Part shown: in pieces, positions 1 to 64,000 of the stretch
How the letters are laid out: each line of letters opens with the position of its first letter
Position numbering within the stretch: position 1 is the stretch's first letter
Position numbers and translations under genes: made by a program
The notes under the pieces: generated by a model
Told to the model about the DNA's origin: nothing
Seen by the model: the letters and a program-made list of their open reading frames with translations, nothing else
Databases searched by the model: none
Source: Nitrosopumilaceae archaeon
GTDB lineage: Archaea; Thermoproteota; Nitrososphaeria; Nitrososphaerales; Nitrosopumilaceae
Direction: 5' to 3'
Assembly: GCA_024644385.1 (NCBI GenBank)
Contig: JAHELB010000002.1
Location: 1 to 64,000, forward strand
DNA length: 64,000 bases

Positions 1-41
1 ATTCTGGGCAACGAGCATCCATGAAATCCATAGGTGCTTAA

Positions 42-50
42 GATATTTAA
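42..50 (+). promoter_or_regulatory. Putative TATA box of the tRNA-Gly gene
   Basis: An AT-rich element (GATATTTAA) lies about 25-30 nt before the mature 5' end of the tRNA. This is the spacing expected of an archaeal TATA box. No other promoter-like element is seen between the window edge and the tRNA. The call rests on position and composition only. Confidence 0.45.
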
Positions 51-74
51 TCATAATTACGTGAGGTAGTCCAT

Positions 75-148
75 GCGGAGTTAGTTTAGCCTGGTATGAC
101 GTCAGCTTCCCAAGCTGAAGGTCGCGGGTTCAAATCCCGCACTCCGCA
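75..148 (+). tRNA. tRNA-Gly (anticodon CCC)
   Basis: The full cloverleaf can be drawn. The acceptor stem GCGGAGT pairs with ACTCCGC and is followed by discriminator A. The anticodon stem TCAGC/GCTGA closes a seven-base loop TTCCCAA, giving anticodon CCC, which reads GGG glycine codons. The T arm is GCGGG-TTCAAAT-CCCGC. No intron is present and CCA is not encoded. A glycyl-tRNA synthetase gene lies about 8 kb downstream in the same window. Confidence 0.95.
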
Positions 149-152
149 TTTG

Positions 153-1115
153 TTATAATTCTCTAATTGCTTGTTCAATTATTCCTCTATCTTGGGCTTT
201 TGGATAAAACTTTAGATAATTTTTCAGATCCTCTTTTGCTTGCGAATATTTTTTTTGTTTTTCTCTGATATATGCACGGTTTTTGTAAATTTTTGCTGAT
301 CTTTTAGGATTGATTTCTATAGCTTTTGTATAACAAGATTCTGCCTTTTCAAATTGATTTGATCTTAGATAAAAATTTCCCAGTCCGTTATAGGATAGAT
401 AATATCTGTTATTGAGATTAATACTTTTTTGATAATATTTTATACAGTCTTCGGAATTCTGGGAACTAAGAATTCCACCTAACAAATGAAATGCCGTGGG
501 ATTATTGTTATCAGTCTGAATTGCTTTCATTAAACATTCTAATGCTTTTTGAGAATTTTTTTGAATATTCAGTTTTTCGGAAATAAAACACAGCCGATTT
601 GACTCCTCATCTAATTTTTTTTGTATGTTTAAAGGCGAGACAATTTCTTGAGGAGCCAAAATTATCAGTAATCTTCCCTCTTCGGCCCATTGTTTATCAA
701 ATTTTTCTTGGGGGATTGCCCCTTCTTGCAGCTCTCCTTCTTGTGTTCCTTTTTGAATATAATGAAGAATTGTATTATTGATATCATCATACCCTGAAAT
801 TACCGATGCATGCTGGGTAATTTCAGGGATTCCCGGTAAAATTACGATAGGAGGGATGCCATTATCTATTATTTTTTTTAATTCTGCTAAAGAAGAATGA
901 ATTATTTTGCAGACCAAGCCGTTCCGTTCGGCAAATTCAATTCCTTCTATTAAGATACTTCCAGAGTTGCTTGGGTATTGTTTAGCAAGTTCAAAAGCTT
1001 CTTCCATAGGTAAATTAACATTCCAATATTTTGATACAACATTAATTGGTAAGGGTAGACAAATATTTTCTTCCTGGACTAGAGGAAGTAAAAGTTCATG
1101 ATTTGGTGAATTCAA
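153..1115 (-). CDS. C39-like cysteine peptidase domain fused to TPR repeats
   Basis: The protein has 320 residues. Its first ~150 residues resemble the C39/C39-like papain fold, with a candidate nucleophile Cys19 in ENICLP and a candidate His102 in QHASVISGYDD. Residues about 190-315 form at least three tetratricopeptide repeats (for example YNGLGNFYLRSNQFEKAESC). There is no signal peptide, so a cytoplasmic role in binding or trimming a peptide is inferred. The start is TTG; no ATG lies near in frame. The substrate is unknown, and whether the Cys/His pair is catalytic cannot be decided from sequence alone. Confidence 0.65.
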   Translation of the reverse strand: MNSPNHELLLPLVQEENICLPLPINVVSKYWNVNLPMEEAFELAKQYPSNSGSILIEGIEFAERNGLVCKIIHSSLAELKKIIDNGIPPIVILPGIPEITQHASVISGYDDINNTILHYIQKGTQEGELQEGAIPQEKFDKQWAEEGRLLIILAPQEIVSPLNIQKKLDEESNRLCFISEKLNIQKNSQKALECLMKAIQTDNNNPTAFHLLGGILSSQNSEDCIKYYQKSINLNNRYYLSYNGLGNFYLRSNQFEKAESCYTKAIEINPKRSAKIYKNRAYIREKQKKYSQAKEDLKNYLKFYPKAQDRGIIEQAIREL

Positions 1116-1151
1116 TGAAATGAAATGGTTGGGGAGAGTTATTAAAACTAA

Positions 1152-1694
1152 TCAAAGTAAACAGAATTGATAGATTAGGTCTTTACCATCATGGGTCATT
1201 TCGGGATGAAATTGAGTTCCAAAAATGAATTTTCCATTATATTGAATAATTTCTTTCTCACAGTTTTTTGAATAGGCTATGCTGGTTAAAAATTTTGGTA
1301 ATTTAGAAATTTCATATCCGTGACTTTCAAAAACCATAATTTTTTTTGTGGTAAGAATATTTTCTTTTTGAGTAAAAATTTCTTCATGGCCTTTTTGATA
1401 AGTTTTCAATTTCCTTATAGTGCCTCCTAAGGTGAGAGCTAAAATTTCTGCTCCATAACAAATTCCAAATAATTTTTTATTATTTTGAATGCTATGTAAT
1501 ATCACTTTAGAGTTAATTTGATTAATTTTTTTTTCATTTTTTCTACGCCCTGAAAGAATAAAGGAATCATATTTTCCGAGTGAGTCTATTTCTAGTTCAA
1601 AGGGAGATGTTTTTTTAAATAAAAAATTTTTTTCCTTTAGAAATTCGATCAAATTTGGAGTGTATATTGATCCATTATCAATAACAAGTAACAA
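1152..1694 (-). CDS. Class I glutamine amidotransferase, GMP synthase subunit A-like
   Basis: The protein has 180 residues and is a complete class I glutamine amidotransferase domain. The nucleophile elbow FGICYGAEI carries Cys79, and FGTQFHPEMT carries His163 and Glu165, completing the triad. Length and architecture match the separate glutaminase subunit of archaeal GMP synthase, which passes ammonia to the ATP-pyrophosphatase subunit GuaAb. The usual oxyanion-strand motif SGGP is replaced by SGRRKNEK, so another acceptor enzyme is possible. The start is TTG. The partner synthetase subunit is not in the window. Confidence 0.7.
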   Translation of the reverse strand: MLLVIDNGSIYTPNLIEFLKEKNFLFKKTSPFELEIDSLGKYDSFILSGRRKNEKKINQINSKVILHSIQNNKKLFGICYGAEILALTLGGTIRKLKTYQKGHEEIFTQKENILTTKKIMVFESHGYEISKLPKFLTSIAYSKNCEKEIIQYNGKFIFGTQFHPEMTHDGKDLIYQFCLL

Positions 1695-1742
1695 TAATTT
1701 TTATTCCTATTATTGTTAATTTAGGTTTTCAGCATAAAGGGG

Positions 1743-1916
1743 ATGAAACAAAATTTGGTACACACCACTCTGACATTCTATCACTTTGCAATATTTTTGT
1801 TATTGCTTTCTCAAATAAAGGAATTAATTAAAAATAAATTCAATTCTAAATATAAGGAATTTGTGGATAATTCATACTTATTTCTCTATGAATTAGACCA
1901 AGTACAATTCAGATAG
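1743..1916 (+). CDS. Possible small protein of 57 residues
   Basis: An ATG-initiated frame of 57 codons fills most of the 245-nt gap between two minus-strand genes. It starts just after AAAGGGG, which could be a weak ribosome-binding site although the spacing is very short. The peptide has a hydrophobic stretch (FAIFLLLLS, about residues 15-23) followed by a charged tail ending in ELDQVQFR. I recognise no family. It may be spurious; conservation in relatives would decide. Confidence 0.3.
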   Translation: MKQNLVHTTLTFYHFAIFLLLLSQIKELIKNKFNSKYKEFVDNSYLFLYELDQVQFR

Positions 1917-1939
1917 AAGATCTAAAGAGGAGTAAGGTA

Positions 1940-4798
1940 CTAGACCCCTACTTCAATCGAAATATAATGCATTTCTGGTATACTGTCCTTTACTACAATT
2001 GTACCAATATTGACTCGATTTCCTTCTTCCCAAATGAATACTCTTTCACTTCTTGGTATTACCAAATCAGAAATAAATTCTGATAAGAATGATTCAGTTT
2101 CTCCTCGGTCCTTTTCAGTAAAGAAGAAAATTTCTCCCTCTTTAAAGGAAAGTGGTACCTGAATTGATGTGGGTTGTGAAACCTCAATTCCCTCATTTTC
2201 GAAAATAGATTTTATAATGTCAATTCTATCTTGCCTGTTCAATTCTATTACGTTTGGATCTGGTGATGAGGTATCAACAACTCCTGAGACTTTTTGTAAG
2301 TATGCTTCAAAGGCTTTTTGCTGAGTGGTACCTAAACCAACATAATATTCTCCGGTGAAAGCTGCTCCTACAGCTGCTATGGTTCCTAATTGAGCCACTA
2401 CTCCTCCAGCTCCTGCAGTATAAACTGGAATAAAGTAAACGTCATGCTCTCCTACTCTGTATAAAATATTATCACCAATCCTTGGATTTCGTAACAGGGT
2501 CTTTAATTGCGCAAATTCTGGATCTCTATCTAAAGCCTCCCGTACAGCAGTTGGACCAATTAATTTTGTTGTAGAATTTAATGGGACTTCATAAAATTGC
2601 ATTTTTCCTAGATTGGAAAGATCATTTTCAACTACCATGTATCCTGCAAGATTTCTTCCTTGAGAACCTCTTAATTCTAGCGAAAGAAGACCAACAAACT
2701 CTGTTGATTCAAATTCGGGTGGTTTTGCTTGAATATAATAAGTGTCCAAACCAGTTGGAATTTCATAAAATTCATTGGCCTGAATAAATTTCTCAACATT
2801 AGTTACATGGTAAATGTTATACATTTCGGTTTTCCAATTAAATAATTCAGATGGATATCGTATTTGCTCTTCTAGCCAATCTGGAATTGTAACAAATTGC
2901 TCAGAATATTGTTCTGAGAACATTTCTGTAAAAAAGTCATTACCTGTTTTCAATAATTGAATATCACCGTCTTGAGTATCAACTAGTGCATATCCTACTA
3001 AGCGCAAGTAAGGATTTGATGCTGACCATGGGACATTACTAGTATCAAAACCAATAATCAATGGAACTAACCAATAGGTTTTTTCACCATCAGTTACTGG
3101 AAGAGAATCTAGTTCCTTTCCGAATAAATCATATAGGAAATACGGGTAAAGAATTTCCATTCTATCATGAACATCTTTGTATCTCATAATATGAACAGAT
3201 TCACCCGGGAACGAAAGGAGGAAATTGGGTTCAAAAGTCCAGCTTAAAGGAGGTGGAACATCAATTCCTCCTTCACCATCATAAAATACTCCCCCAAGTT
3301 CTGCACTGACATCTCCTCTAGAAAGTGGGTATGCTGACCAGGTTTGCTCAAAAAGACCGCCTTCACCGTAATAAATTTCTCGTTGTTTGAAAAACTCACT
3401 ACTGTCTACAATTTGACCTCCTGTGGCATCAAGGGTAAGAAATCCATTAGGAACGTGGGTGTAAACCAGGTGTTCATTATACCATCTATTTTCAGCGGCT
3501 ACAGTTGTTGGTAAAACTGGTTTCATAGAAGCAGTCCAATACAATTGGTTATCAAAGCGAAGAATGTCGTTATCTTCAAAGTCTACATATGGTATCAACC
3601 CAATCTCAGGTTTTAATTTTGCAAAAGCTGCTTCCCAATCCCAAATTCTAATTACATCTAAAACATCTGCATTTTGGCTAACATAATTTTTTATATTATT
3701 TGGGGAAATATTTGGGAGTCTAACGTCATGATTATTTTCTTGTATCTTCTCTAATTCACCTAGATACCTGTTAATTCCTACCTGTTGAGCCGTATAAGGA
3801 CCCAAATATTCAATTTTTCTAGAATCTGCAATGCTGTTATTTACAGAAATAACTGCTATTACAATAATTACAATTACCAAAATTGAAAAAATTCTAATGT
3901 AAACATCTCTCTTGAACATGTGAGTGAGAACCCTTGATCTTATTTTATCTGCTAATGAAAAAGCTAAAAATGCAAATCCAACTATCAAGGTGCCTCCAAT
4001 TACATATCTTGAATTGTAATCTATTTGATCAGTAAAAAATAGGTTAAATCCAATCCAAATAATTCCAATTCCTAAAATAGATTCTATTATAGATACATAA
4101 TTCAAATATCTGGGCTTTCCTTCATTAGAATCCTGAACAAAGGAAGTTATTACATCAATTATTCTATGAATCCCAACATATAACACCAAGCGGAGACCGA
4201 TTGCCGCTAGAACAGACGGAATTAAAATGATTAATGCTGGAATCATTGGCACGACTTGTTCTGTGGCATAGTTAGGATTAGTATCTGGAGTTACAAATGG
4301 TAAGGAAAATAATGCTGGTAAGTTTTCAATTCCTAAAGAATTTCCATCAAGGAAGGATATTGCTGCGAATCCAAACATTGTGTTTACAAAAAAGGCACCA
4401 AAAAGTAGAATCTTGGTTATTTGCCAAATTACAAATTGTGGAGTACTTAACTTGAAATCTTTAAAGCGAGGAATATTATTTGAAAGGGATTGCTGTGGTC
4501 CTTGGCCAATGAATCCTATAGCAGTTTTTACAGCGTACCAAAAAATTGAAGACCTCGATATGATATTTATCCGAACTAGTGCAATAGCTGCAAGGATAAG
4601 CGCAGATACAATTGAATAGTAAAGAGGTTTGGTGAATTTTTCTCCAAATTCAGTAAAATTCATTGAAAGAATTACTGCTTGATTTCCAGCGAGTACGACA
4701 ATGGCTATTACAATAATTGCAACGATTCCTAACCGTATGAATTTTCCAGCATCAGGAGGTGGAGCTTGTTTATCAGTAGCGGCGCTATACAAAATCAA
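1940..4798 (-). CDS. UPF0182 family large membrane protein
   Basis: The protein has 952 residues and matches the UPF0182 (COG1615) family, whose function is unknown. The N-terminal third has about seven hydrophobic segments (near residues 24-44, 60-78, 125-145, 185-207, 235-255, 262-282 and 300-320). A large domain follows, probably extracytoplasmic, with family-like motifs such as the GGVFYDGEGGIDVPPP segment and HIMRYKDVHDRMEILYP. The start is TTG at 4798, because the next in-frame ATG would delete the first membrane segment. It lies downstream of priL-priS on the same strand with a gap of about 120 nt. Confidence 0.85.
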   Translation of the reverse strand: MILYSAATDKQAPPPDAGKFIRLGIVAIIVIAIVVLAGNQAVILSMNFTEFGEKFTKPLYYSIVSALILAAIALVRINIISRSSIFWYAVKTAIGFIGQGPQQSLSNNIPRFKDFKLSTPQFVIWQITKILLFGAFFVNTMFGFAAISFLDGNSLGIENLPALFSLPFVTPDTNPNYATEQVVPMIPALIILIPSVLAAIGLRLVLYVGIHRIIDVITSFVQDSNEGKPRYLNYVSIIESILGIGIIWIGFNLFFTDQIDYNSRYVIGGTLIVGFAFLAFSLADKIRSRVLTHMFKRDVYIRIFSILVIVIIVIAVISVNNSIADSRKIEYLGPYTAQQVGINRYLGELEKIQENNHDVRLPNISPNNIKNYVSQNADVLDVIRIWDWEAAFAKLKPEIGLIPYVDFEDNDILRFDNQLYWTASMKPVLPTTVAAENRWYNEHLVYTHVPNGFLTLDATGGQIVDSSEFFKQREIYYGEGGLFEQTWSAYPLSRGDVSAELGGVFYDGEGGIDVPPPLSWTFEPNFLLSFPGESVHIMRYKDVHDRMEILYPYFLYDLFGKELDSLPVTDGEKTYWLVPLIIGFDTSNVPWSASNPYLRLVGYALVDTQDGDIQLLKTGNDFFTEMFSEQYSEQFVTIPDWLEEQIRYPSELFNWKTEMYNIYHVTNVEKFIQANEFYEIPTGLDTYYIQAKPPEFESTEFVGLLSLELRGSQGRNLAGYMVVENDLSNLGKMQFYEVPLNSTTKLIGPTAVREALDRDPEFAQLKTLLRNPRIGDNILYRVGEHDVYFIPVYTAGAGGVVAQLGTIAAVGAAFTGEYYVGLGTTQQKAFEAYLQKVSGVVDTSSPDPNVIELNRQDRIDIIKSIFENEGIEVSQPTSIQVPLSFKEGEIFFFTEKDRGETESFLSEFISDLVIPRSERVFIWEEGNRVNIGTIVVKDSIPEMHYISIEVGV

Positions 4799-4920
4799 AC
4801 TTCTTTTAGGTTTGGCAAATTAATGTCTTACCAGAAAAAAGAAAAATTTAGCATTTAATTTCTATTCTAAAAGAGTAAAACACCCAAATTTCTAGTATAT
4901 TTAGCCTATTCTATAGAAAT

Positions 4921-6042
4921 CTAAGCGATTGTCGCTAAATTCTTACAAATCATGTAGACTGCACCATAAGTTGGGATTGTAACAATTTCATTATTAAAGG
5001 GGCCAAACTTCTTGTTTTTTAATTTAAATTCTATGGGGCAACTTGCCTGTATTTCAACAGTGTTTTCATTTAGAAATGATGATTCTGAGTAAGGATCGAA
5101 ACTTTTAAGATCTTTGCAAAAAATTTTGGTCAACCCACTTTTGCTATTTAAGGAACCAGGAAGTCTAAAAATTCTATGAATATCCATTGTTACATTTGGA
5201 TCTATCTGAGCCCCAATGATTGTAGAAATATTTTCCAAATTTTTGTGAAATTTTGAATATCCACCAGAAATTAATTCTGAAATTATTTTTGAGCGTTTTG
5301 ATTTGGACCCAAAAATTTCTTTAGAGAATCTTCCCCTCCAACCTCTTTCTTCAAGATCAGGAAATAAGGAGCGTTGGGGCTTTAATTTTTTCATTCCAAA
5401 AGTTTCAGGGATTGCCCCTCTAAACATTATATAATCGACTAATTCTGATCTTTCTCTAGAGCCAAGCGTTAGAAATTGTGAATTATAAACATAAACATGA
5501 AAGCCCTCGTTTCCAGAAAAATAAATTTTAATATTATTTTTTTCTACACCTAGATCCTCAATTAAAATATTTAATAATTTGAATACTTCCTTTTTTGATC
5601 CTTCAATACAATTTTTACACGGTAATGATTTAATTTCTATTTTTTTAGAATTACAGTGCAAGCATTGATGATTTGAATTGGATACTTGATTACATTCATT
5701 GCATTTAGTAATAGAGTGACTTAGCCTACAATCTAATTGAAGATCTTTGGCATCAATGTCAAAAATAAGATCAGCTTCTTTCCAATCTTTTTCATTCATC
5801 GATAAATTAGGAAATGAGTAATAGGCATTGGAGCAATAAACATCAGACGGAATATTTTGCATAAGTAAAAGATGTAATTCCTTATTATCCTTTAATGAGA
5901 TATGTCGCATCATTCCGGAATTAAATTTTTGAAACCCAAATTCTCTTTCAGAAGTCCTTTCTGGTACATGAATAAGATCAAAATGATCAAAATAGTATTT
6001 TTTGAATGCGTCTTCTAAAAATTTAACTTCTTTTTCCTGCAT
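4921..6042 (-). CDS. priS: DNA primase small (catalytic) subunit PriS
   Basis: The protein has 373 residues. This is the catalytic subunit of the archaeal-eukaryotic primase that makes RNA/DNA primers at the fork. The catalytic motif FDIDAKD places metal-binding aspartates at residues 95 and 97. A zinc knuckle follows, with cysteines 114, 117, 127 and 130, then the SGNEGFHVYVY segment typical of the family. The ATG directly abuts the priL stop codon, so the two subunits are co-transcribed and probably translationally coupled. Confidence 0.95.
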   Translation of the reverse strand: MQEKEVKFLEDAFKKYYFDHFDLIHVPERTSEREFGFQKFNSGMMRHISLKDNKELHLLLMQNIPSDVYCSNAYYSFPNLSMNEKDWKEADLIFDIDAKDLQLDCRLSHSITKCNECNQVSNSNHQCLHCNSKKIEIKSLPCKNCIEGSKKEVFKLLNILIEDLGVEKNNIKIYFSGNEGFHVYVYNSQFLTLGSRERSELVDYIMFRGAIPETFGMKKLKPQRSLFPDLEERGWRGRFSKEIFGSKSKRSKIISELISGGYSKFHKNLENISTIIGAQIDPNVTMDIHRIFRLPGSLNSKSGLTKIFCKDLKSFDPYSESSFLNENTVEIQASCPIEFKLKNKKFGPFNNEIVTIPTYGAVYMICKNLATIA

Positions 6043-7068
6043 TTACTTTCTTTTTTTTCCAAATTGTAGAGGGTTAAAGATATTGTCACATTCAGGGATA
6101 GCAAAACAAAGATTTTGTGTTTTTAGTTTTTCACATGATGGACATGAATATTGAGTACCACTTCCTGAGGCTCCGGCTAGGTGATTTAACTGGTATAGGG
6201 TAACTCTTTCGTTGTAGTCTGGGGCGTTTTTAAATAATGGGGCAATTTGTTCAACCGATTGGTTTCTGGATAACAAAAAGGTGGCCAACATGAATCTACC
6301 AGAATGAGGAAGGTTTTCACCCTTTTCGAGAACTTCAATGGCGTGTTTTATGCAAGGTGGATATTCTCCTGTAGTAACACTATATGTTACAAACTTTTTT
6401 GATAATGAAATTAGTTGCTTTACCGGCTCTTCAAATCCTGAAATCATTGAAGGGGTTTTGGCATTAATTATTTTTGAACTAATATAACTGCTCAATTCTT
6501 TTCGAATTAACCTAACAGTTTCATGGGGAGTTAGAAAAACAAAACCATTTCCAACACGTCGATTGATTAACTTCCATTCTCGTTCATGAAAATTAACGGA
6601 GTGTTTTAGATAATTGGAAATTGGAATGATAAAATAGTCATCTTGTTTTTTAATTTGAATTGAAAATAAATCATCAATTATTCTTATAGCCAATTCTTTT
6701 TTGGATTCATCAGTAATATTTGCAAGATCTTTTTCTAAATATTTTTCAGCACGTCTGGCTTCTGCCAAAGCAAATCTTTTGATTAGTGTATTCATTCCAG
6801 TTAATTTTAGTAAGACGATAGCCAAAAGAAAAGAAAAAACTTCTCTTTCCAAGACATAATCTTTTGATGCTTCACCATCTATCAAATCGGATTTGTAAAT
6901 TTTGCCATCGGCTGAAACCTGAACTCTACTCAAGGCTTTTTCTAGAGATATTTTCAAGTCAGGATCAATTCCAAATTGATCAAGTGAAAAACCCTTATCT
7001 TTAAGATATTGACCAGCATCTGCTAGAAAGGGATATTTTGCAATTTCATCTTTTCCCAGGGTTATCAT
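6043..7068 (-). CDS. priL: DNA primase large subunit PriL
   Basis: The protein has 341 residues. PriL binds PriS and helps initiation and product-length control. The C-terminal domain keeps the cysteines expected for a [4Fe-4S] cluster: PPC at 239, CPSC at 309/312, LC at 321 and EC at 327. The HSGRFMLATFLL segment at about 255-267 is typical of the family. It is the first gene of priL-priS and is divergent from nfo, with promoters in the 90-nt gap between them. Confidence 0.93.
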   Translation of the reverse strand: MITLGKDEIAKYPFLADAGQYLKDKGFSLDQFGIDPDLKISLEKALSRVQVSADGKIYKSDLIDGEASKDYVLEREVFSFLLAIVLLKLTGMNTLIKRFALAEARRAEKYLEKDLANITDESKKELAIRIIDDLFSIQIKKQDDYFIIPISNYLKHSVNFHEREWKLINRRVGNGFVFLTPHETVRLIRKELSSYISSKIINAKTPSMISGFEEPVKQLISLSKKFVTYSVTTGEYPPCIKHAIEVLEKGENLPHSGRFMLATFLLSRNQSVEQIAPLFKNAPDYNERVTLYQLNHLAGASGSGTQYSCPSCEKLKTQNLCFAIPECDNIFNPLQFGKKRK

Positions 7069-7127
7069 GAATATAGATTAAGAATGTTGACTTAAAAATC
7101 TGATTTTCATTTGATGATAGTTGCTGA

Positions 7128-7137
7128 TTTAAATATT
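7128..7137 (+). promoter_or_regulatory. Putative TATA box of nfo
   Basis: ATTTAAATAT sits about 25 nt before the ATG of the endonuclease IV gene. This would place the transcription start almost at the start codon and give a leaderless transcript. Support is positional only. Confidence 0.45.
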
Positions 7138-7158
7138 GTTTAGATAAAATTCTCAAAT

Positions 7159-7998
7159 ATGCTGATCGGTTGTCATGTTTCAATTTCAGGATCAATCGAT
7201 ATGGCAATCGATAATGCAGTTAAAAGAAAATGTTCAGCTTTTCAGATTTTTACTAGGAATCCTAGAGGATGGCATGCTAAGGAACTGATGGATCAAGATA
7301 TTAAAAATTTCAAAGAGAAGCTAAAATCTAGTAAAATTGATAGGTTTTCAACTTGTGCTCATATGCCATATTTACCTAATCTTTCAAGTCCCAAAAAGGA
7401 TGGATTCGAAAAATCAGTAAATTCCTTAATTGAGGAAGTTGAAAGATGTGGGAAATTAGGAATTCCTTATCTGGTGACTCATCTTGGTAGTCATTTGGGA
7501 ACAGGCGAAGAAGCAGGAATAAAGAGACTTGTGAAAGGATTAACAAAAGCTGCTAAGGTTAAAAATGACGTGATGATTTTGTTGGAAAACACCGCTGGCC
7601 AAAAAAATTCTGTTGGATCAAAATTTGCGCAACTTGGAGAAATTTTTAATGAATTAAAACCCTCAAAGAGATTTGGGGTTTGTTTTGATACTTGCCATGC
7701 ATTTGTATCTGGTTACGATTTAAGGACAGAAAAAAATGTCAAAGAAACTTTTAAGGAATTCGATAAACATGTTGGTATGGAACATCTTAAAATTTTACAT
7801 CTTAATGATGCCAAAGGAGAGATAGGATGTAATTTAGATAGACATTATCATATTGGTTTAGGTAACATTGGAGAGGAAGGAATGGCTGCTGTAGTTAAAT
7901 TAATTATGAAAAAGAATATTCCAATTGTATTAGAAACTCCAATCGATGATACAAGGGATGATTTTGAAAATGTTAGAATAGCAAAGGGGCTTGTATAA
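7159..7998 (+). CDS. nfo: Endonuclease IV (AP endonuclease)
   Basis: The protein has 279 residues, the usual length for endonuclease IV. This zinc enzyme cleaves the backbone 5' to abasic sites in base-excision repair. Metal-ligand motifs appear in family order: CAHMPYLPNLSS, VTHLGSHLGTGEE, LLENTAGQ, CFDTCHAFVSGYD, HLNDAKGEIG, DRHYHIGLG and VLETP. ATG at 7159 fits a leaderless transcript. glyS follows 22 nt downstream on the same strand, suggesting co-transcription. Endonuclease III is encoded about 12 kb away. Confidence 0.96.
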   Translation: MLIGCHVSISGSIDMAIDNAVKRKCSAFQIFTRNPRGWHAKELMDQDIKNFKEKLKSSKIDRFSTCAHMPYLPNLSSPKKDGFEKSVNSLIEEVERCGKLGIPYLVTHLGSHLGTGEEAGIKRLVKGLTKAAKVKNDVMILLENTAGQKNSVGSKFAQLGEIFNELKPSKRFGVCFDTCHAFVSGYDLRTEKNVKETFKEFDKHVGMEHLKILHLNDAKGEIGCNLDRHYHIGLGNIGEEGMAAVVKLIMKKNIPIVLETPIDDTRDDFENVRIAKGLV

Positions 7999-8020
7999 AA
8001 AATTAGAGAAATGATAATTA

Positions 8021-9478
8021 ATGAATTATGAAGAAGTAATGAAACTAGCACTTGAAAGAGGATTTTATTTTCCTAGTTGTGAGGTGTATGCTGATGCCCA
8101 GGCTGGATTTTGGGAATACGGTCCATCTGGTGTAGGTTTGAAAAATAAATTTCTTGAATTATGGAGAAGAGAACTGGTAAGACGAGATGGAATGCTTGAG
8201 ATAGATGGTTGTCAAATTATGTCAAAATCTGTTTTTGAAGCATCTGGACATTTGGGAAGTTTTGCTGATCCCATCATAAAGTGTAGAAAGTGTAATGCCA
8301 CTTTTAGAGCCGATAGAACAATCGCTGAAGTTGCGAAAATAGAAATTCCAGAAAGCGCAGATTTGGAGGAATTTGATAAGGTGATTCAGGAAAATGGAGT
8401 TAAATGTCTAAAATGCAAGGGGGATTTTGAGAGTACAAGGAAATTCAACATGATGTTTAAGGTGGGTATTGGCCCAGAAGAAGAAATTGCTTACCTTAGA
8501 CCTGAAACATGTCAATCAATTTTTGTGGATTTTCCAAGGTTGTTTAAGATAATGCGGGGAAAACTACCTTTAGGAATAGCGCAAGTTGGTAAAAGTTTTA
8601 GGAATGAAATAGCACCAAGGCAAAGTCTACTTCGGCTTCGAGAATTTTATCAGGCAGAAATTGAAGTGTTTTGTAATCCAAAAAAGTTGGATGAAATGGA
8701 AAAATTTTTAGAAATTCAAAATACGGTAATAAGAGTTCAAACTGATTCTGAACCCGTGTCAATGAGCTGTAAAGAAGCGGTAGAATCAGGAGTAATTCCT
8801 AACAAGTTTGTTGCATATTATCTAGGAATTTTAACTGAATTTTATGAAAAAACCGGAGTGGATATTACCAAAAGTAGATTTAGAAAACTAGGTGATAAAG
8901 AAAAAGCATTCTATGCAGAAGTTGCCTTTGATTTTGAAGTTGAAACAACTATAGGATGGCTGGAATTGGTAGCTTGTAACTATAGATCAGACTATGACCT
9001 TTCTAGCCATGCAAAAAAAAGTAAAGAGAAATTCGAGGTTATGGATAATGATGAAAAAGTTCTTCCCCATGTATTTGAAATTTCGATGGGAATTGATCGA
9101 AGTTTGTATACTATTTTAGAACATTGTTTACGAGATGATAAAGAAAATGAACGGACTGTTTTGTCACTCAAACCATATCTGTCTCCCATTCATGTGGGAG
9201 TACTATCCTTAGTAAAAAAAGATGGATTAAAAGAAAAAACAGATGAAATATATCTTCAGTTGAAAAGAAAATTTGACGCATTCTTGGATCATTCTGGTGC
9301 AATAGGAAGAAGATATAGAAGATTAGATGAAATTGGATCACCCTTTGCAATTACTGTTGATCATCAAACATTGGAAGATGAAACTATTACCATAAGAATA
9401 AGGGATAATATGGAGCAAAAGAGGATAAAAATTTCTGAGTTATACTCTATTCTTTCTGAATATACGGCATATCCTTAA
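8021..9478 (+). CDS. glyS: Glycyl-tRNA synthetase
   Basis: The protein has 485 residues and is a homodimeric (alpha2) class II synthetase that charges tRNA-Gly. Motif 2 is seen in GKSFRNEIAPRQSLLRLREF and motif 3 in EISMGIDRSLYTIL. An insertion carries two CxxC knuckles (CRKC and CLKC), a putative zinc site seen in archaeal GlyRS. The C-terminal ~120 residues form the anticodon-binding domain (PIHVGVLSLVKKDGL onwards). It follows nfo closely. Confidence 0.96.
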   Translation: MNYEEVMKLALERGFYFPSCEVYADAQAGFWEYGPSGVGLKNKFLELWRRELVRRDGMLEIDGCQIMSKSVFEASGHLGSFADPIIKCRKCNATFRADRTIAEVAKIEIPESADLEEFDKVIQENGVKCLKCKGDFESTRKFNMMFKVGIGPEEEIAYLRPETCQSIFVDFPRLFKIMRGKLPLGIAQVGKSFRNEIAPRQSLLRLREFYQAEIEVFCNPKKLDEMEKFLEIQNTVIRVQTDSEPVSMSCKEAVESGVIPNKFVAYYLGILTEFYEKTGVDITKSRFRKLGDKEKAFYAEVAFDFEVETTIGWLELVACNYRSDYDLSSHAKKSKEKFEVMDNDEKVLPHVFEISMGIDRSLYTILEHCLRDDKENERTVLSLKPYLSPIHVGVLSLVKKDGLKEKTDEIYLQLKRKFDAFLDHSGAIGRRYRRLDEIGSPFAITVDHQTLEDETITIRIRDNMEQKRIKISELYSILSEYTAYP

Positions 9479-9480
9479 TC

Positions 9481-9549
9481 CGGACAAGATGAGGGTCATT
9501 CTAGTTTAGATATTAGCAAAACTAGGCACAAATCCGTGCTTGGGTATGA
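9481..9549 (+). other. Two adjacent hairpins in the glyS downstream gap
   Basis: The 114-nt gap after glyS can form CTAGTTT/AAACTAG (9501-9507 with 9519-9525) followed by GCAC/GTGC (9526-9529 with 9536-9539). TCAT (9496-9499) could also pair with ATGA (9546-9549) around both. No U-tract follows at once, so this is not a clear terminator. It could be a transcript-end structure or a small RNA. The promoter of the next gene lies just beyond it. Confidence 0.25.
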
Positions 9550-9592
9550 TATTTATTAAAAATTAATAACCCTTGATTTTTGGAGTGAACGT

Positions 9593-10768
9593 ATGTCTGA
9601 GGCGAGGAGAATTGCTATTGGAGAAAATGCTCAAGTTTCAATAATAATTCCAACCTATAATGAGTCTAATAATATCATACGAATCCTAAAATCAATTGGG
9701 GAGAATTTACCAAAAAATGTAATCGCTGAAGCCATTGTGGTTGACGATAATTCTCCTGATTCTACTGGAAAGATTGTGGATGATTATCTAAAAAATGTAA
9801 AAAAAATTGCGGGGTATACAATGAATATAATTCACAGAACTTCAAAAAATGGTCTAAGTTCTGCCATTCTTAGTGGAGTTCAACGAGCAAAGGGAGACAC
9901 AATTGTTGTAATGGACAGTGATTTTTCTCATCCACCGCAAATTATTCCAAAAATGATAGAATCGTTAAAAAAATATCAATGTGATTTGGTAATTGCTTCG
10001 CGTTATATCAGGGGGGGTAAAATTAACGGTTGGACCTTAAAAAGAAAATTAATGAGTAAAATTGCCACCTTAATTGCCAAAAAAGGATTAGGAGTAAAAA
10101 CAAATGATCCTATGTCGGGATTTTTTGCATTTAAAAAAAATATTTTAAAAGGAATTAATTTTGATGCAATCGGTTACAAAATTCTTTTAGAAATTCTTGT
10201 AAAGAAAAGTGAGATAGCCGTAAAGGAAATCCCCTATACATTTGAGAATAGACGTTTTGGTTCAAGTAAATTAGATAGAACTATTGTAACAGATTATTTC
10301 AAATCTGTATGGAAATTATACAAATTTGGAAAACCTAAAGAAAAGGAAGAAAAACGTAATTCTGTCCGTTTTCTTTCCAAAGCAAGTAGATTTTACACTG
10401 TTGGGTTGTCTGGGTTTGGCATAAATTATTTTATTTCATTACTATTTTCAGGTGGGATATCTGATTTATGGTATTTACATGCAACCATCATTGGAATTGT
10501 AGTATCAATTACTACAAATTTCCTTTTGAACAAGACATGGACATTTGGTGATAGAGACTTTTCAACGAAAAAAACATTCAAACAATATGGAAAATTTGTG
10601 ACATTTAGTTCACTTGGCGCACTAGTGCAGTTAGCAATGGTGTTTTACTTGGTTGATGAATATCAGTTATCTTATCCTGTTTCTCTAGGTTTAGCGGTTC
10701 TTACTGCAGCCTTTGGAAATTATATTCTAAACAAAAAATTTACATTCAAAGAAAAGGTTTGGGGTTAA
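9593..10768 (+). CDS. GT2 polyprenol-phosphate glycosyltransferase with C-terminal GtrA domain
   Basis: The protein has 391 residues. Residues about 15-245 form a family 2 glycosyltransferase like dolichyl-phosphate mannose synthase: VSIIIPTYNESNN, VVDDNSPDSTG and the acidic metal site MDSDFSHPP. Residues about 265-388 form a GtrA domain of four membrane helices. The fusion suggests transfer of a sugar to a polyprenyl phosphate at the inner membrane face, coupled to anchoring or flipping, for N-glycans or surface glycans. A TATA-like TTTATTAAAA lies about 30-40 nt upstream. The actual sugar is not deducible. Confidence 0.9.
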   Translation: MSEARRIAIGENAQVSIIIPTYNESNNIIRILKSIGENLPKNVIAEAIVVDDNSPDSTGKIVDDYLKNVKKIAGYTMNIIHRTSKNGLSSAILSGVQRAKGDTIVVMDSDFSHPPQIIPKMIESLKKYQCDLVIASRYIRGGKINGWTLKRKLMSKIATLIAKKGLGVKTNDPMSGFFAFKKNILKGINFDAIGYKILLEILVKKSEIAVKEIPYTFENRRFGSSKLDRTIVTDYFKSVWKLYKFGKPKEKEEKRNSVRFLSKASRFYTVGLSGFGINYFISLLFSGGISDLWYLHATIIGIVVSITTNFLLNKTWTFGDRDFSTKKTFKQYGKFVTFSSLGALVQLAMVFYLVDEYQLSYPVSLGLAVLTAAFGNYILNKKFTFKEKVWG

Positions 10769-10813
10769 TTTGAAAAAAGAAAAACAAAAAGAGTGATCTT
10801 TCGCCTTAACCCT

Positions 10814-11470
10814 CTATTCAAATGAAGAAGATGAAGACTGAGACGAAAGTCCAGTTTGAGATGGTACAGATGGGAATTTATCACCAATCTGTTGTTCAGC
10901 AACTGCGGAAGCTTCTTGAAGAATCTTTTCAGTTTCTTCACTTGAAGAGTCACTTTCTAGACTAAATGAGTCTCCTGCCAAAGAGTCCATCATTAATCCA
11001 TTGAGTGTTTGTGTCATTGAATTCAATTCTGAGTCTGCTTCTGGCATGAATCTTCCAAGTGATGACTTCAATCCCTTCATTGTAGACATCGCTGGTCCAA
11101 TTGCTACCATTGCATCGCCAAGGTCATGAATAGTTGTCAATCGTAATTGAACTTGTTCTAATGACATTCTTGCATTGCCGAGCATTTTTGTAACTTTACG
11201 AATTTCAGCTAATTCGTTTGACAATACTTTACTTGTGCTAGTATCATGTTGCTGCATTGCAGTCACGATTCGTTTGAAGAGTTGCGCATCTCTTTCGTGC
11301 AGTTTTCCTAACATCGAGTCCATCTTACTTATTTGGACTTGTAGTTTATTTACTGCAGTTTGAATTCGTGGTTTTAATGCACCCTGTGGTTGTACTGCAT
11401 CACGTATTTTGCCAGTTACACTTTGAGTCTCTTGTCGAGCCCAAGTCTTGTCGAAATTTGGCATGCTCAA
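10814..11470 (-). CDS. cdvB: CdvB family ESCRT-III-like cell division protein (copy 1)
   Basis: The protein has 218 residues and an Snf7/ESCRT-III-like helical core. The N-terminal half is basic and helix-rich (KPRIQTAVNKLQVQISKMD), and the C-terminal tail is acidic and Ser/Gln-rich. CdvB proteins polymerise at mid-cell and drive membrane constriction with CdvC in Thaumarchaeota. It is clearly paralogous to the protein at 36483-37127, with matching segments VLSNELAEIRKVTK versus VLSSELAEIRKVTK. No cdvA or cdvC is adjacent, so which paralogue is the main division protein cannot be said. Confidence 0.9.
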   Translation of the reverse strand: MSMPNFDKTWARQETQSVTGKIRDAVQPQGALKPRIQTAVNKLQVQISKMDSMLGKLHERDAQLFKRIVTAMQQHDTSTSKVLSNELAEIRKVTKMLGNARMSLEQVQLRLTTIHDLGDAMVAIGPAMSTMKGLKSSLGRFMPEADSELNSMTQTLNGLMMDSLAGDSFSLESDSSSEETEKILQEASAVAEQQIGDKFPSVPSQTGLSSQSSSSSFE

Positions 11471-11570
11471 TGATTTAGAAATTGATTCTTAATGAGCGGT
11501 GTGTATTTAGATCGACTTTAGACTAAATTTAGCTAACAAACTATTATGATGGTTTTAAAGAATGTTATCT

Positions 11571-12335
11571 ATGACTAGAATTGCTGTATTTGATTCAGGT
11601 TTAGGCTCTTTGTCAATAATTAAAGCAATACAAAGACTTTGTAAATCAGAGATTATTTATTTTGCAGACCAAAAAAATTACCCCTACGGAAATAAACCTA
11701 GAAGGCAGTTGGATCAAATTGTGAAAAAGTCCATCAAATTACTTGAAAAGAAATTCAAACCACAAATAATTGTAATAGGATCAAATACCCCTACAATAAT
11801 ACTAGACATCAAAGGGAATAACATTTTTGGTGTAAATCCCCCAGTTAAACAAGCTGTAAAGAATACTAGAACCAATCATGTGGCAATACTTGCTACAAAA
11901 AGTGTGGTAAAAAGTAAAAATTTATCCATTTATATTAAAAATTGTAATATTGCGAATAAAATAAAAATTCATAAAATTAATGCATCCGAGCTTGTTAATT
12001 TAGTAGAATCAGGAAAATTTATTGATGATAAAAAATTTTGTAAAAAAATAATTAATAATGTATTAAAAAAAAATTTTTTGAAAAATAATATAGATGTTGT
12101 CACATTATCTAGTACTCACTTACCATTTCTAAAATCGATTTTACAATCAGAGTTTCCTAATATTCAGTTTATTGATCCAGCAGAAAAAATTGCAAAAAAA
12201 ATTTTTAAAAGAATTAACAAGAAACAACGAAATCGTAATTTGTTGAAAATATATTCATCAGATGAAACTAATCGGTTCCAAAAAATTTTAATTAATATGG
12301 GTATAAAAAATAAAATAAATTATTTGTCTATTTGA
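11571..12335 (+). CDS. Glutamate/aspartate racemase-fold protein lacking both catalytic cysteines
   Basis: The protein has 254 residues from the ATG at 11571; an upstream ATG at 11562 adds three. The glutamate racemase fold is seen in AVFDSGLGSLSI and FADQKNYPYG. The first catalytic Cys motif (normally CNT) reads GSNTPT with Ser71, and the second (normally GCTHYP) reads SSTHLP with Ser181. His183 is retained. Cofactor-independent racemisation needs both thiols, so classical activity is unlikely. It is divergent from cdvB and convergent with cbiF (8-nt overlap), so a link to cobalamin genes is possible but unproven. Thaumarchaea lack peptidoglycan. Confidence 0.75.
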   Translation: MTRIAVFDSGLGSLSIIKAIQRLCKSEIIYFADQKNYPYGNKPRRQLDQIVKKSIKLLEKKFKPQIIVIGSNTPTIILDIKGNNIFGVNPPVKQAVKNTRTNHVAILATKSVVKSKNLSIYIKNCNIANKIKIHKINASELVNLVESGKFIDDKKFCKKIINNVLKKNFLKNNIDVVTLSSTHLPFLKSILQSEFPNIQFIDPAEKIAKKIFKRINKKQRNRNLLKIYSSDETNRFQKILINMGIKNKINYLSI

Positions 12336-13092
12336 TTAAAGATTTCCTATATCCATGACTAAAATTTTTATCATAAAGTTTTGAATATTCATAAGAATTT
12401 GAATCAATTACATCACTAATAATTACAATTGCGGTTTTGGTGATTTTTTCATCTCTAACTTTTTTTGTTATGTCATCAAGTGTACCCTTAACAATTTTTT
12501 GATCCTTCCAGCTTGCCCTATATACTACAACAACTGGCGTAGATTTTTTGTAACCCCCAGCGATTGATTCTTTTACGATATCAGGAAGGAGATGAACACT
12601 TAGATAAAAAATCATAGTGGCTTTGTGTTTAGCCAATTCAGAAATTTTTTCTCTTTTTGGGACCTTTGTTCTCGATTCTGCTCGAGTTACAATAATGGTT
12701 TGGGTTATGCCTGGTAGGGTAAGCTGAGTCCCCAATGCGGCAGCTGAGGCTAAAAAGGCCGTAACTCCAGGAACAACTATTGATGAAATTCCTTTTTTTA
12801 GTAAATTGTCCATTTGCTCTTTAATTGCACCATAAATTGAAGGATCTCCGTCATGTAATCTTACAACCAATTTGTTTTTTTTTGCGTTCTTGTATAAAAT
12901 GTCAAAAATTTCTTCTCGTACTAATCTTGAAGCATCATGTAGTTTTCCTTTTTTACAAAGTTTAAGAATGGCAAGAGGAATTAAGGAACCAGAATAGACT
13001 ACAACATCTGCTTTTTGAATTAATTTTTTTGCTTTAATTGTTATTAGTTCAGGATCACCTGGTCCACATCCTACAAAGAAAACATTAGACAC
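12328..13092 (-). CDS. cbiF: Cobalt-precorrin-4 C11-methyltransferase CbiF/CobM
   Basis: The protein has 254 residues in the SAM-dependent uroporphyrinogen-type methyltransferase fold. Motifs are FVGCGPGDPELIT at the N-terminus, VVYSGSLIP, the substrate-loop RLHDGDPSIYGA and VVPGVTAFLASAAALG. These are characteristic of CbiF/CobM, which methylates C11 of the corrin ring. It overlaps the upstream cbiL stop by 8 nt, indicating tight coupling. Archaea use the early-cobalt route, so the cobalt-precorrin name is preferred. Confidence 0.92.
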   Translation of the reverse strand: MSNVFFVGCGPGDPELITIKAKKLIQKADVVVYSGSLIPLAILKLCKKGKLHDASRLVREEIFDILYKNAKKNKLVVRLHDGDPSIYGAIKEQMDNLLKKGISSIVVPGVTAFLASAAALGTQLTLPGITQTIIVTRAESRTKVPKREKISELAKHKATMIFYLSVHLLPDIVKESIAGGYKKSTPVVVVYRASWKDQKIVKGTLDDITKKVRDEKITKTAIVIISDVIDSNSYEYSKLYDKNFSHGYRKSLIK

Positions 13093-13807
13093 GCTTTACC
13101 ACCAATATTGAAAAGTATTTTGTCGTCAAAGTTCCATCATTAACTTCACCTAAGGTTAATTTTCTAATTATTTCATTGTTAGTTCCAAGGTCCTGACCAA
13201 TGGCAAAAATTGAATTATCAGGGAATCCGGACTCTTTTAGCAAATCTATAACTTTATCAAAATATCTTCCATCCTTGAGGAAAACCATAGTTTCAGAATT
13301 TTTTGCAATCTCCTTAACAGTACTCAAATCATAACAGGAGGGAATTATTGAAACTTTTTCTGCACCCTCTGCAATACTTATTCCCACCTTTGATGCAAAT
13401 GTAAAAATTGAAACAATTCCTGGAATTGCACTAATCTTCATTGTAGGATGATTTGTCTTAATTTCTTTATGCATATACATCCATGTGCTATAGAGGTATG
13501 GATCTCCAACGGTGAGATAGACTACATTTTTTCCTGACAATACTTTCTCTGCCATAATTTTGGCGTTTTTTTTCCATGATGCTTCAAGGATTTCCTTATC
13601 TTTTGTCATTGGAAAAATTAACCGGACAATTTCCTGATTTTTAGATTTATCAATTAGATTTGAGACCACGGAGAGAGCTATACTAGGTCTATCCTCTTTT
13701 GAGGCAGGACACATTATTACATCAGCATTATGAATAGCATTAACTGCTTTTACTGTAAGTAATTCAGGATCACCTGGTCCTACTCCAATTCCGATAAGTT
13801 CAGGCAT
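13085..13807 (-). CDS. cbiL: Cobalt-factor II C20-methyltransferase CbiL/CobI
   Basis: The protein has 240 residues in the corrin methyltransferase fold. IGIGVGPGDPELLTVKAV is the N-terminal motif; LTVGDPYLYSTWMYMH and AIPGIVSIFTFASKVG identify the CobI/CbiL subfamily, which adds the C20 methyl. It lies between cbiT and cbiF on the same strand and overlaps cbiF, so it belongs to the corrin operon. Confidence 0.92.
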   Translation of the reverse strand: MPELIGIGVGPGDPELLTVKAVNAIHNADVIMCPASKEDRPSIALSVVSNLIDKSKNQEIVRLIFPMTKDKEILEASWKKNAKIMAEKVLSGKNVVYLTVGDPYLYSTWMYMHKEIKTNHPTMKISAIPGIVSIFTFASKVGISIAEGAEKVSIIPSCYDLSTVKEIAKNSETMVFLKDGRYFDKVIDLLKESGFPDNSIFAIGQDLGTNNEIIRKLTLGEVNDGTLTTKYFSILVVKRV

Positions 13808-13843
13808 GAAAATAATTATTTTGTTCCCAATTAAAAAGCTAGA

Positions 13844-14434
13844 TTAAATTTTAGTAGCCGAAATAATCGTTACAGGATTTCGTGCTAGCAACATGGTACC
13901 TTTCGTTGTTTTTTTACTCTTTGAAATTGTAACCTGAGTGATATCAACCGAATTAAACGCTAATTTTTCAAGAATTGATAAAACAGAATACAAAGTCTCG
14001 ATAAGTATAATGCCTATTACAATTCTTCCACCGGACTTTAATTTTTCTTGAGATAATTCCACAATTTCTTTGGTATCTCCACCAGTACCTCCAATAAAAA
14101 TAGCGTCAGCTTTTCCTAATTTTGGAATTTTTTCTTTGGCATCGCCGGAAATAACTGAAATATTAGAAACACCAAACTTTTCAATATTTTTTTTTGTTAA
14201 CTCGATTGCATTAGGATCATAATCGATTGATATTACTTTTCCTGAATTTTCTACTTGTAACGCAGCCTCAATTGAGATAGATCCACTTCCACATCCAACA
14301 TCAAATACAGTTTGCCCTGGATTAAGTCGAGCTTTACTCAGTTGGATGGTTCTTACTTCTTCTTTGGTAATTGGAACCTTTTCGGTTCTTTCAAAAAATT
14401 CATCTGGAATTCCTGGAGTTTTATAATTCCACAT
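13844..14434 (-). CDS. cbiT: Cobalt-precorrin-6B C15-methyltransferase (decarboxylating) CbiT
   Basis: The protein has 196 residues with a Rossmann methyltransferase fold. VFDVGCGSGSISIEAAL is SAM motif I, VISIDYDP is motif II, and DAIFIGGTGGD is the CbiT-type loop. CbiT methylates C15 and decarboxylates the acetate side chain at C12. In many bacteria CbiE and CbiT are fused as CobL; here CbiE is a separate gene about 46 kb away (59481). It heads the cbiT-cbiL-cbiF run. Confidence 0.92.
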   Translation of the reverse strand: MWNYKTPGIPDEFFERTEKVPITKEEVRTIQLSKARLNPGQTVFDVGCGSGSISIEAALQVENSGKVISIDYDPNAIELTKKNIEKFGVSNISVISGDAKEKIPKLGKADAIFIGGTGGDTKEIVELSQEKLKSGGRIVIGIILIETLYSVLSILEKLAFNSVDITQVTISKSKKTTKGTMLLARNPVTIISATKI

Positions 14435-14465
14435 ACACTATGCTCCTTTATAATAAATAGTAAAT

Positions 14466-14942
14466 TTAGAGATTAATTCCACTAGAAACACTTCCTGCAT
14501 GGACTAGGGTATATGTCACAATCCAAGTAAACAGATACAAGAAAATATAACTTCCAATTCCCTGTGTAACAATTTTTTTTCTATCAGAAGAAGGTAATTG
14601 CATTTTCATTCCTTTTGCAATTACAATAGTTCCAGCAAAAATAATAATCATAAAACCAATTGAAGACCAACGTCTTTCTTCACCTTCAATATCTTCAAAA
14701 ATAAAGGTAGCAGCAGTACCCGCAATAATTGCCAAACAGACTCTTAACCAGAATAATTTGTTTAGTTTTCTTTCTTTTTCGCTGTTTTCAGCCTGGTTTT
14801 TTTCAGGTTCTGAAGGGGGGGTGATTGGCGAATCAGTAGATTCAATTTCCGGAGTTTCCTCAGGTTTATTCTCTATAGATTCCTTTTTAGAATCTTCAGG
14901 ATTGGGTGTAGGTTTTGATATTTTTTTTTTATGTTTTGCCAA
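14466..14942 (-). CDS. Putative EMC6-like three-helix membrane protein
   Basis: The protein has 158 residues. The first ~58 are highly charged, rich in Lys, Glu and Pro, and disordered. Three membrane segments follow at about 64-82, 94-110 and 130-149. The last helix, YIFLYLFTWIVTYTLVH, strongly resembles the end of eukaryotic EMC6 (FW..LYG.VH), and the first (RVCLAIIAGTAATFIF) resembles its RT..S.IAG motif. EMC6 is a core part of the membrane-protein insertase complex. The family call is pattern recognition only. It precedes cbiT by 31 nt and could share its transcript. Confidence 0.5.
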   Translation of the reverse strand: MAKHKKKISKPTPNPEDSKKESIENKPEETPEIESTDSPITPPSEPEKNQAENSEKERKLNKLFWLRVCLAIIAGTAATFIFEDIEGEERRWSSIGFMIIIFAGTIVIAKGMKMQLPSSDRKKIVTQGIGSYIFLYLFTWIVTYTLVHAGSVSSGINL

Positions 14943-15017
14943 TGAAATTTCTAGTGTGTCTCAATTAATCCTCGTTTAAAATCTTTGGTCATAAAATAAG
15001 CATAATAGACCGCAAGG

Positions 15018-15027
15018 ATATAATTTC
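15018..15027 (+). promoter_or_regulatory. Putative TATA box of the RqcH/NFACT gene
   Basis: GATATAATTT lies about 25 nt before the ATG at 15047, giving a predicted leaderless transcript for the rqcH, Mut7-C and AMMECR1 run. Support is from position and sequence only. Confidence 0.45.
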
Positions 15028-15046
15028 ACTCGATGAACAATTCACT

Positions 15047-16963
15047 ATGACCCTTGCAGGCATAGAGTTAAATTATTTAGTGAATAAAATTTCGGAACAA
15101 GTTCAAGGTTACTATGTTAGTAACATTTGGGGAATAACTAAAGATAGTATTTTATTCAAATTACACCATCCAGAAAAATCGGATATTTTTATGATGATTT
15201 CAACTTCTGGGGTTTGGTTAACTTCAGTAAAAATTGATCAAATTGAACCTAATAAATTATTAAAAAGATTACGGAGTGATCTTCTTAGATTTAAAATAAA
15301 AAAAATTGAACAGATTGGATCTGAAAGGATAGCATATTTTACTTTTACAGGATTTGATAAAGAATTTGTAATTATTGGAGAATTTTTTGGTGAGGGAAAT
15401 ATTTTACTTTGTAATGAAGAAATGAAAATTCTAGCTTTACAGCATTCAATTGATGTAAGACATCGTAAGTTAGTAGTTGGTTCAAAATATGTCACTCCAC
15501 CTCAAAGCGGAATAGATATTTTTCATATAACCGAATCCGATTTTAAAGATCTCAAAACCTCTGAACTAATAGGAGGAAAATGGTTAGGAAGAACTTTAGG
15601 CTTACCAAAAAAATATGTTGAAGGTATTTTTGATTTGGCAAATATTAATTCGAAAAAAGTTGGTATGAGTTTAACTGAAAAAGAGATCCAAAAAATTTTT
15701 CAAACTACGAAAACAATTGTTTCAGATGTAATCTCAGGTAATCATAGTTGTATAATAGTTCGTAATGAAAAAACTGAAGTGATTCCTGTAAAATTAGGCA
15801 AATTAGAAGAAAAATGTGTTCGAGTTAATAGTTTCATGGAAGGATTAGACATTGTTTTTACGGAAAATATTGTAGCCAAAGGAAAAAGTGCCCAAACAAC
15901 TGAATCTGATAAAAAAATTAAGGACCTTGAAACGCAACTATCTGAACAGGAAAAGGCTATAGAAACAGTAAAGGAAAAATCAAAATACATTACAAATTTA
16001 GCAAATTCCCTTTATGAAATGGTATCAAAAGGGATGATTTCTATAGAAGATATTAATGCTCAGAGTATTCTATCTGAGCACAAGGCACAGCTATCTAAAG
16101 AAAAAGGAATCTCTTTAATTGTCATCAGAGATGAAAAAATAAAAATCAACCCTCAATCATCACTTCAATCGATCGCTTCAGGGTTGTTTAATGAAGCAAA
16201 ACGTCAATCTGGTGCTATTAAATCAATTGAGCAAATAAAAAATAAAACCCAAAAAAAGCTTGAAAAATTAAAAAATAAAACCGAGTTGGAAAAGAACGAG
16301 ATTTTAGTTTCTGAAGTTAGGAAAAAAAATTGGTATGAACGCTATAGATGGTTTTTTACTTCTGATGGAATGCTTGCTATCGGAGGACGAGATGCTCCAT
16401 CAAATTCAGCAGTTGTAAGAAAACACCTTGCAAAGAACGATAAAATTTTTCATGGTGATATTTTTGGATCGCCATTTTTTATACTTAAAGATGCAGAAAC
16501 CACATCCACCATTAGTATGAATGAAGTGGCTCACGCTACGGTTTGTTTTAGTAGAGCTTGGAGAGAAGGAATGCATGGTTTAAGTGCGTTTTGGGTACTT
16601 CCCGATCAGGTAAAAAAATCAGCCCCAAGTGGCCAATTTCTTCCAAAAGGATCCTTTACCATTGAAGGTAAAAGGAATTTTGTAAATATACCATCCCTTA
16701 AATTAGCTGTTGGTATAATTCCACAGGATGACCATTATCTTCTGACATCTGGTCCACCAGCACCAATTAAAAAAAATTCTGTTTGTTATGCAATTATTGA
16801 ACCACATGGTTCAGATATGGTTGAGGTTGCAAAAAAAATTAGACTAGAATTTTCAAAGTTAGAAGAAGAAATTACGAAACTGATAAGCATAGACGATTTT
16901 GTCAGGGCTCTTCCAGCTGGGCAAAGTCAGATTAAGGAAGTGAGTTATGGAGATGCCTCTTGA
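15047..16963 (+). CDS. rqcH: NFACT family ribosome quality-control protein (RqcH/NEMF homologue)
   Basis: The protein has 638 residues in the full NFACT layout. The NFACT-N domain runs from residue 1 (MTLAGIELNYLVNKI), coiled coils span about 285-435, and the NFACT-R (DUF814) domain follows from RWFFTSDGMLAIGGRDA. Family members bind 60S/50S subunits blocked by peptidyl-tRNA and, in bacteria and archaea, add alanine tails that mark stalled chains. It overlaps the Mut7-C gene by 17 nt, which suggests coupled expression. Confidence 0.93.
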   Translation: MTLAGIELNYLVNKISEQVQGYYVSNIWGITKDSILFKLHHPEKSDIFMMISTSGVWLTSVKIDQIEPNKLLKRLRSDLLRFKIKKIEQIGSERIAYFTFTGFDKEFVIIGEFFGEGNILLCNEEMKILALQHSIDVRHRKLVVGSKYVTPPQSGIDIFHITESDFKDLKTSELIGGKWLGRTLGLPKKYVEGIFDLANINSKKVGMSLTEKEIQKIFQTTKTIVSDVISGNHSCIIVRNEKTEVIPVKLGKLEEKCVRVNSFMEGLDIVFTENIVAKGKSAQTTESDKKIKDLETQLSEQEKAIETVKEKSKYITNLANSLYEMVSKGMISIEDINAQSILSEHKAQLSKEKGISLIVIRDEKIKINPQSSLQSIASGLFNEAKRQSGAIKSIEQIKNKTQKKLEKLKNKTELEKNEILVSEVRKKNWYERYRWFFTSDGMLAIGGRDAPSNSAVVRKHLAKNDKIFHGDIFGSPFFILKDAETTSTISMNEVAHATVCFSRAWREGMHGLSAFWVLPDQVKKSAPSGQFLPKGSFTIEGKRNFVNIPSLKLAVGIIPQDDHYLLTSGPPAPIKKNSVCYAIIEPHGSDMVEVAKKIRLEFSKLEEEITKLISIDDFVRALPAGQSQIKEVSYGDAS

Positions 16964-17444
16964 AAACGAAATTGAGCCAAAATTTTTTGTAGATGCAATG
17001 TTAGGAAATATCGCAAAAAAATTGAGAATAATGGGCTTTGATACTAGATACTTGACCAATATTGAAGATGGTGAATTAATTAGAATTTCAAAAAAGGATA
17101 ATCGAATTATTATTTCAAGAGATGAAGATTTGATTAGAAAAGCCTTAAAAAATGGGATTAAGGCAATTCTTACAAAAAATATCCATGAAATTGAACAATT
17201 TCGTGAAATTATTAAAGAATCAAAATTGAAAATAATTAAGATAAATGGAGAAAGAGCAAGATGTCCAATGTGTAATTCGAAAACTGAATTGGTGAATAAA
17301 AAAAATATTCAAAAAAAAATTCCCAAAAAAGTTTTAGAATATAACGAAAAATTTTGGATTTGTAAATTTTGTGATAAGATTTTTTGGGAGGGCACACATA
17401 TAAAAAATCTTCAAAAATTTATTGGTGAATTAATTGAAAGATGA
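16947..17444 (+). CDS. Mut7-C RNase domain protein with zinc ribbon
   Basis: The protein has 165 residues. The N-terminal ~90 residues form a PIN-like Mut7-C domain with acidic residues in FFVDAMLGNIAKKLR and ISRDEDLIRKAL. A zinc ribbon follows, with CPMC and CKFC pairs and the closing IFWEGTHIKNL typical of this family. It is a predicted single-strand ribonuclease. ATG at 16947 lies inside rqcH; a second ATG two codons on is possible. It overlaps the AMMECR1 gene by 11 nt. Placement between RqcH and AMMECR1 hints at clearance of RNA from stalled translation. Confidence 0.88.
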   Translation: MEMPLENEIEPKFFVDAMLGNIAKKLRIMGFDTRYLTNIEDGELIRISKKDNRIIISRDEDLIRKALKNGIKAILTKNIHEIEQFREIIKESKLKIIKINGERARCPMCNSKTELVNKKNIQKKIPKKVLEYNEKFWICKFCDKIFWEGTHIKNLQKFIGELIER

Positions 17445-18051
17445 AATGATGATCTCAAAAAATGATGGAGAAAATCTTGTAAAAACAGCTAGAAAAATAG
17501 TCACTGAATTTCTAAAAAATGGAACAACAACAAAACTGGAGGCAAGGTTTCAAAAGGATTTTTCATTTAAATCTGGAGTTTTTGTTACTTTGAATACCTC
17601 GTCAGGTTTGCGTGGTTGTATTGGATATCCCTTTCCAGATAAACAATTATTTAATGCTCTTAGAGACGCAGCAATTTCGGCTGCTACTGAGGATCCAAGA
17701 TTTCCTCCAGTGAAATTCGAAGAACTTGATTCAATTACTTTCGAAGTTACAGTCCTTACACCACCCATAAAAATAGAAGTAAGTAACCAACAAGAATATT
17801 TATTAAAAATCAAAGTTGGACAAGATGGATTAATTGTAAGGCATGGATATAATTCGGGATTACTTCTACCTCAAGTTCCAGTTGAATATGGATGGACCGA
17901 ACAAGAATTTATGGAACATGCTTGCGAAAAGGCAGGATTACCTAAAGATTTTTGGAAAAAGTCAGAAACGGAAATTGAAAAGTTTGAAGGAATTGTCTTT
18001 AAAGAGTTAAAACCTAATGGTAAAATTATTCAAGAAAAGTTATTGGATTAG
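17434..18051 (+). CDS. AMMECR1 domain protein
   Basis: The protein has 205 residues matching the AMMECR1 family over its full length. The signature LRGCIGYPFP is at about residues 53-62, followed by AAISAATEDPRFPPV and the FEVTVLTPP segment. The biochemical role is unknown; a strictly conserved Cys and the link with RNA genes suggest an RNA- or nucleotide-related enzyme. It overlaps the upstream Mut7-C gene by 11 nt and converges on the PMDh small-subunit gene with a 26-nt 3' overlap. ATG codons at 17446 and 17449 are alternative starts. Confidence 0.92.
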   Translation: MKDEMMISKNDGENLVKTARKIVTEFLKNGTTTKLEARFQKDFSFKSGVFVTLNTSSGLRGCIGYPFPDKQLFNALRDAAISAATEDPRFPPVKFEELDSITFEVTVLTPPIKIEVSNQQEYLLKIKVGQDGLIVRHGYNSGLLLPQVPVEYGWTEQEFMEHACEKAGLPKDFWKKSETEIEKFEGIVFKELKPNGKIIQEKLLD

Positions 18052-18418
18052 GAGATTCAGTATCTAATAATATTTTTTTTCCATTTTCAAGAGATGAAAA
18101 TTCTTCTTCGGTAATTGTAATAAGTGGAATATTTGCCAGAGCACATCCGGTTGCTACGGTTAAGTCAACCTTCTCACAAATCATCGCAATTGGCGCTGAA
18201 TTATTAGATTTGATAGAGTAAATGGTGTATGCTCCTACACTACTACCAATACCATATGGAAAAACCAAAATTGTTCCTTTTACTGATTTTTGGAATAAAT
18301 CATGATGTTCGTCACTTATTATTCCAGTTTTTTTATCCATTGTTCCAAGAAAATTAATTGGATTTTGTGATTTTAGAATTATTCCTTGGACTTTTCCTTT
18401 TACTAGAATTTTTTTCAT
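18026..18418 (-). CDS. Phosphomevalonate dehydratase small subunit (aconitase X swivel, DUF126)
   Basis: The protein has 130 residues and is the DUF126 swivel domain of aconitase X. PYGIGSSVGAYTIYSI is the conserved core containing the catalytic serine region. With the large subunit it converts 5-phosphomevalonate to trans-anhydromevalonate phosphate in the archaeal mevalonate pathway for isoprenoid lipids. Its start overlaps the large-subunit stop by 4 nt, so the two subunits are translationally coupled. Confidence 0.9.
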   Translation of the reverse strand: MKKILVKGKVQGIILKSQNPINFLGTMDKKTGIISDEHHDLFQKSVKGTILVFPYGIGSSVGAYTIYSIKSNNSAPIAMICEKVDLTVATGCALANIPLITITEEEFSSLENGKKILLDTESPNPITFLE

Positions 18419-19569
18419 TTGGTCTCATCTTGAATAATTTTAGATAATGATTTGAGGTTTACATTCACGCCATTAGAATTTTTAAGGTAATAGGCACCTT
18501 TGATACTGTTAGTTGTTACTCCATCAACTGTTTCTTTCTTAATCAAAGGCGTCAAGCAGGTGCAACAGTCGGAAAGAATTTCACATCCTGCTTTTTCCAA
18601 TTGTTTGGTATGTCCTAATCTGGTTGCTTGCTCTTTTACAGTTCTGGGGCAAAAGATCATACATCTTTTTTTGAACGATCTTCCTTTGAGCATTAAAGCT
18701 AAATCGGAGATTTCTTCAAGTCCCAATTGGGGACTTCCAAGCGTGATTAAATCTCCTTTTTCACATGTGTTTAATTCATCATAAACTTTAGTCATCTCAT
18801 CGTCATCAAAATCGATTTTTTCAGATTCGTGATCATCTTCATCAAAATTGAATTTTGCACAGGTTCCTGAAGTGCCCATTCCCCCACAAAGTGATTTACA
18901 GCTTCGCCGGTCCATCTTTCCAATGCCAGAAATGTTTACTGATTCATTACCAACTTTTCCTGCAAAAAAACCAAGGAGTCCATAAGTTAGTTCATTAGGA
19001 TTTTCAACTTTCATCCGAATCGTAAGGTTTGAGGAGATCTCTTTTCTTAATGAAGAATATGGGCTTTTACCTGTCAACGCGCTTGCCAGTGCACTAAATG
19101 CACTTTCTTTGTTAGTTTTTAAATTATCAAAAGAATTTGCGTGAATTGCTGCGTTACTTTCTGCGAATGATACCTGAGTTCCTGCTTTTGGAATTTCAAA
19201 AATTTCGTAAGGAATACAAGAAAATGAAGGAATAACTCCCATCGTTTCGTACGATTGTTTAATTGAGAGTTGTTTTGAGATGAAGTTATCCTCTAAATTA
19301 TATTTCGAGACACTATCAATATCAAATCCCATAGGATTAAGACTGGTCTTTACCTTGACTCTAGCATTTTTACTCATATTGGAGAGAAACTCCTCACCAG
19401 CATCTCCTATTGTATTATAATTAACCCCAGAAAGATGTGCCCACTCTATTGGAATTAGTTTTTCTGCATCGGTTGCCTCTCCGGTTGCAACTAAAATTCT
19501 ATAAGCTGTCTGCATAGTTTCTCCATGCTCACCTTTTAATGCAGATTCTTCTTCTTTAGTTAGATCCAT
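18415..19569 (-). CDS. Phosphomevalonate dehydratase large subunit (aconitase X catalytic, DUF521)
   Basis: The protein has 384 residues and is the aconitase X catalytic domain. Cysteines for an Fe-S cluster are visible in CGGMGTSGTCAKF and in CEILSDCCTCLTPL, together with TYGLLGFFAGKVG. The start is ATG at 19569 (MDLTKEEE), matching family N-termini; the frame is open to 19869 but that extension lies antisense to endonuclease III and looks non-coding. It is divergent from nth, with both promoters in about 55 nt. Confidence 0.92.
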   Translation of the reverse strand: MDLTKEEESALKGEHGETMQTAYRILVATGEATDAEKLIPIEWAHLSGVNYNTIGDAGEEFLSNMSKNARVKVKTSLNPMGFDIDSVSKYNLEDNFISKQLSIKQSYETMGVIPSFSCIPYEIFEIPKAGTQVSFAESNAAIHANSFDNLKTNKESAFSALASALTGKSPYSSLRKEISSNLTIRMKVENPNELTYGLLGFFAGKVGNESVNISGIGKMDRRSCKSLCGGMGTSGTCAKFNFDEDDHESEKIDFDDDEMTKVYDELNTCEKGDLITLGSPQLGLEEISDLALMLKGRSFKKRCMIFCPRTVKEQATRLGHTKQLEKAGCEILSDCCTCLTPLIKKETVDGVTTNSIKGAYYLKNSNGVNVNLKSLSKIIQDETK

Positions 19570-19624
19570 TAGTAGTTGTTGGTTATTACAGATATAATAC
19601 TTGTACGTAAAAATTTTGATAGAG

Positions 19625-20278
19625 ATGAAAAAAATTCTCCAAGGAATGCAAAATACAATGAATTCTGTCAAGCCTCCAAGAATGACTGCTCTTCGAAAAC
19701 TCCATGAGGCAGAAACAGGAGGTCCATTTAGTATTTTAATTGGAACCATACTATCTGCGCGTACAAAAGATGAAAGCACAACCAAGGTCGTAAAAGCTTT
19801 ATTTTCCGAATACAAAAATGCAAAGGATCTTGCAAATGCCAAATTAAAAAATATTGAAAAAATTATCAAGCCTATTGGATTTTATCATGTTAAAGCTAAA
19901 AGAATTATTGAAGTTGCAAAGATTATTGATTCTAAATATAAAGGAAAAGTACCAGCTGATCTTGAAAAATTAGTAGGACTTCCTGGTGTTGGCAGAAAAA
20001 CTGCAAACTGTGTTTTAGTTTATGCTTACGATAAACCAGCAATACCGGTAGATATCCACGTTCATAGAATCTCAAATAGATTAGGTTTGGTTGATACAAA
20101 AACTCCAGAAGAGACGGAATTTGAATTAATGGAAAAAGTTCCAAAAAAATTTTGGCTTGAGATAAATGATACATTTGTGATGTATGGTCAGAATATTTGT
20201 AAGCCAATTTCTCCAATGTGTGATGTTTGCAGGATTAAAAAATTTTGTAAATACTACAAAACTAAGACCTCTTCTTAG
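19625..20278 (+). CDS. nth: Endonuclease III (DNA glycosylase/AP lyase)
   Basis: The protein has 217 residues and removes oxidised pyrimidines. The helix-hairpin-helix reads LVGLPGVGRKTAN with the catalytic lysine, and VDIHVHRISNRL carries the catalytic Asp. The C-terminal C-x6-C-x2-C-x5-C pattern (CKPISPMCDVCRIKKFC) binds [4Fe-4S]. The start is ATG at 19625; an in-frame TTG at 19601 is less likely. The 3' end overlaps the convergent secreted protein gene by 17 nt. Confidence 0.95.
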   Translation: MKKILQGMQNTMNSVKPPRMTALRKLHEAETGGPFSILIGTILSARTKDESTTKVVKALFSEYKNAKDLANAKLKNIEKIIKPIGFYHVKAKRIIEVAKIIDSKYKGKVPADLEKLVGLPGVGRKTANCVLVYAYDKPAIPVDIHVHRISNRLGLVDTKTPEETEFELMEKVPKKFWLEINDTFVMYGQNICKPISPMCDVCRIKKFCKYYKTKTSS

Positions 20279-20927
20279 TTACAAAAAGAATTGCTACAAT
20301 AATTCCAATAGCAGCCGCAAGATAAAATGGAAATAAGGCAATTACATTTTCTGAAGGATTTCCTGAAAGAATTTCAATTATCATACTTCCAGAATTTACT
20401 GCAGGAGGATCAGTGGGGCTCTCCATCCCATGAACAGAATACGAATCGATTACAAATGAACCAATATTTAGATTCGAGACTGTTATTCTGGCCCCGTTAT
20501 TTACTGTCAATCCTCCTCTTTCAGTATAAGACATTATTAATTTGGTAGCAGGGTACCAACCCCTTTCAAGGTCTCGTTGTACAACTACATACCCTTCTCG
20601 TTCCGTATTTACTGCTACCCAAAATTTTTCATCAGGGGGTCCGCCCATTCCTATTTCTACAAATTTGTCAGAGTTTTTATCATAAAATTTGAAAACTCCA
20701 TTTCCTTTTGGATTCTCATACACAAGGTTGTTATCAATTGTTAACTGCCAGCTAATTGCATGATCATTTTCTAAATCTACAATAATTGCATCTCTTGAAA
20801 TTTTGTTAAATTCTTCGAACGGAATTTCTATTGTATCAATTATTACAGAAGGGTTTTTTACTTCCTGACCAAATACGGGTGAAAAAAGAAATCCCAAGAG
20901 AAAAATCAAAGATATTACAGTTTTCAT
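20262..20927 (-). CDS. Secreted, membrane-anchored protein of unknown function
   Basis: The protein has 221 residues. A signal peptide (residues 1-20, cleaved after VFG) and a C-terminal hydrophobic helix (about 196-215) with a KKRS tail predict an outward-facing domain anchored in the membrane. The ectodomain is rich in beta-forming residues, with VEIGMGGPPDEKFWVAV and GGLTVNNGARITVSNL. I recognise no family. It lies between nth (convergent) and sat, and nothing suggests a role in sulfur assimilation. Confidence 0.7.
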   Translation of the reverse strand: MKTVISLIFLLGFLFSPVFGQEVKNPSVIIDTIEIPFEEFNKISRDAIIVDLENDHAISWQLTIDNNLVYENPKGNGVFKFYDKNSDKFVEIGMGGPPDEKFWVAVNTEREGYVVVQRDLERGWYPATKLIMSYTERGGLTVNNGARITVSNLNIGSFVIDSYSVHGMESPTDPPAVNSGSMIIEILSGNPSENVIALFPFYLAAAIGIIVAILFVTKKRS

Positions 20928-20957
20928 GGATTAAACCACTTTTGAGTGAATAAATAT

Positions 20958-22097
20958 CTAGTCAACAAATGGGTGTGAATGATTCAAGATTACTTTGGCC
21001 ACCTCAGGTCTTAAGATAAATTCTGATGGGGCTTGCCCATTTTGAATCATTTCTCTTAGTTTTGTTCCGCTAATTTGCTCTTTTGACTCATCACCATGGG
21101 GACATGCTTTTGGATTTGTATATGTTAAGCATTTCTTGCAATAGAAAAATGCAGGGAAGAATACAGGTGAAATCTCTAATTCTGGATAATCATCAAATAT
21201 TTTTTGGGCTGCAAAAGGATCATAAAAACTTCCTACTCCAGCGTGATCCCGGCCTATAATGATATGTGTACATCCATAGTTTTGCCTCATTATTGCATGG
21301 TGGATAGCCTCTTTTGGACCAGCATATTTCATTTCAGTATGTAAAGTCCCAAGTTTACATCTGTTTTCTGGATAATAGTTTTTTATCATAGTTTCATAGC
21401 ATTTTATAATTACTTCATCAACAAAGTCTCCGGATTTTTTCTTTCCAATTATTGGGTTGACAAATACCCCATCCCTTGTAGTTATTGAAGTTTTTTGAAG
21501 CATCTCATGAGCAACATGAGGAGGGTTTCGTGTTTGGAAAGCACAAATAGTTTTCCAACCCGCTTGAGCAAATGTCTCTCTTGTTTGTAAAGGAGTTAAT
21601 CGGTTTTTTCTAATTTCACTCTCCTCTGGTCTTTTAATATAATCTATTTTTCCGCCAACAAGGAAATCATGCATGTTCATAGTTTTGGCCACACCGGGGT
21701 GTGAATTATCAGTTGTTCCATATACTCCTTGAGCGGTTTTTTTCTTATCAAAAGAAAATGTTTCCTCAACATGGAGTGCGGCTACGCCCAAACCCTGATG
21801 ATTTTGTAGCAAAACATCTCCAGCATCTTTCATTTTTTTTGCATTTGATTCGTCCACATCTAGAACAATAGGAATGGTCCAAGCTAATCCACTTGATAAT
21901 CTCCCTGTAGATACAACATTTTCAAAATCCCGTTGCCCTAAAAATCCCTCAATAGGGCTAAAAATTCCATCTGCTATATTTTCGACATCATTTGCAAGAT
22001 CTTCGGAAATCGAAACTGGAAGCATTCCCGAGGCATCAATTTTGTTTATTCTATTTACCAGAATTCCACCGTGGGGTTTAATGGCCTCATTACTCAA
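20958..22097 (-). CDS. sat: Sulfate adenylyltransferase (ATP sulfurylase)
   Basis: The protein has 379 residues of single-domain ATP sulfurylase, converting sulfate and ATP to APS. The active-site motifs are present: [28 protein letters not shown] and SGTKLREM. Cysteines in [18 protein letters not shown] suggest a zinc site common in archaeal and thermophile enzymes. It starts 2 nt after the cysH stop, so the pair forms an operon for the first two steps of sulfate assimilation. Confidence 0.95.
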
Positions 22098-22099
22098 AA

Positions 22100-22831
22100 T
22101 TATACTCCTTCAGGTGAATGTAATCCACACTCTTTGGTTTCATCACTTTCCCACCACCAACGGCCTGCTCTTAAATCTTCACCATCCTTAATGGCTCTTG
22201 TACAAGGGTCACATCCAATGCTAGAGTACCCTTTGTCAATAAGAGAATTGTAAGGTACGTTATTCTTTTTAATATAATTCCAAACTTGGTCCCAACTCCA
22301 ATCAAGTAAGGGGTTTACTTTGACGATTCCGTTGTATTTCTCATCAATTTCAAGCATTTTGGCATTTTCTCGGGTTGATGTTTGATCTCTTCTAATCCCT
22401 GTTATCCATCCATCCAAATTTGCCAACATTTTCCGTAGTGGTTTTACTTTTCTAATTCCACAACAAAGGCGTCTATTTTCTACGCTATCATAAAAAAGAT
22501 TGATTCCCTTGGTTTGAACCATTTCTTCAACTTCCCTTGCTTCTGGAAACATTATCTCAAAAATTACATTGTATTTTTTTGAAAGATTATCCATTATATC
22601 ATAGGTTTCTTGCGGGAGTCTTCCAGTATCTAAGGTAAAAAACCGAAATTTTGGATTAATTTTTGTCATCATATCAATTAATAGTGAATCTTCAACCCCA
22701 AAGCTCGATGCCTTTGCAACTTTAGGATGCAAGTTATCTGATGTCCATTTTAGTGCATCTTCAGCAGTTTTTAATGTGGGGTTAACCTCATCTAGCTCCC
22801 TTTGAGTAAATTTTACCACAGTAAGATCCAT
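22100..22831 (-). CDS. cysH: Phosphoadenylyl/adenylyl-sulfate reductase
   Basis: The protein has 243 residues of the CysH family. [15 protein letters not shown] is the PP-loop-like site, and TGIRRDQT the substrate-binding motif. The paired cysteines [10 protein letters not shown] and GCDPCTRAI indicate the [4Fe-4S] type, usually APS-preferring. KECGLH at the C-terminus holds the catalytic cysteine. With sat it makes sulfite from sulfate. A separate APS kinase (cysC) lies at 39.9 kb, so both APS and PAPS are available. Promoter shared region with the divergent ThiI-like gene is about 75 nt. Confidence 0.93.
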
Positions 22832-22905
22832 TGTTAATTGTTTTATATTGATTACCCGTGATTTTTATCCTAAATTATAAACAGGTAAAATTGAAAAGAA
22901 AAAAG

Positions 22906-24033
22906 ATGAAAGAAGTTTCCTATGTAGTGGTCTTTCCTACAATATTTTCTAAAAATAAAATTCCTCAATTGATTTCAAATATTAAAAAAATTCTAAAAAT
23001 TAGAAATCAAGATTTCCAAACAATAAAACGAGATGGGGAAATTATTTTAGTTAATTCAACTGACCCAGTTTTCTCCTCGTCTGCCATCAATTTACTTTTT
23101 GGAATTGAAAAAATAGCTATTGCGCGACAAATAAAAAATGATTTTAAGACAATTGTATCTGAAATTACTGCTATAGGTGGAAATTTACTTCTAAAAGGAG
23201 AAAAGTTTCTTGTTAAAGTGGAGGGAAAATCCAAGGGATTTTTTCCAAAGGATATAGAAATTGCTGCAACGTCGTCAATAATAGAAAAAAAATCTAATTT
23301 AGGTGCTAAACCTGGAACGGAGGGAGATTATGACAAGTTACTATATACCTATTTGACAAAAAATAATGCATACGTTTGCATCTTTATAGATAAAGGACAG
23401 GGAGGAATCCCATTTAATTCTAAAAAACAAAATACAATTTGTAGTATCTATGATGAAATATCTGCAGTTTCATGTTTTGAAACAATAAAACAAGGTTTTG
23501 ATTCGAAGATAATAGTTTGTTATCGAAAAAAATCAGAATTAATGAATTTATCTAAAATTATAAATCAAATAATTCCTAGATTAGTTAAAGAAAAAATTTC
23601 AATAGATTTTTTTCATATAAAGGTAAATTCCTCTGGTGCAAAAAATTATCTGACCTTCATAAACTCTGTAATTGATATTTTACTTCATGAAGCAAAATTA
23701 AATAAATTAAATTATGTCTCCCTTTCCCTCTTTCCTCTAATTTTTTCTCAAAAGTTTATAGAATTTTACATTAAAAAAATATTTCAGCACAATAAATTAC
23801 CAATTATTCCTCTTAGTGGAGTAGATTACAAATTGTTTGAAGAAGCAAAAGAAATTGGTTTAGAAAAACATATCTCAAATATGAATAAAATAATCCAAGT
23901 AAATTCAAAGGAGATTCCTCAAATCTCGCCACAAATAATAAAATTTGCATTATCTACGAAGAAGACCGTTGATGTAGAAATTGGTCCAAATAATGTGCAT
24001 GATATTTTAGATTCTTTGGAAGAAAATCATTGA
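22906..24033 (+). CDS. ThiI-like THUMP protein with a degenerate PP-loop
   Basis: The protein has 375 residues from ATG 22906; a GTG at 22858 is an alternative. Its layout follows ThiI: N-terminal ferredoxin-like and THUMP domains (about 1-165) for tRNA binding, the linker GGIPFNSKKQ, then the pyrophosphatase fold. Where ThiI has SGGIDSPVA, this protein has SIYDEISAV (residues 180-188), so ATP binding and adenylation are probably lost. The late motif LPIIPLSGVDYKLFEEAKEIG matches the ThiI region ending PLIGMDKEEI. It may bind tRNA without 4-thiouridylation. It is divergent from cysH. Confidence 0.7.
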   Translation: MKEVSYVVVFPTIFSKNKIPQLISNIKKILKIRNQDFQTIKRDGEIILVNSTDPVFSSSAINLLFGIEKIAIARQIKNDFKTIVSEITAIGGNLLLKGEKFLVKVEGKSKGFFPKDIEIAATSSIIEKKSNLGAKPGTEGDYDKLLYTYLTKNNAYVCIFIDKGQGGIPFNSKKQNTICSIYDEISAVSCFETIKQGFDSKIIVCYRKKSELMNLSKIINQIIPRLVKEKISIDFFHIKVNSSGAKNYLTFINSVIDILLHEAKLNKLNYVSLSLFPLIFSQKFIEFYIKKIFQHNKLPIIPLSGVDYKLFEEAKEIGLEKHISNMNKIIQVNSKEIPQISPQIIKFALSTKKTVDVEIGPNNVHDILDSLEENH

Positions 24034-24064
24034 GAATTTAAACAACGTCATTCGATTTCTGTAC

Positions 24065-25300
24065 ATGTATAAAATTGGTGAATTTATTTACCCATGGGGA
24101 AGTGGTCATTATTCTCGTATGATAAGATTTCATGAGGTATTTTCTGACTTTATGAAAGAAGATTTTGAGGTTCATTTTTCCAGTAAAGATCATGTTTACC
24201 AGAAATTATTAGAAAAATTTCCAAATGAAAAAAATAAAATTCATAATATTTTGATGCCAACTCCAATTGATGGAAAATTTGGTCCAAGTATCACTTTATC
24301 TATGTTAAATTTTTTGTTACCGATTGCAGGAAATCCACCGCTTGTAAATCAAATTATTAATTATTTGAGAGAAGAAAGAAAACTATACGATAAAGAAAAA
24401 TTTGATCTGGTAATCAATGATGGAGACATGGGGTCAAATATTTTAGCAAGAAATCGCAATATCCCAAGTCTCTTCATTACTAATCAATTTAAACCAAAAT
24501 TGTATAAATCAAGAATATACCTTTATCCTTCACTTTATTTTATTGCAAAACAAATTGCTAAGGCCAGAAAAATTATTGTAGCTGATTCTCCACCACCTTA
24601 TACCCTTTGTGAATTTAATTTAAATTTTCCAAAGGAAATTGAAAAAAAAGTATCATACGTTGGTCATTTTACAAATAAGAAAAATATTCTTAAAACTCCT
24701 ATCTCTGATCTTGAAAAAATTATTCAAGGTAATGATTTTGGATATTGGATGAGAACAGGAAACAAGTCTACCAATGACGGTACTGGAAAACGATTTGAAG
24801 AAGTTTTCCATCAAGATGAAATGAAAAAAGAAAAAAGGATAATTTCTCACGCCAAAAATGATTCTGCAATTAATTCTGTAACTGGCATGAATGGAAAGAA
24901 ATATAGTATATCAGAAACCTTAGAAAAAAAAATCGATTGGCTTCAAATAGATGTAGGCTATTTGTCAGAGCAAGAAAAGGAGGAGGTGTTGAGTTTAAGC
25001 CAATACGTGGTTGTAAATGGTTCACATACTGTAATGGGGGAAATATTAGGGGGTAAATCCAAACCAGTAATAGGAATTCCAATTTACGACGAGCATACAA
25101 ATAATATTGAATGGGCACAAAGAAAAAACTTGGCTATTTTAGCCAAAAAAACAGGGCACGTGATTAATGGAATAAACATGATCAAAGAAAATTACGAAAA
25201 ATTTATGGAGAATTTAACGGATTTTTCAAAGAATTTTGTTTCAAATGGGGCTGAAAATACAGCAAAGATTGCAGTTGAGGCCCTAGAAGAAAAGAGATAA
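24065..25300 (+). CDS. GT-B glycosyltransferase, MurG/UDP-glucuronosyltransferase-like
   Basis: The protein has 411 residues and a two-Rossmann GT-B look. The N-terminal domain starts KIGEFIYPWGSGHYSRMI, a glycine-rich acceptor loop. The C-terminal donor-site region reads VVVNGSHTVMGEILGGKSKPVIGIPI, followed by EHTNNIEWAQ. This resembles nucleotide-sugar transferases acting on lipids or secondary metabolites. No membrane helix is evident. The substrate is unknown. It follows the ThiI-like gene by 31 nt and precedes a candidate structured RNA. Confidence 0.75.
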   Translation: MYKIGEFIYPWGSGHYSRMIRFHEVFSDFMKEDFEVHFSSKDHVYQKLLEKFPNEKNKIHNILMPTPIDGKFGPSITLSMLNFLLPIAGNPPLVNQIINYLREERKLYDKEKFDLVINDGDMGSNILARNRNIPSLFITNQFKPKLYKSRIYLYPSLYFIAKQIAKARKIIVADSPPPYTLCEFNLNFPKEIEKKVSYVGHFTNKKNILKTPISDLEKIIQGNDFGYWMRTGNKSTNDGTGKRFEEVFHQDEMKKEKRIISHAKNDSAINSVTGMNGKKYSISETLEKKIDWLQIDVGYLSEQEKEEVLSLSQYVVVNGSHTVMGEILGGKSKPVIGIPIYDEHTNNIEWAQRKNLAILAKKTGHVINGINMIKENYEKFMENLTDFSKNFVSNGAENTAKIAVEALEEKR

Positions 25301-25323
25301 AGGAATATTTCGGGAATTTTAGT

Positions 25324-25393
25324 TATCTGGCACGCGGGAGTTCGATGGGCGAACTGACCGAAAGGGATGACGATAATATCCGCGTGTCAGATA
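25324..25393 (+). ncRNA. Candidate structured RNA with a 14-bp closing stem
   Basis: Bases 25324-25337 pair with 25380-25393 in a continuous 14-bp helix with one G-U pair. Inside are a 6-bp hairpin AGTTCG/CGAACT (25339-25344 with 25350-25355, loop ATGGG) and CC-GAAA-GG (25358-25365), a GNRA tetraloop. CTGA and GATGA flank the small hairpin and could form tandem G-A pairs. The G-U pair and GAAA loop favour the plus strand. I recognise no RNA family. It begins 24 nt after a glycosyltransferase stop and ends about 65 nt before a zinc-protein gene, so it could be a leader element or a free RNA. Confidence 0.6.
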
Positions 25394-25457
25394 TTTTAGT
25401 AATCGATCTATAGATATGTGGGAAGGCTTTTATGGAAAAAATTAAGGCATATCAGCA

Positions 25458-25766
25458 GTGCCTAACTGTCCAGAATGTACTGCAAGAGAAAAGAAGAAAA
25501 TTCAATCAAAGTACGAAGAAGACACACCTGAAGAGGAAAGGGGGAGAGATGATTTATTCAAGTTATTTGATGAGATAGATTTTCCAATGAAAATGGATAC
25601 TTCAACAAAGCATTTCATATGTAAAAGATGTGGACTTTATGCAACAAGAGAACAAGTTTCAGATATTCGATATAAATTAAATCAAAGAGAACGAACAAGA
25701 GAAGATAAACAAGATGATTACCTTGAGTGGTGGCAAAAAAGCAAAAAAGACAAAGAGCTAAACTAG
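25458..25766 (+). CDS. Small zinc-knuckle protein, unknown function
   Basis: The protein has 102 residues, from a GTG start that puts NCPEC at the very N-terminus. CPEC (about 4-7) and CKRC (about 54-57) form a likely split zinc site. The rest is highly charged and helical, ending DYLEWWQKSKKDKELN. I recognise no family. It is 11 nt upstream of the next gene on the same strand and downstream of a candidate structured RNA. Nucleic-acid binding is plausible but not shown. Confidence 0.7.
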   Translation: MPNCPECTAREKKKIQSKYEEDTPEEERGRDDLFKLFDEIDFPMKMDTSTKHFICKRCGLYATREQVSDIRYKLNQRERTREDKQDDYLEWWQKSKKDKELN

Positions 25767-25777
25767 AGCTGGTATTT

Positions 25778-26173
25778 ATGGTAAAAAAGAAAGATGATAT
25801 TCCTGAATGGGTTTCTGATGAAATTCAAAATGCAAAATTTAAGAAACCTGAAGAATTGAAGAGATCTGGATATATTTTGGAGATTTATGATGCTGATAAT
25901 AAAATAGATACTCAGTTATATGATCCAGTTGAGGATGGAAGACATATTGTAACTATGGATGTACCAAAAAAAATTAAAATTTCAAAATTAGAGAAAGGGG
26001 TGGTTTATGAATTTATTTTTGATCAACACAAAGCCCCTTTAAGCAAAAAAGTTACTGAGTTTTTACAAAAAGAAAAGGAGATAGAGATGGCAGCCATTTA
26101 TCAATTTGAATTAAAATCATTGGAACTTTTAGATGTAGGTTCAAATGAATCTGCAGACATTGATGAAGAATAA
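25778..26173 (+). CDS. Conserved-looking acidic protein, unknown function
   Basis: The protein has 131 residues from ATG 25778, just after the upstream stop. The frame stays open to 25727 but that part overlaps the previous gene. It has a basic start, a beta-rich middle (GYILEIYDADNKIDTQLYDP) and a long acidic end (SNESADIDEE). No signal peptide or membrane segment is seen. I cannot assign a family. Tight spacing suggests it works with the zinc-knuckle protein before it. Confidence 0.7.
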   Translation: MVKKKDDIPEWVSDEIQNAKFKKPEELKRSGYILEIYDADNKIDTQLYDPVEDGRHIVTMDVPKKIKISKLEKGVVYEFIFDQHKAPLSKKVTEFLQKEKEIEMAAIYQFELKSLELLDVGSNESADIDEE

Positions 26174-26180
26174 TCTATGC

Positions 26181-26975
26181 TTATTCTTGAATAGATAACT
26201 GTTTTTTAAAAGATGAACCTAGAATTGGGTTTATCAGATATGGAAAAGTTGTCTTTATCCAAACGACTATTCTCACTATAGAGGGAACTATAATTTCTAA
26301 TCTGGGAGAATTTGCTGCCTTTAAAACTGCTTTTCCTACAGTTTCTGCGCTAAGAGTGGTGGGTGAATATTTGGGCATTTTTTCAAATGATTTATGATCA
26401 AAGAAATTTGTTCGAACCATTATTGGACTCACTACAGTTACTCCAATTCCTGTTCCTTTAAGCTCGTGTTTGAGTCCTTCTGAAAATCCCAGCATGGCAA
26501 ATTTTGTAGCACAGTAGGAAGCAATTCCAGGTAGTCCAAAACTCCCTGCAACTGATGCAACATTCACAATATGACCAGATTTTTTTTCAATCATTGAGGG
26601 AAGAAAATTTTTGATGCAATAAATCATTCCAAAATAATTTGTTTCCATTTGTGATTCAATTTCTTCTATAGGTAATTTCGAAATGGATCCATAAATCGCA
26701 AATCCAGCATTATTTACAAGAATATCTACTGTTCCATATTTTTCTAATACAGTTTCAGACATTTTTTTGACCTGAGATTTATCAGAAACATCACAAACAT
26801 ATACAAAAGTTGAAACATTTAATTTTTTTAGTTCCTCATCTACTTGGTCTAGTTTTTCTTGACTTCTAGATACTAAAATAATATTAGCTCCTTTCTTTGC
26901 AAATTGTATAGCTGATGCTCGTCCAATTCCTGATGAAGCCCCAGTAATCAGTACAACTTTATCTTTAAAATCCAT
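26181..26975 (-). CDS. Short-chain dehydrogenase/reductase
   Basis: The protein has 264 residues and is a classical SDR. TGASSGIG at the N-terminus binds NAD(P), NNAG is present, and YCATK gives the catalytic Tyr/Lys. The C-terminal tail (IVWIKTTFPYLINPILG) is hydrophobic, as in membrane-associated SDRs of the DltE/retinol-dehydrogenase type. The substrate is unknown; lipid-like substrates are typical of this tail. It lies 34 nt downstream of the flippase-like gene on the same strand, perhaps co-transcribed. Confidence 0.9.
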   Translation of the reverse strand: MDFKDKVVLITGASSGIGRASAIQFAKKGANIILVSRSQEKLDQVDEELKKLNVSTFVYVCDVSDKSQVKKMSETVLEKYGTVDILVNNAGFAIYGSISKLPIEEIESQMETNYFGMIYCIKNFLPSMIEKKSGHIVNVASVAGSFGLPGIASYCATKFAMLGFSEGLKHELKGTGIGVTVVSPIMVRTNFFDHKSFEKMPKYSPTTLSAETVGKAVLKAANSPRLEIIVPSIVRIVVWIKTTFPYLINPILGSSFKKQLSIQE

Positions 26976-27009
26976 AATTCAAAAATTCTCTTAAAAGATA
27001 AAGTGGTTT

Positions 27010-28026
27010 CTATTCATGTTCAACCTTACTATATTTACTGAGGGCTAATTTTACAAGTAAGAGCCAAGTAACTGCAATTGGGACATAATAAGTTGCTATT
27101 CGCCAACCAATTACTGTATTCCATATTGTATTTCCTTCTAGAATTTCTAGATTGAAGGGGTTTTGATTGTTCAAGTACGCAACAATTCCAAATTCGGCTA
27201 GTCCGGAACCACCAACTGTAATTGGTAAATTTCCGATGGCGTTTGCCCCCATTACTGCCATAATAGAATCAAAGGCTCCTATTACATACCCGGTTCCAAA
27301 AGCAATAATCATAAAAGAGATTCCATAAAATGACCAGGATAACAAGGATAGGAAAAATGAAGTTGTGAATATTTTTTTAGACTCACTAGTTCTTAGGTTT
27401 TTTTTGCTCATTACACAAACTTCTTCCATCCAAGAATTTGTTTTAGTTACAATGTTTTTGCCTTTTTCTTTTCCCAATTTCTCAACTAAACCTGAAATAA
27501 TTTTTGGAAGCTGAAATATTCTCTTTGATGATAAAAAGAATAAAACCATCCATAATGTGGTTACAAAGATACTTGTTCCTAAAATAATGACTCCTACAAC
27601 ATATGCACCACTAATCAGTGCAATTATTCCTGCCATGATGGACAATAAACCAGCAGCCAATACCTCGGTAACTATATCCATAATTGCAATCCAAGTAGAT
27701 TTTGAGGGAGGGACACCTTTCTTATGAAGATAATAAATTACAATAAACTCTGCTCCTACAAACATTGGCGTCGTAAATTTAATAAATTCACTCCCAACTC
27801 TTACTCCTGTTAATTTCCAAAAAGAATCAAATTTTCCTAAATATTGTTGTGCAATGTAGGCAAATTTTATTCCTTGAACACCCAATTTTATCATCATAGC
27901 AATTACTGCCATCACAAATGGAAAAATTCCAATGGCCAAAACATCTTCTATTTTAATATCAAATTGAAAGGCGATAAACAGAATAGGGATAAGAGTTACC
28001 GGAATTACAATTATTCTCCAATTCAT
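27010..28026 (-). CDS. LPG synthase TM-region/UPF0104 family membrane protein
   Basis: The protein has 338 residues with about eight membrane segments. The family signature near the end, NAIGNLPITVGGSGLAEFG, identifies the lysylphosphatidylglycerol synthase transmembrane (YbhN/AglD-type) superfamily. Members are implicated in lipid or lipid-linked sugar movement, or fused to synthetases. There is no catalytic GNAT domain here. Pairing with an SDR and nearby glycosyltransferases fits lipid or glycan metabolism, as an inference. Confidence 0.85.
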   Translation of the reverse strand: MNWRIIVIPVTLIPILFIAFQFDIKIEDVLAIGIFPFVMAVIAMMIKLGVQGIKFAYIAQQYLGKFDSFWKLTGVRVGSEFIKFTTPMFVGAEFIVIYYLHKKGVPPSKSTWIAIMDIVTEVLAAGLLSIMAGIIALISGAYVVGVIILGTSIFVTTLWMVLFFLSSKRIFQLPKIISGLVEKLGKEKGKNIVTKTNSWMEEVCVMSKKNLRTSESKKIFTTSFFLSLLSWSFYGISFMIIAFGTGYVIGAFDSIMAVMGANAIGNLPITVGGSGLAEFGIVAYLNNQNPFNLEILEGNTIWNTVIGWRIATYYVPIAVTWLLLVKLALSKYSKVEHE

Positions 28027-28138
28027 TTGAAAATTTTTTTATAGATTCAAATATGAAAGTTGACCCAATTTTATGACCAATATTCCTATGCCTACATCTA
28101 GTTTGAAATATAAGCCAATCTGGTAAATTAAGAAAGTA

Positions 28139-28897
28139 TTGAAAACGATTTTTGTAACCGGAACTGCAGGGGCTGGCAAATCTTTACTCTCTTCTAAATT
28201 ATATGATTATTACACACAAAATGGAGCATTCGCTGCTGTTTTGAATCTAGATCCTGGTGTTGAAAATCTTCCTTATACATGTGATATCGATGTTAGAGAT
28301 TATGTCGATATTGTTTCAATAATGAAACAATATGATTTAGGACCAAATGGAGCATTAATAATGGCAAATGATCTAATTGCTTCGAAAATAGATGATATTA
28401 GAAGTCAAATTGAAAAAGTAAATCCCGATTACTTGTTGGTTGACACACCAGGACAAATAGAATTATTTGCTTACAGAACTAGTGGGAAATTTATTGTTGA
28501 GAATTTGACTGCGGAAGAAAGAACAAGTATTTTTTTGTTTGATGGTTCTCTCATCACTACACCAATTAATTTTGTTTCTCTTGCCCTGCTTGCAACTTCA
28601 ATAAGATTACGCTTAAACATTCCTACAGTAAATATTATCACTAAAATAGACGTTATAGGTTCAAAGCTTAAAGACATTATTCAATGGTCAAATAACATTA
28701 GATCACTGGAAAATGCAATAGCAAACGAATCCGATGGAGAAACTTATACGTTAACTACCAATATTTTACGAGGATTAAATCTTAGTGGTTTTGCTCAAGG
28801 ATTAATTCCCATTTCTAATGTAACAGGGGATGGATTGGTAAATTTGGAAGTAGCATTAAGCAGAATTCTTAATTTGGGAGAAGAGGTAGAAGATTAG
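28139..28897 (+). CDS. GPN-loop GTPase
   Basis: The protein has 252 residues. The P-loop is GTAGAGKS (residues 8-15), the signature GPN loop is at 68-70 (DLGPNGAL), the G3 motif is DTPGQIELF, and TKID is the G4 motif. Homodimeric archaeal GPN proteins are related to eukaryotic Gpn1-3, which assemble RNA polymerase II. The start is TTG at 28139, directly giving the P-loop. The stop is immediately followed by thrB. Confidence 0.94.
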   Translation: MKTIFVTGTAGAGKSLLSSKLYDYYTQNGAFAAVLNLDPGVENLPYTCDIDVRDYVDIVSIMKQYDLGPNGALIMANDLIASKIDDIRSQIEKVNPDYLLVDTPGQIELFAYRTSGKFIVENLTAEERTSIFLFDGSLITTPINFVSLALLATSIRLRLNIPTVNIITKIDVIGSKLKDIIQWSNNIRSLENAIANESDGETYTLTTNILRGLNLSGFAQGLIPISNVTGDGLVNLEVALSRILNLGEEVED

Positions 28898-29821
28898 ATG
28901 GCTAGGTCCATTACAGTTGTTGCACCCTCTTCTACTGCAAATTTAGGCCCAGGGTTTGATGTCTTTGGATTAGCATTAGATGCATTTTTTGATGAAGTTA
29001 CACTAACAAAAAAAATAACAAAAAACGTTAGCATTCAAACTGGTGATGATATTCCAACAAATCCTGACAAAAATACTGCAGGATTGGTTGTAAAAAATAT
29101 GATGAAAAAATTTAACATAAAAGATGGGATAGAAATTAAAATAAAAAAGAATGTGCCTGCGGGATATGGAATGGGAAGCAGTGCTGCTTCGGCTGCTGCT
29201 GCTGCTGTGGCGTTTGATAAATTGTACAGGTTAAAGCTTGATGGAAATTTATTGGTAGAATGTGCCGGGGTTGGTGAAAAGGCCAGTGCGGGTGCAATTC
29301 ATTATGATAATGTTGCAGCCTCAGTTTTGGGAGGATTTGTAATAGTAAGAACCAATCCGCTAGATATCATAAAAATTGATCCACCCGCTAATCTTAGAAT
29401 GGTTATAGGTGTTCCACATTTAAAAGTCCCAAAAAAGAAAACCAAAGTTTCACGAGGAGTGATCCCAAAAAAAATTAATTTTACAGATAGTATTTTGAAT
29501 TTATCAAATGCTTCAGCGATAGTAGCTGGATTTATGAATAAAGATTCGGAATTAATTGGAAAATCAATAAAAGATGTAATAGTTGAACCTGCTAGGAAAC
29601 AATTGATCCCTGGATTTTCAAAAGTTAAAGAAAATGCACTGAAAGCTGGAGCTTTAGGAGTTACAATTAGTGGGGCAGGTCCTTCGGTGATTGCTTTTTC
29701 AAATAGTTCTGGAAATCTAAAAAAAATAAGCCGTGCTATATCAAAGGGATTTATTTCTGCAAAAATACAAAGTCAAACTATAATTTGCAAACCCAGTATT
29801 GGTGCTTCAATAAAAAAATAA
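28898..29821 (+). CDS. thrB: Homoserine kinase
   Basis: The protein has 307 residues and is a GHMP kinase. It opens with VVAPSSTANLGPGFDVFGLA, has the ATP-binding motif VPAGYGMGSSAASAAAA, and closes with GVTISGAGPSVIAFS. ThrB phosphorylates homoserine in threonine synthesis. It abuts the GPN GTPase gene with no gap and precedes queC by 15 nt, so the three probably share a transcript. Confidence 0.94.
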   Translation: MARSITVVAPSSTANLGPGFDVFGLALDAFFDEVTLTKKITKNVSIQTGDDIPTNPDKNTAGLVVKNMMKKFNIKDGIEIKIKKNVPAGYGMGSSAASAAAAAVAFDKLYRLKLDGNLLVECAGVGEKASAGAIHYDNVAASVLGGFVIVRTNPLDIIKIDPPANLRMVIGVPHLKVPKKKTKVSRGVIPKKINFTDSILNLSNASAIVAGFMNKDSELIGKSIKDVIVEPARKQLIPGFSKVKENALKAGALGVTISGAGPSVIAFSNSSGNLKKISRAISKGFISAKIQSQTIICKPSIGASIKK

Positions 29822-29836
29822 TTTGGAGATAAATAA

Positions 29837-30511
29837 ATGAAAAAAGCTGTTGTAGTATTTAGTGGTGGAATGGATTCAGTCTGTGCTGCATCCTACTTAA
29901 AATCTAAATACGAGCTTTACGGAATTTCATTTTCATATGGTCAAAAGGCTAACAAAGAAATAATGGCAGCAAAATCCTTAGCAAAAAAATTATGTTTAAA
30001 AAAACACAAGATAGTAGATATTGGTTTTATGAAAGAATTGTATGGGGAATCTAACGTATTAACTAGTTCCAAAAAGAAGATTCCAAGTAAATTTAACTAT
30101 TCTATTGTTGTTCCTATTAGGAATGCTGTTTTTCTGTCTATTGCCTCAGCATGGGCATATACTCTAAAAGCCTCTTTAGTTGCCTTTGGAGCCCATACTG
30201 GTGATAAGAACTATCCTGATTGTCGACCAGAGTTTGCAAAAAAATTAGAAGCCTCGTTTAATCAAGGAGAGATTGATGGCATAAAAACAGGCCTGCGAAA
30301 AAAAATAGTGATTTGGTCTCCCTATAAAGAAAGTTTTTCTAAAAGTGATTTATTAAAATTTGGCTACCAAACAATAGGAGATTCAATTTTTAAAACTTGG
30401 AGTTGTTATTTAAGTGGAAAGTTTCATTGTGGTGTTTGTGAATCATGTAACAATAGAAAATTTGCTTTTGATAAATCTGGGATTAAAGACAAAACAAAAT
30501 ATTTTAAATAA
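29837..30511 (+). CDS. queC: 7-cyano-7-deazaguanine synthase QueC
   Basis: The protein has 224 residues and an ATP-pyrophosphatase fold: VVFSGGMDSVCAASYL is the PP-loop, FGAHTGDKNYPDCRPEF the substrate-side motif, and CGVCESC the zinc knuckle. QueC converts 7-carboxy-7-deazaguanine to preQ0, the base inserted into archaeal tRNA to form archaeosine. queE and folE lie within 1 kb on the other strand, giving steps of the same route. Confidence 0.95.
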   Translation: MKKAVVVFSGGMDSVCAASYLKSKYELYGISFSYGQKANKEIMAAKSLAKKLCLKKHKIVDIGFMKELYGESNVLTSSKKKIPSKFNYSIVVPIRNAVFLSIASAWAYTLKASLVAFGAHTGDKNYPDCRPEFAKKLEASFNQGEIDGIKTGLRKKIVIWSPYKESFSKSDLLKFGYQTIGDSIFKTWSCYLSGKFHCGVCESCNNRKFAFDKSGIKDKTKYFK

Positions 30512-30513
30512 TT

Positions 30514-30762
30514 TTAGTATTTATTTCTAAGAATTTTCTTTTTGAGAATAAGACCTCGAATTATTATAAACCATATAAGGAAACAAGCACCAAAGGTTCC
30601 AGTTAAAATCCAATTACCAACATCAGGGGTCACTTCAAAGGATTCGGCAACTTTGAAAGAAATTGCAAACGAAATAACTATCACAAGTGAGACCTCAATA
30701 ACATACCATATCCAATTTGGAAATGACTCTTTAGGAATGTGGATGTTATCATGAGCAACCAT
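30514..30762 (-). CDS. Small two-helix membrane protein
   Basis: The protein has 82 residues with hydrophobic helices at about 17-37 and 50-72 and a basic C-terminus (KKKILRNKY). It converges on queC with a 2-nt gap. No family is recognised. Length, membrane pattern and position between two real genes support a true coding region. Confidence 0.6.
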   Translation of the reverse strand: MVAHDNIHIPKESFPNWIWYVIEVSLVIVISFAISFKVAESFEVTPDVGNWILTGTFGACFLIWFIIIRGLILKKKILRNKY

Positions 30763-30802
30763 GGAACTTGTGTTAAATATTGAATATTTAATTTTTCAGG
30801 TA

Positions 30803-31360
30803 TTAAAATGACGAATTTGAGGAGGTTTTGCGTATCATAGCCATAATACTTTCTTTTTCTTCTTTATTTTCATAAACTCCTCGAGAAGCAGATGTTGTCA
30901 ATGTCGCATCATTTTTTACTCCTCTCATTTTCATACAGAGATGTTCGGCATCTGCTACTACTATTACTCCTTTAACTCCTTGAGCAAATAATTCATCAGC
31001 TATATTCTTTGTTAAGCGTTCTTGAATTTGAAGTCGTTTTGAAAACTTTTCTACTAATCTTACAAGTTTTGATATTCCAAAAACCATACCATTTGGAGAA
31101 TAGGCAATGTGGATTTTACCGAAAAATGGCAACATATGATGCTCACACATTGAATAAAACTGGATATCGCGCGCCACAACTGTATCAGAATCTTCTGAAA
31201 ATTGTACCGATAGTTCAGATTCAGACTCGTACCCATTGAAGATTTCCTGATACATCCGTCCAATCCTATCAGGAGTATCTTTGAGTCCTTCGCGAGTAGG
31301 ATCTTCTCCAATTTCAATGATTAACTCTCTGACCAATTTTTTTACACGTTCTTTATCCAT
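30803..31360 (-). CDS. folE: GTP cyclohydrolase I
   Basis: The protein has 185 residues from ATG 31360 (MDKERVKKLV). The frame is open to 31435, but that extension would overlap queE and lacks family similarity. Core motifs are DPTREGLKDTPDRIGRMY, the zinc site FYSMCEHHMLPFFG, and HLCMKMRGV. It makes dihydroneopterin triphosphate from GTP, the first step to preQ0 and to pterins. It sits 65 nt downstream of queE on the same strand. Confidence 0.93.
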   Translation of the reverse strand: MDKERVKKLVRELIIEIGEDPTREGLKDTPDRIGRMYQEIFNGYESESELSVQFSEDSDTVVARDIQFYSMCEHHMLPFFGKIHIAYSPNGMVFGISKLVRLVEKFSKRLQIQERLTKNIADELFAQGVKGVIVVADAEHLCMKMRGVKNDATLTTSASRGVYENKEEKESIMAMIRKTSSNSSF

Positions 31361-31424
31361 TAGATATTCTGAGGGAATTTTTCTAGTATTTGAACCTAGT
31401 CTAGCATTTAGCCTGGTGGTAATA

Positions 31425-32138
31425 TTATGGAGCACCTATGAACTTGTGGAGTTGTGGTACTACCTTAACATCAATGTAATACGGATAGACTATATCATAT
31501 AGATTTAGAAGGAGGTCCAAAGACGGTTCAGCTATTCCATAAGTTGGTTGAATTACGAATCCATCAATTTGATTCTTTGAAATGGAGCTGAAAATATTTT
31601 CTACCAAGTTCGAAAATTCTTTTAATTCTGTTCTAGAGCTTACAACAATTTTGATATAAGTTGTTTTCTTTGCATTTACAGAAGATTTAAGACAATTAAT
31701 TGAACTTTCAATTAATTTTTCATAATGTTGGGAGTCAACAAATTCAGAATCTTTTGTCTTCAATTCGATTTTAACAATGTCAATAAATGGCAAAACGTGA
31801 TTAAATCTATCAACATCAAAGCAGGATGATTCAAGATAGGTTGGAATTTTCTTACTCTGAACAAATTTTGCAAGTTCAGCTACTGCTTCATGTTGGATTA
31901 AAGGATCTCCTCCGGTAAAATTTACTTTGTATGTTTGGCGTCTAAGATTGGAATCTATTAGATTACATGCCTCTTGGATTTCGTATTCCTTTCCAGAATC
32001 AAGTGGTAAGGATTCTTTGGTATCGCAATAAAAACAGGTAAAGGGGCATCCAGATAATCTTACAAAAAGAGTTTTGGTACCGTAAAGAATTCCTTCTCCC
32101 TCTACTGATGTAAATATTTCAAATATTCTGACTTTCAA
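31425..32138 (-). CDS. queE: 7-carboxy-7-deazaguanine synthase QueE
   Basis: The protein has 237 residues and is a radical SAM enzyme. SGCPFTCFYCDT provides the cluster cysteines in C-x3-C-x2-C spacing, preceded by FTSVEGEGILYGT, typical of QueE. VNFTGGDPLIQ is the SAM-binding GGDP motif. It rearranges carboxytetrahydropterin to 7-carboxy-7-deazaguanine. With folE and queC it covers all but the QueD step of preQ0 synthesis. Confidence 0.94.
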   Translation of the reverse strand: MKVRIFEIFTSVEGEGILYGTKTLFVRLSGCPFTCFYCDTKESLPLDSGKEYEIQEACNLIDSNLRRQTYKVNFTGGDPLIQHEAVAELAKFVQSKKIPTYLESSCFDVDRFNHVLPFIDIVKIELKTKDSEFVDSQHYEKLIESSINCLKSSVNAKKTTYIKIVVSSRTELKEFSNLVENIFSSISKNQIDGFVIQPTYGIAEPSLDLLLNLYDIVYPYYIDVKVVPQLHKFIGAP

Positions 32139-32178
32139 GTACTGGTTATAATTTTTTTCAATATTTATTCAGTGAGCT

Positions 32179-32379
32179 TTAATGCATTACGGGTTCTTTG
32201 GCGTAAAATAATCCCGAAATAAAAAATACTACGCCTAAAATTCCTATCAAGCTTCCCACAAATTCTATTGTGCTTTGCATTTCAACTTCTAATGGAGACC
32301 ATAACCATGCCATCAATGCACCAACTACAATCATCGGAATACCCACCCCAATACTAATTTCCTTAGAAGCCATGCTCAA
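32179..32379 (-). CDS. Small two-helix membrane protein
   Basis: The protein has 66 residues with membrane helices at about 10-27 and 38-58. A second ATG at codon 3 is an alternative start. No family is recognised. It lies alone between queE and the coiled-coil secreted gene, all on the minus strand. Confidence 0.55.
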   Translation of the reverse strand: MSMASKEISIGVGIPMIVVGALMAWLWSPLEVEMQSTIEFVGSLIGILGVVFFISGLFYAKEPVMH

Positions 32380-32421
32380 TGCTGTTTGGAAAATGTATAT
32401 GAAGTTTATGATAATAAATGA

Positions 32422-33417
32422 CTAAATTTGGATTTTCTCAAGTATTGATACCAAGGCATTGAGTAATACAGTTGCCTTTTCAAATTCTCTTTTATCTAAG
32501 TGATCTTTAATGGTTAAGATATTTTTGTTAATTCCCTGTATGAATTCTTCATTGAATTGTTGGGAGTTGGAAAGTTCAAGTGCTGATTCTTCAAGATCCA
32601 TAATTCGTAATTCCAAAAGATTTTTTTCTGAAATTTCATATTGTTGTTGAAGTAATAAGATCTTTCTTACTTCATTGACTACCTCTGATGGAGTGTTTGC
32701 CATTGCTAGACTTTGCCTGGAACTAGTTAGAATTTGAATGATGTCTTCTGACATTCCTGTTTTTTGTCCATGTTCGATTAATCGATCAAGTCGGTCTAGA
32801 TATGTCTGGGCAAAATCTTGAGCACGGTTTGATTCTTGTTGTGAAGCCTGTTGACGCAGTTTTGCATTATATTCTATAATTTTTTCTTTGATTTCTTTAA
32901 TTGTTTGTGTTGCTTCCTCGTATTGATAATTATTAATTTGATTCATTGCATTTGAAAACAAATTATCTAGTACAGAAAAATCCATTGTTGAATTTTGGTT
33001 TTTTGCTATGGCTTTTAGGTTGGTAACATAACTTTGCATTCTATGAAGATCGTTTGAGGGATTTGGAACACTTGGAGTTGGTTTGGGTTCAGGCTGAGGC
33101 GTTGGTTGAGCGGTTAAAAGATGAGAGATTTTTGTGAATATCTTCATTGAAGAAAGAAAATGCTCTCTAGCTGAGGTCAAATCATCATTTGCAAGTGCAT
33201 TTTCCAAAGCTAATACTTCACTTTGGCCTTCTTGAAACAAGGTTTTGATTTCCTCAGAAGAGTTATTAGAGATTTGGCTTTGGATTTGATTCTGTGCACC
33301 ATCAGCAATTTTTTTCAAAATGTGGGGGTTGTCTTGTGCATAAGCCAAACCTTGAGCGCTCCCAAAAACGAGACTTGTTGTTAAAATCAAGAAAATAAAA
33401 AGTGTAATGGATTTCAT
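32422..33417 (-). CDS. Secreted coiled-coil protein of the membrane-regulator locus
   Basis: The protein has 331 residues. A signal peptide (1-27, cleaved near AYA-QDN) is followed by long amphipathic helices with many Gln, Asn and Glu residues, interrupted at about 105-120 by a Pro-rich linker (QPTPQPEPKPTPSVPNP). No membrane anchor is seen at the C-terminus. Its ATG overlaps the stop of the membrane-tethered winged-helix gene by 4 nt, so the two are translationally coupled. It may be an outside partner of that sensor; this is an inference from gene order. Confidence 0.75.
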   Translation of the reverse strand: MKSITLFIFLILTTSLVFGSAQGLAYAQDNPHILKKIADGAQNQIQSQISNNSSEEIKTLFQEGQSEVLALENALANDDLTSAREHFLSSMKIFTKISHLLTAQPTPQPEPKPTPSVPNPSNDLHRMQSYVTNLKAIAKNQNSTMDFSVLDNLFSNAMNQINNYQYEEATQTIKEIKEKIIEYNAKLRQQASQQESNRAQDFAQTYLDRLDRLIEHGQKTGMSEDIIQILTSSRQSLAMANTPSEVVNEVRKILLLQQQYEISEKNLLELRIMDLEESALELSNSQQFNEEFIQGINKNILTIKDHLDKREFEKATVLLNALVSILEKIQI

Positions 33418-34415
33418 TCCTCTTCCTCCAAATCTTTCTTTAAGGTTACCAGGTTTTGCATGTCTTTTTTATCGATTTCAATTACTCCCAATCTTTCTAG
33501 TCGTTTTACCGCCCTCCACATAGTTGTTCGTGGTTGAAGGAATTTTTTTCTTAATTCACTCTCAAATGCTTTTCCACCATTTTCAGAAATGAATTTAACG
33601 ATTTTTTTATCATCTTCTCGCATGTCAGGTCTAAAATCAAAAATTGCTTGTGGATTGATTTTTTCCTCGTCTTTTTTTTCGGAAATAATTTCCGCTTGAA
33701 TTTTTGGTTTAGATAATTTGGATTTGTTTCTTTGTATTATTACAGTAACTCCAGCAATGCCAGCAGCAATTAATCCACCAAATATTATTGGAACAGTATA
33801 ATCCTCAGTAGGACTAGGAGTGGTTTGGGGGGGAGTGTCTATTTGATTTTGAGGGGTACCAAGTATGTAATTTATTTCAGTAGGACCGCTGGATAATTCT
33901 AATTTTGTTTGCTCTTCCATTATTTCCATATTTTTTGGAATCGTACTCATTCCGACAATAATGGAGTTTGATGGCATTAGTAAAGTGTAATCAGTTGGAG
34001 AATCTAGAGAAAAGGTCCAAACCCTTCCTTCTTTTGAAATAAGGTCATGAATGTCATAATCTACCATAATGCTAGATGAGCCCAAAGTGTCGATTGTGGC
34101 TTGATTTTCTATTATTTCACTAGATAGCAAAAATCCTTCTTCACCCACTGCGACAAAATTATCAACAGATGGACCGAATAAAATAAGATCATAATCAGGC
34201 AAAAATGCATCGACATCTAATTGAAGAGATACATGTGTAGAGCCATCTGAATAGGTGGTTAATTCTAGGGTTCTGGTAGAGCTGAATGAGGTCTGCATTG
34301 GCATACCTATAGCCACGACAATTAAGCCTGCAAGTATCAGGGGCATCTTAATCATCGTATTGAGAATACGCTCAGTCCTTACAAAAAGCATTCCATCTTC
34401 TACTAGTGATTCCAT
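33414..34415 (-). CDS. Membrane-tethered winged-helix regulator with an outside domain
   Basis: The protein has 333 residues from ATG 34415; TTG 34445 and ATG 34355 are alternatives. A signal or anchor helix (about 24-40) is followed by a beta-rich ectodomain (45-205), a Pro/Thr linker, a membrane helix (208-228), a charged linker and a C-terminal winged helix (266-326: ESELRKKFLQPRTTMWRAVKRLERLG). This layout fits a one-component regulator that senses outside the cell and binds DNA inside. It is coupled to a soluble winged-helix gene upstream and a secreted coiled-coil gene downstream. Confidence 0.8.
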   Translation of the reverse strand: MESLVEDGMLFVRTERILNTMIKMPLILAGLIVVAIGMPMQTSFSSTRTLELTTYSDGSTHVSLQLDVDAFLPDYDLILFGPSVDNFVAVGEEGFLLSSEIIENQATIDTLGSSSIMVDYDIHDLISKEGRVWTFSLDSPTDYTLLMPSNSIIVGMSTIPKNMEIMEEQTKLELSSGPTEINYILGTPQNQIDTPPQTTPSPTEDYTVPIIFGGLIAAGIAGVTVIIQRNKSKLSKPKIQAEIISEKKDEEKINPQAIFDFRPDMREDDKKIVKFISENGGKAFESELRKKFLQPRTTMWRAVKRLERLGVIEIDKKDMQNLVTLKKDLEEEE

Positions 34416-34448
34416 CCTATGGATAGGTACAATTTCTGGGTTCAATGG

Positions 34449-34736
34449 CTAATACCTTAAATTCATGCTCTCAACTAGACCTTGGAATCTCTTGAATTCT
34501 TGAAAAAATTCAAGTCCTTTTTGTGTAATCAAAAAGACTCTATTCCTATCATTTTTGACTGACTCGACCAAGCCTGCTTCTACCAGTTTCTCACATTTGT
34601 CTAGTACTGCATAGTGAGATAGGTTGGCTTTGCGAGATATTGCAGATATAATGATTCCATCACGTCCACCATTTGCGGTAACGTCAAGGATATCACCCAT
34701 TATGCCCATTTCGGACCTGTATTGTTGTTTTGACAT
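34449..34736 (-). CDS. Winged-helix transcriptional regulator
   Basis: The protein has 95 residues, nearly all a winged-helix domain of the archaeal HTH_45-like type: GIIISAISRKANLSHYAVLDKCEKL is split by the recognition helix around SHYAVLDK, and NDRNRVFLITQKGLEFF forms the wing. It is the first gene of a three-gene set and is preceded by a 12-bp tandem repeat about 50 nt upstream that may be an operator. Confidence 0.88.
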   Translation of the reverse strand: MSKQQYRSEMGIMGDILDVTANGGRDGIIISAISRKANLSHYAVLDKCEKLVEAGLVESVKNDRNRVFLITQKGLEFFQEFKRFQGLVESMNLRY

Positions 34737-35053
34737 GTCCTAGTGTACGATTAGTTTGTTTATGAGGAATATTTTGAAACCTCAAAGCGGAACACAAAGC
34801 GGAACACCAATTTCATCCAAAAAAATAGCAAATTTTGACAGTTTTTGCATTTTTAGAAAAATTTGGAATAAAATTGTCACCTGAAATTTTGTTGTAAATT
34901 TTTGTAATTTTTTGAAAAATGATCAAAAACAAACTTTGCTAAAAATTCTTGGAATTTCCTTGATTTTTATCCGGTTTTAGCCAAATTTTGTATATAAGGA
35001 ACAGGACGTTTCGTTAATATTCCTAAACTATCTTCGCAAGAATCCTCCGATTA
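34737..35053. other. 317-nt intergenic region with divergent promoters
   Basis: This gap separates the winged-helix gene from the secreted protein gene at 35054. It holds a perfect 12-bp tandem repeat (34783-34806) and, at about 34989-34998, TATATAAGG as a likely TATA box for the rightward gene, with a leader of roughly 35 nt. The middle is A/T-rich with no convincing gene. A 40-codon frame (34762-34884) covers the repeat but is probably not a gene. Confidence 0.5.
34783..34806. repeat. Perfect 12-bp tandem repeat, possible operator
   Basis: CAAAGCGGAACA occurs twice in direct succession, 47-70 nt before the winged-helix start codon. It is more GC-rich than its A/T-rich surroundings. The position is upstream of the expected TATA box of the minus-strand gene, where an activator or the gene's own product could bind. 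Confidence 0.55.
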
Positions 35054-35734
35054 ATGGAAAAATACCATAACAACACTGTCAGAGTAATAGCAATCTTGTT
35101 TATGCTATCAACTGCCCCCTTGGCTGTTACCTACTCTTATGCCGAAACCGAAGACAAATCTGAACCACAAACCCTTCAAAAAAATCCAAACTATTTGACC
35201 GACTCTAACGTAAAACTTGGAGTAATTTTTACTGAAAAAATAGACGATGGGGACTTGGAGGTACATGAGGTTGTTTTGCCAGAAAATCCTACAAAGTCGG
35301 AAGTGAATAGAATTCTTTCTTTGGAAGGAACCTCAGGATGGTCGTATATTGACTATACTGGATATCATTCTGGGATAGTAATTTTTGATGGAAAACCCTC
35401 GAAATTTGGAGAGAATCATTTGAAGATTTCAGTCAATGGAAAACTAAATCTCTCCACCGGAGAATTAGATCTGAAACTAGTTGGAAAATCGACTAGTCCC
35501 AGTCCCAAAACCACTGAAGATCTATCAAATGAAAAACTTGGTTACAGAGTTATATTCTCTGGAAAAATGATAGAATCGGGTGAAAAAAACGAATTTGCCT
35601 ATGCATTTATGAATTCTACCCAAAAAAATTCTGAAATAAATCCAGATATCAAAAATTTGTCATTCGGAAATACAGGCTTTGAATCAGCTGATTCTTGGGA
35701 CGGTAAACAAAAAGTTAGAAATACATTTTTTTAA
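35054..35734 (+). CDS. Secreted protein of unknown function
   Basis: The protein has 226 residues. The signal peptide is about 1-30 (hydrophobic VIAILFMLSTAPLAVTYSYA). The mature part has two similar-looking halves, NVKLGVIFTEKIDDGDLEVHEV and LGYRVIFSGKMIESGEKNEFAY, that may be a repeated beta domain. No membrane anchor or known motif is seen. It is divergent from the winged-helix gene, sharing the 317-nt control region, so it could be a target of that regulator. Confidence 0.7.
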   Translation: MEKYHNNTVRVIAILFMLSTAPLAVTYSYAETEDKSEPQTLQKNPNYLTDSNVKLGVIFTEKIDDGDLEVHEVVLPENPTKSEVNRILSLEGTSGWSYIDYTGYHSGIVIFDGKPSKFGENHLKISVNGKLNLSTGELDLKLVGKSTSPSPKTTEDLSNEKLGYRVIFSGKMIESGEKNEFAYAFMNSTQKNSEINPDIKNLSFGNTGFESADSWDGKQKVRNTFF

Positions 35735-35841
35735 TATATTTCTCAATTTTTTTCTTTTTTTATTAACAAAAAATCATTCACTGGGTCAGTTTTGAGAATT
35801 CATAATAACTTTTTATTCGTATTTTCTAGTTAAATTATAAA

Positions 35842-36327
35842 ATGTTTGATAAATTCAAGAATCAAGAAGGAGGAGAAATGGTAAAAGAAAAGCCCAATGA
35901 AGAAGCAAGAGAACCTGAAGAAGCAATTAGAGTAGAATCTTCATTTTCTGAGAAATCCAGTGAAATTGGAATTGGGGTTCTAATGGATAAACGTGCCAAA
36001 CTAGACGAGGCAGTAGATTATGTAGGTTTAATGATAAAAAATTTAAAGGATAAAAGAACCCGGCTTGAAAAAGAAATTGAAGATGAATCTGTTGATATTA
36101 AAAATTTAAAGGAAAAATTAGAAAAAGTTAGTGCCTACATAGATGAGGAAAATCAAGGAATTAAAGAGCTAACCCAAAAGAGGCAGGAGGTAGAAAATGA
36201 AGCAGATGAGGTAGGATCGATAATTAACAATTTGAAGGAGAAATTATCAGGGATCGATAGAATTGTAGATGGGGAAGGAGATATCGTAAAGAAGATCAAA
36301 GAATCTCGAGAATCCATAGAAAGCTAA
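35842..36327 (+). CDS. Cytoplasmic coiled-coil protein
   Basis: The protein has 161 residues, mostly one long coiled coil (about 45-155) with regular segments IKNLKDKRTRLEKEIEDE, IKNLKEKLEKVSAYIDEE and INNLKEKLSGIDRIVDGE spaced at about 28-37 residues. There is no signal peptide or membrane segment. The function is unknown. An upstream AAGGAGGAG at 35866-35874 precedes an internal ATG (35878), so a start 12 codons later is possible. Confidence 0.65.
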   Translation: MFDKFKNQEGGEMVKEKPNEEAREPEEAIRVESSFSEKSSEIGIGVLMDKRAKLDEAVDYVGLMIKNLKDKRTRLEKEIEDESVDIKNLKEKLEKVSAYIDEENQGIKELTQKRQEVENEADEVGSIINNLKEKLSGIDRIVDGEGDIVKKIKESRESIES

Positions 36328-36482
36328 TGAAAATAAACTGATGTAAATTAAAAATCTTTTTCTTATTTTGCATTAGTAAGAAATTGTTTTGGCATTAAAA
36401 AATTATTACAAAATATAAACCCACGAATTATTTTTGACCCTAATTTTTAATATTCAGTAAAATGATCAATGAAAATTAAATT

Positions 36483-37127
36483 TTAAAGGAATTTGCCCGT
36501 TGTGGTACCTGACGAAGTTGAGGATGGAACTGAAGGAAATAAATCTCCAGTAGAGTTTTCTGCAACCGCCGCTGCCTCTTGTAATATTTTATCTGATTCT
36601 ATACTGGTTGTCTCATCAATACCAAAGGCACCGTCTCCGGCGAAACTTTCAGTCATAAATCCTCCCAACATGTCTGCCATTTGACTGATCTCTTGTTCGG
36701 CACCAGGCATTATCTTTCCTAGAGAAGATTTGAGATTTTTCATGAGTCCCATGGTTGGCATTATTGTCATTACGGTATCACCGATATCATTTGTGGTGGT
36801 TAATCGTAATTCAATTCTCTCTAAAGCGATTCGTGCATTGCTTAAAATTTTTGTTACTTTTCTTATTTCAGCTAATTCACTTGATAAGACTTTACTTGTT
36901 TGAACATCATGATGTTGTGTTGCCTCTACTATTCTTTGAAATATTTTTGAATCTCTTTCTTTTAATTTGATTAACATTCCATCTAATTTTGAAATTTGTA
37001 AACTTAGTTTTTTAATTGCAGTCTGAACTCGTGGTTTTAGTGGACCTTTGGGTTTAATTGCATCATTGATAATTTCAGTAATACCTGGTTGTGGTTGTTT
37101 AGTCCACTTGTCTTGTAGATTTGCCAA
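36483..37127 (-). CDS. cdvB: CdvB family ESCRT-III-like protein (copy 2)
   Basis: The protein has 214 residues and is paralogous to the CdvB at 10814-11470, with shared segments KPRVQTAIKKLSLQISKLDGML, VLSSELAEIRKVTKIL and LRLTTTNDIGDTVMTI, and a shared tail pattern DKILQEAAAVAE...LFPSVPS. The C-terminus is Ser/Thr/Gly-rich. ESCRT-III-like polymers remodel membranes in thaumarchaeal division or vesicle formation; paralogues probably form mixed polymers. It stands alone on its strand. Confidence 0.9.
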   Translation of the reverse strand: MANLQDKWTKQPQPGITEIINDAIKPKGPLKPRVQTAIKKLSLQISKLDGMLIKLKERDSKIFQRIVEATQHHDVQTSKVLSSELAEIRKVTKILSNARIALERIELRLTTTNDIGDTVMTIMPTMGLMKNLKSSLGKIMPGAEQEISQMADMLGGFMTESFAGDGAFGIDETTSIESDKILQEAAAVAENSTGDLFPSVPSSTSSGTTTGKFL

Positions 37128-37282
37128 TATTCCGAATTTAAAAATTAATACTTAATTTCCAGTGTAAAATTTGATTCACTGTAAATAAAATTAACCTTAC
37201 AAAAGTTAGTCTTTCCCTAGGAAAAAGATTTTCAGGCACGCTCAGAAATTTTTTTTTACTCTATTAGAAATAAAAAAGTGAA

Positions 37283-37714
37283 GTGAAAAAATTATTTCTC
37301 ATTATTCCAGCCGTGATAATTATTATTGTAGTTGCTTTAGGCTCCCAAACTGATAAGGAAAATACAAAAAGTGAACCTTTTTTTCATGTAACCCTAGCTA
37401 GTCCTGAATTATACGATAACGGAATTTATTTAAGCCAGTTTTTTTTAGAGAAAGGAGAATATTTCTTTAGGTTTGTGCCTAATGGTGATAGTCCCCAAAA
37501 TCTTACAATATCCTTAGTAGGAGATGACTTTGAGTTTTCTGAAAATTTCAAATTAATTGGAACCTTACACAAAACTGGAATCTCTGAATATTACACGTGG
37601 GATTATGATGGGGACAAATCATTTTTGATTTCAACCCAAAAAGAAATTTCTATTCAGATCAATCCAAATGGAAATGTGAGGGGAAGTGTATCAGTTGATA
37701 TCCTCAGAAAATAG
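37283..37714 (+). CDS. Secreted or membrane-anchored beta-rich protein
   Basis: The protein has 143 residues from a GTG start. A hydrophobic N-terminus (LFLIIPAVIIIIVVALG, about 4-20) is a signal or anchor; the rest is a beta-rich domain with GEYFFRFVPNGDSPQNLTISLVG, reminiscent of GOLD or jelly-roll folds. No catalytic motif is seen. A candidate structured RNA starts 3 nt after its stop. Confidence 0.65.
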   Translation: MKKLFLIIPAVIIIIVVALGSQTDKENTKSEPFFHVTLASPELYDNGIYLSQFFLEKGEYFFRFVPNGDSPQNLTISLVGDDFEFSENFKLIGTLHKTGISEYYTWDYDGDKSFLISTQKEISIQINPNGNVRGSVSVDILRK

Positions 37715-37717
37715 GAG

Positions 37718-37808
37718 GCGTGCCCCCTAGTTACAGAACTATGAGAGATTTCCTCTCGTGGTCAGGGGTTGGAGACCTGATTGCCTTTTTCGTTCTGCGA
37801 GGCCACGC
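37718..37808 (+). ncRNA. Candidate structured RNA with a three-way junction
   Basis: Outer stem P1 pairs 37718-37724 with 37801-37808 (one bulged C). P2 pairs CAGAAC (37734-37739) with GTTCTG (37792-37797). Within P2 are P3, 37741-37747 with 37753-37759 (5-nt loop), and P4, 37761-37766 with 37776-37781 (9-nt loop GGTTGGAGA). G-U pairs in P3 and P4 favour the plus strand. GC content is well above the flanks. I match it to no known family. It begins 3 nt after a stop codon and no gene follows for about 320 nt. Confidence 0.65.
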
Positions 37809-38096
37809 GATTTAGTCGATAGGAATTATGTCCTTCGGCATTAATTATTATAGTAATTTTTACTATTTATTAATTAATGAAATTTTTTATGTATTTTCCA
37901 ATAATTCTTGAAATTATTTGATATGTTTTTTTAGAGAAATCAATCCTAAAAAAAATTTTTAAAAATTCAAATTAAAAAAAAACTCAATGTTTAAAATTAG
38001 TAAAAATATTGAAGCGAAAATCTTGTTATCCCATATTATTCAAAGATAAAATTTTTAACCAAATTGAATTTCTTTTCCTGAAATTTCCTTAATGGG
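37809..38096. other. A/T-rich intergenic stretch
   Basis: This sequence follows the candidate RNA and precedes the SDR promoter. A short hairpin around TGTC-CTTC-GGCA (near 37830) may belong to the RNA's 3' end. The remainder is very A/T-rich, with T-runs suited to termination, and shows no convincing gene. Confidence 0.4.
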
Positions 38097-38104
38097 TATA
38101 AATT
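38097..38104 (+). promoter_or_regulatory. Putative TATA box of the SDR gene
   Basis: TATAAATT lies about 27 nt before the TTG start at 38127. This supports TTG as the true start on a leaderless transcript. Confidence 0.5.
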
Positions 38105-38126
38105 ACGATTTTTACTCTGAAAAATA

Positions 38127-38870
38127 TTGAAATTAGAAGGCAAAGTCGCATTAGTTACAGGTGCAAGTCGAGGTATTGGATTTGAAATTGCCAAAATTTT
38201 TTCTGAGAATGGCGCCAAAGTAGTACTCACCTCAAAAAATTCCCGACAATTAGAAGATTCTGCTAATCAATTAACCAATACAACATCAGTACCGGCAGAC
38301 ATTAGAAAAGAAGAAGAAGTTAAGCAAGTGGTAAAAAAGACAATAGAGATATTTGGAAAACTGGATATTTTGGTAAATAATGCAGGCGTTTTTCCAAAAA
38401 TAAAGCAATTACATGAGATCTCAGAATTAGAGTGGAACGATGTTTTAGATGTAAATCTTACAGGGCAGTTTAGATTTACAAAATTTGCCATCCCGTATCT
38501 GCAAAAGACTTCTGGAACAATCATAAATATTTCATCGGATGCGGGACTAAAAGCCTATGAGGGATTTAATGCTGATGCATACTCGGCAACAAAAGCGGCT
38601 TTGATTGTTCTTACCAAGTGTTGGGCATTAGAATATGCAAAAGATAAGATTCGAGTAAATTGTATTTGTCCGGGTGTAGTTGATACAGATATGACCAAAC
38701 CATTTTTGATTACCCAAAAAGATAGAGAATTTATGAATAATGATCATCCACTAGGAAGAATAGGTGCCCCCGAAGAAGTGGCAAAGTCAGTTTTGTTTCT
38801 TGCTTGTGAGGATTCTTCTTGGACTACAGGAGCAATTTTGGCTGTCGATGGAGGACAATCAACTAAATAA
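38127..38870 (+). CDS. Short-chain dehydrogenase/reductase, FabG-like
   Basis: The protein has 247 residues of classical SDR. TGASRGIG binds NAD(P)H, NNAG is at about 80-83, the active site is YSATKAALI, and the C-terminus TGAILAVDGGQS is FabG-type. FabG-like enzymes reduce 3-oxoacyl thioesters; the true substrate here is unknown. The start is TTG, supported by the TATA box position. Confidence 0.9.
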   Translation: MKLEGKVALVTGASRGIGFEIAKIFSENGAKVVLTSKNSRQLEDSANQLTNTTSVPADIRKEEEVKQVVKKTIEIFGKLDILVNNAGVFPKIKQLHEISELEWNDVLDVNLTGQFRFTKFAIPYLQKTSGTIINISSDAGLKAYEGFNADAYSATKAALIVLTKCWALEYAKDKIRVNCICPGVVDTDMTKPFLITQKDREFMNNDHPLGRIGAPEEVAKSVLFLACEDSSWTTGAILAVDGGQSTK

Positions 38871-38911
38871 TTTCAAATCAGTTTAATACTGTGCATAATG
38901 TAATTTTAATT

Positions 38912-39118
38912 ATGAATGACAAAAAGAAAAAAGCAAAATTAATTATTTTACTAGGAATTATTTGGATAGTCGTTACTTTACCCTTACCCTGGATAATTAA
39001 TAATCCCCAAGTTTCAGATTCTCAATTCAATATCATTTTATCAATCATTGGTGTGATGTCGATTCCATTCATAATGCTTGGAGTGGCATGGACTTTAAAA
39101 CCAGAGTTAACAACCTAG
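38912..39118 (+). CDS. Small two-helix membrane protein
   Basis: The protein has 68 residues from ATG 38912; an in-frame GTG at 38891 is possible. A Lys-rich start (NDKKKKAK) is followed by helices at about 9-28 and 40-60. No family is recognised. It precedes cysQ by 10 nt and may share its transcript. Confidence 0.55.
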   Translation: MNDKKKKAKLIILLGIIWIVVTLPLPWIINNPQVSDSQFNIILSIIGVMSIPFIMLGVAWTLKPELTT

Positions 39119-39128
39119 GTAGTTTACA

Positions 39129-39944
39129 TTGAAAAAAATTCCAATCGTTAATAAAATTCCAGAGTTAGATATAGCTTTGCAGGCTGCAATTGAAGCGGGA
39201 AATGCAATTTTAGATATTTATGGTAAAAATTATGAGACTTTGATAAAAAAGGATGATTCTCCTATTACAGAAGCTGATCTGAAAAGCAATGAAATAATTA
39301 AACACGTTTTATCCAAGACGGTTCATAGTATTTTGTCTGAGGAGGATAAAGATGATCAAAATAGGTTATCTCAAGAGATTATTTGGATTGTAGACCCATT
39401 AGATGGAACCTCTGATTTCATAGATAAAACGGGAGAATTTACGGTAATGATCTCTTTAGTAAAAAACAAAAAACCTATCTTGGGTGTAATTGGTTGGCCA
39501 ACAGAAAATACTATTTTTGCTGCTCAAAAAGGAAGCGGTGCTTTCAGATATTTAGAAGGCGACTGGGAGAAAATTTCAGTTAGTAAAACTTCAGACTTGA
39601 AACAATCTAGAGCTATAGGATCTAGACACCACCTCTCAAATAAAGAAAAGAGGTTTATAGAAAAATTAGGTTTTAAAAATTTCACAAGTATCGGAAGTTC
39701 ATTAAAGGTAGGGAAAATTAGTTCTGGTGAAGCTGAAGCATACATCACTACAACTAACAAAATGAAAGAGTGGGATTCTGCCGCGTCGTATTGTATTATT
39801 TCTGAAGCTGGAGGAAAAATGACAGATATCTGGGGTAATGATTTGTCCTATAACAACAAAGATGTTTATCATCAAAATGGGATTATAGTTACTAACGGAT
39901 TAATCCATAACAAAATACTGGAAGAATTTAAAAAATTAAATTAG
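39129..39944 (+). CDS. cysQ: 3'(2'),5'-bisphosphate nucleotidase, CysQ-like
   Basis: The protein has 271 residues of the inositol monophosphatase superfamily. Metal-site motifs are LSEEDKDD, WIVDPLDGTSDFI and the C-terminal EWDSAASYCIISEAGG. The convergent APS kinase gene argues for PAP/PAPS as substrate, removing the by-product of sulfate activation. Inositol-phosphate activity cannot be excluded. The start is TTG. Confidence 0.85.
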   Translation: MKKIPIVNKIPELDIALQAAIEAGNAILDIYGKNYETLIKKDDSPITEADLKSNEIIKHVLSKTVHSILSEEDKDDQNRLSQEIIWIVDPLDGTSDFIDKTGEFTVMISLVKNKKPILGVIGWPTENTIFAAQKGSGAFRYLEGDWEKISVSKTSDLKQSRAIGSRHHLSNKEKRFIEKLGFKNFTSIGSSLKVGKISSGEAEAYITTTNKMKEWDSAASYCIISEAGGKMTDIWGNDLSYNNKDVYHQNGIIVTNGLIHNKILEEFKKLN

Positions 39945-40451
39945 ATTTCTTCCTTTAAGGAATTTTTTAACTTTATTTGAACTATCTGAAAGAGGTTCAT
40001 TTTCTGTATCCACTACAAGATCTGCTTTTTCTGGCGCCTCGTAAGGATCGTCAATTCCTGTAAACCCCTTTATTTCCCCTTTTCTTGCCTTTGCATACAT
40101 TCCTTTGACATCTCTTTCTTCACATTTTTCTAGAGAACATTTAACAAAACATTCTGCAAATTGATCTCCCGCACCGATGATTTCTCTTGCTTTTTCTCTA
40201 TTCTCAAGATAAGGAGAAACTAGAGATACTGCACTTGGAACCCCATGTTTTAGTAAAAGTTTTGCTAAATGAGCAACTTTTTTGTTATGCTCATCTCTGC
40301 CTTCTTTTGAAAAATCTTTAGGTGAGAACCATTCTCGTAACTCATCACCATCAAGCATAGCCAAATTTGGAATATCTTTTTGTAGATCTTTGACGATTGT
40401 GGTCTTTCCTGAGCATGGGAGACCAGTCATCCAAAGAACAAATGGCTTCAT
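39936..40451 (-). CDS. cysC: Adenylylsulfate kinase
   Basis: The protein has 171 residues. GLPCSGKTTI is the P-loop, DGDELREWF the substrate site, and FVKCSLEKCEERDVKGMYAKARKG the family core. It phosphorylates APS to PAPS. Its 3' end overlaps cysQ by 9 nt in convergent orientation. sat and cysH are about 18 kb away. Confidence 0.94.
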   Translation of the reverse strand: MKPFVLWMTGLPCSGKTTIVKDLQKDIPNLAMLDGDELREWFSPKDFSKEGRDEHNKKVAHLAKLLLKHGVPSAVSLVSPYLENREKAREIIGAGDQFAECFVKCSLEKCEERDVKGMYAKARKGEIKGFTGIDDPYEAPEKADLVVDTENEPLSDSSNKVKKFLKGRNLI

Positions 40452-40489
40452 ATTGTTTTGTAAGTTTAATACGACATAAAGAGCTTACG

Positions 40490-41035
40490 TTAAATTTGAA
40501 ACCATGGTTGATTTTCTAGGAAATCTATTTCTTTTATCATGTCTTCTTTCTTTTTTGTAATGGCAGTAACTGATCTATATTGTTCATACATTTCAGTTTC
40601 TTCTTCTTTTGATAGAACCTCAGCTTCTGCTTGATCAAAAAATTTGTTTTCTTTGTTCAGATGATCAAAAAGGTATACTGAATAAGTTCTCAAAAACCTT
40701 GAAACTGGCTCCCTTGCATCTTCCCCTTTTTTCCATCTTTGCAAATGTTTGTTAATCTCCCTTGCAATGTTTCTTCCAAATTCATGTTCTATCATAAATT
40801 TTCTAATTTCGTCTTTTAGAGTATCATAACTTACTACACATGGAAAGTAAGAATTTTCCTCTCTAGAATGATGAATGGTATCGACAAATTCGTAAATAAT
40901 TATGGTTATCTTATCAATATCTGAAAAAGGAATATTTGATCCATTGGATATCTTTTCGGAACATTTTTCTATAATTTTTTGTAGACGTCGAACCTGGTCA
41001 TGGTCAGCCCTAAGTTCTCCTGTTGCACTCAACAA
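40490..41035 (-). CDS. Hemerythrin HHE-domain protein
   Basis: The protein has 181 residues in a four-helix bundle with iron-ligand pattern: RADHDQ, HHSREENSYFP, MIEHEFGR and LFDHLNKENKFFD. Such proteins bind a di-iron centre and oxygen, nitric oxide or act as iron sensors. The role here is unknown; it stands between cysC and the antiporter, divergent from the latter. Confidence 0.88.
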   Translation of the reverse strand: MLSATGELRADHDQVRRLQKIIEKCSEKISNGSNIPFSDIDKITIIIYEFVDTIHHSREENSYFPCVVSYDTLKDEIRKFMIEHEFGRNIAREINKHLQRWKKGEDAREPVSRFLRTYSVYLFDHLNKENKFFDQAEAEVLSKEEETEMYEQYRSVTAITKKKEDMIKEIDFLENQPWFQI

Positions 41036-41157
41036 AAATTGGTTTTTAATGTGAGATTTAATTGGTTCGTAATTTTTTTAAATTAATCATAAACATTGAA
41101 TCAATCTACCTTGACTAATTTGCCTTTTAATAAGTAATAATCAGAATCACCTATAGA

Positions 41158-42552
41158 ATGAATCCAGTTTTTTTTGGAGTTTTGGAGACAATAAGAGGGC
41201 AATTAGGTGATCTAGGTTTTTTGAATAGTATTGATATTAATTTCATACTTGTTAAACTAAGTGAGTTTCAGGATTTCATCAGTACGTTAAGCCAAGAAGG
41301 GCCAATTGCCTCTGCTCATGTATTATTACTTGCTGCAGGTGTGGTTATATTTTCAGGGGTTATTGGAGAGGCCTTTTTTAAAAAAACAGGGATACCCGAC
41401 ATTGCATTTTTGATGATATTAGGAGTAATTATAGGACCAATTCTTGGAATAATTCAACCAGTAGCGGTTTTACAAATTGTTCCGTATTTTGCAGCTTTGG
41501 CGTTGATAATAATCATGTTTGATGGAGGATTAAATTTAGATCTAAAACATATTGTAAAAACAGCTCATTTTGCCTTTACCTTGGCAATACTTGGTTTTAT
41601 TTTATCAGTTGTAATTGCAACTTTAGCAGTACATTATGCTCTAGATTGGTCATGGTTGGAAAGTATTCTTCTTGGGTCAATAGTTGGAGGGAGTAGTTCG
41701 GTAATTGTATTTGGACTTGTGAGAAATATTAGAATTTCAGAGGAAGCCAAGAATATGCTTAGTTTTGAATCTGCCTTAACTGATATCTTATCTACAATTA
41801 TCGCCTTTATTCTATTTGGAGCAATACTTGCAGGTCAATTTGACCTCCAGGTTTTACAAGAAACTTTGGGAAGAGCAATCGTTGTAGGACTAGTTTTAGG
41901 TTTTGGAGTAGGAATTCCTTGGATGTATGTGTCTACCAAACTAGCCAACACTCAACATGCTTACATGCTTACATTGGGAATTTTGTTTGTCCTATTCTTT
42001 TTGGCAGTTTCCTTTGGGGAATCAGGAGCGCTGACTGCATTGGTATTTGGATTAATGATTGGTAACAGGAAAAATCTTGCAAAGATTTTGAGATTCAAAG
42101 TTCCAAGAATAGAGGTTGATGATCCAACTCATAACCAGTTAACGTTTTTGGTAAGGTCTTTCTTTTTTGTATTTGTAGGATTATTGGCAAGTATAGGTAG
42201 TATTGAATATGCTATTCTAGGAGTTGGAATTACAATTGCAATTTATTTTGGAAGATTGATTGTGGGTAAGATCACTTTAACCAAAAGATTTTCATTGTTA
42301 GATAAGAAGGTCACCTATTCAATGATTCCTCGCGGTTTAGCTGCGGCGGTATTGGCAACAATTCCTTTAACCTTAGGACTACCAAATGCAGAGATTTATC
42401 CTCAAATTGTTTTCTTTATTATTTTAGCTTCAGTAATCATTACCACAATTGGTTTAGGACGATCAAAGAAAATTCCACCTCCGGAACCAAAAGAAGGTGG
42501 TTTTATTAAAAAACCTCCAGAGGATTCTCAAAAAAATAAGGAAAAAAATTAA
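41158..42552 (+). CDS. CPA-type cation/proton antiporter
   Basis: The protein has 464 residues with about 12-13 membrane helices. Family motifs include GVIIGPILGII, the MFDGGLNLDLKHI segment and the ion-site helix SFESALTDILSTIIA. PRGLAAAVLATIPL is the typical late motif. It exchanges Na+ or K+ for protons. The C-terminal tail is short, Pro/Lys-rich and lacks a TrkA domain. A TATA-like TTTAATAAG about 27 nt upstream supports the start. Confidence 0.9.
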   Translation: MNPVFFGVLETIRGQLGDLGFLNSIDINFILVKLSEFQDFISTLSQEGPIASAHVLLLAAGVVIFSGVIGEAFFKKTGIPDIAFLMILGVIIGPILGIIQPVAVLQIVPYFAALALIIIMFDGGLNLDLKHIVKTAHFAFTLAILGFILSVVIATLAVHYALDWSWLESILLGSIVGGSSSVIVFGLVRNIRISEEAKNMLSFESALTDILSTIIAFILFGAILAGQFDLQVLQETLGRAIVVGLVLGFGVGIPWMYVSTKLANTQHAYMLTLGILFVLFFLAVSFGESGALTALVFGLMIGNRKNLAKILRFKVPRIEVDDPTHNQLTFLVRSFFFVFVGLLASIGSIEYAILGVGITIAIYFGRLIVGKITLTKRFSLLDKKVTYSMIPRGLAAAVLATIPLTLGLPNAEIYPQIVFFIILASVIITTIGLGRSKKIPPPEPKEGGFIKKPPEDSQKNKEKN

Positions 42553-42557
42553 TAGAT

Positions 42558-42857
42558 TTAGGATTTTAGTTTTTTGTTTATCTTTTGAATATATTGTTGA
42601 CTATATTGCGTAAATAATTGAATTTTATCTTGGGCAAGAGCCATAGCTCCTGGTCTACTATTAACATGATTTTCTAATAATTTTTGTTCTTTTAACAATT
42701 TTTGCAGGGTCTCTTTGGTTTGTCGTTCAAGTTTACTTGTTAAATGTTGTAGTTCAGCATCAAGCAGATTTTTTGTATCTGGAAATGCTGGGGGAGACGC
42801 ACCAATTATTTCTTTCATGGTAATTTGACCAAATATTTTTTTATCAAGTTCGATCAA
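42558..42857 (-). CDS. Small helical protein, unknown function
   Basis: The protein has 99 residues, predicted almost wholly helical (about 28-98), with coiled-coil character in LLDAELQHLTSKLERQTKE. There is no membrane segment. It converges on the antiporter gene with a 5-nt gap. No family is recognised. Confidence 0.6.
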   Translation of the reverse strand: MIELDKKIFGQITMKEIIGASPPAFPDTKNLLDAELQHLTSKLERQTKETLQKLLKEQKLLENHVNSRPGAMALAQDKIQLFTQYSQQYIQKINKKLKS

Positions 42858-43015
42858 TTTTTTTCTTCCATTAAATGTGTTATAAATTCAATACTACAAA
42901 ATTTTAATTTATTAGAATTGAATTTCTATTGTTCGTTGATTTTTTATTTATGTTCAGAGGTAATTATCAAATATGAAATTAGAAATTAGAGTATTATATT
43001 ATAAATTTGAAATTC

Positions 43016-43022
43016 AAGGAGG
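43016..43022 (+). promoter_or_regulatory. Strong Shine-Dalgarno sequence that fixes a TTG start
   Basis: AAGGAGG lies 5 nt before TTG at 43028. The frame is open further up to a TTG at 43007, but the ribosome-binding site is inside that extension and points to 43028. Most genes here are leaderless, so a near-perfect site stands out. Confidence 0.65.
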
Positions 43023-43027
43023 AAAAA

Positions 43028-43237
43028 TTGACTTATTGTAACGGAAAATGCACGAATTTCAAGGCTCAAAAACCATCCAGGATGGGTAGGTATGCTTCTG
43101 GACAAAAACGATGTAATTATTGCGAAATTTTTCTAAAATATGATGGAGTCTCTTGCCCTTGTTGTAATAGACAACTAAGATGTCTCCCTAGAAGCAGAAA
43201 AGGTAAAGAGCGTTATTTAGAACAAGTTATTTCCTAA
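43028..43237 (+). CDS. Cysteine-rich zinc-binding small protein
   Basis: The protein has 69 residues from TTG 43028, chosen by the AAGGAGG site. Eight cysteines appear as C-x3-C, C-x2-C, C-x-C-C and a later C (CNGKC, CNYC, CPCCNRQLRC). Together with many Arg and Lys residues this suggests a double zinc knuckle that binds nucleic acid. No named family is assigned. It lies alone between convergent and co-directional small genes. Confidence 0.75.
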   Translation: MTYCNGKCTNFKAQKPSRMGRYASGQKRCNYCEIFLKYDGVSCPCCNRQLRCLPRSRKGKERYLEQVIS

Positions 43238-43291
43238 AACTGTTAGAAAAACAAAAAGTGCTTATTTATTAGGATAATGTATATTCATATC

Positions 43292-43564
43292 ATGCCTATT
43301 CCAGATGATGTACAAGATTTTATTGAAAAGCAAATAAAATTAATGATTTCACAAACTGAAGCATATTTGCCCTTTATCAAAATCGCATATCCTTATTCAA
43401 AAAATCTGGCAGATGCATGCTACAATCTAATTGTGGGTAGTGCAGTATCAATTTTTGTAAATCAATATGCTATGAGGATGAAATATCCCACTGCTGAAGA
43501 TTTTACTGAATTTGGAAAAATTACGGTAAAGTATCGAGATCAAATTGACCAGTTTTTCAAATAA
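43292..43564 (+). CDS. Small helical protein, unknown function
   Basis: The protein has 90 residues from ATG 43292. An ATG at 43277 is in frame, but a TATA-like TTTATTA at 43264-43271 places the transcript start near 43292. The sequence is helical, with PFIKIAYPYSKNLADACYNL and MKYPTAEDFTEFGKI. No family is recognised. It converges on the hsp20 gene with no gap. Confidence 0.6.
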   Translation: MPIPDDVQDFIEKQIKLMISQTEAYLPFIKIAYPYSKNLADACYNLIVGSAVSIFVNQYAMRMKYPTAEDFTEFGKITVKYRDQIDQFFK

Positions 43565-43957
43565 TTACCGAATTTGGATTTTGTGACCTGAAGCTTCTTT
43601 TGGTATTGTAATTGTTAACCTACCTTTGTTAAATTTAGCAGTTGTTTTTTTATCATCGATTTTCTTAGGAAGGGTAAGAGTTTTTTTAAAATATTCAAAT
43701 TTTGTTTTTACACCTAATTTTTCTTCTAAATAGCTCTCTTGTAATTTTGCTTCAACGGAAATCGAATTTTCATTAATTGTTATTTTTATATCGTTTTTGT
43801 TTACAAGGGGAAGATCGAATTCTAGTATCCAATTTGTTTCAAATTCCCTTAGACAAGAAAGTGGGGAGAGAGTCTGTTGATCAATATCATCGTTTAACAA
43901 TGAGCTAATTGACGGCGATAAGATTCCAAATTCAGGGATGTTTTCTTTTTTATCCAT
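43565..43957 (-). CDS. hsp20: Hsp20/alpha-crystallin small heat-shock protein (copy 1)
   Basis: The protein has 130 residues from ATG 43957, preceded by AGGTGA at suitable spacing; the frame opens at 43990. The alpha-crystallin domain runs from WILEFDLPLVNKNDIKITI to GRLTITIPKEA, with an IQIR C-terminal I-x-I anchor. It is the last gene of a CBS-HPF, PAC2, hsp20 run with gaps of only 2-4 nt. Confidence 0.9.
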   Translation of the reverse strand: MDKKENIPEFGILSPSISSLLNDDIDQQTLSPLSCLREFETNWILEFDLPLVNKNDIKITINENSISVEAKLQESYLEEKLGVKTKFEYFKKTLTLPKKIDDKKTTAKFNKGRLTITIPKEASGHKIQIR

Positions 43958-43961
43958 AAAA

Positions 43962-44681
43962 TCACCTGTAAATTTGTGGAGGTCTACCAACCTTTTTTTC
44001 TTGTTGTAAGGAACGAATTGTTTCTTCCATTAAATTTCTATGTTGAATTCGTAACCATTCAATTTTCTTTTGTATATCACCTGTGTCTATTTTTACATCT
44101 AATACCCTAGCTAGAGTAGTAATTGCTACAATAGAGGCCTCAGGATCAGGGAAAAAGGGATGGCATTCAGCATATAAGATTAAGGCGGGGATTTGAGATT
44201 TTCTAAAAGATGTAATCATTGCGGCATCTGTTCCAAAAATTGAACCTGCTAAGAATTTGGAAATTCTAAAATCATAAAGGAGTTTTTCTAATGACTTGTG
44301 TGTAACTAGACCATAAATTTTTGAAGCTTTAGGATCTTTGTTTATTGTTTCCATTCCGCTTATGATAATTATCTTTTTTATTAGATTTTTTTTGGCATAA
44401 TCTATAATTGACTCCGCAAAGTCATATGCAATAAAAGGATCAAATGGAAGATCAGACAATATAACAAAAAGATTATTTTTTTTATAGATTCGTATGGGTG
44501 GGAGGATTTCTCCGTTTTCGACAAATAAGGTAGGAGGTAGATCAGGATGCTCTATTTCTCCTATTTGACTCATTTCTAAATGATGAATTAAATATGAAAC
44601 GGTAAAAGTCCCTACAAGACCATTACTTGGGAATCCTACAAGTAATATGTTTTCTTTAAGTGATTTTTTGCTAGTTTGCAT
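43962..44681 (-). CDS. PAC2 family protein (proteasome assembly chaperone-like)
   Basis: The protein has 239 residues of the PAC2 family: LVGFPSNGLVGTFTVSYLI at the N-terminus, ILSDLPFDPFIAYDFAESII, IIISGMETI, and LYAECHPFFPDPEASIVAI. The fold resembles purine nucleoside phosphorylase and is shared with eukaryotic proteasome chaperones. Archaeal function is not settled. It lies 2 nt after the CBS-HPF stop and 4 nt before hsp20. Confidence 0.92.
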   Translation of the reverse strand: MQTSKKSLKENILLVGFPSNGLVGTFTVSYLIHHLEMSQIGEIEHPDLPPTLFVENGEILPPIRIYKKNNLFVILSDLPFDPFIAYDFAESIIDYAKKNLIKKIIIISGMETINKDPKASKIYGLVTHKSLEKLLYDFRISKFLAGSIFGTDAAMITSFRKSQIPALILYAECHPFFPDPEASIVAITTLARVLDVKIDTGDIQKKIEWLRIQHRNLMEETIRSLQQEKKVGRPPQIYR

Positions 44682-44683
44682 AA

Positions 44684-45850
44684 TTAGAAGACAGGTAATC
44701 CCATTTTTCTAATACTAGGTTTTGACCTTTGTTTTGCCCGTTTAGAAAGATTTCTTAAAAGTTTTTGGCTAATCTCTTCTAAAACTTCACTTAGATCAAA
44801 TCCAACAGATTTGTAAATTAATGGAGCACGATGAGTTGTAGAAACTCTTATTGTAACCTCAAATTTTCCTTCTCTCTTTCCGCCGCTTCTTTGTTTTTTA
44901 ATTAAAACTCTTGCTTCGTGAATTTCTGAATAAGTTTTTTGTAATCTTTTTAGAGTTTTTTCAAATTTAGACCTAATCAAATTAGAGTTACGTTGATCTT
45001 CAGGCATTCCAACTATAAATAATGGAATTTGTGTTTCAATTTTGGATGCTAACAATCCTAGGATATCTTTGAAGGTAATTATTCCTTGTAGATTGTCCCA
45101 GAGATTAACAAGACAACATGTTGTATCACTTTTTAGCATAGATTTGAGAATTTTATTTAAATCATCATTCGGCGAACATTGAGGAATCCTGGTGCTACCA
45201 ATATTCCCAATTCTTGATTCTAATTTATGAACTCGGTTTGCTCCTATTGAGAAACGACCTAAACTTTCCTTGGGTAATATAGTCTCCAATAGATGAAATG
45301 AAGTCAGAACTTGTTTTATTTTGCCATTATTTAGGACTGGGAGATGATCGATTTTTTTACTAGTCATTATTCTTTTTGCGTTACTCAATGATTCGTTTGC
45401 ATCAATTATTGTAGGATTTTGTGTGTAGATTAGATTGGCTTTTATCCATTTGTTATCCTTTAATGAAAGTAATTTAAGAATTGATTTTGCAGTAACAACA
45501 CCTATAATTTTATTTTTGGAAACAACTGGAACTTCTCTTGTTTTATAATGGGTCATTATGTGGGACGCTTTTTGAATAGAATCCTCCGGAGAGACATATG
45601 GGACTGGAGAAAGAAAGGCATCTACTTTCATGGTTGTTATATTTTTTGCATTTAGCAAAGAAAGGATGTTAGTTGATAGGGTAGATTTTCCATTTATACA
45701 AAATACATCATAGGCATTATTTCTGCTAATTTTATTAATTACCGAAGATAGTGTTTCGTTAGGTTCAATAATTGTAGGTTTTGATATTAGTCTCTTTATT
45801 TTGGTAGATTGTAAATCTTTAAGATGTTCATAAATTGTATCTGTAATCAT
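44684..45850 (-). CDS. CBS-domain protein with C-terminal HPF-like domain
   Basis: The protein has 388 residues from ATG 45850; GTG 45871 is possible. Four CBS motifs span about 15-265 (for example TREVPVVSKNKIIGVVTAKSI). The last ~120 residues resemble the S30AE/hibernation-promoting fold: EGKFEVTIRVSTTHRAP, then VGFDLSEVLEEISQKLLRNLSKR. Archaeal CBS proteins of this kind are known to bind or dimerise ribosomes. An adenine-nucleotide-sensing ribosome hibernation factor is inferred. Confidence 0.8.
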   Translation of the reverse strand: MITDTIYEHLKDLQSTKIKRLISKPTIIEPNETLSSVINKISRNNAYDVFCINGKSTLSTNILSLLNAKNITTMKVDAFLSPVPYVSPEDSIQKASHIMTHYKTREVPVVSKNKIIGVVTAKSILKLLSLKDNKWIKANLIYTQNPTIIDANESLSNAKRIMTSKKIDHLPVLNNGKIKQVLTSFHLLETILPKESLGRFSIGANRVHKLESRIGNIGSTRIPQCSPNDDLNKILKSMLKSDTTCCLVNLWDNLQGIITFKDILGLLASKIETQIPLFIVGMPEDQRNSNLIRSKFEKTLKRLQKTYSEIHEARVLIKKQRSGGKREGKFEVTIRVSTTHRAPLIYKSVGFDLSEVLEEISQKLLRNLSKRAKQRSKPSIRKMGLPVF

Positions 45851-45970
45851 TTGATCTATCTGATAAATCACCCTGTTTTAAATTAAAAGAAACCTCTAGA
45901 TTTTCAAATTTGATTTTCATGTGTGATATTTGAGTTCATATATTTAACCGCAAAACTATCAATTGAATTA

Positions 45971-46834
45971 TTGTTATTAAAAAATGCTAGTTTAAATCAA
46001 ATAATAATAAAAAAAACTATTACCATCAACCCAAATACTAGTTTGCTCGATGCTAGAGGAATTTTACTTCGACATAATTTAAAACGACTTGTTGTGATTA
46101 ATTCTAAAAAAATTCCAGTTGGGATTATTACGGAAAAAGATATCGCAAAGACGATTTATGCTTTAGGTGACAAACCGATTAAATCTGTAAAGGTTTCAGG
46201 GTTTATGTCAAAAACACTATTTACCGTAAAAAAATCGGCATCAGTATATGATTGTGCTAAATTAATGAGAAAACATCGTATTAGTTCAGTTATTGTTTTG
46301 GCGAGAAACGGAATTTTAGAAGGGCTAGTTACAAAAACAGATTTAGCTTCAATTTTTCTAACACATGCTGTTTCTCCACTTAAAGTTTCAAAAATAATGA
46401 CTAGACGAGTAGTTACTGCAATGCCAGGAGATTCTTTGCTTTTTGTTGAAAGTTTGTTAATTCATAACAGAATTTCAAGAATTGTTATCCAACGAGATAA
46501 AATCCCTGTTGGAATAATCACATACAGAGATTTTGTGCCAGCGAAATTGCCATATTGGATTTCGCAATTTGCAGACCCTAAGGAGGTGGAGGATTATAAA
46601 ACCAAGAATTACCTTGGAGAGTTTCAAGTAAACCAAATGAGTCATTTACTTCAATTCAAAGCTGTAGATATTATGACGTCTAATCCAATTATAGTAAAAG
46701 CTGATGAGGATGTTAGTGTAGCTGTTTTATTAATGATAAGAAATGGTATAAGTGGAATACCAGTTGTAAAAAATTCCAAACTAGTAGGAATTATCACAAA
46801 AGCAGATGTTGTAAAAGCTATAGCAGAGGCTTAA
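45971..46834 (+). CDS. Four-CBS-domain protein
   Basis: The protein has 287 residues from TTG 45971; the frame opens at GTG 45923, but a TATA-like CATATATTTA inside that extension favours the later start. Four CBS motifs fill it as two Bateman modules (LKRLVVINSKKIPVGIITEKD, ISSVIVLARNGILEGLVTK, ISRIVIQRDKIPVGIIT, SGIPVVKNSKLVGIIT). These bind adenine nucleotides and usually regulate a partner; no catalytic domain is attached. Confidence 0.88.
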   Translation: MLLKNASLNQIIIKKTITINPNTSLLDARGILLRHNLKRLVVINSKKIPVGIITEKDIAKTIYALGDKPIKSVKVSGFMSKTLFTVKKSASVYDCAKLMRKHRISSVIVLARNGILEGLVTKTDLASIFLTHAVSPLKVSKIMTRRVVTAMPGDSLLFVESLLIHNRISRIVIQRDKIPVGIITYRDFVPAKLPYWISQFADPKEVEDYKTKNYLGEFQVNQMSHLLQFKAVDIMTSNPIIVKADEDVSVAVLLMIRNGISGIPVVKNSKLVGIITKADVVKAIAEA

Positions 46835-46835
46835 T

Positions 46836-47246
46836 TTATTTCACTATTAATAAGGAACAGGGGGAATTATTTGCAAGTTTATTTGATACACTACCAAGAA
46901 AAAATCTCGCTGTGGCACCAAGACCTTTACTTCCCACTATCATTAGATTACATTTTTTATTTTTAGCAAGTTTTACAATTTCATTTGTTATATTTCCCTC
47001 TTTTATTATCGTAGTTACATCAAGTCCTTTGTCATTAGCAGTTTTTTTTCCTTTCAGTAGAACTCTATTTCCAAACTTTCGAAGAATTTCTAGATACTCT
47101 TTTTTATCTAACAAATTTAACGATGGGGATTTATCAACGACATAAACTAAAATCAAATTTGATTGGTAAACTCTGGCAAGATCACACGCTTGAATAAGAG
47201 CTTTTTGAGAATTGTCCGAACCGTCTAATGGAACCAGGATGTTCAT
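46836..47246 (-). CDS. Universal stress protein (Usp copy 1)
   Basis: The protein has 136 residues from ATG 47246, chosen because TTTTATAAT lies about 25 nt before it; the frame opens at 47285. MNILVPLDGSDNSQKAL is the N-terminal motif and LMIVGSKGLGATARFFLGSVSNKLANNSPC carries the ATP-binding G-x2-G-x9-G pattern split over its length. It is probably an ATP-binding stress protein. Confidence 0.9.
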   Translation of the reverse strand: MNILVPLDGSDNSQKALIQACDLARVYQSNLILVYVVDKSPSLNLLDKKEYLEILRKFGNRVLLKGKKTANDKGLDVTTIIKEGNITNEIVKLAKNKKCNLMIVGSKGLGATARFFLGSVSNKLANNSPCSLLIVK

Positions 47247-47387
47247 GTATAATGATTTTCTCATATTATAAAAAATCATAATCATAGATATTAAACTAAA
47301 CCGTTGAAAATCAATTTGGAAAGAGTTGATTATTAAAATTGATAATCTAGATTTAGTATTAATTCATAAAAGTTAATTTGTATAGAA

Positions 47388-47816
47388 ATGATTAGGAAAA
47401 AAATAAAGAAAATTCTTGTTCCTTTAGACGGATCTAAAAATTCCATGAGGGGTCTGGATGAGGGAATTTATCTTGCAAGGCAATGTCAGGCAACAATTAC
47501 GGGCTTGTATGTTATCCCAATTTTTCCTAGAAATTTTGTTGATGCCATTATGCCATTTCAAATCCACCTAACAAAGATCGCAAAAAAATTTATGAGTGAA
47601 GCAAAAGACAGATGTGCCCAAAAAGGAATTGTTTTTAAATCTAAAATTATTTTTGGCAGTCCAACCGTGGAGATTGAAGAAGTATCGCGTAAGGGAAAAT
47701 TTGATATTATTATTATGGGTTCTAGGGGGCAAAGTGGATTAAAGGAAGTTTTTTTGGGCAGTGTAGCAAATGCGGTTGTCCATAAATCAAAAGTACCAGT
47801 GTTAGTGGTGAAATAG
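47388..47816 (+). CDS. Universal stress protein (Usp copy 2)
   Basis: The protein has 142 residues. KILVPLDGSKNSMRGLDEG opens the Usp fold, and IIIMGSRGQSGLKEVFLGSV is the nucleotide-binding loop. Its first 118 nt (47396-47513) are identical to the inverted copy in the Usp gene at 48845-49267, and a further 42 nt match near the 3' end, while the middle differs. That points to duplication and gene conversion. Confidence 0.93.
   Translation: MIRKKIKKILVPLDGSKNSMRGLDEGIYLARQCQATITGLYVIPIFPRNFVDAIMPFQIHLTKIAKKFMSEAKDRCAQKGIVFKSKIIFGSPTVEIEEVSRKGKFDIIIMGSRGQSGLKEVFLGSVANAVVHKSKVPVLVVK
47396..47513. repeat. 118-bp perfect inverted repeat, left arm
   Basis: This segment is base-for-base the reverse complement of 49148-49265. 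Both arms cover the first ~39 codons of Usp copies 2 and 4. The arms are about 1.6 kb apart, enclosing Usp copy 3 and a CBS gene. Confidence 0.95.
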
Positions 47817-47823
47817 TAATAGT

Positions 47824-48294
47824 ATGTTCTCAAAAATGTTGACTAAAATTTTAGTCCCGTATGATGGCTCAAAATTTTCAGCAAAGGCATTAACACGAGC
47901 TATGGAGCTTGCACACAACCTTGATTCAGAAATATTTTTATTTTCTGTAGTAAATGTAGGATATATTTCTCCTCCAGGATTACTCCGTAGTTTAATTAAA
48001 TCAAAAGAAGAAAAAGCTGCTATTAAAAAATGGTCAAAATCAGTTAAAGCGGATGCAGAAAGAATGTTGAAAAAGGCTGTAAAAAAATGTCAATCAAAAG
48101 GAATTACTGCATCATTTTGGATTGATCAGGGAGAAATTGCAAGTAAAATTTTGGATTTTGCAAAAGACAAAAAAATTTCATTAATAGTTATTGGAAGTCA
48201 GGGGCTTCATGGGATAGGACAATTAAAGACTTTAGGAAGTGTAAGTAGAAGGGTATCTGAAAATGCAAAATGCCCAGTTTTAATAGTAAGGTAA
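47824..48294 (+). CDS. Universal stress protein (Usp copy 3)
   Basis: The protein has 156 residues; ATG 47839 (MLTKILVPYDG) is an alternative start. KILVPYDGSKFSAKAL and LIVIGSQGLHGIGQLKTLGSVSRRVSENAKCPVL show the Usp fold and ATP-loop. It lies 7 nt after Usp copy 2, so the two are probably co-transcribed. Confidence 0.92.
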   Translation: MFSKMLTKILVPYDGSKFSAKALTRAMELAHNLDSEIFLFSVVNVGYISPPGLLRSLIKSKEEKAAIKKWSKSVKADAERMLKKAVKKCQSKGITASFWIDQGEIASKILDFAKDKKISLIVIGSQGLHGIGQLKTLGSVSRRVSENAKCPVLIVR

Positions 48295-48331
48295 CCTAAT
48301 TTTCTTTCGTTATATTAAAAATTAAATTTTT

Positions 48332-48772
48332 TTATTGTTCTTTTTGCATTCTGGTAAGGATTTGATCACAGATTTTTCTCATTTCAGAGTCAGATCCAAT
48401 ACTACAAATTTCCACTAAATCCGATGTTGTTATTATCCCCACAACTTTGTTGTCCTCTATTACTGGTAATTTGTGAATGTGATTTTCCTTCATTTCTTCA
48501 GCTGCTTCCCAAACTGTTTCATCAGGATCAATTGATATCAGGGGTGAGGACATTACTTGTTCTATTGGAGAGGTGATTGGCTTTTCTTTAGAAACAATGC
48601 GTTTAACAAAGTCTCTTTCTGTAAGAATTCCTACCGGTAATCCATCTCTAGTTGCAATGATACATCCAATATTTTTATCATCCATTAATTTTGCTGCTTC
48701 TTTGATAGTTGCCAAAGAATCTAAGGAATTTACCTTGTCAATCATGACATCCCTTACAAAGGTATGGGCCAT
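48332..48772 (-). CDS. Two-CBS-domain protein
   Basis: The protein has 146 residues with one Bateman module: IGCIIATRDGLPVGILTERDF and IHKLPVIEDNKVVGIITTSDL. It closely resembles the protein at 49409-49873. No effector domain is attached. It lies between Usp copies 3 and 4. Confidence 0.9.
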   Translation of the reverse strand: MAHTFVRDVMIDKVNSLDSLATIKEAAKLMDDKNIGCIIATRDGLPVGILTERDFVKRIVSKEKPITSPIEQVMSSPLISIDPDETVWEAAEEMKENHIHKLPVIEDNKVVGIITTSDLVEICSIGSDSEMRKICDQILTRMQKEQ

Positions 48773-48825
48773 ATTTTTAACACAAATGTTATTCTAATAA
48801 AGAAGATCCCAATTTTCATCTTGAG

Positions 48826-48851
48826 AAAGTAGTTTATGATAAAACTACTTT
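48826..48851. other. 10-bp hairpin at the 3' end of Usp copy 4
   Basis: AAAGTAGTTT pairs with AAACTACTTT around a 6-nt loop. The stop codon of the minus-strand Usp gene lies inside the stem. No clear U-tract follows on the minus strand, so a transcript-end or stability role is more likely than intrinsic termination. Confidence 0.45.
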
Positions 48852-49267
48852 ACGATTAAAATGGGTATATTGGATTTATGAAGAACTGAGTTTGAAGTGC
48901 TTCCAAGAAAAGCTTCTTTTAATCCACTTTGCCCCCTAGAACCCATAATAATAATATCATATGATTTTTTTTTTGAGAAATTAATAATTTTAGAAGCCTC
49001 ATCACCATATACTACTTGGTCATCAAAAACAATTCCATTTTGTGCAGCTCGTTTTTTGGCTTTTGCCATAAATTTAGCGGCATTATTAAGTAAGTATTTT
49101 TCAGCGTATGAAATTTGAGAATTAGTTTGGGGTTTTGCTAAGGGAACAACATACAAGCCCGTAATTGTTGCCTGACATTGCCTTGCAAGATAAATTCCCT
49201 CATCCAGACCCCTCATGGAATTTTTAGATCCGTCTAAAGGAACAAGAATTTTCTTTATTTTTTTCAT
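48845..49267 (-). CDS. Universal stress protein (Usp copy 4)
   Basis: The protein has 140 residues. The N-terminus is identical to Usp copy 2 through GLYV, then diverges (VPLAKPQTNSQ), and the ATP-loop IIIMGSRGQSGLKEAFLGST is again nearly identical. Its gene is inverted relative to copy 2. The differing middle suggests distinct partners or ligands with a shared nucleotide pocket. Confidence 0.93.
   Translation of the reverse strand: MKKIKKILVPLDGSKNSMRGLDEGIYLARQCQATITGLYVVPLAKPQTNSQISYAEKYLLNNAAKFMAKAKKRAAQNGIVFDDQVVYGDEASKIINFSKKKSYDIIIMGSRGQSGLKEAFLGSTSNSVLHKSNIPILIVK
49148..49265. repeat. 118-bp perfect inverted repeat, right arm
   Basis: This is the reverse complement of 47396-47513, covering the first codons of Usp copy 4. 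Perfect identity including third codon positions means recent exchange rather than selection on protein sequence. Confidence 0.95.
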
Positions 49268-49408
49268 AAATAATTAATTGTAAAATAGAATTTAAGAAGT
49301 TTTCAAAATATCATCAATAATAATTCCAAAATAGTATTCTCTTGTTTGATTTTCAAGAATGAGATTATGCGAAGTCTCTATAATACTTGAAAAACTAAAT
49401 TAAATGAT

Positions 49409-49873
49409 ATGGAATCTAGGGCTAGAGGTATTACGGTAAAGAATATTATGAATAAATCGATTATTTCCGTTGACGCCACTCTTTCTTCCAATGAGGCTGC
49501 AAAAATGATGGAAGATACAAAAGTAGGTGCCGTAATTGTGATGGAGAACAACACGCCGATAGGGATTGTTACAGATAGAGATTTTGCAATTAAAATTGTA
49601 GCTCATGCTTATCAAATTACAACTCCAGTAAAACAGATCATGTCTTCTCCACTTATTGCCACCAGTCCAGATGAAACAGTTTTGATGGCTGCAGATCTAA
49701 TGTATACCAGGGATATCAGGAAATTGCCTGTAATTGACAATGACAAAGTGGTGGGGATAGTTACAGCTTCAGATCTAGTTAAACAACTAGCTATATCAAC
49801 TGAGGAGGATATCCAAAAAATGTATCATGAAACTGTAATCAAGGTTTACAAACAATATAGTCCTTATAATTAA
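49409..49873 (+). CDS. Two-CBS-domain protein
   Basis: The protein has 154 residues with one Bateman module: VGAVIVMENNTPIGIVTDRDF and IRKLPVIDNDKVVGIVTASDL. It is a paralogue of the protein at 48332-48772. The C-terminal tail (EEDIQKMYHETVIKVYKQY) is helical. Its 3' end overlaps crcB by 4 nt. Confidence 0.9.
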   Translation: MESRARGITVKNIMNKSIISVDATLSSNEAAKMMEDTKVGAVIVMENNTPIGIVTDRDFAIKIVAHAYQITTPVKQIMSSPLIATSPDETVLMAADLMYTRDIRKLPVIDNDKVVGIVTASDLVKQLAISTEEDIQKMYHETVIKVYKQYSPYN

Positions 49874-50253
49874 CCTTGATTAACTAAGGTAGTCATTATA
49901 GATTTTCCTGCAATTAAGGCACCAATTGATAACCCAATGTTTGTTACAATATTAACTGCTAATGTTGTATAATGATGATTATCTAATAGATTGCTAGAAT
50001 CAAGGGCAAAAGAAGACATGGTTGTCAAAGATCCACAAAATCCTACAGCCGCTAATAGAGAATATCTACCATCGAGATTCCATTGTTCTGATAATACTAT
50101 AAAAATTCCTAAAACGAAGGCTCCAATAATGTTAACAATCAAAACATTCACTGGAAGGGTATTGAAAATTAACGGTGATTCAGTAATCTTGTACCTTAAA
50201 AAAGCGCCAAAAACAGATCCTACTGCCAAAAAAATAAATTCTAAACCTTTCAT
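49870..50253 (-). CDS. crcB: CrcB/Fluc fluoride channel
   Basis: The protein has 127 residues and four membrane helices. Family motifs are GSVFGAFLRY at the N-terminus, NIIGAFVLGI and GFCGSLTTMSSFALD. Fluc channels export fluoride as dual-topology dimers, which fits a single gene. I looked for a fluoride riboswitch upstream and found none. Confidence 0.92.
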   Translation of the reverse strand: MKGLEFIFLAVGSVFGAFLRYKITESPLIFNTLPVNVLIVNIIGAFVLGIFIVLSEQWNLDGRYSLLAAVGFCGSLTTMSSFALDSSNLLDNHHYTTLAVNIVTNIGLSIGALIAGKSIMTTLVNQG

Positions 50254-50420
50254 TTTCTATCCACTATTATCGTCTTTTTTAATAGTATTAACATGACTTG
50301 ATATCAATTTGATTCCACACGTAAAGTAAATTATAATAATTTAATTTTAATTTAGATTATGAAAAATAGATTGATTTAGACTCCTTCGTTTAATTTATCA
50401 TGAAAAATGTAACTAGGATT

Positions 50421-50428
50421 TTTATAGG
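50421..50428 (+). promoter_or_regulatory. Putative TATA box of the DUF1059 gene
   Basis: TTTATAGG lies about 25 nt before ATG 50449 and predicts a leaderless transcript. Confidence 0.45.
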
Positions 50429-50448
50429 TTCGGTATTTTTCCAAGCTA

Positions 50449-50640
50449 ATGACCCTTAAACTTCGCTGCGATGAATATGGGTTTGAGTGTGATTTTTCTT
50501 TAGAAGGAGAAAAAAGCCTTGAACTACTCGAAAAGCTAAGAATACATTTTGAGGAAGAACATGGAATAGAATATCCGATTGATGCAGTAATTCAGATGAT
50601 TGTAAACCGTGGCCATTCTCTTGATTCTATAAAGAAATAG
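50449..50640 (+). CDS. DUF1059 family small protein
   Basis: The protein has 63 residues. RCDEYGFECDFSLEGEKSLELLEKLRIH is split over the family core, with the paired Cys in RCDEYGFEC and HFEEEHGIE near the middle. DUF1059 proteins are small, of unknown function, and common in archaea. Confidence 0.75.
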   Translation: MTLKLRCDEYGFECDFSLEGEKSLELLEKLRIHFEEEHGIEYPIDAVIQMIVNRGHSLDSIKK

Positions 50641-50820
50641 AAAATTTTAAGAATTAATTTTTTATTTATTTTTAACATTTATTAGAATGTATGATATATT
50701 AAAAAATAAGTTTAGTTTTAGAAATTAATGAGGAATTTTTGGTGAAGAAAGTCTTATTTTGATTTCAAAATTACCTCCTTCGATTTGTTTTTATGTTTTG
50801 TATAACATTTACTAGTAGTA

Positions 50821-51741
50821 GTGGTAGCGTATTATTCTAGTGATTATGATGTCAAGTGTCAACTCGATACTTGCAAAACCTACCCTGTGATAACAGATTC
50901 AAATAGAGGAGAAGTTTTTTGCGGGGGTTGCGGGCTTGTCTTAGTGCAAAACTTGGACGACATGTCACAAGAAAATCATAGTTATAGTTCAGAAGATTTT
51001 ATGAAAAATGCCAGAACGGGTCCTGCAACATCACTTACAATGTACGATAAAGGATTATCAACGGTGATAGGAACTAACAAGGATTCTTCTGGAAACAGTT
51101 TATCAAGTAAAACCAAGTTTGAATTTAAAAGACTTCGCACATGGGACCAAAGGAGTAAATCAAAAACAACTTCTTCATTAAGTAAGGCCTTTACACTATT
51201 ACATGGAATGAAAACGAAAATTGGGGTATCTAATAATGTAGTCGAAAATGCGGCATATATTTATCGAAAAGCAGTAAGTGCCAAACTTACAAGAGGGCGA
51301 ACTATGTCATCATTAATTGCAGCATCTTTGTATGCTTCATGTAGGCAAAATAATATCCCTCGTACCCTAGACGATATTGCGCTTGCTGGAAATGTGGAGC
51401 GAAGGATTTTATCAAGAGATCTAAGAACAATCATAAAAAAACTATCCTTGAATCTGAATCAATATGATACTGCATCATTTATTGTAAAGATTTCAAATAA
51501 CATGAATTTAGGTGAAAAAACTAAAAGAGATGCCTTTGAAATTCTAAAAAGATGTGAAGATGAAGGAATTACCGCAGGAAAACACCCTGTTGCACAGGCA
51601 GCCGCATCATTATATATTGCATGTATTGTTAATGGGGAAAAAATTAGTCAAAAAAAGTTTTCAGTTGAATCTGGAGTTAGCGATGTTACAATTCGAAATC
51701 GGGCATCATTAATCAAAAAGACTTTAAGAATAGCTGACTAG
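50821..51741 (+). CDS. tfb: Transcription initiation factor TFB
   Basis: The protein has 306 residues. An N-terminal zinc ribbon (CQLDTC and CGGC, about 13-41) recruits RNA polymerase; the B-reader/linker follows; two cyclin folds span about 105-200 and 205-300 (MSSLIAASLYASCRQNNIP; HPVAQAAASLYIACIVNG) and bind TBP and the BRE. The start is GTG 50821, with TGTATAAC about 20 nt upstream. Thaumarchaea usually carry several TFBs; which this is cannot be told. Confidence 0.94.
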   Translation: MVAYYSSDYDVKCQLDTCKTYPVITDSNRGEVFCGGCGLVLVQNLDDMSQENHSYSSEDFMKNARTGPATSLTMYDKGLSTVIGTNKDSSGNSLSSKTKFEFKRLRTWDQRSKSKTTSSLSKAFTLLHGMKTKIGVSNNVVENAAYIYRKAVSAKLTRGRTMSSLIAASLYASCRQNNIPRTLDDIALAGNVERRILSRDLRTIIKKLSLNLNQYDTASFIVKISNNMNLGEKTKRDAFEILKRCEDEGITAGKHPVAQAAASLYIACIVNGEKISQKKFSVESGVSDVTIRNRASLIKKTLRIAD

Positions 51742-51746
51742 GTTAA

Positions 51747-52130
51747 TTATAAAATTGTTATTGACGAAAAAGGTTTTTCATATAATATTTCTTGAAGTTG
51801 ACTTACCAATTCCATTATTACTTTGATCTGCTCCAAAGTTATCGCTCTAAGATTTTCAATTATTTTATTTAATTCATTAATTTGTATCTGTAAGTTGAGA
51901 TTTTCCTCTCTTAGTTTTGAATTTTCTTCTTTTAATTTTTGAATTTTTTCTGTATCACTTTCTTCTGGAAATGGGTCTCGAATTGGTTCAGGTTCTGGAA
52001 CTTTAATAGGTTTAGGTTCTGGAGATGGTTCTGGTATTTTTGGTGGCTCTGGCTCTTGAGCAAAAACTGGTAAAATTAAAAATAATGAAAAAATAATTAT
52101 TATTAATCCAAAGTTTAAATTCTTTTTCAA
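51747..52130 (-). CDS. Secreted Pro-rich coiled-coil protein
   Basis: The protein has 127 residues. A signal peptide (1-24, ending FAQ) is followed by a Pro/Glu-rich segment (about 25-55, repeating PEPxP units) and a coiled coil (56-115: LKEENSKLREENLNLQIQINELN is split by leucine heptads). No anchor is seen. It resembles short cell-surface spacers. It converges on tfb with a 5-nt gap. Confidence 0.7.
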   Translation of the reverse strand: MKKNLNFGLIIIIFSLFLILPVFAQEPEPPKIPEPSPEPKPIKVPEPEPIRDPFPEESDTEKIQKLKEENSKLREENLNLQIQINELNKIIENLRAITLEQIKVIMELVSQLQEILYEKPFSSITIL

Positions 52131-52225
52131 TTAATCATTACCCCAATTTAATGAATTAATTTTTTGTATATGAATATAATTACTGTTTTCTATTACTGAT
52201 AATAGATATGAAATGAAAAAAGAAA

Positions 52226-52444
52226 TTATTTAAAGAAATCAAATTCTTGATCTTTTTTCTGTTTTGGTAGGTCTTCCATAACGGCTTGGACTACTTCATT
52301 ATGATTGTAGGTAAGATGTCGTAGGAATTTTGCAGATTCGTCAGATCTGGTTTTCTCGTCTGCAAACAACATTTCAGGACTACTCAATTCTTTCATCATT
52401 ATATTGCATTCTTTACATGGATCGAAGTCAAGATAGAGTTTCAT
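52226..52444 (-). CDS. Small protein with a CxxC motif
   Basis: The protein has 72 residues. CKEC at about 10-13 is the only clear motif; HLTYNHNEVVQAVMEDL may form a helix. It might bind metal or be redox active. It is 31 nt downstream of cdc48 on the same... strand order (cdc48 ends at 52475), so it may be the third gene of the hsp20-cdc48 transcript. Confidence 0.6.
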   Translation of the reverse strand: MKLYLDFDPCKECNIMMKELSSPEMLFADEKTRSDESAKFLRHLTYNHNEVVQAVMEDLPKQKKDQEFDFFK

Positions 52445-52474
52445 AATTTCAAGGTATATTCCTTAGTATTTAGA

Positions 52475-54616
52475 CTATTTTATAGAATGAGTCATGGGTG
52501 ATTCAGTCTTTCTAGGCTTGACTTTATCAATTGCATCTAAAAGATCCCTCTGTGTAATCTTGATTTCCTTTATGTTTGGTGACTTTCCTCCAACATATTT
52601 TTTGAGCGCTGAAATGGCAGCTCTATTGGTAACAGCCGCTATTTCGGCTCCATTAAAGCCATCCGTTAGTTCAACCAGTTTCAAGATGTTTACATCGCTT
52701 GCGAGTGGTTTCTTTTTTGTATGAATGTTGAAAATCTGCTCCCGTCCTTGGGTATCTGGATTTGGTACTTCTATTATCCTATCAAATCTTCCAGGTCTGA
52801 GTAATGCTTCATCTACAATATCTAGTCTATTTGTAGCACCAATTATCAGTACGTTGTGTAATTCTTCAAGTCCATCAATTTCTGTGAGAATTTGAGAAAC
52901 TACACTTTCAGTTACATGAGATTCAGATCCGCCGCTTCCTCTTCTAGGTACTAGCGCATCTACCTCATCAAGAAATATTATACAAGGCGCAGCCTGACGA
53001 GCCTTTCTAAAAATTTCTCGTACTCCCTTTTCTGATTCTCCCACCCATTTTGATAGTAATTCTGGGCCTTTGATACTGATAAAATTAGATTCAGTCATTT
53101 TAGCTAAAGCTTTTGCAATCAAAGTTTTTCCTGTTCCTGGTGGTCCATGTAATAATATTCCTTTAGGAGCTTCCACGTCAACAAAATCAAAAGCTTCTTT
53201 GTATTTGATTGGCCATTCAACTGCCTCTTTAAGTTCTTCCTTTAATTCTGCTAGTCCTCCTACATCATTCCAACTAACATTTGGAATCTGAACTTGCACT
53301 TCACGCAATGCACTTGGTCGAACTTCTTTGAGAGCATCAAGGAAGTCTTCACTTGTTATCTTAATTTTTTGAAGAATTTCAGTTGAAATTTTATCTTCAT
53401 CAAGATCAATTTCAGGTAGAATTCTCCTCAAAGACCTCATCGCCGCTTCTTTAGATAAAACTTCTAAGTCTGCACCGACAAAACCATGGGTAGATTTGGA
53501 GATTTGGTTAAGGTCAACCGTTTCATCAATTGGCATTCCACGGGTATGAATAGAAAGTATTTCGTGTCTTCCTTCTGCGTCAGGAATTCCAATCTCTATT
53601 TCTCTGTCTAGTCTTCCTGGTCGTCTAAGAGCAGGATCAATTGAATCTGGTCTGTTTGTGGCTGCAATTACTATTACTTTTCCCCTACTTTTCATTCCGT
53701 CCATTAATGTCAAAAGCTGGGAAACTATTCTTTTTTCAAGTTCTCCGGAAACCTCCTCTCTTTTAGGTGCAATGGAATCGATTTCGTCTATGAAAATTAT
53801 ACTTGGGGCGTTTTCTTCTGCTTGCTTGAAAATATCTCGTATTCTCTCTTCGCTCTCTCCATAATATTTTCCCATAATCTCAGGTCCGCTAAGCGAGATA
53901 AAGTGAGCGTTAGTCTCACCTGCAACTGCTTTTGCCAAAAGAGTTTTTCCTGTTCCTGGAGGCCCGTACAATAATACTCCTTTTGGAGCTTCAACTCCAA
54001 TTTTTTCAAATAATTCCGGATGTCTCATTGGTAATTCAACCATTTCACGTATTTTTTGGACTTCAATTTTTAAACCACCTAATTCATCATATGTAATTCG
54101 AGGAACTGATGCATCGATTGCTTTGGTCATTGGACCAAGTTTGAAAACAGTATTTTCTGTTACAATTACTGGTTTTGATGGTTTGGTACTTGTAATCACA
54201 AACTGAATTCTTCCTCCCATTTGTGTACTTAATGCGATTGTATCTCCGGCTGTAAATACATGATTCAAATAATTATAAACCATATATTCTTGCAATCCCT
54301 CAATGGAAACTTTTTCTGTTGGGGATAAGATAATTTGTTCTGCAGATACTGCTTCGACAGATTTAATAGAAATTTTATCTCCAATTCCTGCACCAATATT
54401 TTGTCTTGTAATTCCATCAATTTTGATTAAGCCTGTTCCATATTCTTCTGGAGAACCTGGCCAAAGCTTTACATGTGTTTTTTTATTGTAAGTTAATTCT
54501 AAAATTTGTCCTGTATTCCAATTCGTATCTTCAATAATTTTTGGATCAACTATAGCTCTTCCTCTTCCCACATGTTGTTGTGGAATTTCTTCAATTTTTA
54601 AAATAATTTCACTCAT
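52475..54616 (-). CDS. cdc48: Cdc48/VCP-like AAA+ ATPase
   Basis: The protein has 713 residues: N-domain (about 1-180), D1 ([27 protein letters not shown]) and D2 ([26 protein letters not shown]), each with Walker A and B and arginine-finger regions. It unfolds proteins for degradation or remodelling. The C-terminus ends THSIK with no HbYX proteasome-docking motif. GGTGAT precedes its ATG. It follows hsp20 by 29 nt. Confidence 0.96.
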
Positions 54617-54645
54617 TTAATCACCATAAAAAATTTTTGGGGGGG

Positions 54646-55143
54646 TTATTCAACCTCCACCGTTTTACCCTTGGGTTTTTCATCCTTTGCTAGTTTAAAG
54701 ACTAGCTCAAGAATCCCATTTTTGTACGAAGCTTTTGCAGAATTTTCCTCAACTTTGTATTGTATTGGAACATTGACGTGATATTGTTTTTCTCCGTGTT
54801 CTGCAGAAATATTTACTAATTTGTCTTGTACCAAAATCTTGACATCAGATTTTTCAACCCCTGGCATCTCAGCTACAAGTTTTACAAGTTTTTCTTTATC
54901 ATCAAAGATTGTGTCAACGACAGGTTCTCTTGTTTTGGATTCTGGAAGTGACTCAGGTTTTACATTTCCATATTCTTGTACAATGGGTTTTCCATTAGGC
55001 CCGACAGTCATTGTATAACCATAATAATATGGACCGTCCTTTGCTCCCTTGGTTTTGAATTCCTCAAAAATGTCATCTATATCAAAAAAAGAGCTTGACA
55101 TTTTTTTGAAGATTCGATTGAATTCATCGTCAAATATTGTCAT
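54646..55143 (-). CDS. hsp20: Hsp20 small heat-shock protein (copy 2)
   Basis: The protein has 165 residues. A Phe-rich N-terminal arm (DDEFNRIFKKMSSSFFDID) leads to an alpha-crystallin domain (about 82-160: KLVKLVAEMPGVEKSDVKIL; NGILELVFKL). It is the first gene of hsp20-cdc48. A perfect 16-bp palindrome lies between its TATA box and expected transcription start, suggesting repression relieved by heat. Confidence 0.92.
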   Translation of the reverse strand: MTIFDDEFNRIFKKMSSSFFDIDDIFEEFKTKGAKDGPYYYGYTMTVGPNGKPIVQEYGNVKPESLPESKTREPVVDTIFDDKEKLVKLVAEMPGVEKSDVKILVQDKLVNISAEHGEKQYHVNVPIQYKVEENSAKASYKNGILELVFKLAKDEKPKGKTVEVE

Positions 55144-55157
55144 ATTTATCTACTATA

Positions 55158-55173
55158 TGTAATATATATTACA
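55158..55173. promoter_or_regulatory. Perfect 16-bp palindrome, probable operator of hsp20
   Basis: TGTAATATATATTACA is its own reverse complement. It sits just downstream of the minus-strand TATA box and about 15 nt before the hsp20 ATG, where a bound repressor would block polymerase. The heat-shock repressor Phr of other archaea uses similarly placed sites, but the sequence differs. Confidence 0.65.
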
Positions 55174-55182
55174 ATATATAAA
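55172..55182 (-). promoter_or_regulatory. Putative TATA box of hsp20-cdc48
   Basis: On the minus strand this reads TTTATATATTG, about 30-40 nt before the hsp20 ATG. Its downstream edge touches the 16-bp palindrome. Confidence 0.5.
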
Positions 55183-55230
55183 TTTTACTTACAAATACAT
55201 TATTTCTTACATAATGCTATTATATTTGAC

Positions 55231-55240
55231 ATTATATAAG
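55231..55240 (+). promoter_or_regulatory. Putative TATA box of the ACT-like gene
   Basis: ATTATATAAG lies about 28 nt before ATG 55264. It supports that start over the upstream TTG (55246) and GTG (55249). Confidence 0.5.
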
Positions 55241-55263
55241 ATTATTTGGTGAGGCTAACTAAC

Positions 55264-55917
55264 ATGTCAGTACCTGAAGTAGTCAGAGAAATCATAACAC
55301 GAAATCGGTCAATTTTTGACTGTATGAAAATGGATTTAATCAATTACACAGCACTTGCAGTAAAAATTCAACCTGATGTTGAGAGAGTTCTTGGAAATCC
55401 TGTAAACTTGAATACTATTGTAGTTGCGATCAAACGATATGCTGATTCCTTTGAGATAAAGGATGAGGTGGAGGATAAATCTGTGTTAAAAAATGCTAGG
55501 TTATCTCTAACAGATGGAATAGTTGATATTAAATTTTCATTAAATGATTCTCAAGGAATAGATCCTTTAACAATTTTAGATAAATTTTCAAAAATTACTA
55601 GTAACTATGACTTTTTTCGGTCCCCTGACTCGTTTACATTTCTTTCCGAAGACCTAGATGGAATTCGTAGAATCTTTGATTCTCTCCCAAATCAGGAAGA
55701 TATTTTCAATACAGGTTTGGCTAAAATTAAAATTTCTATTCCACCAAACAAGAATAAATCTGATGTAGTATCTTATGTGGCAGAGGTTTTACATGATAAT
55801 GGAATTGAGTTGGTAAATGCGTTTTTCAGCCAAGATAACATAATAATAATTCTGAATGAAAGGGATTCATCAAGAGCATATGACATTCTTCATTCTGACA
55901 TTATTAGAACCTCCTAA
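55264..55917 (+). CDS. ACT-like domain protein, possible regulator
   Basis: The protein has 217 residues from ATG 55264. An N-terminal helical part (VPEVVREIITRNRSIFDCMK) looks like a helix-turn-helix, and residues about 155-217 resemble an ACT ligand-binding domain (AKIKISIPPNK, VVSYVAEVLHDNGIELVNAF, NIIIILNE). The order fits a small-molecule-responsive regulator. It is divergent from hsp20 with control regions adjoining; whether it acts on that promoter is unknown. Confidence 0.65.
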   Translation: MSVPEVVREIITRNRSIFDCMKMDLINYTALAVKIQPDVERVLGNPVNLNTIVVAIKRYADSFEIKDEVEDKSVLKNARLSLTDGIVDIKFSLNDSQGIDPLTILDKFSKITSNYDFFRSPDSFTFLSEDLDGIRRIFDSLPNQEDIFNTGLAKIKISIPPNKNKSDVVSYVAEVLHDNGIELVNAFFSQDNIIIILNERDSSRAYDILHSDIIRTS

Positions 55918-55982
55918 GTTCGTGTTTTTCTGGAAAGCCAAACTCATAGGATATATTCTACCATTTTGGGAGGTAAATCCTA

Positions 55983-57338
55983 TTGGTAAAAAATAAGAAA
56001 AAAATTGTCATTTTGGGGGGTGGATATGGAGGAGTTGAATGCACTAGAAAATTAGAGGGTTATTTTAAGAAAAATGATGAAATTGAAATTGTTCTTATCA
56101 GCGAAGATAACTTTCTATTATTTACACCAATGCTTCCTCAGGTAGCAGCTGGGATGCTTGCAACCAGACATATAGTAATGCCAATTCGTACAATTATAAA
56201 AAAAACAACATTTTATGAAGGGAGGATAAAAAACATCGATCCTTATGGGAAGATTGTAAATTTGTGGGGAACCAATGAAAAGAGAGGAGTTTCTATTCAT
56301 TATGATTTTCTTGTAGTTTCACTTGGAAGTGAAACTAATTTCTTTGGTATGAGTGATGTGGAAAAATATTCCTACACAATTAAGAACCTAAACGATGCCA
56401 TGACAATTCGAAATAGGGTAATTGATATGTTAGAACAAGCTGAAAATGAACCAAATCCAATCCTTAGGAAGAGTTTACTTAATTTTGTAATTGTTGGTGG
56501 AGGTTTTGCTGGAATTGAAACAGCGGGAGAACTTATGGATTTTTTGTTAGATGCGAGAAAATATTATCCTAATATCGAGAAAGGTGAGATCAAGGTATCT
56601 GTTTTAGAAGCTTTACCAAATATTTTACCTGGATTTAGTGAAAAGTTAGCAAAGTTTGCCCATAGGTTATTGACAAAACATGGAATCGTAATTAAATTAA
56701 AAACAGCTGTAACAAGTTTTGACGGACATGAGATAATGACGAAAAGAATTGAGGAAAAGATAGAGAATTCAGAAATCTCAGAAAAAGAAGCAATTCAAAC
56801 CAAGACAATGATTTGGACAGCCGGGGTTACCCCTGTTAATACCATTAAAAGATCAATGTTTAAAACTGAAAGAGGAAAAATAATCGTAAATGACTTTTTA
56901 GAAGTTCCTCAATTCCCTGGAGTTTTTGCAATTGGTGATTGTGCTCTTTTTGTAGACCCAACCACGGATCGACCATTTCCTCCAACAGCACAACTAGCTG
57001 AGGCTCAAGCAAAAGCAGCTGCATATAATTTGTATTCCTTAATTAGAAATCAAACCATGAGGAAATTTGAATATAAATCACGTGGACAAATGGCAATTAT
57101 AGGAAAAAGGAATGGGGTCGCTTCTTTTTTTGGGATGAATATTAGTGGTATTTGGGCTTGGGCTTTATGGAGAAATGTTTACATTTCAAAAATCCCCAAG
57201 TGGGATAAACGATTAAGAGTTTTATTAGATTGGACCATTGATATGTTTTTTGATAGAGATATTTCGAGATTAAGGTTTTCAGATAAAGAAACATCAAAGG
57301 AATACAAAGTTCTTGATGAGGTTGATGATGTTTGGTAA
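55983..57338 (+). CDS. ndh: Type II NADH dehydrogenase-like FAD/NAD(P) oxidoreductase
   Basis: The protein has 451 residues. Two Rossmann motifs, KIVILGGGYGGVECTRKL and FVIVGGGFAGIETAGEL, bind FAD and NAD(P)H, and GVFAIGDCALF is the third FAD motif. The C-terminal part (WAWALWRNVYISKIP) is amphipathic, as in membrane-bound NDH-2, which passes electrons to quinone. The start is TTG 55983, supported by GGGAGGT about 7 nt upstream. Related sulfide:quinone oxidoreductases lack its overall pattern. Confidence 0.88.
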   Translation: MVKNKKKIVILGGGYGGVECTRKLEGYFKKNDEIEIVLISEDNFLLFTPMLPQVAAGMLATRHIVMPIRTIIKKTTFYEGRIKNIDPYGKIVNLWGTNEKRGVSIHYDFLVVSLGSETNFFGMSDVEKYSYTIKNLNDAMTIRNRVIDMLEQAENEPNPILRKSLLNFVIVGGGFAGIETAGELMDFLLDARKYYPNIEKGEIKVSVLEALPNILPGFSEKLAKFAHRLLTKHGIVIKLKTAVTSFDGHEIMTKRIEEKIENSEISEKEAIQTKTMIWTAGVTPVNTIKRSMFKTERGKIIVNDFLEVPQFPGVFAIGDCALFVDPTTDRPFPPTAQLAEAQAKAAAYNLYSLIRNQTMRKFEYKSRGQMAIIGKRNGVASFFGMNISGIWAWALWRNVYISKIPKWDKRLRVLLDWTIDMFFDRDISRLRFSDKETSKEYKVLDEVDDVW

Positions 57339-57397
57339 AAAGAAAATACTCCCTTTTACGCTAGAATTTAAACAATAACTAAATAATTATTTTTGTT

Positions 57398-58915
57398 TTA
57401 TTTTCTAATTTTATAAATTAGAACTGCGGGTGCAACAAAATACATGCCAACATTCAAAAGAATAATACTTGTTCCATAACCTAAGACCTCTTGCTCGGAA
57501 TCAATATTGATATGATTTAGAATTGATAATGATGTTAACATTGGAGTTATTGCAAGTTTTACAGTTTCTTTAAAAATTGGATTTTCTCGCTCTAAATCAG
57601 CTATTATGGGTGAAAAGGAATAGTATAATTGGTTAAATCCACTCATAAAAGCCGCACCAGATTTGGTTGAAAGTAGAATGTTATCTCTTAATTCCCGTAA
57701 TTGTTGCACTTGAGGTGCAAGTTCAGAGCCAAATGTTGCAGTAGCTATTAGACAACCTCCACCCTCCTCACTTGTTGTGGGCTCGGATAATATTTTGAAG
57801 GAATCAACAGAATCATCAAATTTTGATAGTTGGATATCAAAGTCATCCATTCCATTACTGTAAGCAAATGTGTAAAATTTATCAGGGCCAGAAATGGTTG
57901 TCTCCTTAAACTTTACATTAAATGATTGGGTATTAGTCTGGAAAATTCCCTCAGCATTGGTGACATAAGCTTCCATTCCTTTTATTTTTGATTTTTCTTG
58001 CGAGAGTATTATCAGATTACCAGTAGATACTACCTCTTCAAGTAATTCATTTTTTTCTTGTATAAAATCATCAAAGGTTTTTCCTTCCTTTTCAATTATT
58101 CTCAAAGAGATTACGGGATTGATCTCTCCTGTTTGAGGGCCTACTGCTACAACGTCGGGAGTATTTTCATCGGTTTTTGGGGGTGTTTGTAAGGACCAAC
58201 CTTCTGGTGCTGAAAATGAAACATCTAACTCTTCATTTTCAAACAATTGACTTCCCGTTTCAGATATTGGTGTGGTTGGGGTTTCAATTATTTCTTCAAC
58301 TCTTTCAGGTTCCCCTAAATCAAGTATGCCTGGAACCTCGGAGCGATTTTCAGTTGTTGCCTTTATTATCATCGCTTTATCGGCATCAACTGGAATGTCT
58401 CTTGAGCCCGTTTCAAGGGAGGCGATTTTATCTAAAGTTTCAAAACTTTCATCAGTTGCAATTCTTCCAAATACCGTATATTGTTGGTCCAAGAAATTAG
58501 AGTTTTGATGAACGATGAAAAATTGTGAGCCCGCACTATCTGGATTTTGGGCTCTTGCCATTGAAACTATACCACGATTATGTTTAATTGAATTAAATTC
58601 AGCGTTTATAGAATAGCCTGGATTTCCCTGGCCCCAAGAAGTGCTATTATCAATGTTTTTTGTATTGGGATCTCCTCCCTGTATCATAAAACCTGGTATA
58701 ATTCTATGAAAAAGTACTCCATCATAAAATTTACTTTCAGTCAAATTTATGAAGTTTCCAACATGTATTGGAGCATCTTCAGGAAAGAATTCTATTACAA
58801 TTTCTCCTTGATTAGTTTCCAAAATAACTAACTTATCATCAGATTGTCCAAATGATAAATTTGGTATTGTAATTAATACAAATGCAAGGACCAAAAAAAT
58901 GAAAAATTTTTGCAA
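57398..58915 (-). CDS. Secreted cyclophilin peptidyl-prolyl isomerase with CFI-box C-terminus
   Basis: The protein has 505 residues. After the signal peptide (1-23), a cyclophilin domain (about 28-195) shows FHRIIPGFMIQGGDPN and GSQFFIVHQNSNFLD. A middle domain (about 225-375) of unknown type follows (SFSAPEGWSLQTPP). The C-terminal ~120 residues start GGGCLIATATFGSELAP (Cys388) and end in a membrane helix, matching the CFI-box-CTERM domain seen on many archaeal surface proteins. It probably folds or anchors exported proteins. Confidence 0.85.
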   Translation of the reverse strand: MQKFFIFLVLAFVLITIPNLSFGQSDDKLVILETNQGEIVIEFFPEDAPIHVGNFINLTESKFYDGVLFHRIIPGFMIQGGDPNTKNIDNSTSWGQGNPGYSINAEFNSIKHNRGIVSMARAQNPDSAGSQFFIVHQNSNFLDQQYTVFGRIATDESFETLDKIASLETGSRDIPVDADKAMIIKATTENRSEVPGILDLGEPERVEEIIETPTTPISETGSQLFENEELDVSFSAPEGWSLQTPPKTDENTPDVVAVGPQTGEINPVISLRIIEKEGKTFDDFIQEKNELLEEVVSTGNLIILSQEKSKIKGMEAYVTNAEGIFQTNTQSFNVKFKETTISGPDKFYTFAYSNGMDDFDIQLSKFDDSVDSFKILSEPTTSEEGGGCLIATATFGSELAPQVQQLRELRDNILLSTKSGAAFMSGFNQLYYSFSPIIADLERENPIFKETVKLAITPMLTSLSILNHINIDSEQEVLGYGTSIILLNVGMYFVAPAVLIYKIRK

Positions 58916-58987
58916 TAAATTTCCTCAAATTATCTTACATAAAAGCCAATTGTATTAGTTTTTAACAAGTCAATTTTATGATCGAAT

Positions 58988-59479
58988 ATGGAACCTGATG
59001 AGAAAATTCAGGCACATTTAGTATCGGTGTGGAGAGAGTCAAAAAAATTCTTTTCTGTTGGGGGAAGAGAAGGCATGTTAATTTTAACGGACAGACATCT
59101 AATGTTTGTTCATAAAACTGAGGCAAAAAAGAAATGGTGGGAAGCAATCAGACAAAGACAAACTGTTCATTTTTTAAAATCAAAAAGTACAATGATTACC
59201 CATGATGGGTATAATGAAGAAAATCTAAAAAATGATTTGGAAAATGAAAAGAATATTGAATTAAGATTTGATGACATTCTAGACATTTCGTTTGAAGAAA
59301 AAATCTGGGGGAGTATATTAATTGTTGAATATCAAAAAAATGAAAAACTTGAGAAACATCAATATTCTATTGCCCAAGATTGGGTAAAATATCCCGCAAA
59401 AGAGCCTACCAAATACATGAAAGTAGATTGGGAACCCTTTGTGCAATATATTAAAGATAGACAAAAAATTACAAGGTAG
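58988..59479 (+). CDS. PH/GRAM-like small protein, unknown function
   Basis: The protein has 163 residues. The N-terminal GREGMLILTDRHLMFVHKTE resembles the first strands of bacterial PH-like or GRAM domains; IELRFDDILDISFEEK and SILIVEYQKNEK fit later strands. No membrane segment is seen. It abuts cbiE with a 1-nt gap, suggesting co-expression, but no link to cobalamin is evident. Confidence 0.65.
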   Translation: MEPDEKIQAHLVSVWRESKKFFSVGGREGMLILTDRHLMFVHKTEAKKKWWEAIRQRQTVHFLKSKSTMITHDGYNEENLKNDLENEKNIELRFDDILDISFEEKIWGSILIVEYQKNEKLEKHQYSIAQDWVKYPAKEPTKYMKVDWEPFVQYIKDRQKITR

Positions 59480-59480
59480 G

Positions 59481-60197
59481 TTGGGGAAAATCTATGCAGT
59501 GGGTGTTGGGCCGGGCTCATCAAAATATGTTACAAAAATTGTAAAAGAAATAATTCAGAATTGTGATATCGTAATTGGATACAAATACACTTTGGAAACA
59601 ATCCAAAACCTGTTAGAGGGAAAAGAAGTCCATGAGGTTACAATGAGTAACCAAGAGGAGTCTTATCAAAAAATTTTACCTAATTTAGACAATCGTTCTT
59701 TGGTAATCCCTTTTACTGGAGATGTTAATTTTTCTGAATCAGAAGTTGTAGATCGACTAATTGAAATTTTTGGTGAGATTGAAATAATTCCTGGAATTAG
59801 TTCAGTTCAGGTGGCTGCATCAAAAGCAAAAATCCCGTTAGATAAATCCAAAGTAATTACAATGCACGTAACGGCTTCCATAGAAGAAAAGAAACTAGAA
59901 TTACAAAAAGCCCTAATTGATGGCCTTAGTGTTATTTTGATTCCACGTCCATGGCCCAAACAACCAGAAAAACATTTTATGCCATCAGAAGTTGCAGTTT
60001 ATCTCAAAAAGAATAATTTTTCCACAAAAAATATGAAAGTTCATGTTTTTGAAAATTTAACTACTGAAAAGGAGGCTAGTTTTGTAGGGACAGTAAAAGA
60101 TTTGGAGGGAATGGAATTTTCGGACCTGTCTGTAATGGTGTTCAACCAAACAGAATTAGATTCCTATATGAATTACAAGTGGCAATGGGAAAACTAG
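59481..60197 (+). CDS. cbiE: Cobalt-precorrin-7 C5-methyltransferase CbiE
   Basis: The protein has 238 residues from TTG 59481, right after AAGGTAGG; the frame opens at 59439 inside the previous gene. KIYAVGVGPGSSKYVT is the N-terminal motif, VIPFTGDVNFSES the second, and IIPGISSVQVAASKAKIP the third, typical of CbiE. It methylates C5 of the corrin ring. The partner CbiT is at 13844. Confidence 0.88.
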   Translation: MGKIYAVGVGPGSSKYVTKIVKEIIQNCDIVIGYKYTLETIQNLLEGKEVHEVTMSNQEESYQKILPNLDNRSLVIPFTGDVNFSESEVVDRLIEIFGEIEIIPGISSVQVAASKAKIPLDKSKVITMHVTASIEEKKLELQKALIDGLSVILIPRPWPKQPEKHFMPSEVAVYLKKNNFSTKNMKVHVFENLTTEKEASFVGTVKDLEGMEFSDLSVMVFNQTELDSYMNYKWQWEN

Positions 60198-61117
60198 TTT
60201 CCCTGTTGATTTTTAGTCGATCCAAGAATAATATTGTCTACATTAGGGAAAGAGTAGGCAACTATTTCCATCCAAGGATATTTTGGATCATATAATCTAT
60301 AAAATCCCATTTCCTCAAATTTTATGTCAAGTGATTCTCCAGGTAATATTTCGGGAGTAGAAATTCTTCCATCAATAGTAAAAGGATTATACCTATCACC
60401 ATAGTTTTCTTTTCCACTAACAATACTATGAGAAACAATATCATTATTTACAAAAGTAATTGTTGTTCCAGGCTGTATGGTAATTCTATCTTTTGAGAAA
60501 TAACTTAATCTTAAAGGATTTGTATCGGCACGGCTTTTGGTTTCACCACTTTCAATATAGTTTTGTACTACTCCTTGTTTTGAGGCTCCTTGAAGGATAT
60601 GTATTGTTAACTTTTCATCATCAATACCAACATCTGTTGTCTTGACTATCTTTGTTAATTGAGAAAGTTTTGAAGTGTAAATAATTTTATAAGAATTATC
60701 TATTGTGTTAATTCTTCCCGTAAATCCATATATTGAGCCATTTTTACTCTCTTCAACTAACCGCCCAAAAAAACTAATGGTAGTATCAAAACCTCCTACA
60801 CTTTCAATATTTCCGTTAATTCTAATATATCGACCCTCCCGAAGAAATTTACCATCAAGTTCTGAAATTATAAAATCTTCATTATCCAGGGTGATAAATC
60901 CATCTTCTATCAAAAAGTCTATACTACTACCTACTTGTATTTGAGATGATAAACCAATATCAATTTCTGAAAGTCTGATTCTCTCTTCAGTTACTGCAAA
61001 CCCTGATCCTTCAAGTAGATAGGCTGAATTTTCATTTACTTCAGCAAAAACATCATTTATGAAAAATCCCGAAGAAAACACAAACAAAACTAAAAGTCCC
61101 AAAATAGAATTATTCAC
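60194..61117 (-). CDS. Secreted cupredoxin-like protein with lost copper ligands
   Basis: The protein has 307 residues. The signal peptide is 1-25. Residues about 200-290 form a cupredoxin fold: RITIQPGTTITFVNNDIVSHSI is split around His230, and GFYRLYDPKYPWMEI is the ligand loop. Where active proteins have C-x2-H-P-W-M, this has D277-P-K-Y280-P-W-M, so Cys and the second His are absent. The N-terminal ~160 residues form another beta domain. It may be structural or bind another metal. It overlaps cbiE by 4 nt. Confidence 0.75.
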   Translation of the reverse strand: MNNSILGLLVLFVFSSGFFINDVFAEVNENSAYLLEGSGFAVTEERIRLSEIDIGLSSQIQVGSSIDFLIEDGFITLDNEDFIISELDGKFLREGRYIRINGNIESVGGFDTTISFFGRLVEESKNGSIYGFTGRINTIDNSYKIIYTSKLSQLTKIVKTTDVGIDDEKLTIHILQGASKQGVVQNYIESGETKSRADTNPLRLSYFSKDRITIQPGTTITFVNNDIVSHSIVSGKENYGDRYNPFTIDGRISTPEILPGESLDIKFEEMGFYRLYDPKYPWMEIVAYSFPNVDNIILGSTKNQQGN

Positions 61118-61197
61118 ATTATGTTTTTCTAATTATTTAGTTTATAATTTACTACTAAATTTTTTTAGACTGGGTGGACAAATCACTGATTTTTAGG

Positions 61198-61734
61198 CTA
61201 AAGAGTAGGCATCTCAAAGCCTTCCTCTTGAGCGAGTTTTATCATATAATCTTCCAAAAATCCACCGGCTAAAAGCAATCCCACTACAATCCCAATTTCA
61301 ATTAGAGTTGGTTTTAGGAAAGGGTTAAAATTAGTTTTTTTGCTAATTGCTCTAATTAAGATAAAACTCCTTGATGTTGCAAGCGAATAGGCACAAAGCT
61401 CCATTATTCCAAATGGTGAAAAGTATAGAATAGCAAGTGGTGGAATTTCTTTTAGTTCGGGTGCTAAAACGGTTATAGCAGAAAATGCGTATCCTGTGGA
61501 CCATGCTGAAAACAAACCCCAAGCAATTCCAAATCCAGGGATAAACATTGGTAAAGCTATTGTAGTATTATGAATGAAAATTCCCATACCATCGATGTCT
61601 TTAACCAATTTTTCAAATTCCTGCATGAAAATATTTGCGTCCTCTTCACTTACTTCAAACATTGTTCCTATTTGAAATACCAAACTAAACAATCCCATGA
61701 ACACGAAAAACGTAATAATTCTAATTCTAGACAT
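61198..61734 (-). CDS. SpoIIM family membrane protein
   Basis: The protein has 178 residues with about five helices. TTIALPMFIPGFGIAWGLFSAWSTG is split by the family glycine pattern, and LYFSPFGIMELCAYSLATSRSF is the conserved SpoIIM/DUF95 core. In archaea the family's role is unknown; it may shape or transport at membranes. It stands alone between the cupredoxin-like and PolD genes. Confidence 0.85.
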   Translation of the reverse strand: MSRIRIITFFVFMGLFSLVFQIGTMFEVSEEDANIFMQEFEKLVKDIDGMGIFIHNTTIALPMFIPGFGIAWGLFSAWSTGYAFSAITVLAPELKEIPPLAILYFSPFGIMELCAYSLATSRSFILIRAISKKTNFNPFLKPTLIEIGIVVGLLLAGGFLEDYMIKLAQEEGFEMPTL

Positions 61735-61810
61735 GAACGTTCTTTTAAAATTACAATATTTGAGGGTTAGGCATAGGCGCAGATTTAATAAAACCAGAAG
61801 ATATTCTTGA

Positions 61811-63253
61811 ATGTTGAAGAAAGAATTATCTCTTGTTTTGAATTACGCTTTGAATAAAGGATTTCAAATTCATCCTAGTGCTTTTGAATTTTTAGAAAAT
61901 GTAGATGTAAAAAAACTTGAAAGAATAATTAAAGAAATAGTACGAGAAAAGATAAAACAAAAATCCTTTCAGATTAATCAAGATGATCTGGAAAATTATT
62001 TTGGAATTAAAGAAGATAAGGACCTTCTAGGTGAATACAAAATTCTTTTTGATCCATCCTCAAAAATTACAAGTGCTGAGGGGATTATTGGTTATAATTT
62101 CTTATTTGCTAGTCGATTTAACAAACTAAAAAGAATCATTTCTGATAGGCCTGAATCAAAATTGTTAAAGACTATTGCTTCGATAAAATCGTCAAAATCA
62201 AATGAGGATGTGTACGTTTGTGGTCTAGTAACTGCAAGAATTAGTGAAAGAAACATTACCAAATTATTGGTAGAAGACCCTTCAGGCTCGCTTGAAGGGA
62301 TTATTTTTGATAATGATCTCCAAAAGACCGCAGATTTATTATTAAATGACCAATTTGTTATGGCACGAATAGGGTTTGGGAAGAATTCAGGTTTTATTAT
62401 TAAGGATTTAATTTCTCCAGATATACCAGATCAATCATCAAATAGATCAGAATCAGAAACTTTTGCGGTTTTTCTTTCCGATTTGCATATTGGGAGTAAG
62501 TATTTCATGGAGAATGAATTTAAGGAGTTTATTTTTTGGTTATCTGGCCCTGATCCTGTAGCACGTAAAGTTAGATTTGTGTTAATTTGTGGGGATGTTG
62601 TAGATGGAGTTGGCATATACCCAAATCAAGACAAAGAGTTAGTTTGCCAAACTATTGAGGAGCAATTAAAAAAGATGGAGGATTTATTAGATAAAATTCC
62701 AGATCATATTAAAATTTTCATTATGCCTGGAAACCACGACCCAGGAAGAAGGGCATTACCACAGCCTGCAATACCAAAAAAATTCAATCCTGGACTATGG
62801 GAAAGAGAGAATGTGATAATGTTGGGTAATCCGGCTGTTATTTCTTTGAATGGAGTAAAGGTATTGATGTTTCATGGACAAAGCATCGATGATATTGTAA
62901 AAACTACGCCTGGATTGAGTTATGATAGTCCTACAAATGTCATGAAGCAACTTCTGAGGACACGGCACCTTAGTCCAATTTATGGGAGTCAAACGCCTAT
63001 TGCGCCAGAGTTAGAGGATCTTTTGGTAATTGAGGAAATACCAGATATCTTTCATGTTGGTCATGTTCATCGAGCTCAGTTAGATCTGTACAAGGGTATT
63101 CTTTTAGTCAACTCGGGTTCTTGGCAAAACCAGACCCCCTTTCAAGCCAGCGTTGGGATGACCCCAAATCCTGGAATTGCCTTAATGGTAAATTTAAAAA
63201 CATTTCAAGTACTACATCAAAATTATAATTCAAATTTAGACAATATCTTGTAA
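61811..63253 (+). CDS. polB: DNA polymerase D small subunit (DP1)
   Basis: The protein has 480 residues. An N-terminal helical region is followed by an OB fold (about 130-205) and a calcineurin-like phosphoesterase (about 215-460) with FLSDLHIGSKYF, CGDVVDGVGIYP, MPGNHDPGRR, MFHGQSIDD and HVGHVHRAQ. These keep the metal residues of the 3'-5' proofreading nuclease. The large subunit DP2 is not here. It converges on orc1/cdc6 with an 18-nt overlap. Confidence 0.95.
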   Translation: MLKKELSLVLNYALNKGFQIHPSAFEFLENVDVKKLERIIKEIVREKIKQKSFQINQDDLENYFGIKEDKDLLGEYKILFDPSSKITSAEGIIGYNFLFASRFNKLKRIISDRPESKLLKTIASIKSSKSNEDVYVCGLVTARISERNITKLLVEDPSGSLEGIIFDNDLQKTADLLLNDQFVMARIGFGKNSGFIIKDLISPDIPDQSSNRSESETFAVFLSDLHIGSKYFMENEFKEFIFWLSGPDPVARKVRFVLICGDVVDGVGIYPNQDKELVCQTIEEQLKKMEDLLDKIPDHIKIFIMPGNHDPGRRALPQPAIPKKFNPGLWERENVIMLGNPAVISLNGVKVLMFHGQSIDDIVKTTPGLSYDSPTNVMKQLLRTRHLSPIYGSQTPIAPELEDLLVIEEIPDIFHVGHVHRAQLDLYKGILLVNSGSWQNQTPFQASVGMTPNPGIALMVNLKTFQVLHQNYNSNLDNIL

Positions 63254-64000
63254 AGTAAGATCATCTTTGAAGGTCTTTTTTACCATCTCAGGTGAAATTG
63301 TTAATTTGTATTTTTTTGTTCTACCATGAATACCTTGATGAATAAGCCTACCACTAATAATTCCAGATAATTCAATTTCGCTTAACATTTGAGTTATTCT
63401 ACGTTGGGTTAGTTCCTCACGGCCTACAACTTTGCATAATGTTTTGTATGTTGAGTAGATTTCTCCAGTAGATGATCCACCGGCTTTCAATATAGCTAAA
63501 ATTAATAATTTTTCGTGGAGAGGATAAGATTTTAGAGAGGTTTCCTCTTTATTTTCTTCTATTTTTAAAGAAGCCTCCCTAACATGTTCCTCAGTTACAT
63601 TTTCTGATTGCTTCCTTTCTGCAATTTCTCCTGCAACTCGTATCAAATCAATTGCTCTCCGGGCATCTCCATGTTCACCTCCTGCTAAGGCTGCACAGAG
63701 ATTTAAGGCAGGCTCTTGTACAGAATTTGGAATAAATGCGTGATTGATTCTTTCGTTAAGAATTTTTTTTATTTGGTCCACATTATAGTTGGTAAATACA
63801 ATTTCTTCTTCTCCTAGGCTGCTAATTACTCGAGGGTCAAGTTTTTCCTTAAAAGTTAAATCGTTTGAAATACCAACTAAGGTTAAAGAGCCTTGGGTTA
63901 ACCTTTCATTTGCTCGGGTTAATTGATATAAAATATCTTTACCTGTTTTTGAGGCTAGTTGAGCAAGATAATCAATTTCATCAATAACAAAAATTACGTT
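63236..64000 (-). CDS. cdc6: Orc1/Cdc6 origin-binding initiator, 5' end cut by the window
   Basis: The frame is open to the window edge, giving 254 codons. NVIFVIDEIDYLAQL at the truncated end is Walker B of the AAA+ domain, LTLVGISNDLTF is sensor 1, and GDARRAIDLIRVAGEIA is sensor 2. A C-terminal winged helix follows (about the last 90 residues, ELTQRRITQMLSEIELSG). It recognises replication origins and loads MCM. Its promoter and possible nearby origin are outside the window. Confidence 0.93.
   Translation of the reverse strand, partial: NVIFVIDEIDYLAQLASKTGKDILYQLTRANERLTQGSLTLVGISNDLTFKEKLDPRVISSLGEEEIVFTNYNVDQIKKILNERINHAFIPNSVQEPALNLCAALAGGEHGDARRAIDLIRVAGEIAERKQSENVTEEHVREASLKIEENKEETSLKSYPLHEKLLILAILKAGGSSTGEIYSTYKTLCKVVGREELTQRRITQMLSEIELSGIISGRLIHQGIHGRTKKYKLTISPEMVKKTFKDDLTLQDIV

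Follow-up and report, generated by a model that had tools for sequence, protein, structure and literature searches.

The locus considered here raises the question of whether a GC-rich, foldable segment lying immediately beyond a protein-coding gene is an RNA in its own right and, if so, from which strand it is made and what it might do. The window, by which we mean the whole stretch of 64,000 nucleotides analyzed from a Nitrosopumilaceae archaeon, contains this segment at positions 37718-37808, within a 412-nt gap (37715-38126) bounded by a 143-aa ORF (37283-37714, plus strand) and a short-chain dehydrogenase gene (38127-38870, plus strand). The initial annotation had described the segment as GC-rich and the gap as otherwise lacking genes, and both descriptions hold: there is no plus-strand gene in the gap, and the GC content of the segment is about 0.5 compared to 0.13 to 0.35 in the AT-rich surroundings. 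It had further proposed an unrecognized structured RNA with four compatible helices and a three-way junction, placed on the plus strand by its wobble pairs and made either by processing of a 3' UTR or as a separate gene, and had named a lack of covariation, a known family, or a repeat element as observations that would speak against it.

Homologues of the segment align as a minus-strand gene. The minus-strand fold had a z score of -3.6, with none of 200 shuffles equally good, and the plus-strand fold was weaker (z = -1.7). Over the homologues, the minus-strand helices contained 162 G-U versus 32 A-C cells in the 76-sequence alignment (A3), the numbers being swapped for the plus strand, and 76 G-U versus 9 A-C cells in the A1 alignment. 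The wobble pairs therefore do indicate a strand, but it is the minus strand rather than the one first proposed. A plus-strand RNA, including a 3' UTR RNA, was rejected on the basis of this G-U bias, the fold z scores, and the promoter described below, and we are almost certain that the locus carries a structured RNA gene on the minus strand. A short ORF of 31 codons is also present on the plus strand (37720-37815), opposite the strand of the conserved gene.

As modeled, the RNA gene occupies 37706-37841 on the minus strand (136 nt) and is matched at full length by covariance model R1 with 136.2 bits and an E-value of 4e-34, where the E-values come from shortened calibrations and the window copy itself belongs to the R1 seed. 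The span originally outlined, 37718-37808, coincides exactly with helix P1 from outer pair to outer pair and was correct in that respect, but the RNA itself extends from about 37841 to about 37706, and the outline omitted both the 5' third (37809-37841), which holds a mini-ORF and its hairpin that were absent from the initial annotation, and the U-rich 3' tail (37706-37717). In the alignment, the tail carries an invariant C directly after P1, and it is the likely termination region.

The four helices of the RNA form a three-way junction, in which P1 and P2 are stacked with a 3' bulge and open into a junction from which hairpins P3 and P4 extend; P0, a fifth hairpin, sits in the 5' third. On the minus strand, helix P1 (5' strand, 37799-37808; 3' strand, 37718-37727) was paired in 96% of cells and covaried in 7 of 10 pairs, and helix P2 (5' strand GCAGAAC, 37792-37798; 3' strand, 37733-37739) was paired in 98% of cells and covaried in 7 of 7 pairs. 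Hairpin P3 (UCAGG...CCUGA, 37762-37780, minus strand), which is variable in length, was paired in 92% of cells, with covariation in 5 of 5 pairs. Hairpin P4 (GAGAGGAAAUCUCUC, 37743-37757, minus strand) is the most conserved in sequence, and given that it was paired in 97% of cells with little covariation, its sequence itself is constrained. Hairpin P0 (37817-37837, minus strand), inside the mini-ORF, was paired in 80% of cells, with double-sided changes in 6 of 6 pairs in A3; its register differs among clades, and it was not predicted in subfamily C, so P0 may not be essential.

When 76 distinct homologues were fitted to the model (A3), 93% of cells were paired, double-sided changes occurred in 28 of 33 pairs, and 220 double-sided cells were observed versus 42 in shuffles, values that come from an alignment leaning toward the structure and from sequences that are mutually related. 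Slid registers of the same homologues paired at most 43% of cells versus 93% in the true register. An alignment of 28 sequences made with MAFFT without reference to structure likewise had 94% of cells paired and 13 double-sided pairs. In both alignments, the covariation surpassed all shuffles and all slid registers. The four compatible helices and the three-way junction are thus borne out by covariation.

Upstream of the RNA, a TATA-like box (ATAAATA) is located at 37864-37870 on the minus strand, its first base lying 29 nt upstream of the mini-ORF start codon. The TATA-like heptamer begins 28 to 29 nt upstream of the start codon in 130 of 146 homologues, and this spacing suggests that the transcript is leaderless. 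A pattern search combining the promoter, nine codons, and GCG in six genomes matched almost only these RNAs, with one control match. The segment does begin 3 nt after a stop codon, as first noted, but that stop belongs to the convergent plus-strand gene. A processed 3' UTR RNA would lie downstream of the mRNA on the same strand; here, the RNA is antisense to the adjacent ORF, its tail only meets the stop codon, and its paralogues lie beside other genes. The other proposal, a separate gene, is supported by the conserved promoter of the RNA itself and by three fixed genomic homes.

Within the window, Rfam 15 reported only tRNA at the gathering threshold, and with a relaxed E-value, the window copy and eight homologous loci gave chance-level matches only. 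ARAGORN found no tRNA or tmRNA in the segment and only a tRNA-Gly at 74-149. A hammerhead-like core was weighed but set aside, since distant members do not conserve the matching bases. Neither Rfam nor the open-access papers searched, including those on Nitrosopumilus small RNAs, contained a described relative. The Tan1 ncRNA of marine Euryarchaeota resembles the present RNA in coming from an abundant marine archaeal lineage and having no known function, but it belongs to a different phylum, is 229 nt long, and has no mini-ORF mentioned in the passages considered (PMC5069720). We therefore regard the RNA as a new family and a new variant among small RNAs that bear an ORF, and there is a fair possibility that it is a new kind. 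The view of the segment as an unrecognized structured RNA is strongly supported, and each of the contrary observations named at the outset was looked for and none occurred.

The family is confined to the Nitrosopumilaceae in the genomes searched. A DNA search of 61 whole genomes (that of the window plus 60 relatives) found the RNA in 20, all Nitrosopumilaceae, in up to three copies, and the core motif occurred in named records including Nitrosopumilus, Nitrosarchaeum, and Nitrosomaritimum. Model R1 matched 174 of 185 Nitrosopumilaceae genomes, with one to five copies each; the matches included 127 of 131 good genomes and represented 17 of 20 genera. Two of the weak-scoring genomes of the family (G151 and G019) held recognizable divergent copies on inspection. 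Model R2, which was built with distant members, had no match outside Nitrosopumilaceae among 397 genomes of the phylum or in a smaller set of other-family genomes, and no viral copies of the core motif were found. Typical copies with Nitrosopumilaceae-type neighbors were seen in records labeled Hyphomicrobiales (L103) and Chitinophagaceae (L105), which are probably mis-binned archaeal contigs. The genome of the window has copies at C67:37706-37841, C39:18312-18449, and C19:78-206. A weak model match in the window (5367-5498, minus strand, 22 bits) lies inside an apparent coding sequence and was taken as chance.

The RNAs of the family fall into three paralogous groups at fixed loci, beside the 143-aa ORF (A), purP (B), and aroA (C). 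Group A RNAs are convergent with the 143-aa ORF family (the 3' neighbor in 111 of 162 placed RNAs), with the tail of the RNA meeting the stop codon of the neighbor, and are often divergent from a dehydrogenase gene. In the window, the ORF (37283-37714, plus strand) encodes an N-terminally hydrophobic protein, and its stop codon lies inside the tail of the RNA. The ORF had no Pfam match; it belongs to a conserved Nitrosopumilaceae protein family that keeps an almost constant synteny with the RNA. Group B RNAs are convergent with a purP-like gene (PF06849). The divergent group C (L177-L199) was revealed by R2 in most genomes rescanned, including that of the window. In the genomes examined, it lies beside a convergent gene that we take to be aroA, and in most it is flanked on the other side by a presumed aroC, both names coming from our reading of the protein sequences rather than from a family search. 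In G213, two tandem copies about 310 nt apart (L150, 1192-1627) each have their own TATA-like box and a mini-ORF, of 8 and 9 codons. A homologue in genus g11 (L174, about 1490-1640, minus strand) sits beside the same convergent ORF at an E-value of only 0.007 and lacks the nine-codon frame, representing either a loss or an unusual form.

The mini-ORF of the window copy (37812-37841, minus strand) reads ATG CCG AAG GAC ATA ATT CCT ATC GAC TAA (MPKDIIPID*), and its start, length, and stop are conserved. The frame is present in 144 of 148 distinct RNAs and has exactly nine codons in 140. Among the 145 distinct RNAs with an ATG or GTG, 140 had exactly nine codons followed by a stop, compared to a mean of 5.9 and a maximum of 12 when the bases of each RNA were shuffled. 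GTG has replaced ATG twice, and length variants have 8 or 10 whole codons. In two RNAs (L165 and L166), the frame was found a few bases upstream, also with nine codons, and the strongly diverged subfamily C, which was found by structure, has nine codons too. The exceptions without the standard frame are L028 (ATG lost), L167 (which reads ATG TGA), and a distant G019 homologue with no nine-codon frame.

The stop codon is TAA in 93 RNAs, TAG in 33, and TGA in 18. On a tree built from the RNA sequences with the ORF left out, about 100 nt each, the first stop position was an unchanged T in 140 of 140, and the second and third positions held only A or G with at least 12 and at least 20 changes, meaning at least 32 changes among TAA, TAG, and TGA; these per-position counts come from the 140 nine-codon RNAs, where the absence of sense codons is partly by selection of the set, with only 4 of 148 RNAs outside the frame set. 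TGG was observed in none, versus 4.1 expected if the positions were independent, and the three bases after the stop took all four letters with 24 to 37 changes each. The peptide drifts: one-step pairs had 14 nonsynonymous versus 2 synonymous changes, and second codon positions evolve at some of the highest rates. These comparisons show that the start codon, the nine-codon length, and the stop are selected while the peptide drifts, and it is very likely that the mini-ORF is translated and selected as such. Given that start, length, and stop are conserved and the peptide is not, the sequences suggest that being translated, rather than the peptide product, is the selected trait.

Our best explanation for the observations as a whole, to which we assign a probability of about 0.5, is a leaderless minus-strand RNA of about 135 nt that acts in trans and whose mini-ORF couples its fold to translation. 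In transcript order, the RNA would comprise the nine-codon mini-ORF with a hairpin within it, the three-way-junction domain, and the U-rich tail. A terminating ribosome extends about 10 to 12 nt past the stop codon, and by this geometry a ribosome that started at the 5' AUG and reached the stop would cover the first P1 nucleotides and unfold P1. P1 begins 3 to 4 nt after the stop in 134 of 144 RNAs, so translation and the folded domain would be expected to compete. The 30-nt frame would accommodate approximately one ribosome. The mini-ORF could make the folding, stability, or ribosome attachment of the RNA depend on leaderless initiation in the cell, and the RNA may be a trans-acting regulator that depends on the state of translation or associates with ribosomes. 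Translation may switch or tether the structured domain. A translation-coupled regulatory role is a tentative proposal that we hold at slightly less than even odds, and we are similarly cautious about the broader idea of a free-standing structured RNA family with a sequence-free, fixed-length leaderless frame that serves as a ribosome-operated switch or landing pad.

In leader-peptide attenuators such as the trp leader, the stop of a short ORF also abuts a structure, and the position of the ribosome controls folding. Such attenuators, like riboswitch leaders, are located in the 5' UTR of the gene they regulate, which is read in the same direction. The 3' neighbor in the three main groups, however, is on the opposite strand and there is no downstream gene on the strand of the RNA, so the RNA is not an ordinary leader; in addition, the mini-ORF has no codon bias toward one amino acid, and its peptide is free to vary.

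We considered that the RNA might instead bind ribosomes via its 5' AUG and act on them, through hibernation or titration of leaderless initiation. The one-ribosome length of the frame, the putative leaderless start, and the irrelevance of the peptide agree with such tethering, as do the many Haloferax volcanii sRNAs that are occupied by ribosomes but yield no evident product (PMC12482152), although those were found by profiling and do not make up a single conserved structural family carrying a fixed mini-ORF. No rRNA-binding element was identified, and pairing with the 16S tail (the general archaeal sequence) was no better than shuffled (-9.5 versus -9.0 ± 2.2 kcal/mol); we consider this possibility rather unlikely. 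For P4, Shine-Dalgarno-like pairing to the 16S tail did not exceed the shuffled level either and was set aside.

An antisense RNA that overlaps the convergent gene at its 3' end and acts in cis on that gene, or on readthrough beyond it into the following gene, would fit the tails of the main copies, which overlap or nearly meet the convergent stop of the 143-aa ORF, the purP-like gene, or aroA. The overlap is at most a few nucleotides, however, and groups B and C have gaps of tens of nucleotides; the paralogues adjoin unrelated genes, and a convergent neighbor is missing from a few of them. Such regulation would also leave the three-way junction and the mini-ORF unexplained, and we consider it clearly unlikely.

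Dual-function RNAs of bacteria (Spot 42, SgrS, and RNAIII) likewise join a structured or regulatory part to a short ORF in one RNA, but their peptides are functional and conserved and their starts lie behind Shine-Dalgarno sites, whereas the Nitrosopumilaceae peptide drifts. The closest published case that we found is Methanosarcina mazei sRNA154, a proposed dual-function, free-standing archaeal sRNA with a leaderless 20-aa sORF at its 5' end (PMC11456600). Its protein is reported to be highly conserved in Methanosarcina (PMC11456600), whereas the present RNA keeps only start, length, and stop, and the likeness is one of kind. If the locus were a small-protein gene, the nine-residue peptide would be the product and the structured part its 3' UTR or terminator. 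The clear selection on the start and stop codons would be expected of such a gene, and certain peptides are seen repeatedly (25 distinct RNAs carry MPKDIIPID), but the recurring residues follow from the hairpin. A functional conserved peptide was not found: the peptide is unconserved between and within subfamilies, second codon positions are among those evolving fastest, nonsynonymous changes make up 14 of the 16 one-step sense changes, and conservation is much stronger in the structured domain than in the peptide. A second ORF inside subfamily C was not kept in all members on sequence inspection. A small-protein gene is therefore improbable.

A purely non-coding RNA acting in trans, with the mini-ORF as a by-product of promoter and hairpin constraints, would account for the strongly selected structure and for an intergenic position with its own promoter. 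Base pairing or promoter spacing would not, however, require stop changes to stay within the three stop codons without TGG, GTG to replace ATG, or lengths to change by whole codons, and the frame is kept in three paralogous groups even where the hairpin differs; we find this alternative quite improbable. A repeat or mobile element, although suggested by one to five copies per genome, is exceedingly improbable given the fixed, ancient gene neighborhoods across genera and the covariation of the members.

In summary, Nitrosopumilaceae rank among the ocean's most abundant ammonia oxidizers, and an RNA that practically every one of them retains is likely to be important, yet Rfam contains no such family. 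A nine-codon frame that stays fixed while its peptide drifts is clean evidence that a small RNA can be selected for its translation as such, and the sensing or control of leaderless initiation in archaea becomes directly testable. If the broader idea raised above is true, RNAs selected to be translated, and not to make a peptide, would be nearly universal in one of the most abundant archaeal families.
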